Shown here: positions 1 to 57,820 of the stretch, one piece after another
Numbering within the stretch: position 1 is the stretch's first letter
How the letters are laid out: the number at the start of each line of letters is the position of its first letter
Source: Atribacterota bacterium
GTDB lineage: Bacteria > Atribacterota > Phoenicimicrobiia > Phoenicimicrobiales > Phoenicimicrobiaceae
Reading direction: 5' to 3'
DNA: 57,820 nucleotides
Assembly (NCBI GenBank): GCA_030605615.1
Contig: JAUWHZ010000027.1
Location: 1 to 57,820 of the forward strand
Position numbers and translations under genes: made by a program
Notes under the pieces: generated by a model
The model's input: the letters and a program-made list of their open reading frames with translations, nothing else
Told to the model about the DNA's origin: nothing
Database searches by the model: none

Positions 1-327
1 GGGATACATAACAGGCGACTTATACAGTTCTTAGGACGTTTCGTCGGCGGTTGTTTAGCGGATAAGGGAATGATGTACATCAAACCAAACGGGGACGTAT
101 GGGCATGTCCTTTTATTCCCGTTCGGATGGGTAACGTGCGTGAAGAAGGGCTTGATAAGGTCAGGGAAAGGTTAAGAGGGTGCAAGTTTGAGCACGGCGA
201 AAGTGTGTCGTGGTGTGATGATTGCGAATATCAGCGGATATGTGGTGGTTGTAAGGCACGAATGATGATAGACAATTTAACATATATCTGTCCTGTGCAT
301 GACATATCGGAGCGAGGCACAGTCTAA
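1..327 (+). CDS. Radical SAM/SPASM-domain protein, C-terminal part (5' end outside window)
   Basis: Frame open to base 1; GGCLADKGMMYIKPNGDVWACPFIPVRMGNV...CDDCEYQRICGGCKAR cysteine pattern typical of SPASM domains. Confidence 0.8.
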   Translation, partial: GIHNRRLIQFLGRFVGGCLADKGMMYIKPNGDVWACPFIPVRMGNVREEGLDKVRERLRGCKFEHGESVSWCDDCEYQRICGGCKARMMIDNLTYICPVHDISERGTV

Positions 328-351
328 AAATCAAGTAAATTCACTGATTTA

Positions 352-450
352 TCACCGCGGAGCGTGCAGACTACGCAGAGTTTTTTAGACTGTTTCAATT
401 ATTGCTCGGGCTTTCTGGTGCCTTTGCGTTCTCCGTGTGCTCTGCGGTGA
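352..450. repeat. Imperfect inverted repeat TCACCGCGGAG...CTCTGCGGTGA (CGCAGAG-type intergenic word)
   Basis: TCACCGCGGAGcgtgcag at 352 and ctccgtgtgCTCTGCGGTGA ending at 450. Confidence 0.6.
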
Positions 451-498
451 ATTTTAAGGATTTGGCAAGTTCAAAAAGTAAAATATTACATTAAATTA

Positions 499-1338
499 TT
501 ACATTAAATTTAGCCACTTCTGAATGAGCATTCCAAGAACAATTCCAAACAAAGCAGGGCTTAAAAAGCTGATTACCATCTTAATTCTTTCCTTTTTACT
601 ATCTTTAATAACTAAATGAAAAGTTTTTCCTGGTTTTAATTCCTTAGTTAATAAGTATCCGTTTGAAATTTTTTCTAACTTTATATCCTCTGTATTTTCT
701 ATTTTGAAATTTTCTGCTATATTTACCTCGAAAATAGTATTTTGGACTGATGCACGAAGATATGTTTCTTTATTTAAATGAGTACCTGAAAACTGTGTAT
801 CAAAAAAATACTCCCCCTCCCAAACACCAAAGGATGTCTGTTTAAGAAAAGGTTCGGTATTAACACTCATGGATGGTTGAGATTGCCATACCTGACTCCA
901 CACAGGAACGAATCCATTTTTAATAAAAGATGCTGTTATCAGGTAATCGGGTACATTTTTTCTCATATACTCTTCAGCCTTAGAACGATTAAATGTTTGT
1001 TCAAACCCATTCGCATCTTCCCAGAAGTCAATTTCTTTTGTAAAATTTTCGACTCCTATTTTAAATTCGCTGGTTGACCTCTTGAGTGGTTCTCTTATAC
1101 TAAACTTAATATAGCTAATTGGATTACGCTGCTTTGAAGCTATAGTGGGTTGTTCTTGTTCACCAACACTAATGGAAATATTTACTATATTTGCTTTTGA
1201 AACACTGTAATAGGTTTTTATAGGATCCAAAGAAATTTTATCGTAAAATATTGGAGTTAAAAAAAATAAGTAAGATCCTACTGAAATCAAAAGTAACGCT
1301 ATCAAAATAACTATTTGAGATATCATAATTTTCCCCAT
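499..1338 (-). CDS. Hypothetical membrane-anchored protein with N- and C-terminal TM segments
   Basis: 279-aa ORF with an upstream GGAGGTG RBS on the minus strand; hydrophobic stretches at both ends; no family recognised. Confidence 0.6.
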   Translation of the reverse strand: MGKIMISQIVILIALLLISVGSYLFFLTPIFYDKISLDPIKTYYSVSKANIVNISISVGEQEQPTIASKQRNPISYIKFSIREPLKRSTSEFKIGVENFTKEIDFWEDANGFEQTFNRSKAEEYMRKNVPDYLITASFIKNGFVPVWSQVWQSQPSMSVNTEPFLKQTSFGVWEGEYFFDTQFSGTHLNKETYLRASVQNTIFEVNIAENFKIENTEDIKLEKISNGYLLTKELKPGKTFHLVIKDSKKERIKMVISFLSPALFGIVLGMLIQKWLNLM

Positions 1339-1599
1339 TTTTCACCTCCTTATTTTTAAAAAATCTTTATATATAAAACTTGCTATTTTTGCTTACCCAC
1401 CTCTCCTCTGCATTCCCCTTATGGCTATGTTAATATCGTGTGGATTGTGGAATTACCATTTGACGCACTGCTGAACCGGAAGCGAGGACCGGAGTAGGAG
1501 TACCTCTTTCTTTCGCAGAATATTTTTTTGCAACAAGTCTATTTTACAGTTTGCATTTCTTAATATGCCCTTTCTTGTGTTAATCTGTGTAATCTGTGG

Positions 1600-1977
1600 T
1601 TAATAATTTTTGATTGCTCCGGTTTTCTCCTGCAGAATTTTCAGCGCTTCTTTTTCCCGGCTACCGCCGCACTTTTCTACAATACGTGCGTAAAGCGCCA
1701 TCAATTTTTCACGTTCCGCCCGGTCTCGCCCATCTTCCGTTATAGCGTTTCTCGTTGCAATGATAGCAGCTTCTATCACTGCGTTAAGCCCGCGGTTTAT
1801 CGCTTTCACCCCTTTTTGGTTTGTTTTTACTGCGAGGGGCGTCAGTTGAAAAATAAAAGTTTCGCGTGTCTTCTCGCTAAACGCACAGTCGAACAGTATC
1901 CACGAATTCGCTTCTTTTAACACGGGGACAGATTTGTCATTTATGTAAAATCTGGTGCCTGGCACAAAACTTGTCAT
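1600..1977 (-). pseudogene. Probable remnant of a DUF447-like protein whose N-terminus is replaced by REP-derived sequence
   Basis: C-terminal AINRGLNAVIEAAIIATR resembles DUF447; first residues MTSFVPGTRFYINDKS are encoded by REP sequence. Confidence 0.45.
1955..1965. repeat. REP core GTGCCTGGCAC with non-complementary arms (TGTAAAA left, TTGTCAT right)
   Basis: atgtaaaatctgGTGCCTGGCACaaaacttgtcat. Confidence 0.75.
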
Positions 1978-2841
1978 TCATGATAGCAAAGAAATTTTAA
2001 TGTTACTTAACCATAGGCTAAAAAGGGGATCAGATTCTATATTCTTTTGCATTTTATTATTTATATTTAGAACAGACTGTCTGGTGATATGAAAAAGACG
2101 AGCTATTTCGGTTATTTTATATCCTTCTTTTACCAGGACGAAAATCAATAAATTTCTCAAATTTTTATTGGTATTAATATTGCCAAAATATTTATCAGCT
2201 TTTGCTAATATATAATCTATGTTTTTAGGTAAAGTAGCTTGGTTAAAGTTTGTTATTTCATTCAAAAGTATATCGATTTTTTTGTTCTTTTCAAAAGAAT
2301 TTTTTTTGATGAAATTAATAAATTCGTTGGTGCTTATTTCACAAAGCTGGAGAAATTCAGTTATTTTTAGCCAGGGAGGTGCATCTTTTTGCGAGATGAA
2401 ATAGCGAAAGCTCCCCCATTTATATTTTTCAGGCTCAGAAGCATCTACCATTCCTGCTTCAACTGGATTTAGATTAATGTAAGAGGAAATATTAAGTAAA
2501 TACTGAAAATTTAAAATAAGGTAACTTTTATATCTATCTTGGAAGAGATGTCCTTTACGCATATGTTTATAATTAAACCAGTGGGCATAAGAGGAATTTA
2601 AAAACTGCATGGCTTGAGAGAGATTTGCTTCTTCTGTCTTTAAAAGAAGGTGAAAGTGAGTATCCATTAGTACGTAGGAAAATAGGTGAACTTTGTGAAA
2701 GTTAACCATTTTTTGTAGGAGTTGTACAAATTTATTTCTATCTACATCATCAGTAAATATAGCAGCTCCTTCCACACCCTTACCAATTATATGATAAATA
2801 GCATTTTTGTCTTCTATATCTGTTCTATTTCTTCTTACCAT
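1978..2841 (-). mobile_element. REP-associated tyrosine transposase (RAYT, Y1_Tnp/IS200-like) with C-terminal HTH
   Basis: MDTHFHLLLKT HUH motif, HMRKGHLFQDRYKSYLI, YLLNISSYINLNPVEAG; C-terminal EGYKITEIARLFHITRQSVLNI HTH. Confidence 0.9.
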
Positions 2842-2907
2842 AATGAGATTATTATATCTTTTATAAATAAATAGTTCAAGGGATTGTTTTCAGTATAAAA
2901 GCTGCTT

Positions 2908-2948
2908 AAAAGTTAACCAAAGGTGCCTGGCACCTTTGGTTAACTTTT
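2908..2948. repeat. Perfect 41-nt REP palindrome upstream of the RAYT gene
   Basis: AAAAGTTAACCAAAGGTGCCTGGCACCTTTGGTTAACTTTT. Confidence 0.95.
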
Positions 2949-3048
2949 TTAAATAAAGTTTTGTTGGAGTTTTAAAAAGAAGTAGTGTATAATTGATTTT
3001 AGTTATTTTTACTACAAAAGTAAGTTAAAGTTTTTTTGATGAATAAAA

Positions 3049-3159
3049 AAGGATCGAGAAAAGATTGTTCTAGAGATAAAATATAAAGGACTTCGTCTTG
3101 ATGATGAGACTTTAAGAATGATTTACCATGATAATATAGAGAGAATTTTTGTAAAATAA
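3049..3159 (+). pseudogene. Possible C-terminal remnant of an amidohydrolase-like gene
   Basis: Frame encodes KDREKIVLEIKYKGLRLDDETLRMIYHDNIERIFVK* with no intact upstream ORF. Confidence 0.3.
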
Positions 3160-3291
3160 AATAAAATAAATAAGAACCAAAGGTGTTCCATACTATTATT
3201 TATAGCAAGATATCCATTAAATGATACTAAAAGCAAATCTTAATTGCCTTAGCGAATCGAAAAATATTTGAAGATAGGAATGTATTAAGAG

Positions 3292-5139
3292 ATGAAGAAA
3301 TTTTTTGTATTATTATTTGGACTAATTATTTTAATATTAATAGGGGGATGCCAAAATTTGGGAGATTTATTTCCTTTTTTAAATAGAGCACCCATTATAA
3401 CTTCTGAACCTGTTACCACTGCTCTCGAGGGCAATCTGTATTCATATCAGGTAGAGGTTAGTGATCCTGATGGAGATACTCTGACCTATTCTTTTACTCT
3501 CAAGCCAGAGGGAATGAACATTAATGATAAAAATGGTTTAATAACCTGGACGCCAACCAATGATCAGGTAGGAATGCACCAGGTAATTATAGAAATTTCT
3601 GATGGAAAACATAGTGTCCAACAGAACTTTGAAATTGAAGTTGTAAACGTGAATAATCCTCCCCAAATACTTTCTTATTTCCCTGCTAATCTCAGTTTTG
3701 AAATTAATGAAGGAGATTCGGTAAAATTTGAAGTTCAAGCCCACGATATTGACTTAAACACGACTTTAAATTATCAATGGTTTTTAAATGGAAATGAAGT
3801 ATTAAAATCCACTGGTTCAGGAAATGATTCAAAAAGTAGCTGGATTTACTCTTTTGGATATGGAGATTATGGGTTAAAAACAGTAAAGGTTCTAATAAGT
3901 GATGGAGAATTTACAGATAGTGTACAATGGAAAATAAATGTAAAAGATATAACTTCTCCCAATAAACCTACCTTAAGTGATATAATTTCACCTACCAACG
4001 TTTCTTCTCAGATTTTATCAGGGACTAAAGAAACTAATACTTCCATTTGGATTAATGGGAAAGAAGCGGTGCCAATAAATTCCGAGACTACTTGGTCATG
4101 TATTTTTGATTTGTCTGAAGGAAATAATAATATCTCAATTACTTCTCGCGATGCAGCTGGTAACGAAAGCTCCGCAGTAATCGCGACAATCGAATACGAT
4201 CCCAATATCTATGTAGATGCAGGAAATGCCACTGGAACAGAAGATGGGACCAAAACCCACCCCTTTCACACTATAGCCGAGGGGATAGATGCAGTTGCCC
4301 CTGGAAAATCGGTTATAGTAAGTGCAGGGACTTATAATGAACAGCTGGTAGTAAATAAAGGGATTGCCCTCCAGGGTGCTGGAAAGGAATCTGCTTTCAT
4401 AATCGGACTAGGATATGCTGGAAATTTAATTACTATTACAGCTGATAATGTCATAATATCCGGATTTAATATTGATGGCGAATCAGATACAGATATGGGA
4501 ATCTATAGTGACTCATCTTCTTCTATTGAAATATCAGAAAATTTAATCCAAAACCACCAGGATAGTGGAATTTTCTATCAAAGAATAAGCGATGATTATC
4601 CTTCAGGGATATATGTTTATAATAATGAGATATGTCTTAATTCTCAGAACGGAATAAAAGTTATGGAAGCAGGTTCTGGCATTATCGAGAGTAATATCAT
4701 TAGGAAAAATGATTGTGGAATTAAGGTTTCCAATAATGCATCTCTTGAGGTAAAAAAGAATGATATATATGATAATTATGATTCTGGCATTTTTTGTCGG
4801 GAAAGTTCTTCATTATTAATTTGGGAAAATGAGATCAGGACTAATAGTTATGGGATAAGGGTTGGTGAAAAATATAGCGATACTACTAATCCGGATATAG
4901 GAGGAGGAGCTAAAGGTGGAATCGGAAAGAATAATATCACAGGTAACACTTCCAACGGGATTATCAATATGACCGATCACAATATTTTCGCCAAATATAA
5001 CTGGTGGGGAGATGCCAATGGGCCTAAATATCCTGGAAATAATTCAAGTAGTGGCGATTGGGCTTATTGGGATGATGTTAATAATAAAACTGGTGATATT
5101 ATATTTGAAGATTATTTAATTGAACCCCAAACCTTTTAG
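3292..5139 (+). CDS. Lipoprotein with Ig/cadherin-like repeats and a C-terminal right-handed parallel beta-helix
   Basis: Lipobox LIGGC; SDPDGDTLTYSF putative Ig motifs; DUF1565/NosD-like IYVDAGNATGTEDGTKTHPFHTIAEGIDAV and repeated N..I..N....I. Confidence 0.85.
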   Translation: MKKFFVLLFGLIILILIGGCQNLGDLFPFLNRAPIITSEPVTTALEGNLYSYQVEVSDPDGDTLTYSFTLKPEGMNINDKNGLITWTPTNDQVGMHQVIIEISDGKHSVQQNFEIEVVNVNNPPQILSYFPANLSFEINEGDSVKFEVQAHDIDLNTTLNYQWFLNGNEVLKSTGSGNDSKSSWIYSFGYGDYGLKTVKVLISDGEFTDSVQWKINVKDITSPNKPTLSDIISPTNVSSQILSGTKETNTSIWINGKEAVPINSETTWSCIFDLSEGNNNISITSRDAAGNESSAVIATIEYDPNIYVDAGNATGTEDGTKTHPFHTIAEGIDAVAPGKSVIVSAGTYNEQLVVNKGIALQGAGKESAFIIGLGYAGNLITITADNVIISGFNIDGESDTDMGIYSDSSSSIEISENLIQNHQDSGIFYQRISDDYPSGIYVYNNEICLNSQNGIKVMEAGSGIIESNIIRKNDCGIKVSNNASLEVKKNDIYDNYDSGIFCRESSSLLIWENEIRTNSYGIRVGEKYSDTTNPDIGGGAKGGIGKNNITGNTSNGIINMTDHNIFAKYNWWGDANGPKYPGNNSSSGDWAYWDDVNNKTGDIIFEDYLIEPQTF

Positions 5140-5147
5140 ATGAACGT

Positions 5148-5217
5148 TTCCAGGGGGTCCTGGTACCAACTTTACCAAAAGTTAACCAAAGGTGCCAGGC
5201 ACCTTTGGTTAACTTTT
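5148..5217. repeat. Composite REP element: GGTCCTGGTACCAACTTTACC flank plus perfect 41-nt palindrome (5177-5217)
   Basis: AAAAGTTAACCAAAGGTGCCAGGCACCTTTGGTTAACTTTT; the flank is shared with the 13.6 kb and 15.5 kb elements. Confidence 0.9.
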
Positions 5218-5320
5218 CTGGCACAAAAGTTTCCCTTTTTGTGCTTGTTTGAAAGATAGTTGTATGGTATGTTATAAAATATAAAAAGATAGACCAAAAC
5301 ATGAGGAAGGAAGAGGAATT

Positions 5321-6418
5321 ATGGACGAGATAAGAAAAAATAAAAATAATATATTAGATGGAGATTTTTCTGGGCTGGATAAAGCTAATATGATAGAGTT
5401 GTTAGAGGAATTTCCTCAGAAGATGAGAGATGCTTTGCGTTTAGGAGAAGAATTTTCTATTCCTACCGCCTTTTCACCTGCTTCTGCCCAGAATTTTAAA
5501 AATATTGTGGTATTGGGAATGGGAGGCTCAGCTATCGGTGGTGATTTATTATCCAATTATTTAGCCGATGAATTATCCATCCCAATAGTAGTTATTCGTG
5601 GTTATGATATTCCAAAATTTGTAAATGAAAATTCTTTGGTGTTTGCAGTCAGTTATTCTGGAAACACTGAAGAGACTCTCTCTGCCTTAAAGAAATGCTT
5701 AGAGGCCAGAGCCAAAGTTGTTGCCTTAACTTCAGGTGGTAAATTTGAAGTTCTTTCCAAAGAAAATAACTTTCCCGTTATTAAAGTTCCAGCGGGGATT
5801 CAGCCTCGAGCCGCTATTTCTTATTTATTCTTTCCTATACTAAAAGTATTAGAAAGGCTGGACTTGATAAAAGAAAGAAATAAAGAAATAGAAGAAACAC
5901 TAAACATTATACAGGAACTTTCCAGAGAATATAGCAGCAAATCTCCGCTTAAAAACAATTTAGCCAAAAAGGTGGCTTTGAGCTTATACCAGCATCTACC
6001 TCTAGTTTGTGGCTCTGAAGGATTATTAGAGGCAGTGGCTATGCGTTGGAAGACCCAGATAAACGAAAATAGTAAATGGCCCTGTTTCTGGAATGTATTT
6101 TCTGAGCTGAATCATAATGAAATAGTCGGTTATGAAATAGAAAATAACATAAATCGACAGGTTAAAATTATTTATCTGGAAGATAAAGAGGGCTCTTTGC
6201 GGATAGAACAAAGGCGAGAGATTACCCGAAAGATTATCGAAGACAAAGTAGCAGAGTTCATAGTTTGTCCCACTAAAGGCAAGGGGAAATTGGCCTGCAT
6301 GTTCTCACTAATCTATTTAGGTGATTTGGTAAGCTATTATTTGGCAATCTTAAATCGGGTTGACCCTTCGCCAGTAGCGTGTATAGAAGATTTAAAAAAA
6401 GAATTAGCCAAACACTGA
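5321..6418 (+). CDS. Bifunctional phosphoglucose/phosphomannose isomerase family
   Basis: VVLGMGGSAIGGDLLSNYL SIS motif, VSYSGNTEETLSAL, NHNEIVGYE, C-terminal RVDPSPVACIEDLKKELAK. Confidence 0.92.
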   Translation: MDEIRKNKNNILDGDFSGLDKANMIELLEEFPQKMRDALRLGEEFSIPTAFSPASAQNFKNIVVLGMGGSAIGGDLLSNYLADELSIPIVVIRGYDIPKFVNENSLVFAVSYSGNTEETLSALKKCLEARAKVVALTSGGKFEVLSKENNFPVIKVPAGIQPRAAISYLFFPILKVLERLDLIKERNKEIEETLNIIQELSREYSSKSPLKNNLAKKVALSLYQHLPLVCGSEGLLEAVAMRWKTQINENSKWPCFWNVFSELNHNEIVGYEIENNINRQVKIIYLEDKEGSLRIEQRREITRKIIEDKVAEFIVCPTKGKGKLACMFSLIYLGDLVSYYLAILNRVDPSPVACIEDLKKELAKH

Positions 6419-6452
6419 GGTAACATTTTGTGCCTGGCACAAAATGTTACCT
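6418..6452. repeat. REP palindrome with variant arms
   Basis: AGGTAACATTTTGTGCCTGGCACAAAATGTTACCT, overlapping the stop codon of the preceding gene. Confidence 0.92.
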
Positions 6453-6490
6453 TGTTACTCGATTTATTTAAAAAAGAGGAGATTGTTTAT

Positions 6491-7414
6491 TTGAAATATA
6501 TAGAAGTTGGTATCATTGCCTTTGTAGTTTCCTATATCTTAACCCCCTATCTGGCCCGGGTAGGGAAAAAACAGAATATGGTGGATTTACCTGATCATCG
6601 TAAAGTACACGAAGAAGCTATTCCCAATTTAGGGGGAATAGTTATCTTTTTCGGCTTTTTATTGAGTTTGTTGTTTATTGTGCAGATAGAAGGACAGGTT
6701 AAAACCCTTATGGTGGGTGGGGTAATTATTTTGCTATTAGGCATAGTAGATGATATTGCTGACCTTTCTCCCAAACATAAATTTATAATTCAGATGATAC
6801 CAGCATTAATAGTGATTATATATAATAGTGATTTAATAAATAGTTTTATAGTTAATCAATTAAAAAGTCTTGATTTATTAGGTTATCTTCTTTATCCTGT
6901 CTTAATCTTCTGGATAGTAGGGGTCACAAATTCTATAAACCTAATAGATGGTTTAGATGGACTAGCCTGTGGAGTTTCAATTATCACCTTAATAACTTTT
7001 TTTGTTTTGGGTTTGAATCAAAATTTTGAAACCCTTAATCTTATATCTATCGCTCTGGCAGGAAGTATGTTAGCTTTTTTAAAATTTAACTTTTATCCGT
7101 CAAAGATTTTTTTAGGAGATTCAGGCAGCACTTTTAGCGGTTTTATGCTGGCCTCCATAGGGGCTTTGTGGGTGTTAAAAAGTGAAAATGTATTTTTTAT
7201 TTTTATTCCTATTATTATTCTAGCTTTACCTATTTTTGATACCCTGTTTGCTATTTTGAGGAGATACAGGGGCCATCATCCTATTTTTCAGGCTGATAAG
7301 GGCCATCTTCATCATCGTTTTTTGGCTCGAGGATTATCTCATAAAAATGCCGTACTCCTCTTGTGGGGAATAAGCGCCACCTGTAGCATAATCGCCCTTA
7401 TTTTAGCTCTGTAG
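6491..7414 (+). CDS. Undecaprenyl-phosphate sugar-1-phosphate transferase (MraY/WecA/TagO family)
   Basis: GIVDDIADLSPKHKF, VGVTNSINLIDGLDGLACG, KIFLGDSGS, HHPIFQADKGHLHHRFLARG; TTG start at 6491 with upstream AGAGGAG; the longer ORF starts inside a REP. Confidence 0.9.
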   Translation: MKYIEVGIIAFVVSYILTPYLARVGKKQNMVDLPDHRKVHEEAIPNLGGIVIFFGFLLSLLFIVQIEGQVKTLMVGGVIILLLGIVDDIADLSPKHKFIIQMIPALIVIIYNSDLINSFIVNQLKSLDLLGYLLYPVLIFWIVGVTNSINLIDGLDGLACGVSIITLITFFVLGLNQNFETLNLISIALAGSMLAFLKFNFYPSKIFLGDSGSTFSGFMLASIGALWVLKSENVFFIFIPIIILALPIFDTLFAILRRYRGHHPIFQADKGHLHHRFLARGLSHKNAVLLLWGISATCSIIALILAL

Positions 7415-7417
7415 TGT

Positions 7418-7460
7418 AAAAAGTTAACCAAAGGTGCCTGGCACCTTTGGTTAACTTTTT
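7418..7460. repeat. REP palindrome
   Basis: AAAAAGTTAACCAAAGGTGCCTGGCACCTTTGGTTAACTTTTT. Confidence 0.95.
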
Positions 7461-7481
7461 GTAGCAGAAAGGAAAAGAAAC

Positions 7482-8525
7482 ATGAAATTAAAAAAGAGAA
7501 AAGAGCAAGTAAGTGAAAATGAAAAGACTACCGTTCTGGTTACCGGTGGGGCAGGCTTTATCGGTTCACATATTGTGGATTTATTTATCGAAAATAATTA
7601 TAGGGTGGTAGTAGTTGATGACCTCTCTTCAGGACGAGAAGAAAATTTAAATGAAGATGCCCAATTTTATAAATTAAACATTACTGATAAAAAAGGATTA
7701 GAAGAAGTATTTCAGCAAGAAAGACCTGATTATATCAGTCACCAGGCAGCTCAGATCAGTGTATCTCTCTCGGTAAGAGACCCTTTATTTGATGCCCAGA
7801 CCAATATTTTAGGTTCCTTAAATTTACTACAGTGCTGTGTAAATTATCAGGTTAAAGGAATAGTGTTTGCCTCCAGCGGAGGGACCATTTATGGAGAACC
7901 AGAGCATTTTCCGGTAAGCGAAGCCCATCCCCTCCAACCTTTATCTCCTTATGGAATTAGCAAAGTTACAGTAGAACATTATCTTGATTTTTATAGGAAA
8001 AATTATAATTTCCCTTATGTATCTTTGAGGTATGGAAATGTTTATGGGCCTCGTCAAGACCCTTATGGTGAGGCAGGAGTTATTGCCATATTTATAGAGA
8101 AGATGTTAAAAGGGGAGATCCCCACCATAAATGGTGACGGAGAATATATAAGAGATTATGTTTATGTAGGAGATGTGGCCCGGGCTAATTTACTCGCTAT
8201 CGAAAATATGTTAAAATTAGCTAAAGTTGTTCAGAAAGAAAAAATTGTAGAAGAAACTACGTATAATATTTATAATATTGATAACAATAGTTTTAATTTG
8301 GGCACCGGGGTCGGGGCCTCAGTAAATGAACTTTTTCATCTTTTAAGGGAGATTATAAAATTCCCCCATCCAGCAAATTATGGACCTCCTCGGGCAGGGG
8401 ATTTAAGAAAGAATATCCTGGATTGTCAACTGATCAAAAATGTTTGGGGATGGCAACCAGAAGTTAATTTATCTGAAGGGTTAAAAAAGACAGTCCATTG
8501 GTTTAAAAGGCAGCCCCTTCCTTAA
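7482..8525 (+). CDS. NAD-dependent epimerase/dehydratase (UDP-glucose 4-epimerase-like)
   Basis: VTGGAGFIGSHIVDLFIEN, YGISKVTVEHYLDFYRK, RYGNVYGPRQDPYGEAGVIAIF. Confidence 0.9.
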   Translation: MKLKKRKEQVSENEKTTVLVTGGAGFIGSHIVDLFIENNYRVVVVDDLSSGREENLNEDAQFYKLNITDKKGLEEVFQQERPDYISHQAAQISVSLSVRDPLFDAQTNILGSLNLLQCCVNYQVKGIVFASSGGTIYGEPEHFPVSEAHPLQPLSPYGISKVTVEHYLDFYRKNYNFPYVSLRYGNVYGPRQDPYGEAGVIAIFIEKMLKGEIPTINGDGEYIRDYVYVGDVARANLLAIENMLKLAKVVQKEKIVEETTYNIYNIDNNSFNLGTGVGASVNELFHLLREIIKFPHPANYGPPRAGDLRKNILDCQLIKNVWGWQPEVNLSEGLKKTVHWFKRQPLP

Positions 8526-8633
8526 ATAATTTAAAAAAATGGCTTACAAAAAGAGGATTTTTTTATTTTTTGTAGAATTAAAATATTAACAAGATATAAA
8601 AATATAAATTAAGGAATATTAAGGAATAAATAT

Positions 8634-10241
8634 ATGTCTGAATTTGGAATAACATACAAGATTATAGGTATTGTTGTAGCAAGTGCACTGATGATTATCC
8701 TGGGGAGAGTCGATAAAAAGAAAAAACTTTCTACAGGAAATAAGCTTATATTCCAGATCCTGATTTCTCTAATTGTAATATATTCCGGGGTTAAAATAGA
8801 ATTTTTAAGAGATCCTTCCTCATCCGGCGGGTATCTTTATCTTAACTTTTTAACCATACCTCTGACCATAATCTGGTTAATGAGCATTACTAACTCTATA
8901 GGTCAGGTGGATGAATGGGGAGAGATCACCCCTTATATTATTTTCATTGCTTCTTTAACTTTTTTAGCCGTTTCCCTAATTCAAAGACAAGGGTTAATTT
9001 TGGCAGAAGTTTTGTCTTTAATTTTGGCAGCAGTATCGTTTATTTTTATCAGATACCTGCCACGGAGAAAATTCTCTTCTTATTATATGTCTTTTGGATT
9101 TATATTAGCCATTATTGCTATTGTTGGTGTATTAAAAAGCACAGCTGCTTTAACTCTATTAATACCCCTTTTAATATTGGGGGTTCCACTTATTGATTTT
9201 TCTTATTCTATTGTGGCGGCTTATGCCCGCCCAGAAGTTCAAGGTCAGGGAGATTATCCCTCATTTTCAGAGAGTAGATTGCGACAAAAGTTACAATCTT
9301 ATGGCTTTTCTCCCAGAGGGGCTAATTTAACTATTATCGGTTCATCTCTATATTTAAGTTTTTCTGCCCTGATAATTTCAATAAACCAAAATCTCTATCT
9401 TTTAGTAGTGTTGGTAGTTTTTGGTGGATTAGTTTTTGAATTATTGACAAAACAGGTTAAATTAGGAGAAATAATCATAGGGGAGGATACTTCTAATCAT
9501 CGAGTTAGACTTTTTCAGGTAGGTATTGACCAGATAGATAATCAAAAGACTATTCAAAAGATCGAAGAATTTGTGATTTCTAAAAAACCTCACCTGGTGG
9601 TTACACCAGATACACTGGCTATATTGCGAGCAAGGAGAGATCCGGAATATCATGCTATATTAAAATCTGCTGATTTGATTACCCCTGATGGAGCAGGTAT
9701 TTTATGGGCCACCACGACCCTAAATTATCCTTTGACTGAAAGGGTAACTGGAATCGATATAATAAACAATATATGCCAATTAGCAATAAAGAAAGGGTAT
9801 TCTCTATATTTATTAGGTGCTTCTCCCGGCGTAGCAGAAGAAGCATCCCTAAACTTAACCAGACATTATCCCGGATTAAAGATTGTGGGAAGTCATCATG
9901 GTTATTTTGCTCCCCAAGGAGAAGTAGAGATTGTTAGAGAGATTAAAGAGAAGAGACCAGATATATTATTGGTAGGAATGGGTATGCCCAAACAAGAGAA
10001 ATGGATTGCTAAAAATTTAAACAAATTAAATGTTTCAGTATGTATGGGGGTAGGCGGCAGTTTTGATGTTATTTCCGGGAGGATACCGCGTGCACCACTA
10101 TGGATGCAAAAACATGGAATGGAATGGATTTATAGATCAATTAAGCAACCAAAGAGGGTTTTTTGGGTCTTAGCTCTTTTTTATTTTATCTGGTTGGTAG
10201 TTTTAGGAAAGATAGTATTTACTTTAAAAGAAGCGGATTAA
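8634..10241 (+). CDS. WecG/TagA/CpsF glycosyltransferase fused to an N-terminal degenerate MraY/TagO-like membrane domain
   Basis: C-terminus LVTPDTLAILRARRDPEYHAILKSADLITPDGAGIL...GVGGSFDVISGRIPRAPLWMQKHGMEWIYRSIKQPKR; N-terminus IWLMSITNSIGQVDEWGEI and SFSESRLRQKLQSYGFSPRGA align with TagO motifs. Confidence 0.88.
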   Translation: MSEFGITYKIIGIVVASALMIILGRVDKKKKLSTGNKLIFQILISLIVIYSGVKIEFLRDPSSSGGYLYLNFLTIPLTIIWLMSITNSIGQVDEWGEITPYIIFIASLTFLAVSLIQRQGLILAEVLSLILAAVSFIFIRYLPRRKFSSYYMSFGFILAIIAIVGVLKSTAALTLLIPLLILGVPLIDFSYSIVAAYARPEVQGQGDYPSFSESRLRQKLQSYGFSPRGANLTIIGSSLYLSFSALIISINQNLYLLVVLVVFGGLVFELLTKQVKLGEIIIGEDTSNHRVRLFQVGIDQIDNQKTIQKIEEFVISKKPHLVVTPDTLAILRARRDPEYHAILKSADLITPDGAGILWATTTLNYPLTERVTGIDIINNICQLAIKKGYSLYLLGASPGVAEEASLNLTRHYPGLKIVGSHHGYFAPQGEVEIVREIKEKRPDILLVGMGMPKQEKWIAKNLNKLNVSVCMGVGGSFDVISGRIPRAPLWMQKHGMEWIYRSIKQPKRVFWVLALFYFIWLVVLGKIVFTLKEAD

Positions 10242-10452
10242 TACTAAATAAACAATAATTAGTCAAAAAATAATTATAAAAAGTAAAAGATATTAATTAT
10301 TTGAAAAAGTACTGATAATAATAATTTTAACAGGATTAATCTTTCTGTCCTCTTAATCTTAAATGTTTAAATTGTTACCCCAATTCAATATACCAAAGAC
10401 AGCTGTCACCCTTCATAAAGCACCGTTTTAGTTGATAAATTTTAGGAGATGA

Positions 10453-10932
10453 ATGATGAAAACATACCTGAAAATTGGAATAATTGTAGCTGCCTTATTA
10501 ATTCAACTCACCCTTATTAATTTATTTACCATTCAGGGCCTGAAACCTGATTTAATATTATTAGTGGTGATAGTTTTTTCTCTGTTACAAGGGGCAGAAG
10601 AGGGGACTATTTTTGGATTTGCGTCTGGTCTTTTGCAGGATATTTTTTCCACTGGACTATTAGGTGTAAATGCCCTGGTTAAGACTGTAATAGGTTTTAT
10701 CTGTGGAATTTTAAAAGTAAGGATATTTGCTGAACATATCTTATTTATTATTCCCGTAATAACTTTTATAGTTTCGATTGGCCAGAGCATATTAATATTT
10801 TTGGTACTCCATGCTTTTGGGGTTGAATACAGTTTAGTTTGGAGCTTGAAACAAGTAGCCCTCCCCGAGGCTTTATATAACAGCCTATTATCACCTTTTA
10901 TTTTTCTAGCCGTAAAAAGAATCTTAAAGTAA
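10453..10932 (+). CDS. mreD: Rod shape-determining protein MreD
   Basis: 159-aa multi-TM protein, GLKPDLILLVVIVFSLLQGAEEGTIFGFASGLLQDIFSTGLLGVNAL; near PBP2 and RodA genes. Confidence 0.85.
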   Translation: MMKTYLKIGIIVAALLIQLTLINLFTIQGLKPDLILLVVIVFSLLQGAEEGTIFGFASGLLQDIFSTGLLGVNALVKTVIGFICGILKVRIFAEHILFIIPVITFIVSIGQSILIFLVLHAFGVEYSLVWSLKQVALPEALYNSLLSPFIFLAVKRILK

Positions 10933-10974
10933 AAAATGTAAAAAAAAGTGCCTGGCACAAAATTTTACATTTTT
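10932..10974. repeat. REP element, outer arms complementary (TGTAAAA/TTTTACA) with internal A/A mismatch
   Basis: AAAAATGTAAAAAAAAGTGCCTGGCACAAAATTTTACATTTTT. Confidence 0.85.
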
Positions 10975-10998
10975 GAAAAAAGAATTAATAGAGAAAAG

Positions 10999-11874
10999 AT
11001 GATAAAATATAAATATAATAGATGTTTATGGTTGATAATAATAACAGTATTTGTACTTGTGCTTTTAGCCGGGGTTATACCGGTTAGAGCAGAAGTGGGA
11101 GCACCCTTATCAGAAGAGAAGATCGGGGTAGTAGTTACTATCATCCCTTTAGCTGATTTTGTAGAGCAAGTGGGTAAGGATAAGGTGGGAGAAGTTACAG
11201 TTATGGTACCTTCAGGGGCTAACCCTCATACTTATGAGCCGACACCTGTTCAACTCAAAAGGATTAGTCAAGCCCAATTATATGTCAAAGTGGGGTCTGG
11301 AGTAGACTTTGAATTAGCCTGGATGGACAAAATAAGGGTGATAAATAAAGAAATGTTAATTTGTGATTCTTCACAGGGTATTAAGCTGATAAACCAGGAT
11401 CCCCATATATGGCTTTCTCCCCGAAATGCTAAAATTATGGTACAAAATATTTACCAGGCCTTAGCTGAAATTGACCCATATAGCCGAGAGTATTTTGAGA
11501 GAAATGCAATAGAATTTATTAAAAATTTAGACAGGCTGGATGAGGAGATTAGAATTCAATTTATTAGGATGGAGAATAAAACATTTTTATCTTACCACCC
11601 TTCTTGGAATTATTTTGCTAAGGATTATAGCCTTATTCAGTTAGCAATTGAAGATGAAGGTAAGGAGCCGAGCGCTGCCTATTTAGCCCATATAATAGAT
11701 CAAGCGAGAACTTACCATATATCTATTATCTTAGTCTCACCACAATTTAATATTAAAAGTGCCGAGGTGGTAGCTAAAGAAATAGGGATTGAGATTATAG
11801 TAATTGATCCATTATCTCAGGATTATATAAAAAATCTTAAAAAATTAGCCGATGAAATGGTTGGCAATGGGTGA
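10999..11874 (+). CDS. Metal ABC transporter substrate-binding protein (ZnuA-like)
   Basis: PSGANPHTYEPTPVQLKRISQAQLYVKVG, DPHIWLSPRNAKIM, FLSYHPSWNYFAKDY; ATG 10999 preferred because residues 1-17 of the longer ORF are REP-proximal. Confidence 0.88.
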   Translation: MIKYKYNRCLWLIIITVFVLVLLAGVIPVRAEVGAPLSEEKIGVVVTIIPLADFVEQVGKDKVGEVTVMVPSGANPHTYEPTPVQLKRISQAQLYVKVGSGVDFELAWMDKIRVINKEMLICDSSQGIKLINQDPHIWLSPRNAKIMVQNIYQALAEIDPYSREYFERNAIEFIKNLDRLDEEIRIQFIRMENKTFLSYHPSWNYFAKDYSLIQLAIEDEGKEPSAAYLAHIIDQARTYHISIILVSPQFNIKSAEVVAKEIGIEIIVIDPLSQDYIKNLKKLADEMVGNG

Positions 11875-11884
11875 TGAATAGATA

Positions 11885-12679
11885 ATGAATCTGGATAATA
11901 AAAATCAAAAGAATAAAAACCAAGAAACTATAATAGAAGTTATAAATTTAAAAAATGTCTGGGTAGATTATGATGATATTGTTGTGTTAGAAGATATAAA
12001 TCTTTCTATATACCAACATGAGTTTTTAGGAATAATAGGACCTAATGGTGGGGGCAAGACCACTTTGCTTAAAGTTGTCCTCGGTTTAGTTCAACCCAGC
12101 AAGGGAGAGGTTAATATTTTAGGGGTAAAGCCAGAAGAGGGCAGGGGATATGTTGGTTATGTTCCACAACACTGTCTTTTTGATCGAGGATTTCCTATAA
12201 GCGTTTGGGAGGTAGTATTGACAGGAAGATTGGGTAAGGGTAAATATTACAAGGCCTATAATAAAGTAGATAAACAAAAGGCACAAGATGTACTTGACCT
12301 TGTCGGAATGTCAGAATTTAAAGGGAAACAGATAGGAAAACTTTCTGAAGGTCAACAAAAACGTGTTTTCATTGCCCGAGCCTTAGTGACTGACCCTAAG
12401 ATTTTGCTGCTTGACGAGCCTTTGGCGAGTATCGATACTCCCTTGCAAACAGAATTTTATGAAATATTAGATAAGTTAAAAGAAAAGATGGCTATTATTT
12501 TGGTTACTCATGACCTTAGTGCAGTCTCGGTTTATGTGGATAAGATCGCCTGTCTAAATCGAAGGCTTTTTTATCATAATTCCAAGGAGATAAGTGTAAA
12601 AGATTTAGAAGAGACTTATCGTTGTCCGGTAGACCTGATCGCCCACGGTATTCCCCACCGGGTATTGAAAAAACATTAA
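11885..12679 (+). CDS. Metal ABC transporter ATP-binding protein (ZnuC-like)
   Basis: Walker A GPNGGGKTT, LSEGQQKRVFIARAL signature, LLLDEPLASID. Confidence 0.93.
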   Translation: MNLDNKNQKNKNQETIIEVINLKNVWVDYDDIVVLEDINLSIYQHEFLGIIGPNGGGKTTLLKVVLGLVQPSKGEVNILGVKPEEGRGYVGYVPQHCLFDRGFPISVWEVVLTGRLGKGKYYKAYNKVDKQKAQDVLDLVGMSEFKGKQIGKLSEGQQKRVFIARALVTDPKILLLDEPLASIDTPLQTEFYEILDKLKEKMAIILVTHDLSAVSVYVDKIACLNRRLFYHNSKEISVKDLEETYRCPVDLIAHGIPHRVLKKH

Positions 12680-12765
12680 AAATAATAAAAGATAAAAATC
12701 AATAGAAAAAAGAAAAAAATTAGAAAACTCGAAATTTAAATTAAAATTTAAAGGTAACAAAAAGA

Positions 12766-13593
12766 ATGATGGACATTTTCCAGTATGAGTTTATGAGAAA
12801 TGCCTTATTAGCCATATTATTAGCTAGTATTGCTTGTGGGATTGTGGGTGTTTATGTGGTAGTAAAAAGGATTGTCTTTATAAGTGGAGGGATTGCCCAC
12901 GCCTCTTTTGGAGGTATCGGGTTAGGATATTTTTTAGGTATAAATCCTATTTGGGGTTTAATACCTTTTAGCATTACCTCTGCTCTGGTTATGGGATTGA
13001 TAAGTAAACGTACCAAGATACCAGAGGATACCGCTATTGGAATATTATGGGCACTGGGAGTATCCTTGGGGATTATCTTTATTGGCTTGAGTCCAGGTTA
13101 TGCCCCAGACCTTTTCAGTTATCTTTTTGGTAATATATTAACGGTGACTTCGGCTGATTTAATGGTAATGTTGGTCTTAGATTTAGTGATAATTAAAGTA
13201 GTATTTCTGTTTTATAAAGAATTTTTAGCCCTATCTTTTGATGATGAATTTGCTACAGTAGTGGGAATTCCAACCGAGAAACTGTATCTTCTTCTTTTAT
13301 GTTTGATTGCCCTGACTGTAGTAGTACTGATGAGAGTGGTAGGCATTATTTTAGTAATTGCTTTATTAACCATTCCTGCAGCGATAAGCAAGCAGTTTAC
13401 TGCCAATCTAAAGAAGATGATGTTTATTTCTGTCCTTCTTAGCGCAATCTTTGGTATAATGGGCTTAGTCCTGTCTTATCAGTTTAATTTAGCATCTGGG
13501 GCGACAATAGTGATGGTCTCAGGGATTGGGTTTATGCTTTCCTGGCTTTATAAATATAAATATAAAAAATGTAAAATACAGGTAAATAGATGA
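12766..13593 (+). CDS. Metal ABC transporter permease (ZnuB-like, ABC-3 family)
   Basis: Multi-[45 protein letters not shown]. Confidence 0.9.
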
Positions 13594-13599
13594 TTATAG

Positions 13600-13666
13600 A
13601 TGATCCTGGTATCAAACTTTATCAAAAGGGAAACAAAAGTGCCTGGCACTTTTGTTTCCCTTTTGA
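13600..13666. repeat. Composite REP: GATCCTGGTATCAAACTTTATC flank plus 45-nt palindrome (13622-13666) with GGGAAAC arms
   Basis: TCAAAAGGGAAACAAAAGTGCCTGGCACTTTTGTTTCCCTTTTGA. Confidence 0.93.
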
Positions 13667-13681
13667 AATTGAGGAGAAAAT

Positions 13682-15445
13682 ATGAAGGAATCTTCTACTG
13701 TTCCGGAAGATGTGAAACAGCGACTAAATTGGGTATTAATATTTATTATTATATGCTTTTCTGTTTTAGTTATTAGTCTGTGGTATCTACAAATGATTAA
13801 AGGAGAAGAACTTAGTAAAAGGGCAGTAGAAAATTGCATTCGTTCATTAGTCGAAGATGCTCCTCGGGGGAATATTTATGACCGTTATGGAGAGATGTTA
13901 GTGACCAATCGGCCAGCGGTGATAGTTTCGATAATTCCGGCGGAGGTTGATAATTTAAAAGAATTAAGTAAAAGATTAAGTAAAATAATTGGCCTTTCCG
14001 AGGAAGTTATTGAGCAAAAAGTAAAAAAATATACGGATAATCCCTTTAAGCCAGTAAAGATTTTAGATGATTGTAGGAAAGATAAAATAATTGAAATCGA
14101 AGAGAGAAAAAGTGAACTAAAGGGAGTGGTTTTAGAGGTTCAACCCAGGAGGAATTATCTTTATCACGAATTAGCAGCTCATAGCTTGGGGCATGTGGGA
14201 GAAATAGATAAAGAAGAGTTGCAAAGATTGGGTAACCCCAAATTCCAGGGAGGAGATATAATCGGCAAAACCGGGCTGGAGAAGTATTATGATGACATTT
14301 TAAGAGGAGAAAAAGGAGGAAAAGAAGTTGAGGTCGATGCCTTGGGCCGAGAAATAGCTCTGCTATTACATCGGAAACCTGTACCAGGCAAAGATTTGGT
14401 TCTAACTATTGATAGAGATCTACAACTCTACGGAGAAAATTTACTTTACGGAAAAAGAGGGTCTATTATAGTAAGTAACCCTTATAATGGCGAGATATTA
14501 GCTTTAGTTAATAGACCTTCTTTTAATCCTAATTTATTTGTCAGTGGAATTTCTTATCCTGATTGGGAGAGACTTTCTTCAGACCCCGATTATCCTTTAA
14601 CCAACCGGAGTGTCCAGGGTGTCTATGCCCCTGGTTCAATATTTAAAGTAGTTACTGCCATAGCTGCCTTGGAAGAAGGGGTTACCAATAGAAAGAGAAA
14701 AGTCTATTGTTCCGGTACTTTTGAGTTAGCTGATCAGGTTTTTACTTGCTGGAAGGAATTAGGGCATGGTAGTTTAAGCTTTGTCGATGGCATTGCTCAT
14801 TCCTGCAATATTTATTTTTATACAATAGGAAAAGAACTGGGGATTGAAGGATTTAGTAAATATATGCATAAATTTGGATTGGGAGAGAAAGTGGGTATTG
14901 ATTTACCAGCAGAAGCTCTAGGAACAATCCCTTCCTCTGAATGGAAGCAGAGGGAGCATAAACAGATATGGTTTCCTGGTGATACTATAAATCTTTCCAT
15001 AGGTCAGGGATATCTTTTATTAACTCCTTTACAGATTCACAGTATTATTTGTGCGGTGACTACAGAAGGGGAGATTTACCGATTACATCTGGTAAAAGAG
15101 ATAATTTCTCCTGATGGGGAAACAATTAAAGAAATTACGCCAGAAGTTTACCGGAAAGTAGATATTTCTACCAGCACTTTTCGAACTGTTAAGGAGGGAT
15201 TAAGAGCTACTATATTAAAAGGAACGGGTTGGCGGGCAAATGTTAAGGAACTATCGATAGCTGGTAAAACCGGAACAGCGCAAAACCCCCAAGGAGAAAC
15301 CCATGCTTGGTTTATGGGATTTGCCCCTTATGAGAATCCCGAAGTTTGCATCACCATTTTTATAGAAAATGGGGGAGAAGGGGGAGAAATAGCTGCCCCC
15401 ATAGCCCGCGCCATGCTGGAGAAATATTTTAATACCCAAAAATAA
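13682..15445 (+). CDS. mrdA: Penicillin-binding protein 2 (MrdA-like transpeptidase)
   Basis: DAPRGNIYDRYGEMLVTNRPA, APGSIFKVVTAIAALE (SxxK), SCN, AGKTGTAQNP (KTG). Confidence 0.92.
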   Translation: MKESSTVPEDVKQRLNWVLIFIIICFSVLVISLWYLQMIKGEELSKRAVENCIRSLVEDAPRGNIYDRYGEMLVTNRPAVIVSIIPAEVDNLKELSKRLSKIIGLSEEVIEQKVKKYTDNPFKPVKILDDCRKDKIIEIEERKSELKGVVLEVQPRRNYLYHELAAHSLGHVGEIDKEELQRLGNPKFQGGDIIGKTGLEKYYDDILRGEKGGKEVEVDALGREIALLLHRKPVPGKDLVLTIDRDLQLYGENLLYGKRGSIIVSNPYNGEILALVNRPSFNPNLFVSGISYPDWERLSSDPDYPLTNRSVQGVYAPGSIFKVVTAIAALEEGVTNRKRKVYCSGTFELADQVFTCWKELGHGSLSFVDGIAHSCNIYFYTIGKELGIEGFSKYMHKFGLGEKVGIDLPAEALGTIPSSEWKQREHKQIWFPGDTINLSIGQGYLLLTPLQIHSIICAVTTEGEIYRLHLVKEIISPDGETIKEITPEVYRKVDISTSTFRTVKEGLRATILKGTGWRANVKELSIAGKTGTAQNPQGETHAWFMGFAPYENPEVCITIFIENGGEGGEIAAPIARAMLEKYFNTQK

Positions 15446-15446
15446 A

Positions 15447-15512
15447 AAAAGTTAACCAAAGGTGCCTGGCACCTTTGGTTAACTTTTGGTAAAGTTTGGT
15501 GCCGGGATCCCA
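15447..15512. repeat. Composite REP: 41-nt palindrome (15447-15487) plus GGTAAAGTTTGGTGCCGGGATCCC flank
   Basis: Same palindrome as 2908 and 7418; flank is the reverse complement of the 5148-5175 flank type. Confidence 0.92.
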
Positions 15513-15531
15513 ATTTTTTGGAGGATGGAAG

Positions 15532-16638
15532 TTGAAAGAAAAATTAAGTAAATTAATTGAAAATTTAGACTATACTTTGCTTTTTGCAGTGGTAATCCTC
15601 TGTTTTTATGGCATACTGGTGCTGTATAGCTCAACTCGTATTGAATCTATGGGGGGGGAGCCGTTTTTTTATGTTAAACGGCAGTTCTTATGGATGATAT
15701 TAGGATTTTTATTTTTAACAGTTATACTTTTTATCGATTATCATCAGATAGAAAGGTATTCAACGGTTATTTATTTTGGGGTTATTGTTTTACTAGCAAT
15801 GGTTATAATTTTTGGTAGGTCAACTTATGGAGCAAGACGTTGGTTATCTATAGGACCTTTTGATTTCCAACCCTCTGAATTTGCTAAAATTGCTTTAATA
15901 ATATTTTTAGCGGATTTTTTATCTAAAAACAAACCAAAATTGGATAATTTTTTCTATTATTTACTGCCTTTCGCTTACACTGGGTTATTAATTTTATTGG
16001 TGTTCATGCAACCAGATTTAGGAACCTCTGTAGTATATTTAGCCATTCTTATAATAATGTTATTTACGGTGGGGGTTAAGATAAAATATTTGGTTTTGAC
16101 TTTTATAGCGGCCTTATCCTCTATTCCTGTTTTGTGGCTTATTTTAAAAGAATATCAAAAGAATAGGTTGCTTTTATTTATTAATCCTAATCTGGACCCT
16201 TTAGGGGGTGGCTATAATGTTATCCAATCTAAGATTGCCATTGGTTCTGGTGGCTTTTTAGGGAAGGGACTTTTTAGTGGTTTGCAAAGCCAATTAAAAT
16301 TTCTTCCTGCTCAGCATACAGATTTTATATTTTCTGTAGTGGGAGAAGAGTTAGGTTTTGCGGGAGCTATCTTATTATTAGGACTTTATGCGATTATATT
16401 ATGGAGAGGAACAAGAATAGCTCTTGAGGCAAGAGATTTATTAGGAACTTTGTTGGCTACGGGAGCGGTGGCTTTCCTTTTTTTTCATATAATAGTAAAC
16501 ATTGGAATGGCTATGGGAATGTTGCCAGCTACAGGATTGCCTCTACCTTTTTTAAGTTATGGCGGAAGCTTCATGATTTCTAATTTATTGGCTATAGGGA
16601 TATTGTTAAATGTGGAATTGCACAAGATAAAGTGGTAA
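15532..16638 (+). CDS. rodA: RodA/FtsW/SpoVE family protein
   Basis: SIGPFDFQPSEFAKIALIIFLADFL, GGYNVIQSKIAIGSGGFLGKG, QHTDFIFSVVGEELGF, LPLPFLSYGGS; TTG 15532 follows GGAGG. Confidence 0.92.
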   Translation: MKEKLSKLIENLDYTLLFAVVILCFYGILVLYSSTRIESMGGEPFFYVKRQFLWMILGFLFLTVILFIDYHQIERYSTVIYFGVIVLLAMVIIFGRSTYGARRWLSIGPFDFQPSEFAKIALIIFLADFLSKNKPKLDNFFYYLLPFAYTGLLILLVFMQPDLGTSVVYLAILIIMLFTVGVKIKYLVLTFIAALSSIPVLWLILKEYQKNRLLLFINPNLDPLGGGYNVIQSKIAIGSGGFLGKGLFSGLQSQLKFLPAQHTDFIFSVVGEELGFAGAILLLGLYAIILWRGTRIALEARDLLGTLLATGAVAFLFFHIIVNIGMAMGMLPATGLPLPFLSYGGSFMISNLLAIGILLNVELHKIKW

Positions 16639-16682
16639 GGTGGTTAACTAGTTAACCAATTTGCATTTAGGGAGAGAAGAAT

Positions 16683-18524
16683 TTGGATATAAAGAAAATA
16701 TTATTTGAAGAATTATTAGACAAAGTAGAAAAACCGGGGAGATATACCGGCAAAGAATTTAACGAGATAGTAAAAGAAGAAAATAAATCCGCGGTCAAAA
16801 TAGCTTTAGCCTTTCCTGACCTATATGAAATCGGAATGAGTTATTTAGGATTTAAAATTTTGTACGAAATTATCAATCGAAGAGATGATGCTGTAGCAGA
16901 AAGAATTTTTTCGCCTGCTGTTGATATGGAAAGATTGTTAAGAGAGCGTCAATTACCAGTATTTTCTTTGGAGACCTACCGACCTTTAAATTCATTCGAT
17001 ATAGTAGGCTTTACTATTCAACACGAATTATGCTTTTCTAATATTCTAAATCTACTTGATCTCGGAGGAATCCCCTTAAAATCCGAAGAGAGAAAAGAGG
17101 AAGACCCCCTGGTAATTGCTGGTGGTCCAGGTGCTTTTAATCCCGAACCCTTATACTGCTTTATTGATTTGTTTGTGATTGGAGAAGGGGAAGAGATTAT
17201 TGAGGGGATTATAGAAGTTTACAAAAAATGGAAAGAAGAAAAAGGAAATCGAGCCGATCTTTTAGAAAAATTAGCCCGCTTAGATGGAATTTATATTCCT
17301 TCTCATTATAAGGTGAGTTATTTTGAAGATGGAAAAATAAAATCAATTATACCTAAAAAAGAGGAGTTTATCCCAATAATTAAAAAACGGATGATTTCCA
17401 ATTTTGATCAAGCATCTTATCCTCTTTTTCCCATCGTTCCTAATATAAATGTGGTTCATGATAGAATAACTTTAGAGGTTTTTCGGGGATGTACGCGAGG
17501 GTGCCGTTTTTGCCAGGCGGGGATGATTTACCGTCCAGTAAGAGAGAAGTCAGTCGAGAACTTGATTAAATTAGCTGATGAAATTCTCGCGCATACCGGA
17601 TATGAAGAGATATCTTTGTCTTCTTTGAGTTCGAGCGATTATAGCGAAATAGAGAAATTAATTACCTTATTAGTAGATAGATTTAAGGAAAAGGGAGTAG
17701 GAATTTCCCTCCCCTCTTTAAGGATAGATAGTTTTTCTGTTGGTCTAGCCCAACAGGTGCAGCGGGTTAGAAAAACTGGCCTTACCTTTGCCCCTGAGGT
17801 AGGGACTCAGAGATTAAGAGATGTAATAAATAAAAATGTTCAAGAAGAGGATCTATATTTATCTATAAGAGCAGCTTTTAAGGGCGGCTGGAGAAAGATA
17901 AAACTTTATTTTATGGTAGGATTACCCACCGAGACTGACGAAGATGTGGAGGAAATTATTAGACTGATGAATAAAGTTGATCGCATGGGTAGAGAAATAA
18001 TTGGAAGGAAGATAAATATAAATATTAGCGTATCTGCTTTTGTACCTAAATCTCATACTCCTTTTCAATGGGATGCCCAGGAAGAGAGGGAGGCCTTATC
18101 TAAAAAAATAAGATACTTAAAGAATAAATTAAACTGGAGAAATATTTCCTTTAGTTACCCGGATATTAATCGAAGTTATTTAGAAGCAGTCTTTGCTCGA
18201 GGGGACAGAAGGTTAGGTGAAGTATTGGAAAGAGCTTATTATCTGGGATGTAAATTTGATGCCTGGAGAGAACAGTTTAATTTTGAAGCCTGGCAAAAGG
18301 CCTTTGCGGAGAGTGGACTTTCTATGGAATTTTATGCTAATCGAGTGCGGAAAGATGATGAGATTTTACCCTGGGACCATATCTCTTGTGGAGTTAAAAA
18401 AGAATATCTGCTTAAAGAGAAAGAAAAAGCCTTAAATGGGGAGACGACCCCTGATTGTCGATTTGATTCCTGCACTTCCTGCGGAGCCTGTGAAAGGAAG
18501 GATTTAATAATTTGGAACGATTAA
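16683..18524 (+). CDS. B12-binding-like radical SAM protein (TIGR03960 family)
   Basis: FRGCTRGCRFCQAGMIYRPVREKSVENL; TTG start; linked to a TIGR03936 partner. Confidence 0.9.
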   Translation: MDIKKILFEELLDKVEKPGRYTGKEFNEIVKEENKSAVKIALAFPDLYEIGMSYLGFKILYEIINRRDDAVAERIFSPAVDMERLLRERQLPVFSLETYRPLNSFDIVGFTIQHELCFSNILNLLDLGGIPLKSEERKEEDPLVIAGGPGAFNPEPLYCFIDLFVIGEGEEIIEGIIEVYKKWKEEKGNRADLLEKLARLDGIYIPSHYKVSYFEDGKIKSIIPKKEEFIPIIKKRMISNFDQASYPLFPIVPNINVVHDRITLEVFRGCTRGCRFCQAGMIYRPVREKSVENLIKLADEILAHTGYEEISLSSLSSSDYSEIEKLITLLVDRFKEKGVGISLPSLRIDSFSVGLAQQVQRVRKTGLTFAPEVGTQRLRDVINKNVQEEDLYLSIRAAFKGGWRKIKLYFMVGLPTETDEDVEEIIRLMNKVDRMGREIIGRKININISVSAFVPKSHTPFQWDAQEEREALSKKIRYLKNKLNWRNISFSYPDINRSYLEAVFARGDRRLGEVLERAYYLGCKFDAWREQFNFEAWQKAFAESGLSMEFYANRVRKDDEILPWDHISCGVKKEYLLKEKEKALNGETTPDCRFDSCTSCGACERKDLIIWND

Positions 18525-19288
18525 TCAGAGTAAAATATTGCAAAAATGGTCCTATTAAATACATTTCTCATTTAAATCTGGTCCAGGTTTTTACCCGGGC
18601 TCTAAGAAGAGCAGATATTCCGATGGTCATATCTGGTGGCTTTAATCCTAGATTTAGAATGTCTTTTGGCCCTCCTTTGCCCCTGGGGATTAGTAGCACT
18701 TCTGAATATTTGGATATCAGAGTAAAGAAAAAAATAGAACCCGAAGACCTGATATATAGGTTAAATGTTGTCTTACCTTGTGGGTTAAAGGTATTACAAG
18801 CCAAGATAATTCCTTTACCTTCTGATTCCTTAGTTAAAATAATCAGTTCTGCTTTTTATATAATCACTCTGAAATTAAAGAAAAGTGTAATAAATTTAAG
18901 TAAGGAAGATTTAGATCAAAATAAGGAAAACCTAAATAGAGAGATTTTAAGAGAAGAAAAGGTTGATAGAGAATTAAAAGATCTGAAGAAAGAGATAGAT
19001 AAAAATATTAAGGGATTTTTAAACCAGGAAGAAATTGTAATAGAGAAGCAGACTAAAAAGGGCATAAAAAAGATTAATACAAGGCCTGCAATTATAAATA
19101 TGTCAGTTAAAAAATGTCAGGACCAAATTCTGGAGATTAATTTGTGGTTAAATATTGGACAAGAAGGAAATTTAAACCCTCGATATGTTGTTGAAGCCTG
19201 GTTATCTAATTCTGGTTATATTTTCGATATCAAGCAGATTTGCCGGGATGGATTATATATAAAAAACCAAGAGGTTATCGATTATTAA
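18512..19288 (+). CDS. TIGR03936 radical-SAM-associated protein (DUF2344)
   Basis: VKYCKNGPIKYISHLNLVQVFTRALRRADIPMVISGGFNPRFRMSFGPPLPLGISS; overlaps the upstream gene. Confidence 0.88.
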   Translation: MERLIRVKYCKNGPIKYISHLNLVQVFTRALRRADIPMVISGGFNPRFRMSFGPPLPLGISSTSEYLDIRVKKKIEPEDLIYRLNVVLPCGLKVLQAKIIPLPSDSLVKIISSAFYIITLKLKKSVINLSKEDLDQNKENLNREILREEKVDRELKDLKKEIDKNIKGFLNQEEIVIEKQTKKGIKKINTRPAIINMSVKKCQDQILEINLWLNIGQEGNLNPRYVVEAWLSNSGYIFDIKQICRDGLYIKNQEVIDY

Positions 19289-19333
19289 TTTTTAATTAAT
19301 TAAAAGAGATAAAATAATATTTATGCTTAACTG

Positions 19334-19372
19334 AAGGATAATAAATCTATTAGAGTAGAATTTATTATCCTT
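19334..19372. terminator. 13-bp inverted repeat upstream of rng (terminator/attenuator-like)
   Basis: AAGGATAATAAAT...ATTTATTATCCTT; only weak T-tract follows. Confidence 0.4.
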
Positions 19373-19437
19373 TACTATTAGAGTTATTTAGAGTAAGATA
19401 ATGTAAAAGAATTTAAAAGCAAAACAGGAGTTTTTGA

Positions 19438-20955
19438 ATGAATAAAAAAGTGATAATAGACGTAGGGTTAACTGAAGAGAGAGTAGCTATAACTGAAGAT
19501 GGAAGATTAGTAGAAATCCATATAGAGAGAATTGAAGATGATAAAATTGTGGGCAATATCTATAAAGGCAAAGTGATTAATGTTTTACCCGGAATAGAAG
19601 CAGCATTTGTAGACATTGGAATTGAGAGAAATGTTTTTTTACACATTGATAGTACCCCTAATGCTGAAGACAGCGAGAAGGTAAAGGATGCACAGATTTC
19701 TACCAATCATCCACCCACTGTTGACAAAATCAAAGTGGGTCAAGAAATTATAGTGCAAGTAGTAAAAGAAGCGATTACTCCCAAAGGAGCCCGAGTTACC
19801 ACAAATATAGGTTTGCCTGGTAGATATTTAGTTTTAATGCCTAATAATGTAAGTATAGGGATTTCTCATCGGGTTGAAGATGAGAAGGAAAGAGAAAGAT
19901 TGAAAAAAATTCTTCAACAAACAAAGCCGAAGGATGTCGGATTAATTATACGGACTGCTGGCTGGGGGAAGGAATTAGAGGATTTTTTACCGGATCTAGA
20001 TTTTTTAATTAGATTATGGAATAAGATTAAAAAAAGGGCTAAGAAGGTTAAGGCGCCTATGTTGCTCCATGAAGACTTAACCCTCACTTATCGAATTATT
20101 CGTGATCTGTTTACTGAAGAAATAGATGAAATTCTAATAAATTCCAAAACTGAATATAAAAACATATTAAAATTTTTAAAAACCTTATCTTTGTCCAACT
20201 TAGAACCAAGGGTATCATTTTATAATGATGAAAAAACTATATTTGAAGAGTATGGCATTGAAAAGGAAATTAACAAAGCTTTACAAAAAAAGGTGTGGCT
20301 TAAGTGTGGAGGATATTTAATCTTTGACCAGGCCGAGGCCTTAACAGTTATTGATGTAAATACCGGGAAATTTGTGGGCAAAAAAGATATGAGAAGAACT
20401 ATTTTAAAGACTAATTTACAAGCAGTAGAGGAGATAGGGCTTCAGTTAAGGTTACGAGATATTGGTGGGGTTATCATAGTTGATTTAATTGATATGGAAA
20501 ACCAAGAAGATAGAAAAAAGGTAGTAAAGAAATTAGAAGAGAGTTTAAAGAAAGATAAAACCAAGACTAACATTATTCAAAATAGCGAATTAGGTTTAGT
20601 TGAACTTACCAGAAAGAGATCAAGAAGAGATCTGGAAAATATGTTAAGGACTTCTTGCCCTTATTGCTCTGGGACAGGTAGAGTTTTATCTGCCGAGACT
20701 GTAAGTAATATGGTTCTACGCAAGTTAGAAAAACTATGTAAGACTTCCCGGGCAGAAGCAGTTTTATTAGGAGTGCACCCTAAAGTAGAAGAAACTCTAT
20801 CCGGAACAAAGATGTTATTGGTTAAACAATTAGAGAAAAATTGTCGTAAGACTATTTTTATTAAAGCTTCCAAAAATATTCATATAGAAAGGATAGAGGT
20901 TGTAGCAGTAGGGAGATTGAAAGAAGTAAAGAAGATCAAGCGAATGTTTGCTTAG
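19438..20955 (+). CDS. rng: Ribonuclease E/G family protein
   Basis: VGNIYKGKVINVLPGIEAAFVDIGIERNVFLHI S1 domain; AVEEIGLQLRLRDIGGVIIVDLIDM; ELTRKRSRRDLENMLRTSCPYCSGTGRV. Confidence 0.93.
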   Translation: MNKKVIIDVGLTEERVAITEDGRLVEIHIERIEDDKIVGNIYKGKVINVLPGIEAAFVDIGIERNVFLHIDSTPNAEDSEKVKDAQISTNHPPTVDKIKVGQEIIVQVVKEAITPKGARVTTNIGLPGRYLVLMPNNVSIGISHRVEDEKERERLKKILQQTKPKDVGLIIRTAGWGKELEDFLPDLDFLIRLWNKIKKRAKKVKAPMLLHEDLTLTYRIIRDLFTEEIDEILINSKTEYKNILKFLKTLSLSNLEPRVSFYNDEKTIFEEYGIEKEINKALQKKVWLKCGGYLIFDQAEALTVIDVNTGKFVGKKDMRRTILKTNLQAVEEIGLQLRLRDIGGVIIVDLIDMENQEDRKKVVKKLEESLKKDKTKTNIIQNSELGLVELTRKRSRRDLENMLRTSCPYCSGTGRVLSAETVSNMVLRKLEKLCKTSRAEAVLLGVHPKVEETLSGTKMLLVKQLEKNCRKTIFIKASKNIHIERIEVVAVGRLKEVKKIKRMFA

Positions 20956-21023
20956 GGTTTACTCAATACGCAATACGAAATTATTTGACAACTAAATAAA
21001 TATATGCTAAATTTTATAAGCAT

Positions 21024-21118
21024 TTGTTTATATCCGCACAGGTTGGGTGCATAAAGTGCGAAAAGTGATTAATCAAATTTAATTACTACCTAATCCTGGC
21101 GAGTTTTGAAAACAAGGA
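21024..21118 (+). promoter_or_regulatory. Possible structured 5' leader of rplU-rpmA
   Basis: Long untranslated gap with potential stems (CCGCAC...GTGCG; GATTAATC...); assignment by position only. Confidence 0.25.
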
Positions 21119-21130
21119 GGATTCCAAGAA

Positions 21131-21442
21131 ATGCAAGCAGTTATTGCAACTGGAGGGAAGCAATACCTGGTAAAAGAAGGAGACATTATCAGGGTTGAAA
21201 AAATAGACCAAGAGAAAAGCAAAAAGATAGAATTTGATCAAGTATTAATGGTTAACAAAGAAGGAGAATATATTATTGGTCGACCATTAGTGGAAAAGGC
21301 TAAGGTGACTGGTAAAGTTTTAAATCAAGGAAAGGCTAAGAAGATAATAGTTTTTAAATATAAACCTAAGAAAAAATATCGGAAAAAGACCGGACATAGG
21401 CAACCTTATACTGAAGTTTTAATTGAGAAAATAAAACTTTAA
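21131..21442 (+). CDS. rplU: 50S ribosomal protein L21
   Basis: [25 protein letters not shown]...[17 protein letters not shown]. Confidence 0.97.
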
Positions 21443-21534
21443 AAAAGAGGATAAAATTATCTAAAATAATTTTTTATCGATAAGTTATGATATAATATAA
21501 TTACTGGTAGATTTTAAGAGGTGAGGTGATAATT

Positions 21535-21795
21535 ATGGCACATAAAAAGGGTCAAGGTTCAATTCGAAACGGTAGAGATAGTAAGTCCAAGCGATTGGGA
21601 ATAAAACGATTTGCTGGTCAATTTGTAACAGCAGGTAGTATTCTTATAAGACAGAGAGGAACCAGAATTCTTCCCGGTGAAAACGTAGGAAGAGGGAAAG
21701 ATGATACTCTATTTGCGCTAACCGAAGGATTTGTAACTTTTGAAAGAAAAGGAAAAGACCGAAAACAGGTCTGTGTTTATGCCGAAAGATCTTAA
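21535..21795 (+). CDS. rpmA: 50S ribosomal protein L27
   Basis: [32 protein letters not shown] 21535 preferred over the GTG at 21526. Confidence 0.97.
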
Positions 21796-21817
21796 TGAGA
21801 AGATAATTTTGTCAATC

Positions 21818-21851
21818 AACCCTGGGTTTTTTATAAAACTCAGGGTTTTTT
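21818..21851 (+). terminator. Rho-independent terminator after rpmA
   Basis: AACCCTGGGTTTTTTATAAAACTCAGGGTTTTTT stem-loop with T-tract. Confidence 0.85.
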
Positions 21852-21858
21852 AGTATTA

Positions 21859-21896
21859 TGTAAAAAAAAGTGCCTGGCACAAAATTTGTCATTTTC
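21859..21896. repeat. REP core with non-complementary arms (TGTAAAA / TTGTCAT)
   Basis: TGTAAAAAAAAGTGCCTGGCACAAAATTTGTCATTTTC. Confidence 0.8.
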
Positions 21897-21910
21897 GGCA
21901 GGAGAAGAGT

Positions 21911-23191
21911 ATGTTTGTAGATAGAGTAAAAATAGAACTAAGGGCAGGAAAAGGTGGTAATGGTGCGGTAAGTTTTAGAAGAGAGAAGCATATCCCCAAA
22001 GGTGGACCTGATGGAGGCGATGGAGGAAAGGGTGGCGATATAATTATTGAGGCAGATGAGAAGGTCGGAACCTTAGTAGAACTTTATAATCACCCTCATC
22101 AAAGGGCCCAAAACGGAGAAAGTGGTCGGGGTGCAAATAAAAAAGGAAAAAGTGGAGAAGATTTAATCATAAAAGTTCCTCTGGGAACTGTAATAGAGGA
22201 TATAGATAGGTCTATAACCTTGGGTGATTTGATGAGTAATGGACAGCGGATAGTAGCGGCCAGGGGCGGCCAGGGAGGTTTAGGAAATTCCCGCTTTAAA
22301 AGTTCCATCCGAAGGGGACCGAGATTTGCCCAAAAGGGAGAACCGGGAGAAGAAAAAAGGTTATATTTGAGTCTTAAAATAATCGCTGATGTAGGACTGG
22401 TGGGTTATCCTAATGTGGGGAAATCTACTTTGCTTTCTCGGATTTCATCAGCTAAACCCAAGATTGCTGACTATCCTTTTACTACTCTTAATCCCCATTT
22501 AGGAGTAGTTAAAGTAGACGAAATCAAAAGTTTTGTAGCGGCAGATATTCCCGGTTTAATCGAAGGTGCACATCAAGGTACCGGGTTAGGAGATAAGTTT
22601 TTAAAGCATATTGAAAGGACTAAAGTAATCTTACATCTTGTCGATGGTTCAGAAATAAAAAAGGAGAATCCTCTCCACCATTTTAAGGCTATAAACAGAG
22701 AATTAAGTAATTTTAGTGAAGAATTAGCAAAAAAACCACAGGTTATTGCGATAAATAAATGTGATTTACCTTCAACTAAAGAAAATTTAGATATTCTTAA
22801 AAAGACTTTCGTTAAGAAGGGTTATCAAGTTTTCCCCATTTCTGCCTTGGCTGGGGAAGGATTAAATGCTCTAATCTATCATCTTTCTTCTTTCTTGGAT
22901 GAATTAAAGTCTAAAGAAAAGAAAAAAGTTCCCGATGCTTTACCCAAAAAGGAGGCAGTTTATAAATTTACTCCCCGATTCGTAATTACTAAGAAGGAGA
23001 ATATTTATGAAGTTTCAGGAGAAGAGATAGAACGCATTGTAGCCATGACCGACTTTGACAATGAAGAGGCATTAGACAATTTTCAAAAAATAATTAAAAA
23101 AATCGGTCTGGAAAAGGCTTTAATTAAGAGAGGAATCAAAGAAGGAGATGAGGTAGAAATAAGGGAAAAGGTTTTTTACTTTTTTAAATAA
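21911..23191 (+). CDS. obgE: Obg family GTPase
   Basis: MFVDRVKIELRAGKGGNGAVSFRREKHIPKGGPDGGDGGKGG; GYPNVGKSTLLSRIS; C-terminal OCT domain. Confidence 0.96.
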   Translation: MFVDRVKIELRAGKGGNGAVSFRREKHIPKGGPDGGDGGKGGDIIIEADEKVGTLVELYNHPHQRAQNGESGRGANKKGKSGEDLIIKVPLGTVIEDIDRSITLGDLMSNGQRIVAARGGQGGLGNSRFKSSIRRGPRFAQKGEPGEEKRLYLSLKIIADVGLVGYPNVGKSTLLSRISSAKPKIADYPFTTLNPHLGVVKVDEIKSFVAADIPGLIEGAHQGTGLGDKFLKHIERTKVILHLVDGSEIKKENPLHHFKAINRELSNFSEELAKKPQVIAINKCDLPSTKENLDILKKTFVKKGYQVFPISALAGEGLNALIYHLSSFLDELKSKEKKKVPDALPKKEAVYKFTPRFVITKKENIYEVSGEEIERIVAMTDFDNEEALDNFQKIIKKIGLEKALIKRGIKEGDEVEIREKVFYFFK

Positions 23192-23293
23192 ATAGGGTAT
23201 AATTTTAATAATTAAATTAGTAGGGAAAATAGGCGAATTGGGTAGCCCCTTGGAGAGCTTGATAATCAACAAATCAGCAGTAAAGGTGAATTA

Positions 23294-26200
23294 ATGACCG
23301 GTATAGCTAATAATCTTTTAAAAAAGCTATTTTTAAAAGAAAAGCATATATATATTTTAAAAATTTTTTGTTTTATTGCTCTATTACTAATTATAATAAA
23401 TTTTTTTCTTACTTCTTCATTTGTCCAGGCCCCTGAACTAAAAATAAGTATATTATACCTTAATAATACTGAACTAACTGATTGGGATTGGTTAAGCAAA
23501 GGTTTAACTGATATGTTGATAGATGACCTTTCCCGGCTTGATTACATCACCTGTCCCTCCCGCCAGGACATAGAAGATTTGTACCTTAAACATAGTTTGC
23601 CTACTGCTCGAACCGAAATGAATAAGTCTCTATTAATCAAAATTAATGAGGATTTAAATGCTGAGATAATATTTTTTGGGAACTATTTTTTTTCTTCACC
23701 TTCCGAGTTGAATTTGAGTCTTAAAAAATATGAAGTAACAACTGGAGAAATTACCACTTTTCGAGATATTAAAGTGGAAAAGACCGATATCTTTAGCTTG
23801 AAAGAAGGGATTGTCTTTTTAATCTTGGAAGAACTTGGCATTGAGGAGCCATCCTCCGAGGATAAGGCTCTAATAAAAGAAATTCCTACTTCTTCTGTTG
23901 AGGCTTTAATTAATTATTATAAATGTATTGATTCCAGGGATAAGGCTATTATAGAATATCAAGGAGCAGATTATCCCAGTAAAAAATTATGGGCTGAGGC
24001 AATAGATTATGGGAAAAAAGCAGTGGCAGTTGACCCAAAATATGCTGAGGCTTTTTATCTTTTAGCTGAAATTTATAATAAGACCCGTTGGACTATCAGA
24101 GAGGTAGAAAGTTTAAATAAATTTATCCAGCTGGTAGAAGATAACCAATTGGGGAGTAAAAAAATTTACGAAAAAGTCGCTCAAGCCTATTTTAGATTGG
24201 GTTATGCCTTTTATTCTAAGAAAGAATTTGAACAGGCGATCGAATATTTTAATTCTTCTATAAAATATAATCCTGATCTATTAGAAGCCCACCTCTATTT
24301 GGTGCGAGTTTATTATGATAGGGGAGAGATGGGTCTCTCTCTTGATGAATGTGAAGAAGTTTTGAGGATAGACCCACAGAATAAAGAGATCTCCTGGTTT
24401 ATTAAAAAGAACGAACAAGCCCAAAAGTATGGTCGGGAAGCTTATGAAAATTACGAAAAGGGTTATCTGGCTTATAAAAAAGGAAATTTTGAAGAAGCCA
24501 TAGATTATTTTAAAATTTCTATTTTAAGCAATCCCGAGTTTAAGGAACCTCATTATTATATAGCTTTAAGTTATTATAATCTTGGAGATTTTGATAATTC
24601 TATTTCTCAATGGGAAGAAGTTATCAGGATTGACCCTTTTAACAATTCAGCAAAACATTTCTTAAATAAATCCTTAGAAGAGAAAAAATACGGACGAGAG
24701 ACTTTAAGGCATTTTAATGCTGGTTATGATTATTATATTAAAGGAGAATACGATAAAGCTATCGTAGAGTTTAATAAGTCTTTAAACTGTAATCCCAAAT
24801 TTGAGAAAGCCCGAAAATATCTTTCCCGTTCTTATTACCAGCTTGATCAGATGGACAAATACCGGGAAGAACGAGAGAAGGCCACTGAATTAAAGACCAG
24901 CGATGAAGAGGAGAGGGCGGAAGAACATTATAAATTGGGATATGAATTTTATTCCTTAGACGACTTCAAAGTGGCAATAGATGAACTTAAAAAAGCCCTG
25001 AATCTAAAAAGCGATTATCCCGGTGCACGCTTTTTATTAGGGGAGTGTTATTTTCAGCAAAAAGAATATCAATTGGCTCAGATTGAGTATGACCGGGTAG
25101 TAACTGATTCAGCAAAAAATGAATATACAGATGATGCCCTTTTGGGTAGTGGCTGGAGTTATTATTTATTAGGAGAATACCCGAAGGCAGCGGAGAGATT
25201 TTCAAAACTAATAGAAGAATTTCCCCAAAGTAATTTAGCCCTCCAGGCTAACTATAAATTGGGCAAATCATATTTTAAAGGAAAAGATTACCCCAAGGTA
25301 ATTAAAGCATATAAAGAGTTTATAGAAAAATATCCTCAGTTTCAAGGACCAGAAATAAAAGAAATATATTTCTTATTGGGCCAGGCCTATCTCTGGTCAG
25401 AGCAATATAAGGAAGCAGAGGAGACCTTTTCCAAGTTATCCTCTCTCTATCCAGAGTTTGAATTAATTAAGGAAGCGGAATACTTTCGAAGTTTAAGCCT
25501 ATTTAAGCAGGAGGAATATCAAGAAGCAATAATTAAACTGGAAGAGTTAGTGGCAGAAGGAGAGGACAAGGCAAAAAATGAGACCTATTATTTACTGGCT
25601 CGTTGTTGGTTAAATTTAGAAGAATATGATAAAGCTATTGAAAAGTTGGAAGATTTAAAACAACTTAAAGTGGAAGATTCTTTATTAGGGAAGGCCATCT
25701 TTGATTTAGGATTAGCTTATTCTCGCCAAGGAGACAAGGAGAGAGCAGTTTTAGAATTTCAAGAATTTATTGAAAAATATCCTCAAAGCGAACTGATTAA
25801 ATCGGCTCATTTTGAGCTGGGGAAAAATTTATATAATTTAAAGAAATATAAATTAGCCCTATCCGAATTAAAGGAAATTTCTACAGCCGAAGCCCTTTAT
25901 TTAAGGGGGAAGGCTGCTGAAGAACTGGGGGATCAAGAAGGAGAAATTGCGGCCTTTGAAGAACTACGGGAGAAATTCCCCCAAAGCGAATACTCTCAAG
26001 AGGCTTATTTTAAGTTAGGTAATTATTATTATAAGCAGAAGAAATATAAAGAGGCGATTGAGGAATTTAAGAAAATTAGTCTAATTTTTCCCCATTCCTC
26101 TTTGATCTCGGAAAGTTATTATTGGATGGGGTGGAGTTATTTTAAATTAACTGAATATCAGAAGGCAAGTGAGTGTTTTAAAAAAGTTGGGGAAGATGAT

Positions 26201-26932
26201 ATAAATTTAAAATTAGCTCAGAGAGCTATATTTATGGCAGCAGAGTCACTGTATAACCTTGAGGATTACCAAAAAGCCCGAGAAGAGTATAGAGCTTTTA
26301 TCGGAAAGTATCCTAAAGCAGAACTTTCTGTAAATGCCCAATATGCTATAGCCTGGACATTTTTGGAAAATAAGGAATATGAGCCCTCAATACAGGAGTT
26401 TAAAAAACTCATAAGCATTTATCCGGAAAGCAAATTTGTGGAAGAAGCTCAATTTAGAATTGGTAAGGGTTATTTTCTTTTAGGAAATAAGGATGAGGCC
26501 AAGACGGAATTAGAGAAATTTATAGATAGCTATGCTAAGAGCAATTTTAGGGCAGAGGTCCTTTATTCATTAAGCCAGATGTATCTAGAAGAAGAAAAAT
26601 GGATGGACAGCATTATCGAGTTAGAAAAATTAGTGAGAGAATATCCAGATACTAAATATTTACCTGATGTCTTATATGGTTTGTGTCTTTCTTATTTTAA
26701 AAAAGATGAATATAATAAGGCTATTGAAGCGGGAGAAAAATATTTAAAAGACTATTTTAAATTACAATTCGGAGATGATATCTTATATATAAAAGCGATT
26801 TGCTGGGAAAAGTTAGAAAATCAGGAAAAGGCAATTACTGATTATCAGATTCTAATTTCTAAATTTCCCCAGAGTCCATATATAGAAAAAGCCAAGGAGA
26901 GGTTGGAAGTTTTACAGAAGGAAAGTGAGTAA
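23294..26932 (+). CDS. Giant TPR-repeat protein (1212 aa) with an N-terminal TM and FlgO/CsgG-like region
   Basis: Many TPR and YbgF/BamD-like repeats (e.g. KAIEEFKKISLIFPHSSLISESYYWMGWSYFKL); N-terminal KISILYLNNTELTDWDWLSKGLTDMLIDDLS. Confidence 0.88.
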   Translation: MTGIANNLLKKLFLKEKHIYILKIFCFIALLLIIINFFLTSSFVQAPELKISILYLNNTELTDWDWLSKGLTDMLIDDLSRLDYITCPSRQDIEDLYLKHSLPTARTEMNKSLLIKINEDLNAEIIFFGNYFFSSPSELNLSLKKYEVTTGEITTFRDIKVEKTDIFSLKEGIVFLILEELGIEEPSSEDKALIKEIPTSSVEALINYYKCIDSRDKAIIEYQGADYPSKKLWAEAIDYGKKAVAVDPKYAEAFYLLAEIYNKTRWTIREVESLNKFIQLVEDNQLGSKKIYEKVAQAYFRLGYAFYSKKEFEQAIEYFNSSIKYNPDLLEAHLYLVRVYYDRGEMGLSLDECEEVLRIDPQNKEISWFIKKNEQAQKYGREAYENYEKGYLAYKKGNFEEAIDYFKISILSNPEFKEPHYYIALSYYNLGDFDNSISQWEEVIRIDPFNNSAKHFLNKSLEEKKYGRETLRHFNAGYDYYIKGEYDKAIVEFNKSLNCNPKFEKARKYLSRSYYQLDQMDKYREEREKATELKTSDEEERAEEHYKLGYEFYSLDDFKVAIDELKKALNLKSDYPGARFLLGECYFQQKEYQLAQIEYDRVVTDSAKNEYTDDALLGSGWSYYLLGEYPKAAERFSKLIEEFPQSNLALQANYKLGKSYFKGKDYPKVIKAYKEFIEKYPQFQGPEIKEIYFLLGQAYLWSEQYKEAEETFSKLSSLYPEFELIKEAEYFRSLSLFKQEEYQEAIIKLEELVAEGEDKAKNETYYLLARCWLNLEEYDKAIEKLEDLKQLKVEDSLLGKAIFDLGLAYSRQGDKERAVLEFQEFIEKYPQSELIKSAHFELGKNLYNLKKYKLALSELKEISTAEALYLRGKAAEELGDQEGEIAAFEELREKFPQSEYSQEAYFKLGNYYYKQKKYKEAIEEFKKISLIFPHSSLISESYYWMGWSYFKLTEYQKASECFKKVGEDDINLKLAQRAIFMAAESLYNLEDYQKAREEYRAFIGKYPKAELSVNAQYAIAWTFLENKEYEPSIQEFKKLISIYPESKFVEEAQFRIGKGYFLLGNKDEAKTELEKFIDSYAKSNFRAEVLYSLSQMYLEEEKWMDSIIELEKLVREYPDTKYLPDVLYGLCLSYFKKDEYNKAIEAGEKYLKDYFKLQFGDDILYIKAICWEKLENQEKAITDYQILISKFPQSPYIEKAKERLEVLQKESE

Positions 26933-26933
26933 G

Positions 26934-27109
26934 TAGTCGTTAGTGAATAGTGAATAGCAAAGAAGAAAGAAAATAAGTGAAGAATAAGATCATATCGAGA
27001 AATGTATATGATGTAGGGGCTTGATTTATCAAGCCCGCAAAACTCGGGTCGGATAAATCCGACCCCTACGCCAGATTCAGAGCTCCATTAGACTATTAAC
27101 TAACGACTA
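26934..27109. repeat. Intergenic block bounded by 17-bp near-perfect inverted repeats enclosing a twin-hairpin element
   Basis: TAGTCGTTAGTGAATAG (26934-26950) and CTATTAACTAACGACTA (27093-27109), 16/17 complementary. Confidence 0.85.
27013..27069. repeat. MITE-like twin-hairpin element with GTAGGGG/CCCCTAC ends
   Basis: GGGCTTGATttATCAAGCCC and GGGTCGGATaaATCCGACCC hairpins between GTAGGGG and CCCCTAC. Confidence 0.9.
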
Positions 27110-27188
27110 AATTGACTGGTAGACTGGAAGATTTTAAAGGGAAATAATTAAAAAGGTTAAAAATAAAAAAAGAGGGGGCAAATATTTA

Positions 27189-27863
27189 ATGTTTGAGGTT
27201 TTTGAAAAAGGCGGATTCTTAATGTATCCCATATTTATATGTTCTTTATTGGCGGTTACTATTTTTTTTGAACGAATGTTCTATTTAAAGAGTGTTAAAA
27301 GCAGGAGTAAAAGATTTGTTGGTCGAGTTAAGAATTTGGTGAAAAAAGGAAGTATTGAGCTGGCTATTTCTGCTTGCCGTAAAAGTCCTACTCCAATATC
27401 TCAGATTATGTTAGATGGTTTAATGAAATATGGTCGAAGTCGGGAAGAGATAAAAGAGGCAATCGAAGATAGTGCGAACCAAGAAATTCCTCTTTTAGAA
27501 AGAAATCTTTCCATCCTTTCTACTATTGGAAATGTTACTCCCTTATTAGGACTTTTAGGAACAGTATTTGGTATGATTAAGGCATTTAATGTAATAGCTG
27601 TTATGGGAGTAGGCAAACCAGAGGCACTGGCAGAAGGTATTTCAATGGCATTGCTTACTACTGCCTTTGGATTATCAGTGGCTATACCTACCATTGTAAT
27701 TTACAATTATTTAGCTCATCGAGTAGATAAATTAATAAAAGAGATGGAAATAAGTTGTGTAGATCTTTTAGAACTTTTAACTAACCATGATATGAGACAA
27801 GAAACAAGTCAGAATTTTGATCGGGAAGGTGAAGTAGCGTATGAAGTTTCCTCATCCGAATAA
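27189..27863 (+). CDS. MotA/TolQ/ExbB proton channel family protein
   Basis: ERNLSILSTIGNVTPLLGLLGTVFGMIKAFN, EGISMALLTTAFGLSVAIPTIVIYNYL. Confidence 0.93.
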   Translation: MFEVFEKGGFLMYPIFICSLLAVTIFFERMFYLKSVKSRSKRFVGRVKNLVKKGSIELAISACRKSPTPISQIMLDGLMKYGRSREEIKEAIEDSANQEIPLLERNLSILSTIGNVTPLLGLLGTVFGMIKAFNVIAVMGVGKPEALAEGISMALLTTAFGLSVAIPTIVIYNYLAHRVDKLIKEMEISCVDLLELLTNHDMRQETSQNFDREGEVAYEVSSSE

Positions 27864-28257
27864 AAAGAGTGCTAGTTTTAATTTGACTCCTTTAATAGAT
27901 GTAGTCTTTCTTTTATTGATATTTTTTATGTTGACTACTACATTTATAAATTTAGAAAGCAGAATAAAGGTTAATTTACCCACTGGTGATTTTGCTGCTG
28001 CCGAGCCGTCTGAAAATATTACCCTAACTATTACTGAAAATAACACGATTTACTTTAATGGAAAATTGATAGATCCTTTAAAGATTACTGAAAATGTGGC
28101 TACAGAATTAGAAAATGATCCGGAAAAATTGGTGATATTAGAGGCTGATAAAAATGTTCTTCATGGTAAGGTAATCAGGGTAATGGATTTAATTAAAAAA
28201 GGTGGAGCAGATAGGATTGCTATTGCCACCAAGCCAACCGAAATAAGTAGTGAGTAA
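27841..28257 (+). CDS. Biopolymer transport protein ExbD/TolR family
   Basis: FNLTPLIDVVFLLLIFFMLTTTFI, EADKNVLHGKVIRVMDLIKKGGADRIAIAT. Confidence 0.93.
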   Translation: MKFPHPNKKSASFNLTPLIDVVFLLLIFFMLTTTFINLESRIKVNLPTGDFAAAEPSENITLTITENNTIYFNGKLIDPLKITENVATELENDPEKLVILEADKNVLHGKVIRVMDLIKKGGADRIAIATKPTEISSE

Positions 28258-28470
28258 TTCGTATCTCGTATCTCGTAAGGAAAACAGGAGTCAGAAGCCT
28301 AATTCGTATCTCGTGAATCGTATCTCGTATTCTAACGGATAGCGTTTAGCGTATAGGATAATTAGTATATAGTGAATAGTATTTAGTCGTTAGTAGGACA
28401 GGCGTCTCGCCTGTCTATCAGTCAATCAACGACTATTCCTTAACGACTAATTTAATTGGTAAATTAATAA
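28258..28470. repeat. Intergenic word mosaic with nested palindrome (TTAGTCGTTA ... GACAGGCGTCTCGCCTGTC ... TAACGACTAA)
   Basis: Repeated CGTATCTCGTATCTCG, GGATAGCGTTTAGCGTATAGG; TTAGTCGTTA 28383-28392 with TAACGACTAA 28441-28450 around palindrome 28397-28415. Confidence 0.85.
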
Positions 28471-28492
28471 TATGAGGTGCTTATAAAAATAT

Positions 28493-29983
28493 ATGCCCAG
28501 ATATAGTTATAGAATAAAACGCTTAAAACAGAGTAAAAAAAGTTTTTTAGGAAGGTCATTTCTAATTTCTATTATAGTTAATGTTATATTATTGTATGCT
28601 TTTGGAAATATGATTGCCTTTGATTTTAAGAAACCTTTTCCAGAAGAAGAGCTGACCCTGGTCACTCTGGTGGAACTTCCTGCCCCCAAAAAGCCAGAAA
28701 CTAAAAAACCAGAAATTACTGAGAAAAAACCTGTTGCTCAATTACAAGTTAAACCAAAGCTCGAGCCAGTTTCACCAGAGCCACCTAAATTAAAGGAAGA
28801 GGTAACTGAGACTAAGGTAATAGAGAAAGAAGAATTAACCGAAGGCACACCCAAAGTAGAAGTTAAGACTCCACAGATTGAGACCGAACCCGAATTGATA
28901 GCACCTTCTCCACAAGCAAAGGAGTCTTTAGGAGAGGACATAAGTATTTCTACTGAATATTTTAAGCAGGCCATAGCCAGTAGAAAAGAGGTAAAGGGGG
29001 AGATCTTCGAGCCAGGAGAGTCACAGCTTAAGGTTAATTTAGGCGAAAAAGAGGAAGAAAATATTGAAGCGACCTATGGTACAATAGTTAGTCCGGGAGA
29101 AATTAGTACCCTTCCCGAAGTAAAGGAAAAAGAATCACCCTTCGGGAGTAGACCCCTTTCTATTATGATAGAAAATTCAGAGGGAGCCCGACCCCAGACT
29201 GGTTTAGATAAGGCCAGTATTGTCTACGAAGTTTTAGCAGAAGGTGGAATAACTAGATTTTTAGCTATTTATTATGATAAAGATGCAGAAGAAGTTGGAC
29301 CAGTAAGGAGTGCCCGTCCTTATTTTGTTAGTAAGTCTTTAGAACACCAGGCAATTTATGTCCATATAGGAGGAAGTGAAGAAGCTTATAATTTCATAAA
29401 GACAGAAAAAATTGATGATATAAATGAATTTGTAGATTTTCAACCCTTTTGGCGAACTAAAGACCGAAAACCACCACATAATTTATATACCTCAACTATT
29501 AAGCTAAGAAAAGAAGCTAACAAATTAGGTTATATAGAAATGATAAAGAAGGAAGATTATCAATTTGAAACTGATAGAAATGAAAAATTAACTGGCAGAC
29601 AAGCCAATACTATAGTAATTCCTTATAACGATATCTATACAGTTAGCTATGAATATCAGCCTGAATCAATGAAATATCTAAGATTTTTAAATGGTAAGCC
29701 CCATATAGATGCTAAGACCAAAAAACAATTGTCAATAGATAATATTGTTGTCCAATTTGCCAAAACCAAAGTCATTGATGAAGAGGGAAGATTAGCAATG
29801 GATTTTATTGGTGAGGGAAGAGGTTTAATATTCTTTAAAGGAGATTCTGAAGAAATTACCTGGAAAAAGCAGGACTTAAGGGCAAGGACAGTATTTTTTA
29901 ATAAAGAGGGAGACCGAATAGCTTTCACGCCAGGGAGCATTTGGATCCAAATTGTCTTCTCAGATTTAACGGTAGAATATTAA
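28493..29983 (+). CDS. TonB/TolA-like N-terminal anchor and Pro-rich linker fused to a C-terminal DUF3048 (YerB-like) domain
   Basis: Single TM SFLISIIVNVILLYAF then LVTLVELPAPKKPETKKPEITEKKP; C-terminus PLSIMIENSEGARPQTGLDKASIVYEVLAEGGITRFLAIYYDKDAEEVGPVRSARPYFV...KPPHNLYTS. Confidence 0.88.
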   Translation: MPRYSYRIKRLKQSKKSFLGRSFLISIIVNVILLYAFGNMIAFDFKKPFPEEELTLVTLVELPAPKKPETKKPEITEKKPVAQLQVKPKLEPVSPEPPKLKEEVTETKVIEKEELTEGTPKVEVKTPQIETEPELIAPSPQAKESLGEDISISTEYFKQAIASRKEVKGEIFEPGESQLKVNLGEKEEENIEATYGTIVSPGEISTLPEVKEKESPFGSRPLSIMIENSEGARPQTGLDKASIVYEVLAEGGITRFLAIYYDKDAEEVGPVRSARPYFVSKSLEHQAIYVHIGGSEEAYNFIKTEKIDDINEFVDFQPFWRTKDRKPPHNLYTSTIKLRKEANKLGYIEMIKKEDYQFETDRNEKLTGRQANTIVIPYNDIYTVSYEYQPESMKYLRFLNGKPHIDAKTKKQLSIDNIVVQFAKTKVIDEEGRLAMDFIGEGRGLIFFKGDSEEITWKKQDLRARTVFFNKEGDRIAFTPGSIWIQIVFSDLTVEY

Positions 29984-30024
29984 AATGTTACATAACTATT
30001 GAGATCTCTAAATTTGTGGATAAT

Positions 30025-30927
30025 ATGAACATGAAAAATTTAGAAGAAATTTTAGGATATTTTTTAGATTATTTATCTGTTGAAAGAGGCTTAGCACAAA
30101 ATACTATAATTTCTTATAGATATGATCTGATAAAATACATTAATTTTTTTAAAAAAAATAAGGTTCAGTCTTTTAACCAAACCAACAAAGGATTAATTAA
30201 TAATTATTTTGTTTATCTAAGAAAAGAAGGTTTAGAGATTAATTCGATTTCTAGAAATTTAGTTGCGATAAAGATGTTTTATCGTTTTATGTTAGCTGAA
30301 GGTTTTATCAATGAAGATGTTAGTAGTTTAATTGAATTTCCCCGAGTAAGCAAGAAGCTCCCTTATGCTTTAAGTTTAAGGGAGATAAATATTTTATTAG
30401 ATGATTCAAATTTTAGAGAATATTTGGGGCAAAGAGACCAGGCAATATTGGAATTATTCTATGCTACTGGAATAAGAGTATCAGAATTAATAAACTTGAA
30501 GATTGATGATATAAATATGGAAAATCAGATGTTAAAATGTTTAGGAAAAGGTTCTAAAGAACGAATTATTCCTTTTGGAAGTAAAGCCTATCAGTCTTTA
30601 AGCTTATATCTTAAAGAAGTTAGACTAAGATTAGCTAAAGACCCCAAAGTAAATGCTTTATTTTTAAATAATAGAGGGGAGAGACTTTCCCGACAGGGGA
30701 TATTTTTTTTAGTGAAAAAGTATGCTCGTAAAGCAGGGATAGAAAAGAAGGTCACCCCCCATACTTTAAGGCATACTTTAGCTACTCATTTACTGGAAAA
30801 TGGGGCTGATCTCAGGTCGGTGCAGGAGATGCTGGGCCATTCGGATATTTCTACTACTCAGATTTATACTCATGTAAGTAGAAAATGGATTAAAGAGGAA
30901 TATTACAGAGCTTTTCCCCGAACGTAA
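30025..30927 (+). CDS. Tyrosine recombinase XerC/XerD family
   Basis: ELFYATGIRVSELINLKIDDI, HTLRHTLATHLLENGADLRSVQEMLGHSDISTTQIYTHV. Confidence 0.93.
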   Translation: MNMKNLEEILGYFLDYLSVERGLAQNTIISYRYDLIKYINFFKKNKVQSFNQTNKGLINNYFVYLRKEGLEINSISRNLVAIKMFYRFMLAEGFINEDVSSLIEFPRVSKKLPYALSLREINILLDDSNFREYLGQRDQAILELFYATGIRVSELINLKIDDINMENQMLKCLGKGSKERIIPFGSKAYQSLSLYLKEVRLRLAKDPKVNALFLNNRGERLSRQGIFFLVKKYARKAGIEKKVTPHTLRHTLATHLLENGADLRSVQEMLGHSDISTTQIYTHVSRKWIKEEYYRAFPRT

Positions 30928-31075
30928 ACTAGTATATAGTATATCGTATGTAGTATATAGCAAAGAAGAAAGAAAACAGAAGACAGAATTCAGGAGCCAG
31001 AATGAGATAGTATCGCGTATTTAGCTAGCAAAATAACTAACTAGCTAACCAAATTGACCAGCGAACTGGTTAATT
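30928..31075. repeat. Intergenic word mosaic (TAGTATATAGTATATCG, AGAAGAAAGAAAAC, CTAACTAGCTAACC)
   Basis: Same words as at 26.9, 28.3, 43.9 and 57.3 kb. Confidence 0.65.
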
Positions 31076-31099
31076 AAATTATTAGGAGGCACAATAAAA

Positions 31100-31924
31100 G
31101 TGGTAGATTTGAAAGCAAAAATTGCAGAAAGTGTTGAATATATTAATAAAAAAAGTAAGATTAAACCCAAGATTGCTATTATCCTGGGGACTGGATTGGG
31201 AAGATTAGCAGAAGATATTAAAGAAAAAGAAATAATTCCTTATGGTGATATTCCTAATTTTCCTGTATCTACTGTTCAAAGCCATAGTGGCAACTTGGTT
31301 TTGGGAAAATTAGGAAATAAAGAAGTAGTAGCTATGCAGGGGAGATTTCATTATTATGAGGGTTATAGCTTAGAAGAAGTCACTTTTCCTGTAAGGGTTA
31401 TGAAAAAGTTTGGAGCAGATATAATCATTATTTCTAATGCAGCAGGAGGGATGAACCGATCTTTTAAAAGAGGGGATTTAATGATTATTACTGATCATAT
31501 AAATTTATTTGGAAATAACCCCTTAATTGGCCCCAATGATGAAGAATTAGGACCAAGATTTCCGGATATGTCTGAAGCTTACAGCCGAAAGCTTATTGAA
31601 TTGGCTTTAAAGGTAGCATTAAAAGAAAAAATTAAATTACATCAAGGGGTATATGCAGTTTTGACTGGACCTACTTTGGAAACGCCTGCAGAGTATAGAT
31701 TTTTAATAAAGATTGGTGCAGATGCAGTTGGGATGTCTACAGTTCCAGAGGTGATAGTAGCAAATCATATGGGAATGAAAGTACTGGGGATTTCTTGTAT
31801 CACCGATTTAGCTATAGATGGGGTAATAGAAAAGACTAGTTTAGAGGAAATATTAAAAGTCGCCTCTGATGCTGAACCCACCATGGCTAAATTAGTCAAG
31901 AAGGTGATTGAAAAAATTGATTAA
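31100..31924 (+). CDS. Purine-nucleoside phosphorylase (PNP-I family)
   Basis: ILGTGLGRLAEDI, QSHSGNLVLGKLGNKEVVAMQGRFHYYEGYSLEEVTFPVRVM, SNAAGGMN, VGMSTVPEVIVANH; GTG start. Confidence 0.93.
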   Translation: MVDLKAKIAESVEYINKKSKIKPKIAIILGTGLGRLAEDIKEKEIIPYGDIPNFPVSTVQSHSGNLVLGKLGNKEVVAMQGRFHYYEGYSLEEVTFPVRVMKKFGADIIIISNAAGGMNRSFKRGDLMIITDHINLFGNNPLIGPNDEELGPRFPDMSEAYSRKLIELALKVALKEKIKLHQGVYAVLTGPTLETPAEYRFLIKIGADAVGMSTVPEVIVANHMGMKVLGISCITDLAIDGVIEKTSLEEILKVASDAEPTMAKLVKKVIEKID

Positions 31925-32375
31925 TAATGGTTTAAGAGTTGCCCTTCTATCTGCTCTACCTATTACTGAATTAAGAGGGGCTATTCCTTTGGCTTTAACA
32001 ATTTATAAAATGCCCGTTTTCCCGGCGTATATTTTTGCGGTTTTAGGAAATATAGTACCGGCAATTTTTTTATTACTTTATTTAAAACCCTTTTCGGATT
32101 TTTTATGTCAATGGCGTTTGTTTAATATGTTTTTTGAATGGCTTTTTAAAAGAACACGCCGGAATAATGTAGAAAAATACGAAAAGTATGGGGCATTATT
32201 TTTATTATTCTTTGTGGCTATTCCACTTCCTGTAACTGGAGCCTGGACTGGTTCGGTTGCCGCATTTGTCCTTGGAATAAGATTTTGGTATGCTTTTCCT
32301 ACGATAGTAGGAGGGGTTATGATTGCAGGAATAATTGTTACTTTAGCCAGTCTGGGAGTTATTAATTTTATTTAA
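31908..32375 (+). CDS. Small multidrug export family membrane protein (COG2426-like)
   Basis: SALPITELRGAIPLAL, EKYGALFLLFFVAIPLPVTGAWTGSVAAFVLG; TTG start overlapping upstream gene. Confidence 0.8.
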   Translation: MKKLINNGLRVALLSALPITELRGAIPLALTIYKMPVFPAYIFAVLGNIVPAIFLLLYLKPFSDFLCQWRLFNMFFEWLFKRTRRNNVEKYEKYGALFLLFFVAIPLPVTGAWTGSVAAFVLGIRFWYAFPTIVGGVMIAGIIVTLASLGVINFI

Positions 32376-32381
32376 AATCGT

Positions 32382-32458
32382 TAGCTGGTTTGATATTAAT
32401 ACATCAACTAATTAACCAGGTAACCAATTAGCCAACTAACCAATTAACTACTAGAGAG
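32382..32458. repeat. Degenerate ATTAACC/ACTAACC-type intergenic repeat
   Basis: caactaattaaccaggtaaccaattagccaactaaccaattaacta. Confidence 0.7.
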
Positions 32459-32466
32459 AGGAAAAG

Positions 32467-33504
32467 ATGAGAACTATAGAATGGAAAGAAGGGAAAGTTT
32501 TTTTAATTGACCAGAGAAAACTTCCCTTAAAATGTGAAGTAATTAATTGTTCTACCTATCAAGAGGTAGCTGAGGCTATTAAGAAAATGAAGATAAGAGG
32601 TGCACCAGCTATCGGAGTAGCGGCTGCCTTTGGAATGGCCTTAGCTGCTTATTCTTCAAAGGCAAAGAATCATGAGAAATTTACCCATGATATGGAAGAG
32701 GCGAAAGATTGTCTGGCTTGTACTCGTCCTACAGCAGTTAATTTATTTTGGGCCCTGGATAGGATAATGAAATTAATAACAGCTGTGATTAAAAGAGATA
32801 TTGAACTTTTAAAATTGAAAGATTTAATTTTTCAGGAAGCTAAAAATATTGAGCAGGAAGATGTTGAGATAAATAAGAATATGGGAAGATATGGTTCTTC
32901 ACTTATAAAAGACGGAGATAGTATTTTGACTCATTGCAATGCCGGGGCTTTAGCAACTGTAGATCATGGTACAGCCTTAGGGGTAATTCGAACTGCTTTT
33001 GAAGAGGGGAAGAAGATACATGTCTATGTCGATGAAACCAGACCGGTATTACAGGGAGCCCGACTCACTACCTGGGAATTGATGCAAGATAAAATTCCCT
33101 TTACTTTAATTACTGATAATATGGCTGGATTTTTAATGTCAAAAAATAAAGTAAACCTGGTAATAGTAGGGGCAGATCGTATTGCCCTTAATGGTGATGT
33201 GGTCAATAAGATTGGGACTTATTCTTTATCTGTATTAGCTCGGGAAAATGCAGTGCCTTTTTATGTGGCTGCTCCCTTATCAACTATAGATACTTCTTTA
33301 AAGTCAGGACAGGGAATCCCTATTGAAGAACGGGATCCAAAAGAAGTTACCCACGTTTTAGGCAAGCAGATAGCCCCTACAGGGGTGAAAGTGTTTAACC
33401 CAGCGTTTGATCTAACCCCTAACCGTTATGTGGAGGCCATTATTACCGAAAAAGGGATTATCAAAAAACCTTATGAGAAGAATATTAAAAAAATATTAAA
33501 TTAG
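32467..33504 (+). CDS. mtnA: S-methyl-5-thioribose-1-phosphate isomerase
   Basis: MKIRGAPAIGVAAAFGMALA, ILTHCNAGALATVDHGTALGVIRTA, VDETRPVLQGARLTTWEL, VGADRIALNGDVVNKIGTYSL. Confidence 0.95.
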   Translation: MRTIEWKEGKVFLIDQRKLPLKCEVINCSTYQEVAEAIKKMKIRGAPAIGVAAAFGMALAAYSSKAKNHEKFTHDMEEAKDCLACTRPTAVNLFWALDRIMKLITAVIKRDIELLKLKDLIFQEAKNIEQEDVEINKNMGRYGSSLIKDGDSILTHCNAGALATVDHGTALGVIRTAFEEGKKIHVYVDETRPVLQGARLTTWELMQDKIPFTLITDNMAGFLMSKNKVNLVIVGADRIALNGDVVNKIGTYSLSVLARENAVPFYVAAPLSTIDTSLKSGQGIPIEERDPKEVTHVLGKQIAPTGVKVFNPAFDLTPNRYVEAIITEKGIIKKPYEKNIKKILN

Positions 33505-33622
33505 TTAGACAGTTACTTAGTTACCTAATTAGTTAGTTCTCTAAGTGTCCGGTTAACCAGTTATCTTGTAAATTAACCAATTAACCAATTAACTAGCTAA
33601 CTAGCTAACCAACTAACTAAAT
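33505..33622. repeat. Degenerate TTAACCAATTAACTAGCTAAC intergenic repeat
   Basis: aaattaaccaattaaccaattaactagctaactagctaaccaactaacta. Confidence 0.75.
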
Positions 33623-33636
33623 ACAGGAGGAGTAAA

Positions 33637-34899
33637 TTGGATTCAGGAAAATTTATTATTACCGGAGGAAAGAGATTAGATGGTAGTGTAGAAATAGCTG
33701 GAGCGAAAAATTCTGCTCTATCTATTATGGCCGCCACCCTATTAACTAAAGATGTCTGTATTTTAAGAAATATCCCCCATCTTACCGATGTTGATACTAT
33801 GGCTGCAGTAATAAGGAAATTAGGGGTTAAAGTGGAATGGAGAGGAGATAATACGCTTTATATCGATTCCGATAATTTTAATAATTATGAGGCCCCTTAT
33901 GAGCTGGTTAAGAAGATGAGGGCTTCTATTTTAGTTATGGGGCCACTCTTGGCTCGCTTAAAGAAAGCGAAGATATCTTTGCCGGGCGGTTGTGCTATCG
34001 GTGCTCGTCCAGTTGATTTTCACATAAAGGGTTTTGAAGTTTTAGGTGCTCAAGTTGAAGTGGTGAGAGGTTACATTAAAGCAGAGGTTAAAAAGTTAAA
34101 AGGGGATGATATATACTTAGATTTCCCCAGTCTGGGAGCAACTGAAAATATAATGATGGCTGCCTCTTTAGCTGAAGGGGTTACTAAAATTGAGAATGCT
34201 GCCAAGGACCCTGAAATAGTAGAATTGGGAAATTTTTTAATAAAAATGGGAGCTAAAATAAAAGGTTTAGGGACTGATCTTATAAAAATAAAAGGAGTAA
34301 AAAAATTAAATGGAGTTGAATATAATATAATTCCTGACCGAATAGAAGCAGGAACCTATATGATTGCAGCAGCTATTACAGGTGGAGATATTTTAATAGA
34401 AAAAATCGATCCTTTATTATTAAAACCGGTAATAATAAAATTAGAAGAAGCAGGGGTAAAAATTAAACAAAAGAAGGATTCAATCAAGGTGATAGGACCT
34501 AAGAGAATTAATGCAGTGGATATTAAAACTTTACCTTTCCCAGGATTTCCTACTGATATACAGCCTCAGTTTATGGCTTTAACCTGTGTGGCGAAAGGGA
34601 CGAGTGTTATTATTGAAAGTGTATTTGAGAATAGATTTGCTCATACCGGAGATTTAATAAGAATGGGGGCAGATATTAAAGTTGAAGGACATAGTGCTAT
34701 TGTCAAGGGTGTAAGGAAATTGAGTGCTGCACCGGTAATGGCCTCAGATTTAAGGGGTGGAGCAGCTTTGATATTGGCTGGTTTGGTAGCAGAAGGAACT
34801 ACTGAGCTGAGCAGAATATATCACTTAGATAGAGGATATGTGAAGTTGGCAGATAAGCTAACTTCTTTAGGAGCAGACATTCATAGAGTGGAAGAGTAA
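33637..34899 (+). CDS. murA: UDP-N-acetylglucosamine 1-carboxyvinyltransferase
   Basis: GGKRLDGSVEIAGAKNSALSIMAATLLT, LPGGCAIGARPVDFHIKGFE, PFPGFPTDIQPQFMAL, DLRGGAALILAGL; TTG start after AGGAGG. Confidence 0.96.
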   Translation: MDSGKFIITGGKRLDGSVEIAGAKNSALSIMAATLLTKDVCILRNIPHLTDVDTMAAVIRKLGVKVEWRGDNTLYIDSDNFNNYEAPYELVKKMRASILVMGPLLARLKKAKISLPGGCAIGARPVDFHIKGFEVLGAQVEVVRGYIKAEVKKLKGDDIYLDFPSLGATENIMMAASLAEGVTKIENAAKDPEIVELGNFLIKMGAKIKGLGTDLIKIKGVKKLNGVEYNIIPDRIEAGTYMIAAAITGGDILIEKIDPLLLKPVIIKLEEAGVKIKQKKDSIKVIGPKRINAVDIKTLPFPGFPTDIQPQFMALTCVAKGTSVIIESVFENRFAHTGDLIRMGADIKVEGHSAIVKGVRKLSAAPVMASDLRGGAALILAGLVAEGTTELSRIYHLDRGYVKLADKLTSLGADIHRVEE

Positions 34900-34941
34900 T
34901 ATACTAAATACTAATTTTAGGTAGAGGAGGAGAAAATAAAT

Positions 34942-35958
34942 ATGCTAGGAATGGACAGAAGTCTGGGCATAGACCTGGGAACCGTAAGTGTTATAATTTA
35001 TATGAAGGGGAAAGGTATTGTCCTTCAGGAACCTTCAGTAGTATCAATTTTACAAGATAGTGGAAAGGTCCTGGCAGTGGGAGAAGAAGCGAAAGATATG
35101 CTGGGTAAAACGCCAGGAAATATAATTGCTATTCAACCAATGAAGAGTGGGGTTATTGCAGATTATGAAATAACCGAAAAAATGTTGAGTTATTTTATCA
35201 AAAAGGTATGTGGCAATAGTAAGGTATTTCGTCCTCAAGTAGTAATTTGTGTCCCTTCAGGAGGGACTGAAGTAGAGAAGAGAGCAGCCATAGAAGCAGC
35301 TATGCAAGCTGGAGCAAGAAAGGCTTATTTAATTGAAGAGACGATGGCAGCAGCTATTGGAGCAGGTTTGGATATAAGTGAACCTTATGGCAATATGATT
35401 GTTGATGTAGGAGGAGGGACCGCCGACATAGCGGTTATCTCTCTGGGTGGAATTGTGGTTAGTGAATCGTTAAGAATAGCCAGTAATGACTTTGATGAAA
35501 ATCTTATAAAATATATCAAAGATAAATATAATTTAATGATTGGTGAAAGAACTGCTGAAACCTTAAAAATAGAAATTGGCACAGCGGTGGAATTAGAAGA
35601 AGAATTATTTACAGATATAAGAGGAAGAGATTTAGTATCTGGTTTACCCAAGAGTATTTCTGTAGGTTCTAATGAAGTGTTGAAAGCTATTTTTCCTTCC
35701 TTAAAAATGATAATAGAAGCAATTAAAGCAGTTTTAGAGAAAACTCCTCCCGAGTTAGCAGCGGATATTGCCGATAAAGGGATTGTCGTTACCGGAGGAG
35801 GAGCTTTATTGAGAAACTTTGATCAATTATTGACTGAGGTAATCGGGATACCTGCATATTTATCAGAAAATCCAATTTCCTGTGTAGCCTTAGGTGCGGG
35901 GAAGGTTTTGGATAACATCCATATATTAAAGAGTGGGTTGGTAAGTACTTACAAGTAA
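34942..35958 (+). CDS. Rod shape-determining protein MreB/Mbl family
   Basis: SLGIDLGTVSVIIYMKGKGIVLQEPSVVSI, MIVDVGGGTADIAVISLGGIV, VVTGGGALLRNFDQLL. Confidence 0.93.
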   Translation: MLGMDRSLGIDLGTVSVIIYMKGKGIVLQEPSVVSILQDSGKVLAVGEEAKDMLGKTPGNIIAIQPMKSGVIADYEITEKMLSYFIKKVCGNSKVFRPQVVICVPSGGTEVEKRAAIEAAMQAGARKAYLIEETMAAAIGAGLDISEPYGNMIVDVGGGTADIAVISLGGIVVSESLRIASNDFDENLIKYIKDKYNLMIGERTAETLKIEIGTAVELEEELFTDIRGRDLVSGLPKSISVGSNEVLKAIFPSLKMIIEAIKAVLEKTPPELAADIADKGIVVTGGGALLRNFDQLLTEVIGIPAYLSENPISCVALGAGKVLDNIHILKSGLVSTYK

Positions 35959-35959
35959 A

Positions 35960-36075
35960 TTAGTCGTTAGTGAATAGTCGTTAGTAGGACAGGCGTCCCG
36001 CCTGTCTATAAGATAATTAGATATCAATCGTTAGTATTTAGTTATCCAGTTGGCCAGTTACCCCAATTGGTGAAT
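35960..36075. repeat. Intergenic mosaic with palindrome GACAGGCGTCCCGCCTGTC (35988-36006) and TAGTCGTTAG words
   Basis: tagtcgttagtgaatagtcgttagtaGGACAGGCGTCCCGCCTGTC. Confidence 0.85.
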
Positions 36076-36091
36076 TAATCAGAGGTAAAGA

Positions 36092-37909
36092 ATGAAGACA
36101 AGATTAAATATTAGTTTATTAATAAAATTTATATTAATTTTATTAATTTTATTTAGCTTAAGTGTAAGCGTCACGTTTTCTAATGATTTGTTTATGTCAA
36201 CTTCTGAGATAAAGCCAGGGATGAGAGGGATAGGAAAGACAGTTTTTCATGGCACTGAAATAGAGACTTTTCAGGTGGATATTATAGATATAATCAAAGG
36301 AGAAGGCGAAATTGATAATTTTATTCTTGCCCATTTAAGTGGAGAGAGAATTGAAGCAAGTGGTGGTATCTCGGAGGGGATGAGTGGCAGCCCGGTCTAT
36401 ATAGATGGTAGATTAATTGGAGCTATATCTTATGCCTGGGAAATGAGTGAACATAACCTCTGTCTTATAACACCTATCCAGGAGATGTTAAAAATATTTA
36501 ATCTTCCGATTAATTATGACCATTCCTTATTCCAAGAATATCAGATTAATAAATCTTTGTGTCTTGCCGGGAAGGAAATTAACAAGATAATTGTAAAAGA
36601 TAGTGTTGAAGATAATAATTTTTACAAAAAAATAAATCAGGAAGAAATTGTTTTTTATCCAGTAACCTCATCAGTTACTATAAGCGGTCTGAAAGGTAGA
36701 TCCTTTGACCGGTTAAGCAATTCATTGAAAAAATTTAATCTGAAACCAGTTCAGGGTGTTTACGGCTTAGAGAAAGTAGACTTTCAGGATGTAGGAGAAA
36801 AACCTTCTCGTAAAGTAGAAGCTGGTTCTGCAATAGGAATACAGTTAACTCGAGGAGATGTCAATATTACTTCTATTGGAACAGTAACTTACCGAGAGGG
36901 AAATAAAATTTTAGCTCTAGGTCATCCTTTTTTAAAGAAGGGAGAGGTTTCTTTTCTTCTTTCTACGGTATATATTTATCATAGTATGCCCAACATAGTT
37001 ATGCCTTTTAAATTAGGTTCTCCTTTATACTTAGTAGGAAAAATTGTTCAGGATAGAGAGGCAGGAATACAGGGGATACTTAATTCCTACCCCCGCGTAA
37101 TTCCTCTTATAATAAATGTAGAAAATATCGATTCGGGATCATTTTATCAAATGGGAGTCCAATTGATAGATGATTATGACTTATTAGAGCCCTTAGTATC
37201 AAATATAACTGTGCAAGCAATAGATAATGCTCTGGATAGAATTGGGGTAGGTTCTGCCCAGGTAGTTATAGATATTAAGGGTGTAAAAGAGGGACAAGAA
37301 GTTTGTAGAAAAAATATGTATTATAGTTCAAACGATATAGCTATTCAGGTTATTACCGAGATACCCGAAATTATCGATTTAATTATTAATAATTATTTTG
37401 AGGCCGTGAGTTTGGCCCAGATAAATATCGATATTAGAATAGATAATAAAAGGAAAATTGGTAAGATAGAAGAGGTGACCTTGGAAGAATCATCTCTAAA
37501 ACCAGGAGATAGTCTAATAGCACAGATTAAGATTAGACCTTTTCGGGGAGATTTAATCGAAAAGACATTGACTATTCAACTTCCTTCTCATGTTTCTTCA
37601 GGCGAGGCTTTATTAATGGTTAGTGGAGGAGGAGATTTAAATAATCAACAAGAAGAGCTTGTTAATGGCGGTGAAAAAGTTTATAAAAATTTAGAAGAAA
37701 TATTTAAAGATATTACTGATAGGCCGAGGGGTAATCAAATTATTGGAGAAGTAATAATTTATTCGGATGAATTTACCTCTGAGGAAGAGACTGGTGAAGA
37801 TGATCTAAAGGAAAATGAAGAAAAAAAGGATTTACTGATTTCTAAGATTGAAACCGATATGGTTATAGAAGGATATCTGGAAGTATCTTTTACAATATTA
37901 GAAGATTAG
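36092..37909 (+). CDS. SpoIVB-type peptidase S55 domain protein
   Basis: STSEIKPGMRGIGKTVFHGTEIETFQVDIIDI...GGISEGMSGSPVYIDGRLIGAISYAW; signal peptide. Confidence 0.88.
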   Translation: MKTRLNISLLIKFILILLILFSLSVSVTFSNDLFMSTSEIKPGMRGIGKTVFHGTEIETFQVDIIDIIKGEGEIDNFILAHLSGERIEASGGISEGMSGSPVYIDGRLIGAISYAWEMSEHNLCLITPIQEMLKIFNLPINYDHSLFQEYQINKSLCLAGKEINKIIVKDSVEDNNFYKKINQEEIVFYPVTSSVTISGLKGRSFDRLSNSLKKFNLKPVQGVYGLEKVDFQDVGEKPSRKVEAGSAIGIQLTRGDVNITSIGTVTYREGNKILALGHPFLKKGEVSFLLSTVYIYHSMPNIVMPFKLGSPLYLVGKIVQDREAGIQGILNSYPRVIPLIINVENIDSGSFYQMGVQLIDDYDLLEPLVSNITVQAIDNALDRIGVGSAQVVIDIKGVKEGQEVCRKNMYYSSNDIAIQVITEIPEIIDLIINNYFEAVSLAQINIDIRIDNKRKIGKIEEVTLEESSLKPGDSLIAQIKIRPFRGDLIEKTLTIQLPSHVSSGEALLMVSGGGDLNNQQEELVNGGEKVYKNLEEIFKDITDRPRGNQIIGEVIIYSDEFTSEEETGEDDLKENEEKKDLLISKIETDMVIEGYLEVSFTILED

Positions 37910-37971
37910 CCAATTATCCAATTAACCGATTTGCCAATTAATTGGCAAATTAATAGATGGGATGGAAGAAG

Positions 37972-38673
37972 ATGAAAGTTGTAGCTTTAATTGCGGCTGC
38001 TGGTTTGGGCAAAAGAATGAATTCCAAAATAAGCAAGTCCTTTATCCCTATTTTTGGGAAACCAATTTTAGCTTATACCCTTGAAAAATTCGAACAATGT
38101 AAACTTATTGAAGAAATATGTCTTATAGTCAATCAAGAAGAAAAAGATTTTTGCTCAAAAAATATAATTTTGAGATATAATTTTTCTAAGGTCCAAAAAA
38201 TAATTAACGGCGGTGAAACGAGGCAGGAGTCAGTTTATAATGGTCTTAAGGCTCTGAATCCTGATGTAGATATTGTAGTAATTCATGATGGAGCTCGGCC
38301 ATTAGTTGAAGAAACTCTTATTCAAGATTCGATTGAAGTAGCCCAAAAAAACGGAGCAGTCATAGTAGCAATTCCACTTAAAGATACTGTTAAAAAGAGT
38401 CAAAAAAATTTTTTTATAAAAGAAACTCTTAATCGGGATGAGATATGGAGAGCCCAAACTCCTCAAACTTTTAAATATGATATAATTTTATCTGCCCATC
38501 ATCAGGCTTATAAGGATAAGTTTTGTGCCACTGATGATGCTGCAATTGTAGAAAGATATGGACATAAAGTAAAAATGATAATTGGTTCTGAAGAAAATAT
38601 TAAAATAACTACTCCTTTTGATATAATTATCGCGGAGAATTTTTTAAAAAGAGGATTTAAGTTTACACCATGA
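37972..38673 (+). CDS. ispD: 2-C-methyl-D-erythritol 4-phosphate cytidylyltransferase
   Basis: VALIAAAGLGKRMNSKISKSFIPIFGKPIL, VVIHDGARPLVEETLI, RAQTPQTF; linked to ispE and ispF. Confidence 0.95.
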   Translation: MKVVALIAAAGLGKRMNSKISKSFIPIFGKPILAYTLEKFEQCKLIEEICLIVNQEEKDFCSKNIILRYNFSKVQKIINGGETRQESVYNGLKALNPDVDIVVIHDGARPLVEETLIQDSIEVAQKNGAVIVAIPLKDTVKKSQKNFFIKETLNRDEIWRAQTPQTFKYDIILSAHHQAYKDKFCATDDAAIVERYGHKVKMIIGSEENIKITTPFDIIIAENFLKRGFKFTP

Positions 38674-39527
38674 ATGAGATTAAAATAAATAGCTATTCTA
38701 AAATAAATTTAGCCTTAAATATTTTAGATAAACGTAAAGATGGATATCATGAAGTTGAGACTATAATACAATCGATTAACCTGGCAGATAAAGTAATTAT
38801 AACCGAAGAGAGGGAAGGGATTAAAATAAAATGCAATCACCCTCAAGTTCCGGTTGATAGTCAAAGCTTAGCCTATAAATCAGCCGAAAAGATGCTTAAG
38901 AAGTATGGAATAGAAAGAGGAGTTAAAATAGAAATTGATAAAAAAATACCTCTTGCTAGCGGTATGGCAGGTGGTTCGGCTAATTCTGCTACAATTTTAG
39001 TGGGGATAAATAAACTTTTTAGTTTAAATCTTAGTAATGAGGTTTTAAGGGAAATAGGAGAAGAGCTGGGGACGGATGTCCCTTTCTGTATACAAAATGG
39101 GACTGCCCTGGCTTACCAGAGAGGGGAAAAGATAACCCTTCTTCCTCCCATTAATCCCCCCTTATGGATTGTTGTAATAAATCCTGGTTTTAAAATTTCT
39201 ACTCAGTGGGCTTATAATAATCTTGATTTAGAGAAAGTTAAAGGAAGGAAAGATAATACTAAAGCTATGCTTACAGTGTTAAAAGAAGGAAAATCTCAGG
39301 AAATTGCGAAAAATCTATTTAATTCTTTTGAAGAGTTAGTTATTAAAAAATTTCCTGAAATTGAAAAAGTAAAAGATAGATTGATAAATGAGGGAGTATT
39401 AGGTGCACTTATGTCCGGTAGTGGACCTACAGTATTTGGCATTGCGCAGAATAAGAAAGAAGCTTTACAAATATATAAAAAATTAAAACCAGAATACAAA
39501 TTAATCTGGATAGTTCATAGTATTTAG
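38670..39527 (+). CDS. ispE: 4-diphosphocytidyl-2-C-methyl-D-erythritol kinase
   Basis: YSKINLALNILDKRKDGYHEVETIIQSI, PLASGMAGGSANSATIL, GTDVPFCI, LMSGSGPTVFGI. Confidence 0.96.
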   Translation: MNEIKINSYSKINLALNILDKRKDGYHEVETIIQSINLADKVIITEEREGIKIKCNHPQVPVDSQSLAYKSAEKMLKKYGIERGVKIEIDKKIPLASGMAGGSANSATILVGINKLFSLNLSNEVLREIGEELGTDVPFCIQNGTALAYQRGEKITLLPPINPPLWIVVINPGFKISTQWAYNNLDLEKVKGRKDNTKAMLTVLKEGKSQEIAKNLFNSFEELVIKKFPEIEKVKDRLINEGVLGALMSGSGPTVFGIAQNKKEALQIYKKLKPEYKLIWIVHSI

Positions 39528-39612
39528 TTAGCTGGTTAGACAGTCAATTTACTAATTCTCCAATTCACCAATTCACTAAGTAACCATCTAACCATGTGAC
39601 TAAGTAACTAAT
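39528..39612. repeat. Degenerate TAAC/CCAATT intergenic repeat
   Basis: ctaattctccaattcaccaattcactaagtaaccatctaaccatgtgactaagtaact. Confidence 0.6.
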
Positions 39613-39626
39613 AAGAGAGGGAGATT

Positions 39627-40097
39627 ATGCGGGTAGGAATTGGATATGATGTACATCCTTTCGCTTCGGGAAAGAAATTAATTTTAGGGGGAGAAATCAT
39701 TCCCTATCAAAAGGGTTTAAGTGGCCATTCAGATGCCGATGTCTTAATTCATTCTGTGATAGATGCTTTATTGGGGGCAGCAGGAGAAGGAGATATTGGT
39801 CAACATTTTCCGGATAATGATGAGAGGTATAAAAATATTTCCAGTTTAAAGTTATTAAAAGATACTTACATACTCTTAAAAGATAAAAGGATAATCGTAA
39901 ATAATATTGATGTTTCGATAGTGCTGGAAGAACCTCGACTTTCACATTTTATTGTAAAAATGAAATACAATATCTCAAAAGTATTAAATATATCTACTGA
40001 AAAGATAAATATTAAAGCTACTACCAATGAAAAGATGGGTTTTATCGGCAGAAGAGAAGGCATTGCTTCTTATTGTGTGGTTAGTTTAACTGATTAA
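39627..40097 (+). CDS. ispF: 2-C-methyl-D-erythritol 2,4-cyclodiphosphate synthase
   Basis: MRVGIGYDVHPFASGKKLILGGEIIPYQKGLSGHSDADVLIHSVIDALLGAAGEGDIGQHFPD, INIKATTNEKMGFIGRREGIA. Confidence 0.97.
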   Translation: MRVGIGYDVHPFASGKKLILGGEIIPYQKGLSGHSDADVLIHSVIDALLGAAGEGDIGQHFPDNDERYKNISSLKLLKDTYILLKDKRIIVNNIDVSIVLEEPRLSHFIVKMKYNISKVLNISTEKINIKATTNEKMGFIGRREGIASYCVVSLTD

Positions 40098-40117
40098 TAT
40101 TGAAAGGAGATTAGATA

Positions 40118-40486
40118 ATGAAGGAGAAAGAAGATAAAAAAGAAAAAGGAGACAAAAAAGTATCAAAAAATGTAGAAGTAGAAAATGAAGAAGTTAAGGA
40201 AGAGGAAAAGCAAAAAGAATCTCTTAAAGAACCTGATTTACCTACTCTTTTTGTTTGGTTTATAAGTATGTTAAGCGGAAAGGCCTGGGAATATTTAGGC
40301 CTTATAATGAACCCGGAGACAAAAAAGATAAATCAGGATTTAAAGAAAGCAAAAATTGCTATTGATGCTGTTGCCTTTTTATTTGATCAAATAAAAGACA
40401 CTCTAACTAAAGAAGATTTTAAGCGAATAGAAAATTTAGTGGCAAATTTAAGGATGAATTATGTGGAGAAATTGAAAGAATCGTAA
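40118..40486 (+). CDS. DUF1844 domain protein
   Basis: LPTLFVWFISMLSGKAWEYLGLIMNPETKKINQDLKKAKIAIDAVAFLFDQIK. Confidence 0.8.
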   Translation: MKEKEDKKEKGDKKVSKNVEVENEEVKEEEKQKESLKEPDLPTLFVWFISMLSGKAWEYLGLIMNPETKKINQDLKKAKIAIDAVAFLFDQIKDTLTKEDFKRIENLVANLRMNYVEKLKES

Positions 40487-40537
40487 AATTAAGGAATATT
40501 ATTAACGAGAAGAAAGTGGGGAGAGGGTGCAAGAATA

Positions 40538-41461
40538 ATGGATAAATTTTATCATAAAAGCGGTCTTAGTTTATTAACACTGTTATTAATTTTAATTTTG
40601 GGTAGTGGAATAATTTACGCTCAGGATGCTCAAACCTATTATAAAAATGGGTATGAGTATTTTATCCAGGAAAATTACGAAAAGGCTGAGCAATATTATA
40701 AAAAAGCTATTGAGTTAAATCCTGATTTTGAAAAAGCTCATTATTGGCTGGGAAAAGTATATAAACAAACCGGAGCCTACAGTCAGGCAATAGAACAATG
40801 GAAAGAAGTTCTAAGAATTAACCCCGGAAATCAATATGCTTTTTGGAATTTAGTAGGCAGTTTTAAGAGTACTTCTCGGGTTCAATCAGATAAATCAGGA
40901 GATTATTTAGATGAAGGAATTAAAATAATTAGAAATCCTGAGGAATACCTTTACAAGGAAGATACCCCTTCTTTAGACCTCTTACTTAGTGCCATTCCTT
41001 ATTTTAAGAAAGCGATAAGCATAGATCCGAATTTAGTGGAGGCCTATTTTTGGGTAGGAGAAATTTACCAGGTTTTAGGAGATAAAAGTACCCGGCAATT
41101 TTATTCTTTAGCTATAGAAAGTTATAAAAAAGCAATAAATATTGAGGAAGTTAGAAATCCTATATCCTTTACTCACCCCTCACCGTATTGGCGTTCTTAT
41201 ATTCAGTTATCTAAAATGTACCATTCTTTAAGATTAAAAGATAAGGAAGAAAAATTATGGCTTGAATTAGAGAAGGTAAAATCACTCCCCTATCAACAGG
41301 CTTTAAACAGGAAAGGATATTTTGGTTTTGGTTATCCTTCTCGCATAGAAGTTAGTTTTGAAGAAGGAGATAAGGTAGAGAATTGGATTTATTCGGAGAA
41401 AAATATTACTTTTGTAGTAATTAATGGAGAGGTCCAAGGAGAAAAAGAGGAGGAATTGTAA
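40538..41461 (+). CDS. TPR-repeat secreted/periplasmic protein
   Basis: N-terminal signal-like segment; YYKNGYEYFIQENYEKAEQYYKKAIELNPDFEKAHYWLGKVYKQ. Confidence 0.85.
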   Translation: MDKFYHKSGLSLLTLLLILILGSGIIYAQDAQTYYKNGYEYFIQENYEKAEQYYKKAIELNPDFEKAHYWLGKVYKQTGAYSQAIEQWKEVLRINPGNQYAFWNLVGSFKSTSRVQSDKSGDYLDEGIKIIRNPEEYLYKEDTPSLDLLLSAIPYFKKAISIDPNLVEAYFWVGEIYQVLGDKSTRQFYSLAIESYKKAINIEEVRNPISFTHPSPYWRSYIQLSKMYHSLRLKDKEEKLWLELEKVKSLPYQQALNRKGYFGFGYPSRIEVSFEEGDKVENWIYSEKNITFVVINGEVQGEKEEEL

Positions 41462-42072
41462 TTCTTAAAGAAAAAGATACCATCAAACGTTTAGGAATAA
41501 TGGGAGGGGTATTTGACCCCGTACATTATGGGCATTTATTTACGGCTGAAGAAGCAAGGATTAAATTTAAATTAGATAAAGTAATATTTGTACCCTGCCG
41601 TCAGCCGACCCATAAACGAGAGAATAACATTTCTGATCCAGAACATCGGTATTTGATGACTATTTTAGCTACTGGCAATAACCCATTTTTTGAAGTATCT
41701 AAAATGGAACTTCGTCGACCAGGCCCTTCTTATTCTATCGATACAGTGAAAGAATTTATAAAGAAATATAATCATGGGATAAAAATATTTTTTATTACCG
41801 GAGCTGATGCCTTCTTAGAGATAGATTCTTGGTATAAAAGCGAGGAATTAATTAAGCTTTGTCGATTTGTAGCAGCTACTCGTCCGGGATATGATTTAAA
41901 TAAATTAGATCAAAAATTTAAAAAAGTTATCAAAATTATGGAGATTCCCGCCCTGGCTATATCTTCTACTGATATTAGAAAAAGGGTGAGAGAGAGAAAG
42001 GGCATCAAATATCTGGTTCCCTATAAAGTGGAAGAATATATCTACAAAAATGGATTATATCGTAAAATGTAA
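41461..42072 (+). CDS. nadD: Nicotinate-nucleotide adenylyltransferase
   Basis: GIMGGVFDPVHYGHLFTAEEA, FITGADAFLEIDSW, PALAISSTDIRKRV; ORF ATG at 41500 is inside the nucleotide-binding motif, so the start is probably the upstream in-frame ATT 41461. Confidence 0.88.
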   Translation: MLKEKDTIKRLGIMGGVFDPVHYGHLFTAEEARIKFKLDKVIFVPCRQPTHKRENNISDPEHRYLMTILATGNNPFFEVSKMELRRPGPSYSIDTVKEFIKKYNHGIKIFFITGADAFLEIDSWYKSEELIKLCRFVAATRPGYDLNKLDQKFKKVIKIMEIPALAISSTDIRKRVRERKGIKYLVPYKVEEYIYKNGLYRKM

Positions 42073-42086
42073 CATTTTGTGCCTGG
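42067..42086. repeat. Truncated half-REP (TGTAACATTTTGTGCCTGG)
   Basis: Matches the left arm and core of the 6418 REP, then diverges. Confidence 0.6.
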
Positions 42087-42111
42087 GTCCTCTTAAAATG
42101 AGAATCAGGAG

Positions 42112-42691
42112 ATGAGAATGGATATTGATTTAATAAAGGTAAGATTAAAAGAGATAATAAGTGAAGAGAGATTCGTACACTCGGTTAATGTTTCCCGGGT
42201 AGCTCGGGAGTTAGCTTTAAGATATGATTATAATGCGGATAATGCCGAAATAGCCGGGCTATTACATGATTGTGCCAAAGATTTAAATTATAAGACTTTG
42301 GAAAAAATGATTTTAGAATATAATATACAGACCGATGAAATTATTCAAAAAATCCCTAAACTATTACATCCTTTGGTAGGGGCAGCTATAGCGGAAAAGG
42401 AATTTAACATTCAAGACCCTGCTATTTTAAAAGCAATAAAAGCACACAGTGCCGGTGCAGCTCAGATGTCCCTTTTAGATAAGATAATTTATCTAAGTGA
42501 TAAGATTGAACCTTTTGAGGAATAATGAAGGGGTAGAGGAAGTAAGAAAAATGGTATGGAAAGATTTAAATAGAGCTGTATTAATGGTTCTGGATAAAGG
42601 ACTAATCTATCTAATCAGTAAAGGTTCATTAATTCATCCAATTTCTATTGAGGCTAGAAATAACATTTTAAGCAAGGTGGTTTTTGCTTAA
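42112..42691 (+). pseudogene. yqeK: HD-domain YqeK-family hydrolase split by a 1-nt frameshift near 42517
   Basis: LLHDCAKDL...YLSDKIEPF | RNNEGVEEVRKMVWKDLNRAVLMVLDKGLIYLISKGSLIHPISIEARN; conserved IEPxRxxxGVEEVR motif spans two frames. Confidence 0.85.
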
Positions 42692-43878
42692 TGTATGAAA
42701 ATAATTTATTAGAAGAGAAGACAGGAAGGAATAATGGAAGAAGATTAAAAAGGAAAAAAAATAAAAAAATAATCCTGATCATATCTTCTATTCTACTGTT
42801 ATCTATTCTAATTATATTCTTAAAATATTTAGGAATATTTCCTTTCAGTTCTAGTATATTGTCTTATAATCGAATAAATGTATTAATTGTGGGTTGTGAT
42901 GAAATTGAAAACCACGGACGTGCTGATACTATAGTGTTTTTAAGCATATCCCCTAAAACTAAAGATGCCCTCATATTATCTATCCCTCGGGATACCCGGG
43001 TTGAAATTCCGGGAAGAGGAATGGACAAGATAAATCATGCTTATGCCTTTGGAGGGGAAAAATTAATAAGTAAAACAGTCAGTTCATTTTTAGATATACC
43101 TCTTCATTTTTATGCTGTAATGGATTTTAAAGGATTTGTCAGTATAATTGATGAATTAGGTGGAGTAGAGATTGATATAGAAAAGGAGATGCATTATGTA
43201 GATAAAGCAGGTGGGGTGGATATAAACCTTTATCCAGGAAAGCAAATATTAAATGGTGAAAAAGCTTTACAATATATTAGATTCAGACATGATAGATTAG
43301 GTGATTTGGGCAGGATAAAGAGACAACAAAAATTAGCTATGGCTCTAATTAACAAGATGATGAAATTTGATTCTATTATAAAAATTCCTCAGCTGTTAGA
43401 AGGGATAAAGGGGTATATAGAGACTAATATAAAGGTTCAAGATGTAATCGCTATAGCTAATTTGTTTAAAAATGTAAATCGAGAGAAGTTTAAGCTTGAA
43501 ACCGTTCAGAGTAAGCCAGTTTATATTGAGGGGGTAAGTTATTTAGAACCGGATGTGGAAGAAGTGCAGCAAAGGGTTAAGTCACTAATTTATGGTAAAA
43601 ATAGTGGGGTAAAAGTAGAAGTTTTAAATGGGAATGCTATGTCGGGTATTGCTCATAGAATAGCCAAAGATTTAGAGTTACAGGGATTTGAGATAGTAAA
43701 TATTGATAATGCAGATAATTTTAATTATGAAAAAACTAAAATTATTATTTACTCAGATAAGATAAATTTAGATAATGAATTTAAACAGTTATTTAAAGAT
43801 TTTGAAATTGTTAAAGGATATCAAACACAGGATGGCCCAGATTTGGTAATAATATTAGGGAAAGATATGATTAATTAG
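42691..43878 (+). CDS. LytR-CpsA-Psr (LCP) family protein with C-terminal LytR_C domain
   Basis: NVLIVGCDEIENHGRADTIVFLSISPKTKDALILSIPRDTRVEIPGRGMDKINHAYAFGG, ALQYIRFRHDRLGDLGRIKRQQ. Confidence 0.93.
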   Translation: MYENNLLEEKTGRNNGRRLKRKKNKKIILIISSILLLSILIIFLKYLGIFPFSSSILSYNRINVLIVGCDEIENHGRADTIVFLSISPKTKDALILSIPRDTRVEIPGRGMDKINHAYAFGGEKLISKTVSSFLDIPLHFYAVMDFKGFVSIIDELGGVEIDIEKEMHYVDKAGGVDINLYPGKQILNGEKALQYIRFRHDRLGDLGRIKRQQKLAMALINKMMKFDSIIKIPQLLEGIKGYIETNIKVQDVIAIANLFKNVNREKFKLETVQSKPVYIEGVSYLEPDVEEVQQRVKSLIYGKNSGVKVEVLNGNAMSGIAHRIAKDLELQGFEIVNIDNADNFNYEKTKIIIYSDKINLDNEFKQLFKDFEIVKGYQTQDGPDLVIILGKDMIN

Positions 43879-43879
43879 T

Positions 43880-44060
43880 ATCTCGTATCTCGTGTGAATC
43901 GTATCTCGTAAAGAAGAAGTAGTACAGGCGCCTTGCCTGTCTATCAAACAACTAAATAAACTAAACGGCAAATCAGCTAACTAAATTGACCGGTAGAGTT
44001 AAATAAACTTGTATCTTGCATTTAATGCTAACGACTATTCACTATTGACTATCGACTAAT
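43880..44060. repeat. Intergenic mosaic: CGTATCTCG words, ACAGGCGCCTTGCCTGT palindrome, CTAACTAAATTGACCGGTAGA, inverted AACGACTATTCACTATTGACTATCGACTAATT
   Basis: Direct comparison with the 27, 28, 36 and 57 kb mosaics. Confidence 0.8.
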
Positions 44061-44068
44061 TAAAAGAG

Positions 44069-44434
44069 GTGATGTTTTTGAAAAAAAATTCTTTAGCTAT
44101 TGCTAAAATGGCTGTAGCTGCCGCTGAAGATAAAAAAGCAAAAGATACAGTAATATTAAAACTAAGCAAATTAACTCTAATTGCAGATTATTTTGTAATC
44201 ACCAGTGGTGATTCAGAACCCCAATTAAAAGCAATAAATAATTTTATTATGAGGAAATTAAAAAAGAACAAAATTAGATTATTGCATTATGAAGGCAAAC
44301 CTGAGACAGGATGGATATTATTGGATTATGGTGATGTAATAGTTCATATATTTTCTAAAGAGAAAAGGGATTTTTACGACCTGGAATATATCTGGCAGGA
44401 AGCAAAGAAAATTCGCTTATTAAAAGGGAAGTAA
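44069..44434 (+). CDS. rsfS: Ribosome silencing factor RsfS/YbeB
   Basis: LTLIADYFVITSGDSEPQLKAI, EGKPETGWILLDYGDVIVHIFSKEKRDFYDLEYIW. Confidence 0.94.
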   Translation: MMFLKKNSLAIAKMAVAAAEDKKAKDTVILKLSKLTLIADYFVITSGDSEPQLKAINNFIMRKLKKNKIRLLHYEGKPETGWILLDYGDVIVHIFSKEKRDFYDLEYIWQEAKKIRLLKGK

Positions 44435-44454
44435 ATATTAAAGGAGGGAAAATA

Positions 44455-44829
44455 ATGAGTGCCAGTGAAGAGGGTAAGGGAAATTGGGTTTTCGGATTAA
44501 TAATATTAGCTGTTGGCATTATATTTATAGTAGAAAATTTCACTGATTTAGAAATATGGGGAAGAGTATGGAACCTATGGCCAGTAATTTTACTTATCTG
44601 GGGAATTAAAGAAATATGGCAAAATAAATCCATTTTTTTTGGAGTAATATTAATAGCAATAGGGACCATCTTTTTTGCTAAATATTTTTTCGATTTTGTG
44701 ATTTCAGAAAATATCTGGAAATTTTGGCCAATACTGATAATTGCCCTGGGAATCGATCAAATTTTTAAATCCTTTGGGGTGAGAAGAATTAAAGCCATGG
44801 AAAAAATAAAAGAAGAAGAGGAAATTTAG
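44455..44829 (+). CDS. Small multi-TM protein, LiaF/DUF5668-like
   Basis: Two repeats ILAVGIIFIVENFTDLEIWGRVWNLWPVILLIWGI and ILIAIGTIFFAKYFFDF..WKFWPILIIALGI. Confidence 0.65.
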   Translation: MSASEEGKGNWVFGLIILAVGIIFIVENFTDLEIWGRVWNLWPVILLIWGIKEIWQNKSIFFGVILIAIGTIFFAKYFFDFVISENIWKFWPILIIALGIDQIFKSFGVRRIKAMEKIKEEEEI

Positions 44830-44843
44830 TTCTTTTATTTTTT

Positions 44844-45902
44844 CTACTTTCTATTTTCTAACCTTTTTATTTCCACTAAAAGTACTGTGGCTCCAATAGT
44901 CAAGTTTAGGTAAAAAATTGTAAATCTCCAGGCTCCAATAAAGAGACCCAAAAGATAATAAGGGACAAAGAATGAGAACAAAGAAGCAAAACCTATTTCT
45001 GCTGTTCCACTTCCACCTGGGGTGGGCATAAAAGGTAGAATAAAATAGAATATAACTTGCATTACCAATACATGAGAGAGATTAAAGTTTAAGTTAAATC
45101 CCCAAAGGAGCAAGGGTGCTATCAGGAAAAAAGTGCCCCAAAAGATAATGGTATAAAAGGTAGATAGTAATATTTTAATCCAATTTTCTTTTAATAGATA
45201 AAAGCTCTTGTGAAATTCTTTGATTTCCTGGATTACTTTATCGAATAAGTGCGACATTGTTTCTTTTTTAGAAAATTTTAAGATACAGGGCAAATGTTGA
45301 ATCTTAAAAATTATTCCTATCATCTTTTCTGGATATATTGCCGCCAGAATAAATAAAAAGAGAAAAAACAAGGAAATTAGTATAGCTGCATTGATAAGGA
45401 TTAAAGAAAGAATGGTGTAATTAGTAATTGTTCTTTTAAAGCTGAAAAAGATGATAGGGGTAAAAATAGTAAAAACTAAGGTCTTAAGCAGAGGAATGAC
45501 AGTGGCAACCATAGTAGCTTTACCTAAAGTCATTTTATTTTTTATGTTTTTATTAAATAGATATATTTGAGCGGGCAAGGTACCGGAGAAGAAAGGGGTT
45601 ATACCACCGGCAAAGTTACTAATATAGTACACTTTTAGGGCTTCAGTAAAAGTAATTTTTTCATTAACTGCCTCTACGGTCATTTTTATTCTGAGAGCAT
45701 TTACTGCTGCAGCAAATGCCATCAGAACAAAAGCTAAGAATAGGTATTTTTTGTTAATATAAGATAGACTTATCCAGGTATTCTGATTAGTAGTAACAAA
45801 GATGATGATTAAGGCAGTTATAATACCGATAACTATAGAAACAGCCAACCCTTTAAGAAATCTTTTTTTATCTAAAATTAATTCATTCAAAAAGTCATTC
45901 AC
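44844..45902 (-). CDS. Flippase-like/lysylphosphatidylglycerol synthase TM region family (UPF0104)
   Basis: FAGGITPFFSGTLPAQIYLFNK, FMPTPGGSGTAEIGFASLFSFF, multi-TM. Confidence 0.88.
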   Translation of the reverse strand: MNDFLNELILDKKRFLKGLAVSIVIGIITALIIIFVTTNQNTWISLSYINKKYLFLAFVLMAFAAAVNALRIKMTVEAVNEKITFTEALKVYYISNFAGGITPFFSGTLPAQIYLFNKNIKNKMTLGKATMVATVIPLLKTLVFTIFTPIIFFSFKRTITNYTILSLILINAAILISLFFLFLFILAAIYPEKMIGIIFKIQHLPCILKFSKKETMSHLFDKVIQEIKEFHKSFYLLKENWIKILLSTFYTIIFWGTFFLIAPLLLWGFNLNFNLSHVLVMQVIFYFILPFMPTPGGSGTAEIGFASLFSFFVPYYLLGLFIGAWRFTIFYLNLTIGATVLLVEIKRLENRK

Positions 45903-46201
45903 TCCTTTTAGATAGTCGTTAGCATTAAATTCAGGTTTTTAGTTATTAGTTTACAGATTTTAGTTACAAACCTTAAAGTTGTGGGTTATCTAAAACTCGA
46001 AACTTGTAACTTGAGACCTGAAACTTACAAATTAGAGTATAACATACTTTTATTTTTATTTACAGGAAGGATATTTCCCATAAAAAGACAGTTATTAAAT
46101 ATAACCAAAACAATAAAGGTTGTAGTGCATTAGTTAGAACATAGAGAAGGAGATAGAACTATAGGTAAAAATTTTAATCTAGCGGAAAGGATAATTTATT
46201 A

Positions 46202-46882
46202 ATGATAGGGACTATAGTAAATGTGGTGGCAATTTTTTTAGGTTGTTCTGTGGGATTTATTTTGAAAAGTAGATTTCCCGAAAAAATTGAAAAAATTATT
46301 ATGCAGGCCCTGGGATTGGCTTCTTTATTAATTGGGATGCAGATGGCCATTAAAACAAATAATATATTATTGGTGATATTCTCTCTGGTAATAGGTGGGG
46401 TGATTGGGGAGATAATAGGCATTGAAGAAGGTCTGGAAAGATTTGGAGAAAGAATTAAGCGAAAGTTCAAAAGTAATAATACTTCGGAAAGATTTGTAGA
46501 AGGATTTCTTACCGCCAGTTTATTATATTGTGTAGGCTCAATGGCCATAATGGGTGCTATTAAGGAAGGTCTAAGCGGTAATCCGGATATACTTTATGCT
46601 AAATCATTGTTAGATGGAGTAACCTCTATTGCTTTTACCGCAGCTATGGGCATAGGGGTATTATTTTCGGCTATTCCGGTATTTTTATATCAGGGAGGGA
46701 TCACCTTGTTAGCTCGCTCCATAAAAGATTTCCTCTCTCCTGAAATAATAAATGAGATGACTGCGGTGGGGGGAATTTTAATATTAGGTATAGGTTTTGG
46801 ATTATTAGAGATAAAAAAGATTAAGGTAGGGAATCTATTACCCGCTATTCTGGTTGCCGCCCTTTTAGCAGCAATTTTTTAG
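46202..46882 (+). CDS. DUF554 family membrane protein
   Basis: MIGTIVNVVAIFLGCSVGFILKSRFPEKIEKIIMQALGLASLLIGMQMA, YCVGSMAIMGAIKEGL. Confidence 0.9.
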   Translation: MIGTIVNVVAIFLGCSVGFILKSRFPEKIEKIIMQALGLASLLIGMQMAIKTNNILLVIFSLVIGGVIGEIIGIEEGLERFGERIKRKFKSNNTSERFVEGFLTASLLYCVGSMAIMGAIKEGLSGNPDILYAKSLLDGVTSIAFTAAMGIGVLFSAIPVFLYQGGITLLARSIKDFLSPEIINEMTAVGGILILGIGFGLLEIKKIKVGNLLPAILVAALLAAIF

Positions 46883-46963
46883 CTAATGAGTCGAGGTGGT
46901 AATTATTGTCCCTATTAACCTTTCTAAACCGAGGAAAAGGGAAGATAGAAAGGATGTGGATAA

Positions 46964-49147
46964 ATGAAATTAAAATTTAAATGGGAAGATAAAATTTTAA
47001 AACCGCAAAGATGGATAAAGAAAATCAAAAAAAATAGAGAAGTATTTATTATAGTTGGTACGGTTATAATTTTAAATATTATAGTCTGCTTGAGTGAGGT
47101 TTTAGATATTCCCCAATACTTACTCGGTGCACCAAAAACTCCCATTAACTGGCGAGAAGCTCTTTTTTTATCTATTCTAATAACTTCTGTTGGCTCTATT
47201 GCAATTGCTATGATTAGGCACTTTGTTGGCGAACATAAGCAGTCTAAAGAAATCCTTCAGAAATCCGAAGCAAAATACCGTACCACTTTTGAATCAACTG
47301 GAACGGCTACAATAATCATTGAAGAAGATATGACCATATCTATGATTAACTCTCAATGTGAAAAAGTCTTTGGGTATTCTAAAGAAAAAGTAGAAGGCAA
47401 AAAAAGCTGGATTGAATTTGTGGTAAAAGAAGATTTAGAGAGGATGAAAGAATACCATCGCCAGCGCAGAATTAATCCTGATAAGGCACCAGGAAATTAT
47501 GAATTTCGTTTAAGGGATCGATATGGTAAGGTTAAAAATATCTTTCTTACCATTAATATGATTCCAGGGACAAAGCAGAGTGTAGCTTCTTTATTAGATA
47601 TCACCGAGCGCAAACAAAGCGAAAAGTTAAAAGAGGTCTTATATAATATCTCCAAAGCAGCCAACTCCCCCATCTCGCTTGGCCAACTCTACCGAACTAT
47701 CCATAAAGAACTGGGCACTATAATCGATACTACCAATTTCTATATCGCCTTAGTTGATGAAAAAGAAGATAAGGTTTTCTTCCCCTATCATCAAGATGAG
47801 AAGGATAATGATTTCCCCATTCTAAAGATAAGCAGTACCAATACTCTTACTACTTATGTTATAAAAACTGGTAAGTCTCTACTTAATGATAATAATCAAT
47901 ATAAGGAAATGATCGCTCAAGGAATATTAACCCCTATGGGTAGCACCACACCTCAGAGTATCTGGTTAGGAGCCCCCCTAAAGGTAGAAGATAAAATAAT
48001 CGGAGCTATGGTGGTGCAAAGCTACACCAACCCTGAGCTTTATACTGAAAAAGATATCAAACTGATGGAATTCGTCTCCTCCCAGGTAGCTACCGCCATA
48101 GAGCGTAAAAGCTCCGAAGAGAGAATCAAACACCTAAGCTTCCATGATTCTCTAACCGGTCTTTACAACCGGGCTTACTTTGAGGAAGAACTGGAAAGAT
48201 ACAACTTCCCCCGTTACTACCCTTTAAGTATAGTGATGATAGATATCAACGGACTTAAGGTAATAAACGATACCTTCGGCCACTACCAGGGAGATAAGCT
48301 CTTACAACACTTCGCCCAACTTCTTGCTTCCGTCTCCCGCAAAGGAGATGTAATCGCTCGTATAGGAGGAGATGAGTTTGCCCTTCTCCTCCCCTCTACC
48401 ACACCCGAACAGGTCCATAAGTTCTGTGAGAGGATCAAGAAGACCTGTGAGGAAGATACCATTAAACCAATCTACCTAAGACCGAGTATCTCCTTAGGTA
48501 AGGCCACCCAGGAGGGGGAATATCAGGATATAGGTACCCTCTTAAAAGAGGCCGATAACAAGATGTATCAGGATAAGCTCTTCAGTGCAAAAAGTAGAGA
48601 AAAATATCTTCTTGATTCTTTCTGTATGATTCTGGCCGAGCGAGACCCCCATGCCGGAGATCATGCCCAGAGACTCCAGGAGCTGGCCTTATCTTTAGGC
48701 AAAAGGATAGCCCTTTCCGAATACCAGTTAAACAACCTGAAGCTCTTGGCCTTACTTCACGATATCGGTAAGATCGGCATCCCCGATAGCATCCTCTTTA
48801 AGACCTACGACCTTACCCCTTCTGAGTGGAAGAAGATGAAAGAACACCCCAAAATAGGCTACCGTATGGCCAAGAACATTCCTGACTTTACCCCCATCGC
48901 CCGGGAGATCCTCTACCACCATGAAAACTGGGACGGCTCTGGTTATCCGGAGGGTCTAAAAGGAGAGAAGATCCCCTTACTTTCCCGGATCATCACCATC
49001 GCCGATGCCTATGATGTGATGCAGTCCCGTCGTCCATATAAAGGAAAAATAAGTAAAGCCAAGGCCTTACAAGAGATAAAAAGGTGTACCGGGACCCAGT
49101 TTGACCCTCAGCTGGTAGAGATATTCTTGAAGATAGTAAAAACCTGA
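46964..49147 (+). CDS. PAS-GAF-GGDEF-HD-GYP signalling protein (putative diguanylate cyclase/phosphodiesterase)
   Basis: PAS region; GAF; LTGLYNRAYFEEEL and RIGGDEFALLLP; LHDIGKIGIPDSIL...HHENWDGSGYPEGLKGEKIPLLSRIITIADAYD. Confidence 0.94.
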   Translation: MKLKFKWEDKILKPQRWIKKIKKNREVFIIVGTVIILNIIVCLSEVLDIPQYLLGAPKTPINWREALFLSILITSVGSIAIAMIRHFVGEHKQSKEILQKSEAKYRTTFESTGTATIIIEEDMTISMINSQCEKVFGYSKEKVEGKKSWIEFVVKEDLERMKEYHRQRRINPDKAPGNYEFRLRDRYGKVKNIFLTINMIPGTKQSVASLLDITERKQSEKLKEVLYNISKAANSPISLGQLYRTIHKELGTIIDTTNFYIALVDEKEDKVFFPYHQDEKDNDFPILKISSTNTLTTYVIKTGKSLLNDNNQYKEMIAQGILTPMGSTTPQSIWLGAPLKVEDKIIGAMVVQSYTNPELYTEKDIKLMEFVSSQVATAIERKSSEERIKHLSFHDSLTGLYNRAYFEEELERYNFPRYYPLSIVMIDINGLKVINDTFGHYQGDKLLQHFAQLLASVSRKGDVIARIGGDEFALLLPSTTPEQVHKFCERIKKTCEEDTIKPIYLRPSISLGKATQEGEYQDIGTLLKEADNKMYQDKLFSAKSREKYLLDSFCMILAERDPHAGDHAQRLQELALSLGKRIALSEYQLNNLKLLALLHDIGKIGIPDSILFKTYDLTPSEWKKMKEHPKIGYRMAKNIPDFTPIAREILYHHENWDGSGYPEGLKGEKIPLLSRIITIADAYDVMQSRRPYKGKISKAKALQEIKRCTGTQFDPQLVEIFLKIVKT

Positions 49148-49310
49148 CAGGATGGTTCTTTGGCGCGTTTTTACAAATTTAAATGCAATAAATTGTATTG
49201 ATTGGCTAATTGCTTAGTTATATAATTAATTAGATTTGTTATAGTCAATCGAATTAAATATAAAAATTTAAGCATTATACATTAATTTAAAATATTGGAG
49301 GTTGTATAGG

Positions 49311-50513
49311 ATGCAGAAAAAGACCATTAAAGATTTGAATAAAGATCAATTAGAAGGCAAAAGAGTATTGGTCAGGGTGGATTTTAATGTTCCCCTAAAC
49401 GAAGAATTAGAAATTACTGATGATACAAGAATAAAAGCAGTTCTTCCCACTATTAAATATTTAGTTTCTCGTAAGGCTAAAGTAGTTTTGATGAGCCACT
49501 TAGGTCGTCCTAAAGGTAAAATAATAGAGAAGTTGAGACTTAATCCTGTTGCCCGGAGATTAACTGAATTATTAGAACAGAAAGTTAAAAAGCTTGATGA
49601 TTGTATAGGTAAAGAAGCAGAAGAAGAAGTTGCGAAATTACAGCCGGGTGAAGTAGTACTCTTAGAAAATTTAAGATTTCATCCCGAAGAGGAAAAGAAC
49701 GACCCAAAATTTTCTAAAGCATTGGCTAATTTAGCCGATATTTTTGTGAATGATGCCTTTGGTACTGCCCATCGAGCCCATGCTTCTACAGTGGGGGTAG
49801 CCAGGATATTGCCATCATATGCTGGATTTTTAATGGCCAAAGAGGTAGAGGTATTGAGCAATTTATTAGAGAATCCCGAAAGACCTTTTGTAGTCCTATT
49901 AGGGGGAGCAAAAATATCCGGGAAAATTGAAATTGTTCAGAATTTATTAAATATAGCGGATAAAATTTTAATTGCCGGAGGGATGAGTTATACCTGTTTG
50001 GCCGCTCTGGGGTATGAGGTAGGCAAATCCTTATTAGAGGAATATGATTTAAGAGTAGTTTATAAAATGTTAAAAGAAGCAGAAGAGAAAGGGAATAAGA
50101 TACTTTTACCTATTGATTTAGTAGTGGCAAGAAAAGAGGTATCAGAAAAGGCAGTGAGTAAATTGGTAAGAGTCGAGAATATTCCCAAAGATGGCATAGG
50201 AGTGGATTTGGGCGAAGAATCTTTAGAGAGATTTAAGAAAGAATTAAAAAAAGCAAAAACCATATTTTGGAATGGACCAGTAGGAGTATTTGAAATAGAG
50301 AAATTCGCTAAAGGGACTAATAGAATAGCAAGATGTTTAGCTGATATGGAAGACAAGGCAACCACTGTTATTGGCGGAGGAGACTCAATTGCAGCAATTG
50401 ATAAGGTAGGAGTTGCAGAAAAAATAACTCATATTTCTACCGGTGGTGGAGCTTCTTTAGAATTTTTAGGCGGAAAAAAACTTCCTGGTATAGAAATTTT
50501 ACCAGAAGAATAA
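49311..50513 (+). CDS. pgk: Phosphoglycerate kinase
   Basis: VLVRVDFNVPLNEE, SHLGRPKG, ENLRFHPEEEKNDPKF, NGPVGVFEIEKFAKGT, GGGDSIAA; ATG 49311 after GGAGG. Confidence 0.97.
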   Translation: MQKKTIKDLNKDQLEGKRVLVRVDFNVPLNEELEITDDTRIKAVLPTIKYLVSRKAKVVLMSHLGRPKGKIIEKLRLNPVARRLTELLEQKVKKLDDCIGKEAEEEVAKLQPGEVVLLENLRFHPEEEKNDPKFSKALANLADIFVNDAFGTAHRAHASTVGVARILPSYAGFLMAKEVEVLSNLLENPERPFVVLLGGAKISGKIEIVQNLLNIADKILIAGGMSYTCLAALGYEVGKSLLEEYDLRVVYKMLKEAEEKGNKILLPIDLVVARKEVSEKAVSKLVRVENIPKDGIGVDLGEESLERFKKELKKAKTIFWNGPVGVFEIEKFAKGTNRIARCLADMEDKATTVIGGGDSIAAIDKVGVAEKITHISTGGGASLEFLGGKKLPGIEILPEE

Positions 50514-50524
50514 AAGTGAATCTG

Positions 50525-50573
50525 AATCAGGGGATGGTTTTTTGGTTCATTTTTTAAGAACTATTCCCTGATT
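50525..50573. terminator. Probable bidirectional terminator between convergent pgk and Mut7-C genes
   Basis: AATCAGGG...CCCTGATT inverted repeat with internal T-runs. Confidence 0.5.
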
Positions 50574-51075
50574 TATTAAGAAATAAATTTTGAACTTTTT
50601 GGGTCATTCTCTCCCAGTGAGTTCCTTTCCAGTAATATTTTTTACAAGAAGGGCAATAAACAAATTCGTTTTGAGTTAAAAAGACATAAGGCGGAACATA
50701 ACCCTCGACTTTTATTTTATCTATCTTTATAGTAGGAGTATTACATAACGAACAACGAGAAAATATTTTTGACTTAAAATCAATTTTAATTTTTAACCCC
50801 TTTATCACCTCAGATAATTGCTCTTCCCATCGATTACCTTTAATAAATAAAAAGTCGCAGATATTCCGTCTTTTTATAAGATTAGTATCTCTGGTCAGCA
50901 ATATTCTATTTTCTTGCCGGGCAGTAAGAATAAGAGTTAAATCTTCATCGGCAATAGGGTAAGTGGTATTATAACCTAAAATACGCAACCACTTAGCTAA
51001 TTTACCCAGCATTTTATCAGCTAAAAATTTTATTTCTTCTTCTTTACCATTGTTAGTATTAGTATCTTGTATCAT
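50554..51075 (-). CDS. Mut7-C RNase domain protein with zinc-ribbon-like C-terminus
   Basis: FLADKMLGKLAKWLRILGYNTTYPIADEDLTLILTARQENRILLTRDTNLIKRR; CSLCNTPT...YCPSCKKYYWKGTHWERM. Confidence 0.92.
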   Translation of the reverse strand: MIQDTNTNNGKEEEIKFLADKMLGKLAKWLRILGYNTTYPIADEDLTLILTARQENRILLTRDTNLIKRRNICDFLFIKGNRWEEQLSEVIKGLKIKIDFKSKIFSRCSLCNTPTIKIDKIKVEGYVPPYVFLTQNEFVYCPSCKKYYWKGTHWERMTQKVQNLFLNKSGNSS

Positions 51076-51235
51076 TTTTCACAAATAAATTCCTTCAATG
51101 AATAAAAAATAATGTTTTTATATTTAAATAATCGACTCACTGGTTTTTCTAATCTTTATTTCAAAATTATTATATCATGTTACTATTAAAAATTATACAA
51201 TCACACTATATACTGTGATTAAATTTGAGTTAACT

Positions 51236-51288
51236 TGACAATTTAATCAGGTAGTTGTATTATTATTATACCCCCATAGGGTATAATA
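51236..51288 (+). promoter_or_regulatory. Promoter (TTGACA-16-TATTAT) abutting a CsoR-type operator palindrome TATTATACCC-CCATA-GGGTATAATA
   Basis: Perfect 10-bp inverted repeat 51264-51273/51279-51288 just upstream of a CsoR-family gene. Confidence 0.8.
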
Positions 51289-51313
51289 AATATAGGAATA
51301 AATTGTTTCTGTT

Positions 51314-51598
51314 ATGAATAATTCACAATTCAATCAATTAGAAAAAATAAAAATATTAAGTCGATTAAAAAGGATAGAAGGACAGATCAGGGGCATACAA
51401 GGGATGATTATTGAAGAAAGATCTTGTTCAGACATTATGGTTCAAATTGCTGCAGTTAAATCAGCTCTTAATCAAGTGAGTAAAATGCTTTTAGAGAATC
51501 ATGTCAATTCCTGGTTTAATTCATCACTTGATTCTGAGGATATCCCTCAGGATATGATTACCGAAATAATGGATTTAATATTAAAGTTTGTAAGATAA
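51314..51598 (+). CDS. Metal-sensitive transcriptional regulator, CsoR/RcnR (DUF156) family
   Basis: ILSRLKRIEGQIRGIQGMIIEERSCSDIMVQIAAVKSALNQVSKMLLENHV. Confidence 0.94.
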   Translation: MNNSQFNQLEKIKILSRLKRIEGQIRGIQGMIIEERSCSDIMVQIAAVKSALNQVSKMLLENHVNSWFNSSLDSEDIPQDMITEIMDLILKFVR

Positions 51599-51633
51599 GA
51601 AATAATAACTAAATTGAGTAAATACAGAATTAA

Positions 51634-51661
51634 GAAGTCAGAAGTCAGAAGTCAGAAGTCA
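51634..51661. repeat. Four tandem copies of GAAGTCA
   Basis: gaagtcagaagtcagaagtcagaagtca. Confidence 0.95.
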
Positions 51662-51821
51662 GAATAAAATAATAAAATAATATAAAGAACAATTATTCCC
51701 TGAATCGGCGAGTTATGTGTCAATTGACAATTATTTATAGAATAAATTATAATTTATGTGAAATCAGATTTATAGTGATATTAAAGAAAGAATAAAAATT
51801 GTTGGAGGAAAACCAATTATA

Positions 51822-52343
51822 ATGTTATGTCAAATTTGTAAGAAAAAAGAAGCCACTATTACTATTGCTAAAGTTGTTGGTGAACAGAAGACTGAGTTTC
51901 ATCTTTGTAAAGACTGTGCTGCTGTTTTTAGCGATAAAATTTCTATATTTCCTCTCCCTCAATTTAATATTAATGATTTGTTAGCCGGATTATTAAAAGC
52001 CATTGACCTTTATAACAAAGAGGAAGGAATTGTCCCAGCTAAAGAGATAAAATGTAAAAATTGTGGTTTAACCTATGAAGAATTTAAACAATCTGGAAAG
52101 TTAGGTTGTAGTGTGTGCTATCACGATTTTAGAGACCAATTAACCCCTCTTCTTAGAAGATTATATGGTAGCAGTGAACATATAGGTAAGATCCCTCGCC
52201 GGGCTAGGGGCAAGTTAAATAAAATTAAGAAAATTAAGCAGCTCAGAAAGGAATTACGGGAAGTAGTGATAAAGGAAGAGTACGAGAAAGCCGCGAAGAT
52301 AAGAGATGAGATATTAAAACTTGAAGGAGTGCTAAAGAAATAA
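51822..52343 (+). CDS. mcsA: McsA-like UvrB/UvrC-motif zinc protein
   Basis: MLCQICKKKEATITI...CKDCA, CKNCGLTYEEFKQSGKLGCSVCYHDF, UVR motif EEYEKAAKIRDEILKLE. Confidence 0.93.
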   Translation: MLCQICKKKEATITIAKVVGEQKTEFHLCKDCAAVFSDKISIFPLPQFNINDLLAGLLKAIDLYNKEEGIVPAKEIKCKNCGLTYEEFKQSGKLGCSVCYHDFRDQLTPLLRRLYGSSEHIGKIPRRARGKLNKIKKIKQLRKELREVVIKEEYEKAAKIRDEILKLEGVLKK

Positions 52344-52344
52344 A

Positions 52345-53439
52345 ATGCAAAATAATAGAAAAGAGACACTATTACAGAATTTGAAAAAATCTACTGCTGA
52401 ATGGACTAGTGGACAAGGGTCCCTATCTGATATAGTAATAAGCTCTCGAATTAGATTAGCTCGAAATATGGAAGGCATTCCTTTTCCATCCCGAGCTGAT
52501 AAAGCAGAACTAAAGAATATATTTGAATTGAGCAAACAGGTTGTAGATAAAAGTTCTCTTTTTAGAGATTCTAATCTACTTTTATTAGATGAACTGAGCT
52601 CTTTAGAAAATCAATTTTTAGTGGAAAAACATCTAATAAGTATTTACCATGCTCGAGAGAAGCATCTCTATAGAGGGTGTGTTTTTAATCAAAAAGAGAC
52701 TTTAAGCATAATGATTAACGAAGAAGACCATTTTCGAATCCAATACCTACTTTCAGGGTTACAGTTGAATAAAATATGGGAATTCATTAATCAAATTGAT
52801 GATGAAATTGGGAAAAAGGTTACCTATGCCTTCAGCGAGAAAGAAGGATACTTAACCTCCTGTCCAACCAACGTAGGAACTGGATTGAGGGCTTCAGTGA
52901 TGTTGCATTTACCGGCCTTAGTAATGGTAAATAGGGTAAATGATGTATTAAAAGCGATATCCAAAATAGGTTATGTAGTAAGAGGATTTTATGGTGAAGG
53001 AACTGAAGTGATGGGAAATCTTTTTCAGGTTTCCAATCAGATTACTTTAGGTCTATCTGAAGAGGAGATTATCGACAATTTAGAAAAGGTTAATCAACAA
53101 ATAATAAGCCAGGAGCAGAAGATGAGAAAAAATTTATTATCTGAATCCAAAAGTCAGCTGGAAGATCAGGTTTGGAGGGCTTATGGTATCTTGAGTAATG
53201 CTCGAATTATATCTTCAGCGGAGACAATGAAGCTTTTATCTAAATTGAGGTTTGGAGTAGAATTAGGAATAATCTCGTATCCTGGCCTGGGAACTATAAA
53301 TAAATTGATGTTGTTGATTCAACCTGCTTATTTACAAATCTTATCAGGTAAAGAGTTAAGTCCTTATGACCGAGACTTGCAAAGGGCAATATTAATTAGA
53401 AATAAAATTACCTATTCAAGAGAAAGGATGTGTATATAA
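52345..53439 (+). CDS. mcsB: Protein arginine kinase McsB
   Basis: [59 protein letters not shown]. Confidence 0.95.
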
Positions 53440-55877
53440 TGTTTAAAAGGTACACTGAAAAAGCAAAGAAGGCTATAATGATAGCTCAAGAAGAAGCGAT
53501 AAATTTTAATCATGATTATATAGGAACTGAACATATTCTTATTGGTTTAGTAAAAGAAGAAGATGAAGTTGCGTCTCAGGTTTTAAAAGAATTAGGGGTG
53601 GATGCTGATAAGGTTGTAGAAGAGGTAGAAAGACTGGTGGGAAGAGGTGAATATCAGCAGGTAAGCGAGATTGCCTTCACTCCCCGGGCTAAAAAAGTTT
53701 TAGAATTAGCCTCCCAAGAAGCGAGCCAATTGAAACACAATTATATTGGTACAGAGCATATATTATTAGGTTTAATTAAAGAAGGAAGTGGAGTAGCGAT
53801 TAGAATTTTAGCAGATTTGGGCGTTAATCCAGATAATGTTTACACAGAAGTTATGAAAATTCTAATGAAAAGTGAAGCTCAAAGTTTTCCCTCTGCTGCA
53901 GGGAAAAGATTAACTAAAACCCCCGCTTTAGATGAATTTGGGAGAGATTTAACCAAATTAGCCAGAGAGGATAAATTAGACCCGGTTATTGGTAGAGGCA
54001 TGGAAATTCAAAGAGTAATGCAAATTTTAAGCAGAAGAAAGAAAAATAATCCCTGTATAATAGGAGAAGCTGGTGTAGGGAAAACAGCTATTGTGGAGGG
54101 TTTAGCACAAAAGATAGATAATAATGATGTTCCGGAGATATTAAAAAATAAAAGAATTGTTTGTCTTGATTTGGCTTTAATTGTGGCTGGTACTAAGTAT
54201 CGAGGCGAATTTGAAAAGAGATTGAAGAAAATTGTTAAAGAAGTTCAGGATTCAAATGAGATCATACTATTTATCGACGAGATTCATACCTTAGTAGGCG
54301 CAGGAGCAGCGGAAGGGGCGATCGATGCTTCTAATATATTAAAACCCGCCTTGGCGCGAGGAGAACTACAAGTTATTGGCGCAACTACTGCTGATGAATA
54401 TCGAAAGTATATCGAAAAAGATGCTGCCCTAGAACGAAGATTTCAGCCAATTAATATTTCTGAACCTTCAATAGAAGAGACTATTAAAATCTTGCAAGGA
54501 CTTAGAGATAAATATGAAGCTCATCATAAGATAAAAATAACTGACCAGGCTTTAGAGGCAGCAGCTCGTCTGTCCGCCCGATATGTTTCTGGTAGGTTTT
54601 TACCGGATAAGGCTATTGATTTGATAGATGAAGCAGCTTCCCGGATTAAATTGCAAAACACTATTTCTCCTCCAGATGTAAAAGAAATGGAAGAACAGTT
54701 GAATCGAGTAAGAAAAGAAAAAGAATCAGCAGTAAAGTTGCAACAGTTTGAAAAGGCAGCTCAATTAAGAGATAAAGAAAAGAAGTTAGAGGCTGAACTT
54801 CAAAAAGTAAAAGAGAAATGGGAAACAGGTAAGAGGATTAACAAAGTGGAAGTTACTGAAGAGGATATTGCCGAAATTGTATCCAGTTGGACCGGCATCC
54901 CTGTTTTTTCATTGAAAGAAGAAGAAGCGCAAAAGTTACTCCGCATGGAGGAAGAGTTACACAAAAGGATAATTGGACAGGATGAAGCTATAATATCTAT
55001 TTCAAGAGCAATAAGAAGAGCCCGAGCTGGCGTGAAAAATCCCAAACGTCCCATTGGTTCTTTTATCTTCTTAGGACCAACTGGAGTAGGCAAGACGGAA
55101 TTGGCCCGCAGTTTAGCAGAATTTCTTTTTGGTGATGAAAATGCTATGTTAAGTTTAGATATGTCTGAATATATGGAAAAATTTGCTGTTTCCAGATTGG
55201 TTGGGGCCCCTCCAGGGTATGTGGGATATGAGGAAGGGGGTCAATTGACTGAAAAGGTTAGGAGAAAACCTTATTCGGTAGTATTGTTAGATGAAATAGA
55301 AAAAGCTCATCCAGATGTTTTTAATATATTATTACAGATCTTTGAAGATGGTAGATTAACTGACTCACAGGGAAGAGTGGTAGATTTTAAAAATACAGTA
55401 ATAATTATGACTTCCAATGTAGGAGCTACCTTAATTAAAAAAGGAGCTACTTTAGGATTTAGAGGGACTAATGAGCCCGAAGAAATCTCTTATAAAGAAA
55501 TAAAAGAAAAAGTAACGGGAGAGTTGAATAAAACGTTCCGACCAGAATTTTTAAATCGAATTGATGAGATAATAGTTTTCAAATCTCTTAACAGAGAGGA
55601 GATTAAGAAAATAGCTGATTTAATGTTGAAGGAAGTGAAAAAACTATTAGAAGAGCAAAAAGTTGACCTTGAAGCAACAGAAAAGGCTAAAGAACTATTA
55701 GCTAAAGCGGGTTATGATCCCAATTTTGGAGCTCGCCCATTAAGGCGGATTATCGAAAAATTAATTGAAACTCCTATTTCCGAAAAAATATTAGCTGGTA
55801 AGTTTAAGGAAGGAGATTGTATATTAATCGAAGTAAAAGATAGGAAAATAGTATTTTCTAAAAAAGGAAAAAAATAA
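53430..55877 (+). CDS. clpC: ATP-dependent Clp protease ATP-binding subunit ClpC
   Basis: Clp-N repeats, [21 protein letters not shown] motif, [22 protein letters not shown]. Confidence 0.97.
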
Positions 55878-55899
55878 AAATTAAGACAAAGAGGTTAAA

Positions 55900-57273
55900 A
55901 TGGCCAGAGGAGAAAAATCTATTTTTCGTTGTCAACAATGTGGTTATGAATCTTTCCGATGGTTGGGGCGTTGTCCTGATTGTGGAGGATGGAATGCTCT
56001 GATTGAGGAAGCATTCAAAGAAGAGAAAAAATATTCCCTTCATCCAGAAGGACATTCTACACCTTTACCTATTAGTAAGATAGAGATAGAGGAAAGTAAA
56101 GCGAGATATAAAGCGGGGATTTCGGAGTTTGATAGAGTATTAGGAGGAGGAATTGTCCCTGGTTCTCTAATTTTAGTTGGGGGAGAACCAGGTATTGGAA
56201 AGTCTACCCTTCTTTTACAAATAGCTAATGTTTTAAGCAGTAACTATGGGATAATTTTATACATTTCTGCTGAAGAATCGCTTTTTCAGATTAAATTAAG
56301 GGCCAGTCGATTAGGTGCCCTGGCAGAAAAACTTTTTTTAGTTTCTGAAACTGATATAGAAGTGATAAAAAAGCATATCAGTGAGATTAAGCCAAAAGTG
56401 GTTATAATAGATTCCATTCAAGCAATTAATGATTGCGAGATTACTTCAGCACCAGGAAGTATTAGTCAGGTAAGAGAATGTACTGCTCAAATAATGCGCT
56501 TAGCTAAGAGTAAAGAAATTTCCGTCTTTATTATCGGTCATGTAACTAAAGGAGGGATGCTGGCTGGGCCTAAAGTTCTTGAGCATATTGTAGATACCGT
56601 TTTATATCTGGAAGGCGAACAATATAATATTTATCGTATACTTCGTTCGACAAAGAATAGATTTGGCTCTACTAATGAATTGGGGATATTTAAAATGGGA
56701 GAAAAAGGTCTGGTTGAAGTTTTAAATCCATCTGAATTACTTCTTTCAGAAAAACCTTCTCATGTTTCTGGCTCAGTAGTAGCAGCTACTTTTGAAGGGA
56801 GTAGACCAATATTAGTGGAAATACAAGCTTTGGTAAGTTATAGCAACCTGGGCATCTCCCGAAGAATGACTACCGGGGTAGATTATAATCGAGTTCTACT
56901 TATCTTAGCAGTACTCGAAAAAAGGGTGGGATACTCTTTACATTCTCAAGATGTTCATGTAAATGTTGCAGGGGGAATAAGGGTATTAGAGCCTGCTTTA
57001 GATTTGGCAATTATAATGGCCATAGCTTCCAGTTTTAAAGACATTCCTATTGATCCAAATACAGCTGTACTTGGAGAAGTGGGGTTGGCAGGAGAAATTA
57101 GAATGGTAAATCAAGCAGAAAAACGGATACAGGAAGTATTAAAAATGGGTTTTAAGAGATGCATTATTCCTCAGGGTAATTTAAAGACTCTTAATAATTA
57201 TTTATCAAAAGAAGAGTTGGAAATTATCGGGGTAAAGACAGTTCAAGAGGCTATCAATCTGGTCTTGAATTAG
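55900..57273 (+). CDS. radA: DNA repair protein RadA (Sms)
   Basis: FRCQQCGYESFRWLGRCPDCGGWN, GGEPGIGKSTLLLQIA, KNRFGSTNELGIF, Lon-like C-terminus. Confidence 0.97.
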   Translation: MARGEKSIFRCQQCGYESFRWLGRCPDCGGWNALIEEAFKEEKKYSLHPEGHSTPLPISKIEIEESKARYKAGISEFDRVLGGGIVPGSLILVGGEPGIGKSTLLLQIANVLSSNYGIILYISAEESLFQIKLRASRLGALAEKLFLVSETDIEVIKKHISEIKPKVVIIDSIQAINDCEITSAPGSISQVRECTAQIMRLAKSKEISVFIIGHVTKGGMLAGPKVLEHIVDTVLYLEGEQYNIYRILRSTKNRFGSTNELGIFKMGEKGLVEVLNPSELLLSEKPSHVSGSVVAATFEGSRPILVEIQALVSYSNLGISRRMTTGVDYNRVLLILAVLEKRVGYSLHSQDVHVNVAGGIRVLEPALDLAIIMAIASSFKDIPIDPNTAVLGEVGLAGEIRMVNQAEKRIQEVLKMGFKRCIIPQGNLKTLNNYLSKEELEIIGVKTVQEAINLVLN

Positions 57274-57450
57274 TCGTTAGTCGTTAGTGAATAGTATATA
57301 GTAAAGAAAAGAGAAGGTAGAAGCCTAATTCGTATCTCGCATTCTAGCGGATAGCGTTTAGCGTAGAGCGGATAGAATAATTAGTATATAGTAAAGAAGA
57401 AAGAGAAAAGAAGAATTAAGAATCTAGGAGTCAGAAGCCAGAGGTAAGGG
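57274..57450. repeat. Intergenic word mosaic (TAGTCGTTAG, TAGTATATAGTAAAGAA, CGTATCTCG, GCGGATAGCGTTTAGCGTA)
   Basis: Shares AGAAGCCTAATTCGTATCTCG and GGATAGCGTTTAGCGTA with the 28.3 kb block. Confidence 0.8.
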
Positions 57451-57552
57451 CAGATCTTGTGTTTGCCCATAGAATAAAAAGAGCAGGCTCCGTGAAAGCA
57501 GAAAGCAGGAATCTATTAAAAATAAAATGTCATTGCGAACACTATGACTTTG

Positions 57553-57820
57553 TCAAGCACTTTTTAAACTTTTTAGATACATCGGATGTATTGATCGATG
57601 CTCCTTGATATACCGGGTATTATTCCGGATTATAGTACAGGCCACCTTAAGCAGTTTATTGGCAATATTATTCAAGACTAAGGGCTTGGCTTTACCCTGA
57701 TCTAGTTTACGTAAATAATAGCGTCTAAAGGTTACATTATGGGTGGACACCGATTGAGCAGCCAGCCGCAGGAGTTTACGGCTTGGCCCAGGTCCAAAGT
57801 GGCGAATTTTCGCCCTTTTA
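57553..57820 (-). mobile_element. IS110/IS1111-type transposase, C-terminal part (5' end beyond window)
   Basis: Minus-strand frame open to window edge: AKIRHFGPGPSRKLLRLAAQSVSTHNVTFRRYYLRKLDQGKAKPLVLNNIANKLLKVACTIIRNNTRY. Confidence 0.75.

Follow-up and report, generated by a model that had tools for sequence, protein, structure and literature searches.

The forward-strand open reading frame at positions 28493-29983 of the window (the whole 57,820-nucleotide stretch of Atribacterota DNA analyzed here, one contig of a MAG that is 65.7% complete) encodes a 496-residue protein in which a TonB/TolA-like N-terminus carries an entire DUF3048 domain. It is the last of four genes (23294-29983), the others encoding a TPR protein, an ExbB/TolQ-type protein and an ExbD/TolR-type protein, all on the forward strand. 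The best reading of this fusion is as a proposed force transducer that works like TolA or TonB and belongs to neither family. We regard its coupling to the adjoining motor as highly probable, although complex formation and work dependent on the proton motive force (PMF) are inferred, with no experiment or model of the complex behind them.

Architecture of the fusion and its DUF3048 domain

The fusion starts with a positively charged, basic segment, followed by a transmembrane (TM) helix at residues 21-41 (28553-28615), which is the single helix of TM length in the predicted model and contains Ser26 and Asn30. Beyond a short strand discussed in the next section lies a Pro/Lys/Glu-rich linker (residues 64-208; 28682-29116) that is predicted to be periplasmic and, at residues 89-208, disordered (pLDDT <50); the C-terminal half of the protein is modeled confidently. 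There we found DUF3048_N (PF11258, E=2.3e-49; residues 213-347, 29129-29533) and DUF3048_C (PF17479, E=1.2e-28; residues 376-485, 29618-29947), and the Pfam profile search gave no match to a TonB_C or TolA domain in the fusion. The sole PDB match by phmmer is Bacillus subtilis YerB (2psb, E=4.1e-45), which is also the single significant match when the fold of the predicted model is searched against the PDB, so that this search offers no better-understood relative of DUF3048 than YerB.

Identity between the DUF3048 domain of the fusion and the YerB/DUF3048 family is 35-37%, and 33 positions, many of them polar or charged, show little or no variation when the fusions are compared with nine DUF3048 proteins from outside the Atribacterota, YerB included. 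Among the invariant residues are N228, Q235, E246, E250, R255, R272, S273, R275, H291, R321 and N330, a set shared by fusion, free and Bacillota members. Because these family-wide positions are kept, the domain in the fusion is not degenerate, and with both DUF3048_N and DUF3048_C present its membership of the family is established. The invariant polar residues could also mean that DUF3048 acts on peptidoglycan or a cell-wall polymer, as enzyme or regulator, with motor tension as its switch, and the resemblance of the neighboring TPR protein's fold to the PBP1B activator LpoB points the same way. No catalytic fold is recognized in DUF3048, however, and the open-access literature yielded no published activity for the family, whose function the single paper there to name DUF3048 calls unassigned; we consider this explanation unlikely.

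Outside the Atribacterota, DUF3048 was found in 9 of about 336 sampled genomes, mostly as lipoproteins or proteins with signal peptides. No ExbBD genes were found beside DUF3048 in these nine genomes, for which larger flanks were inspected, nor was any ExbB or ExbD found within the 1.5-kb flanks of 59 further DUF3048 loci from two DUF3048-rich phyla, where motors lying farther away would have been missed. Within this sample, motor linkage of DUF3048 is specific to the Atribacterota. The fusion thus shares with YerB (PF11258+PF17479) the entire domain and its invariant residues, but YerB-type proteins occur free, as lipoproteins or in secreted form, and without an adjoining ExbBD, whereas the domain in the fusion is tethered to a putative motor-coupling N-terminus. 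In a tree of the DUF3048 domain the fusion clade is not cleanly resolved and one member (L045) drifts; given the long branches, a single origin of the fusion is not proved.

Several other DUF3048 proteins came to light. Atribacterota families f1 and f2 have a second, short DUF3048 protein (about 311-340 residues), free-standing and with a signal or anchor helix (G000:C16:1938-2309, L002/L070; also L067, L068, L069 and L071). The L069 gene adjoins a pair of genes for CBS/hemolysin-type membrane proteins, near cdd, a recO-like gene and glyQS, and in L100, from another DUF3048-rich phylum, the DUF3048 gene comes after such a pair and ahead of era; this neighborhood may be where the family originally resided. 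The phylum of G167 (about 40 genomes; L145-L174) has DUF3048 proteins of about 450-740 residues in 31/40; many of them have an extended N-terminal region and a signal peptide, and their genes mostly adjoin one for an era-like GTPase.

Motor genes and motor-coupling motifs

The gene at 27189-27863 encodes a 224-residue ExbB/TolQ-type motor subunit (PF01618, E=6.9e-36), overlapped by the gene at 27841-28257 for a 138-residue ExbD/TolR-type subunit (PF02472, E=2.4e-31). Conserved features of the ExbB include the Ser of TM1, the pore Thr pair (in the GT(V/W) and TT motifs) and the Pro of TM3, and the ExbD keeps the TM Asp (TPLIDV). With the MotA_ExbB and ExbD domains, the pore Thr residues and the proton-binding Asp all in place, the pair meets the criteria for an ExbB/ExbD motor. 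The position equivalent to Trp38 of ExbB holds a hydrophobic residue in fusion-linked ExbBs, as it also does in TonB-type ExbBs within the Atribacterota. In two loci, L048 (G029:C62) and L055 (G034:C14), an extra ExbD with an identical protein sequence is encoded ahead of the TPR gene, and in L048 the same is true of ExbB; this suggests either that TPR-ExbB-ExbD was recently duplicated in tandem or that the assembly contains a repeat.

In TonB and TolA, a Ser-x3-His pair in the TM helix touches a Ser and a Trp in TM1 of ExbB or TolQ, the partners in the case of TonB being Ser34 and Trp38 of ExbB (PMC12215075). The TM helix of the fusion has Ser26 and Asn30 at exactly the spacing of TonB Ser16 and His20. 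Ser26 is present in all 35 aligned fusions; at position 30, 34 of them have Asn and the remaining one (L045, of the divergent family f3) has His. The TonB proteins that we read from Atribacterota (L110-L113 and L115) have Ser-x3-His, and the Asn is therefore a mark of the fusion system and not of the phylum. To judge by the title of Swayne & Postle 2011, as cited in PMC8928145, mutagenesis has indicated that Asn can replace His20 of TonB. The TM-pair criterion for a force transducer is thus met at the level of sequence, with Asn standing in for His.

A second motif follows the helix. In both TonB and TolA a strand called the D-box or motor box is captured by the ExbD dimer (PMC10907165; PMC12204202). 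The fusion has a similar strand, TLVTLVELP (residues 55-63; 28655-28681), 25 residues past Asn30, and all 35 fusions have one 24-27 residues past residue 30, with the modal spacing of 25 in 23 of them. The spacing in E. coli TonB is also 25, from His20 to Ile45, when the D-box peptide is counted as residues 43-54 (PMC10907165). Our search pattern was hydrophobic-x-hydrophobic-polar-hydrophobic-hydrophobic-Glu-(V/I/L)-Pro, with Thr, which the window protein has there, permitted at position 1, and it matched 25 of 7000 shuffled linkers by chance. One of the fusions (L039) has IEVTMVELP, to be set against ISVTMVTP in E. coli TonB. By these comparisons the fusions meet the motor-box criterion as well, as a putative ExbD-binding strand.

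The initial annotation, made from the sequence alone, had described an N-terminal TM helix, a Pro/Lys/Glu linker and a complete DUF3048 in place of TonB_C or TolA_C, directly behind ExbB and ExbD genes; the profile searches and the predicted model bear out each of these, including the HMM check proposed for DUF3048. The conservation of a TonB-type SHLS/H residue in the helix, which it proposed to test, holds for the Ser, but Asn replaces His in 34/35 fusions and the second Ser of SHLS (residue 41) is not conserved. A helix lacking TonB/TolA-type pairing features in homologs, which was to have refuted the idea, was not what we saw, since S-x3-N/H and the motor box occur in 35/35.

We considered the possibility that the fusion is merely a membrane-anchored DUF3048 protein (a tether, a wall binder or an enzyme) and that the motor has another client, perhaps only the TPR protein. 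Free DUF3048 proteins, after all, are anchored by a lipid or signal sequence and work without an adjoining ExbBD, and the polar residues that never vary hint at a ligand or active site, neither of which need be driven. For a simple anchor, however, the S-x3-N/H pair and the ExbD-binding-type strand would be superfluous, yet they are invariant at TonB spacing, and in most genomes our searches turned up no alternative TonB/TolA-like partner for the sole ExbBD. A mere anchor therefore seems improbable to us.

Gene order and comparison with the vWA, Ton and Tol-Pal systems

DUF3048 matches occur in 46 of 50 Atribacterota genomes, and in 45 they are of the fusion type; the exception, G013, has DUF3048 only as the short paralogue. 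In 39 of the 45 fusion loci the gene immediately before the fusion, in the same orientation, encodes ExbD; in the other six the contig ends no more than about 0.5 kb from where the fusion begins, so that the linkage holds in 39/39 loci that can be assessed. We had been led to look for ExbBD-adjacent DUF3048 proteins in related genomes, with absence of the linkage as a ground for rejection; it proved instead to be phylum-wide. The complete order TPR-ExbB-ExbD-fusion is seen in 27 loci, whose fusions are about 35-81% identical to the window protein, and in every one of the seven families but f3, where the contigs are broken. In families f4-f7 the gene past the fusion is usually lgt, followed by xerD and a purine nucleoside phosphorylase gene, and in L046 there is a 4-bp overlap at both the exbD/fusion and fusion/lgt junctions, the kind of spacing that an operon would show. 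Each of the closed genomes G025 and G032 has exactly one ExbD gene, adjoining the fusion. An artifact of assembly or of a single MAG can be ruled out, since the fusion recurs in 45 genomes, including two that are single contigs. This recurrence of architecture and gene order across the Atribacterota places the arrangement far from chance.

Elsewhere in the window, TTAGTCGTTAGT has 8 matches in intergenic gaps against 0.19 expected and CGTATCTCGTA has 4 against 0 expected, the sites of the two being at 26933, 27099, 28260-28329, 28383, 35960, 43900, 44048 and 57270. Although the phylum is diderm, 42691-43878 encodes a LytR-CpsA-Psr family protein with LytR_C, from a group of wall-polymer ligases characteristic of Gram-positive walls. 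Part of a SpoIVB-type peptidase S55 domain (E=2.3e-11) is recognizable in the 605-residue product of the gene at 36092-37909. RT761, an Atribacterota isolate in culture, has been described as non-spore-forming, and the lineage has an unusual multilayered cell envelope (PMC7736352).

The closest precedent is that of the vWA proteins, TolA/TonB-type transducers whose C-terminal domain is non-homologous (Williams-Jones et al. 2025, PMC12204202). They share with the fusion a TolA/TonB-like TM helix and linker, and those of the PVC group also share the gene order TPR-tolQ-tolR-transducer (PMC12204202). The fusion, in contrast, ends in DUF3048 with the YerB fold and has no vWA fold, is accompanied by a single ExbD and is found in the Atribacterota; no DUF is named in the main text of PMC12204202. 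Given the shared gene order, the motor might conceivably power secretion, motility or an output of the gliding type and not envelope maintenance. We think this unlikely, as the fusion is near-universal, even in lineages with separate flagellar MotAB genes, its neighbors lgt, xerD and the purine nucleoside phosphorylase gene are housekeeping genes, and no secretin or adhesin is found in the block.

The likeness to Ton is considerable: an ExbB/ExbD motor, an N-in TM helix with S-x3-H/N, a motor box at 25 residues and a Pro-rich linker. The fusion differs from it in lacking TonB_C, without which it does not qualify as a TonB (PF03544), in having Asn for His, in having a TPR gene in its block and in occurring mostly in receptor-free genomes. 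TonB_C is found in 10/50 Atribacterota genomes (none in the window's own assembly, which is incomplete) and TBDT plug domains in 13/50; neither was found in closed G025 or G032. The nine genomes with both TonB_C and the fusion have a second ExbD, which adjoins TonB_C. In most Atribacterota, then, there is a single ExbBD, for which no candidate transducer other than the fusion was found, and on the distribution of TonB_C and plug domains we reject a TonB import role for it. That the fusion is a divergent TonB for import through receptors, in which DUF3048 takes over receptor binding from TonB_C, would fit its TM pair, motor box, linker and ExbBD neighbors, but is very improbable when plugs are so much rarer than the fusion, genuine TonB_C proteins have their own ExbBD and adjoin a receptor gene, and two closed genomes have the fusion without a receptor. 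In the TonB loci read, a TonB-dependent receptor gene is followed by TonB, ExbB and ExbD. This cluster occurs alongside the DUF3048 system in about a fifth of the Atribacterota (for example L110-L113 and L115, in G010, G019, G014, G020 and G035).

The Atribacterota are diderm, their outer membrane being supported by Omp85 in 48/50 genomes. TolB_N, however, was found in none of the 50 at the family cut-off, at which an E. coli control was detected. OmpA domains occur in 28/50, but the sole one in closed G025 is MotB in a flagellar cluster, the G034 match is a flagellar MotB in the same context, and closed G032 has none; some OmpA proteins in families f1 and f2 were not read. We found no Pal gene in G025 or G032. 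A true Tol-Pal system is rejected on the TolB_N result and the identification of the G025 and G034 matches as MotB, in agreement with the restriction of Pal to the Gracilicutes (PMC10628300). Nor is the fusion a TolA, having no Pfam TolA or TonB_C domain and a C-terminal half whose model matches only YerB. Its linker is Pro-rich, not helical as in TolA.

What does recall Tol is the upstream gene (23294-26932), which encodes a predicted periplasmic protein of 1,212 residues with TIGR02795 and TPR matches. Its relatives, also of about 1,200 residues, are conserved ahead of ExbB-ExbD-fusion, and the gene is part of the same block. An N-terminal signal or anchor helix is followed by a TolB-N/LpoB/CsgG-type domain (residues ~48-180) and then by repeats that score as YbgF/CpoB type. 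Pfam matches to the N-domain are weak (CsgG best at E=1.4e-4, TolB_N at 0.01), while its model (mean pLDDT 88) matches the folds of LpoB, the CadC periplasmic domain, TolB and CsgG. The TolA of E. coli binds both CpoB and the TolB N-terminus, and CpoB connects to PBP1B-LpoB (PMC8928145); with its TolB-N/LpoB-like domain and CpoB-type TPRs, the Atribacterota protein looks like TolA's periplasmic partners combined in a single chain. For the same reason "Tol-like", the term used in the initial annotation, is a reasonable analogy for the motor-and-transducer design and its partner, though not a literal description, as TolB and Pal were not found where tested. Because this fold class is common (also CadC, CsgG and PelC), the partner inference is only a moderate one, and whether the likeliest direct client of the fusion is indeed the TPR protein we put at about even.

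A proposed PMF-driven machine in the Atribacterota envelope

We propose that the four genes may encode a PMF-driven, trans-periplasmic machine built like Ton and Tol except in its output head. The inner-membrane motor would consist of ExbB and ExbD. The TM helix of the fusion would dock on ExbB, with Ser26 and Asn30 standing in for Ser16 and His20 of TonB, and its motor-box strand would be captured by the ExbD dimer. Motor cycles would then pass through the roughly 145-residue linker to DUF3048, acting deep in the periplasm at the position of the TonB or TolA C-terminal domain, most likely on the TPR neighbor. If that neighbor is the client, the machine would link inner-membrane energy to upkeep of the outer membrane or cell wall, as Tol does. 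The initial annotation had likewise suggested that the PMF may drive a periplasmic DUF3048 effector, and the linkage and coupling motifs support this, but that force arrives at DUF3048 and that the domain, which has no known ligand, acts on a periplasmic or outer-membrane client are still inferences, as are docking, the TPR client and the envelope role. Taken as a whole, from motor to upkeep, the model is in our view probable; Tol-like envelope maintenance as its biological output is an inference that we hold only tentatively.

Transducers of the TolA/TonB type with another C-terminal domain are already known from the vWA proteins (2025); new here are the DUF3048 output domain, the natural Asn form of the motor-binding pair and the phylum-wide occurrence of the system. 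To the known outputs of Ton/Tol-type motors (the TonB/TolA C-terminal domain and vWA) would be added an unrelated domain, and the orphan DUF3048/YerB family gains its first strong functional clue. A natural S-x3-Asn transducer also bears on whether the His of TonB and TolA is a proton carrier or a structural contact. For a diderm phylum apparently without Tol-Pal, the block is a candidate energized envelope system. It may be, and we find the case for and against evenly balanced, that the Atribacterota envelope is run by a separate PMF machine that is neither Ton nor Tol-Pal, in which ExbBD would pull DUF3048, a Bacillota-type domain grafted onto a motor-coupling N-terminus with a natural Asn-for-His replacement, against a TolB-N/CpoB-like TPR partner.
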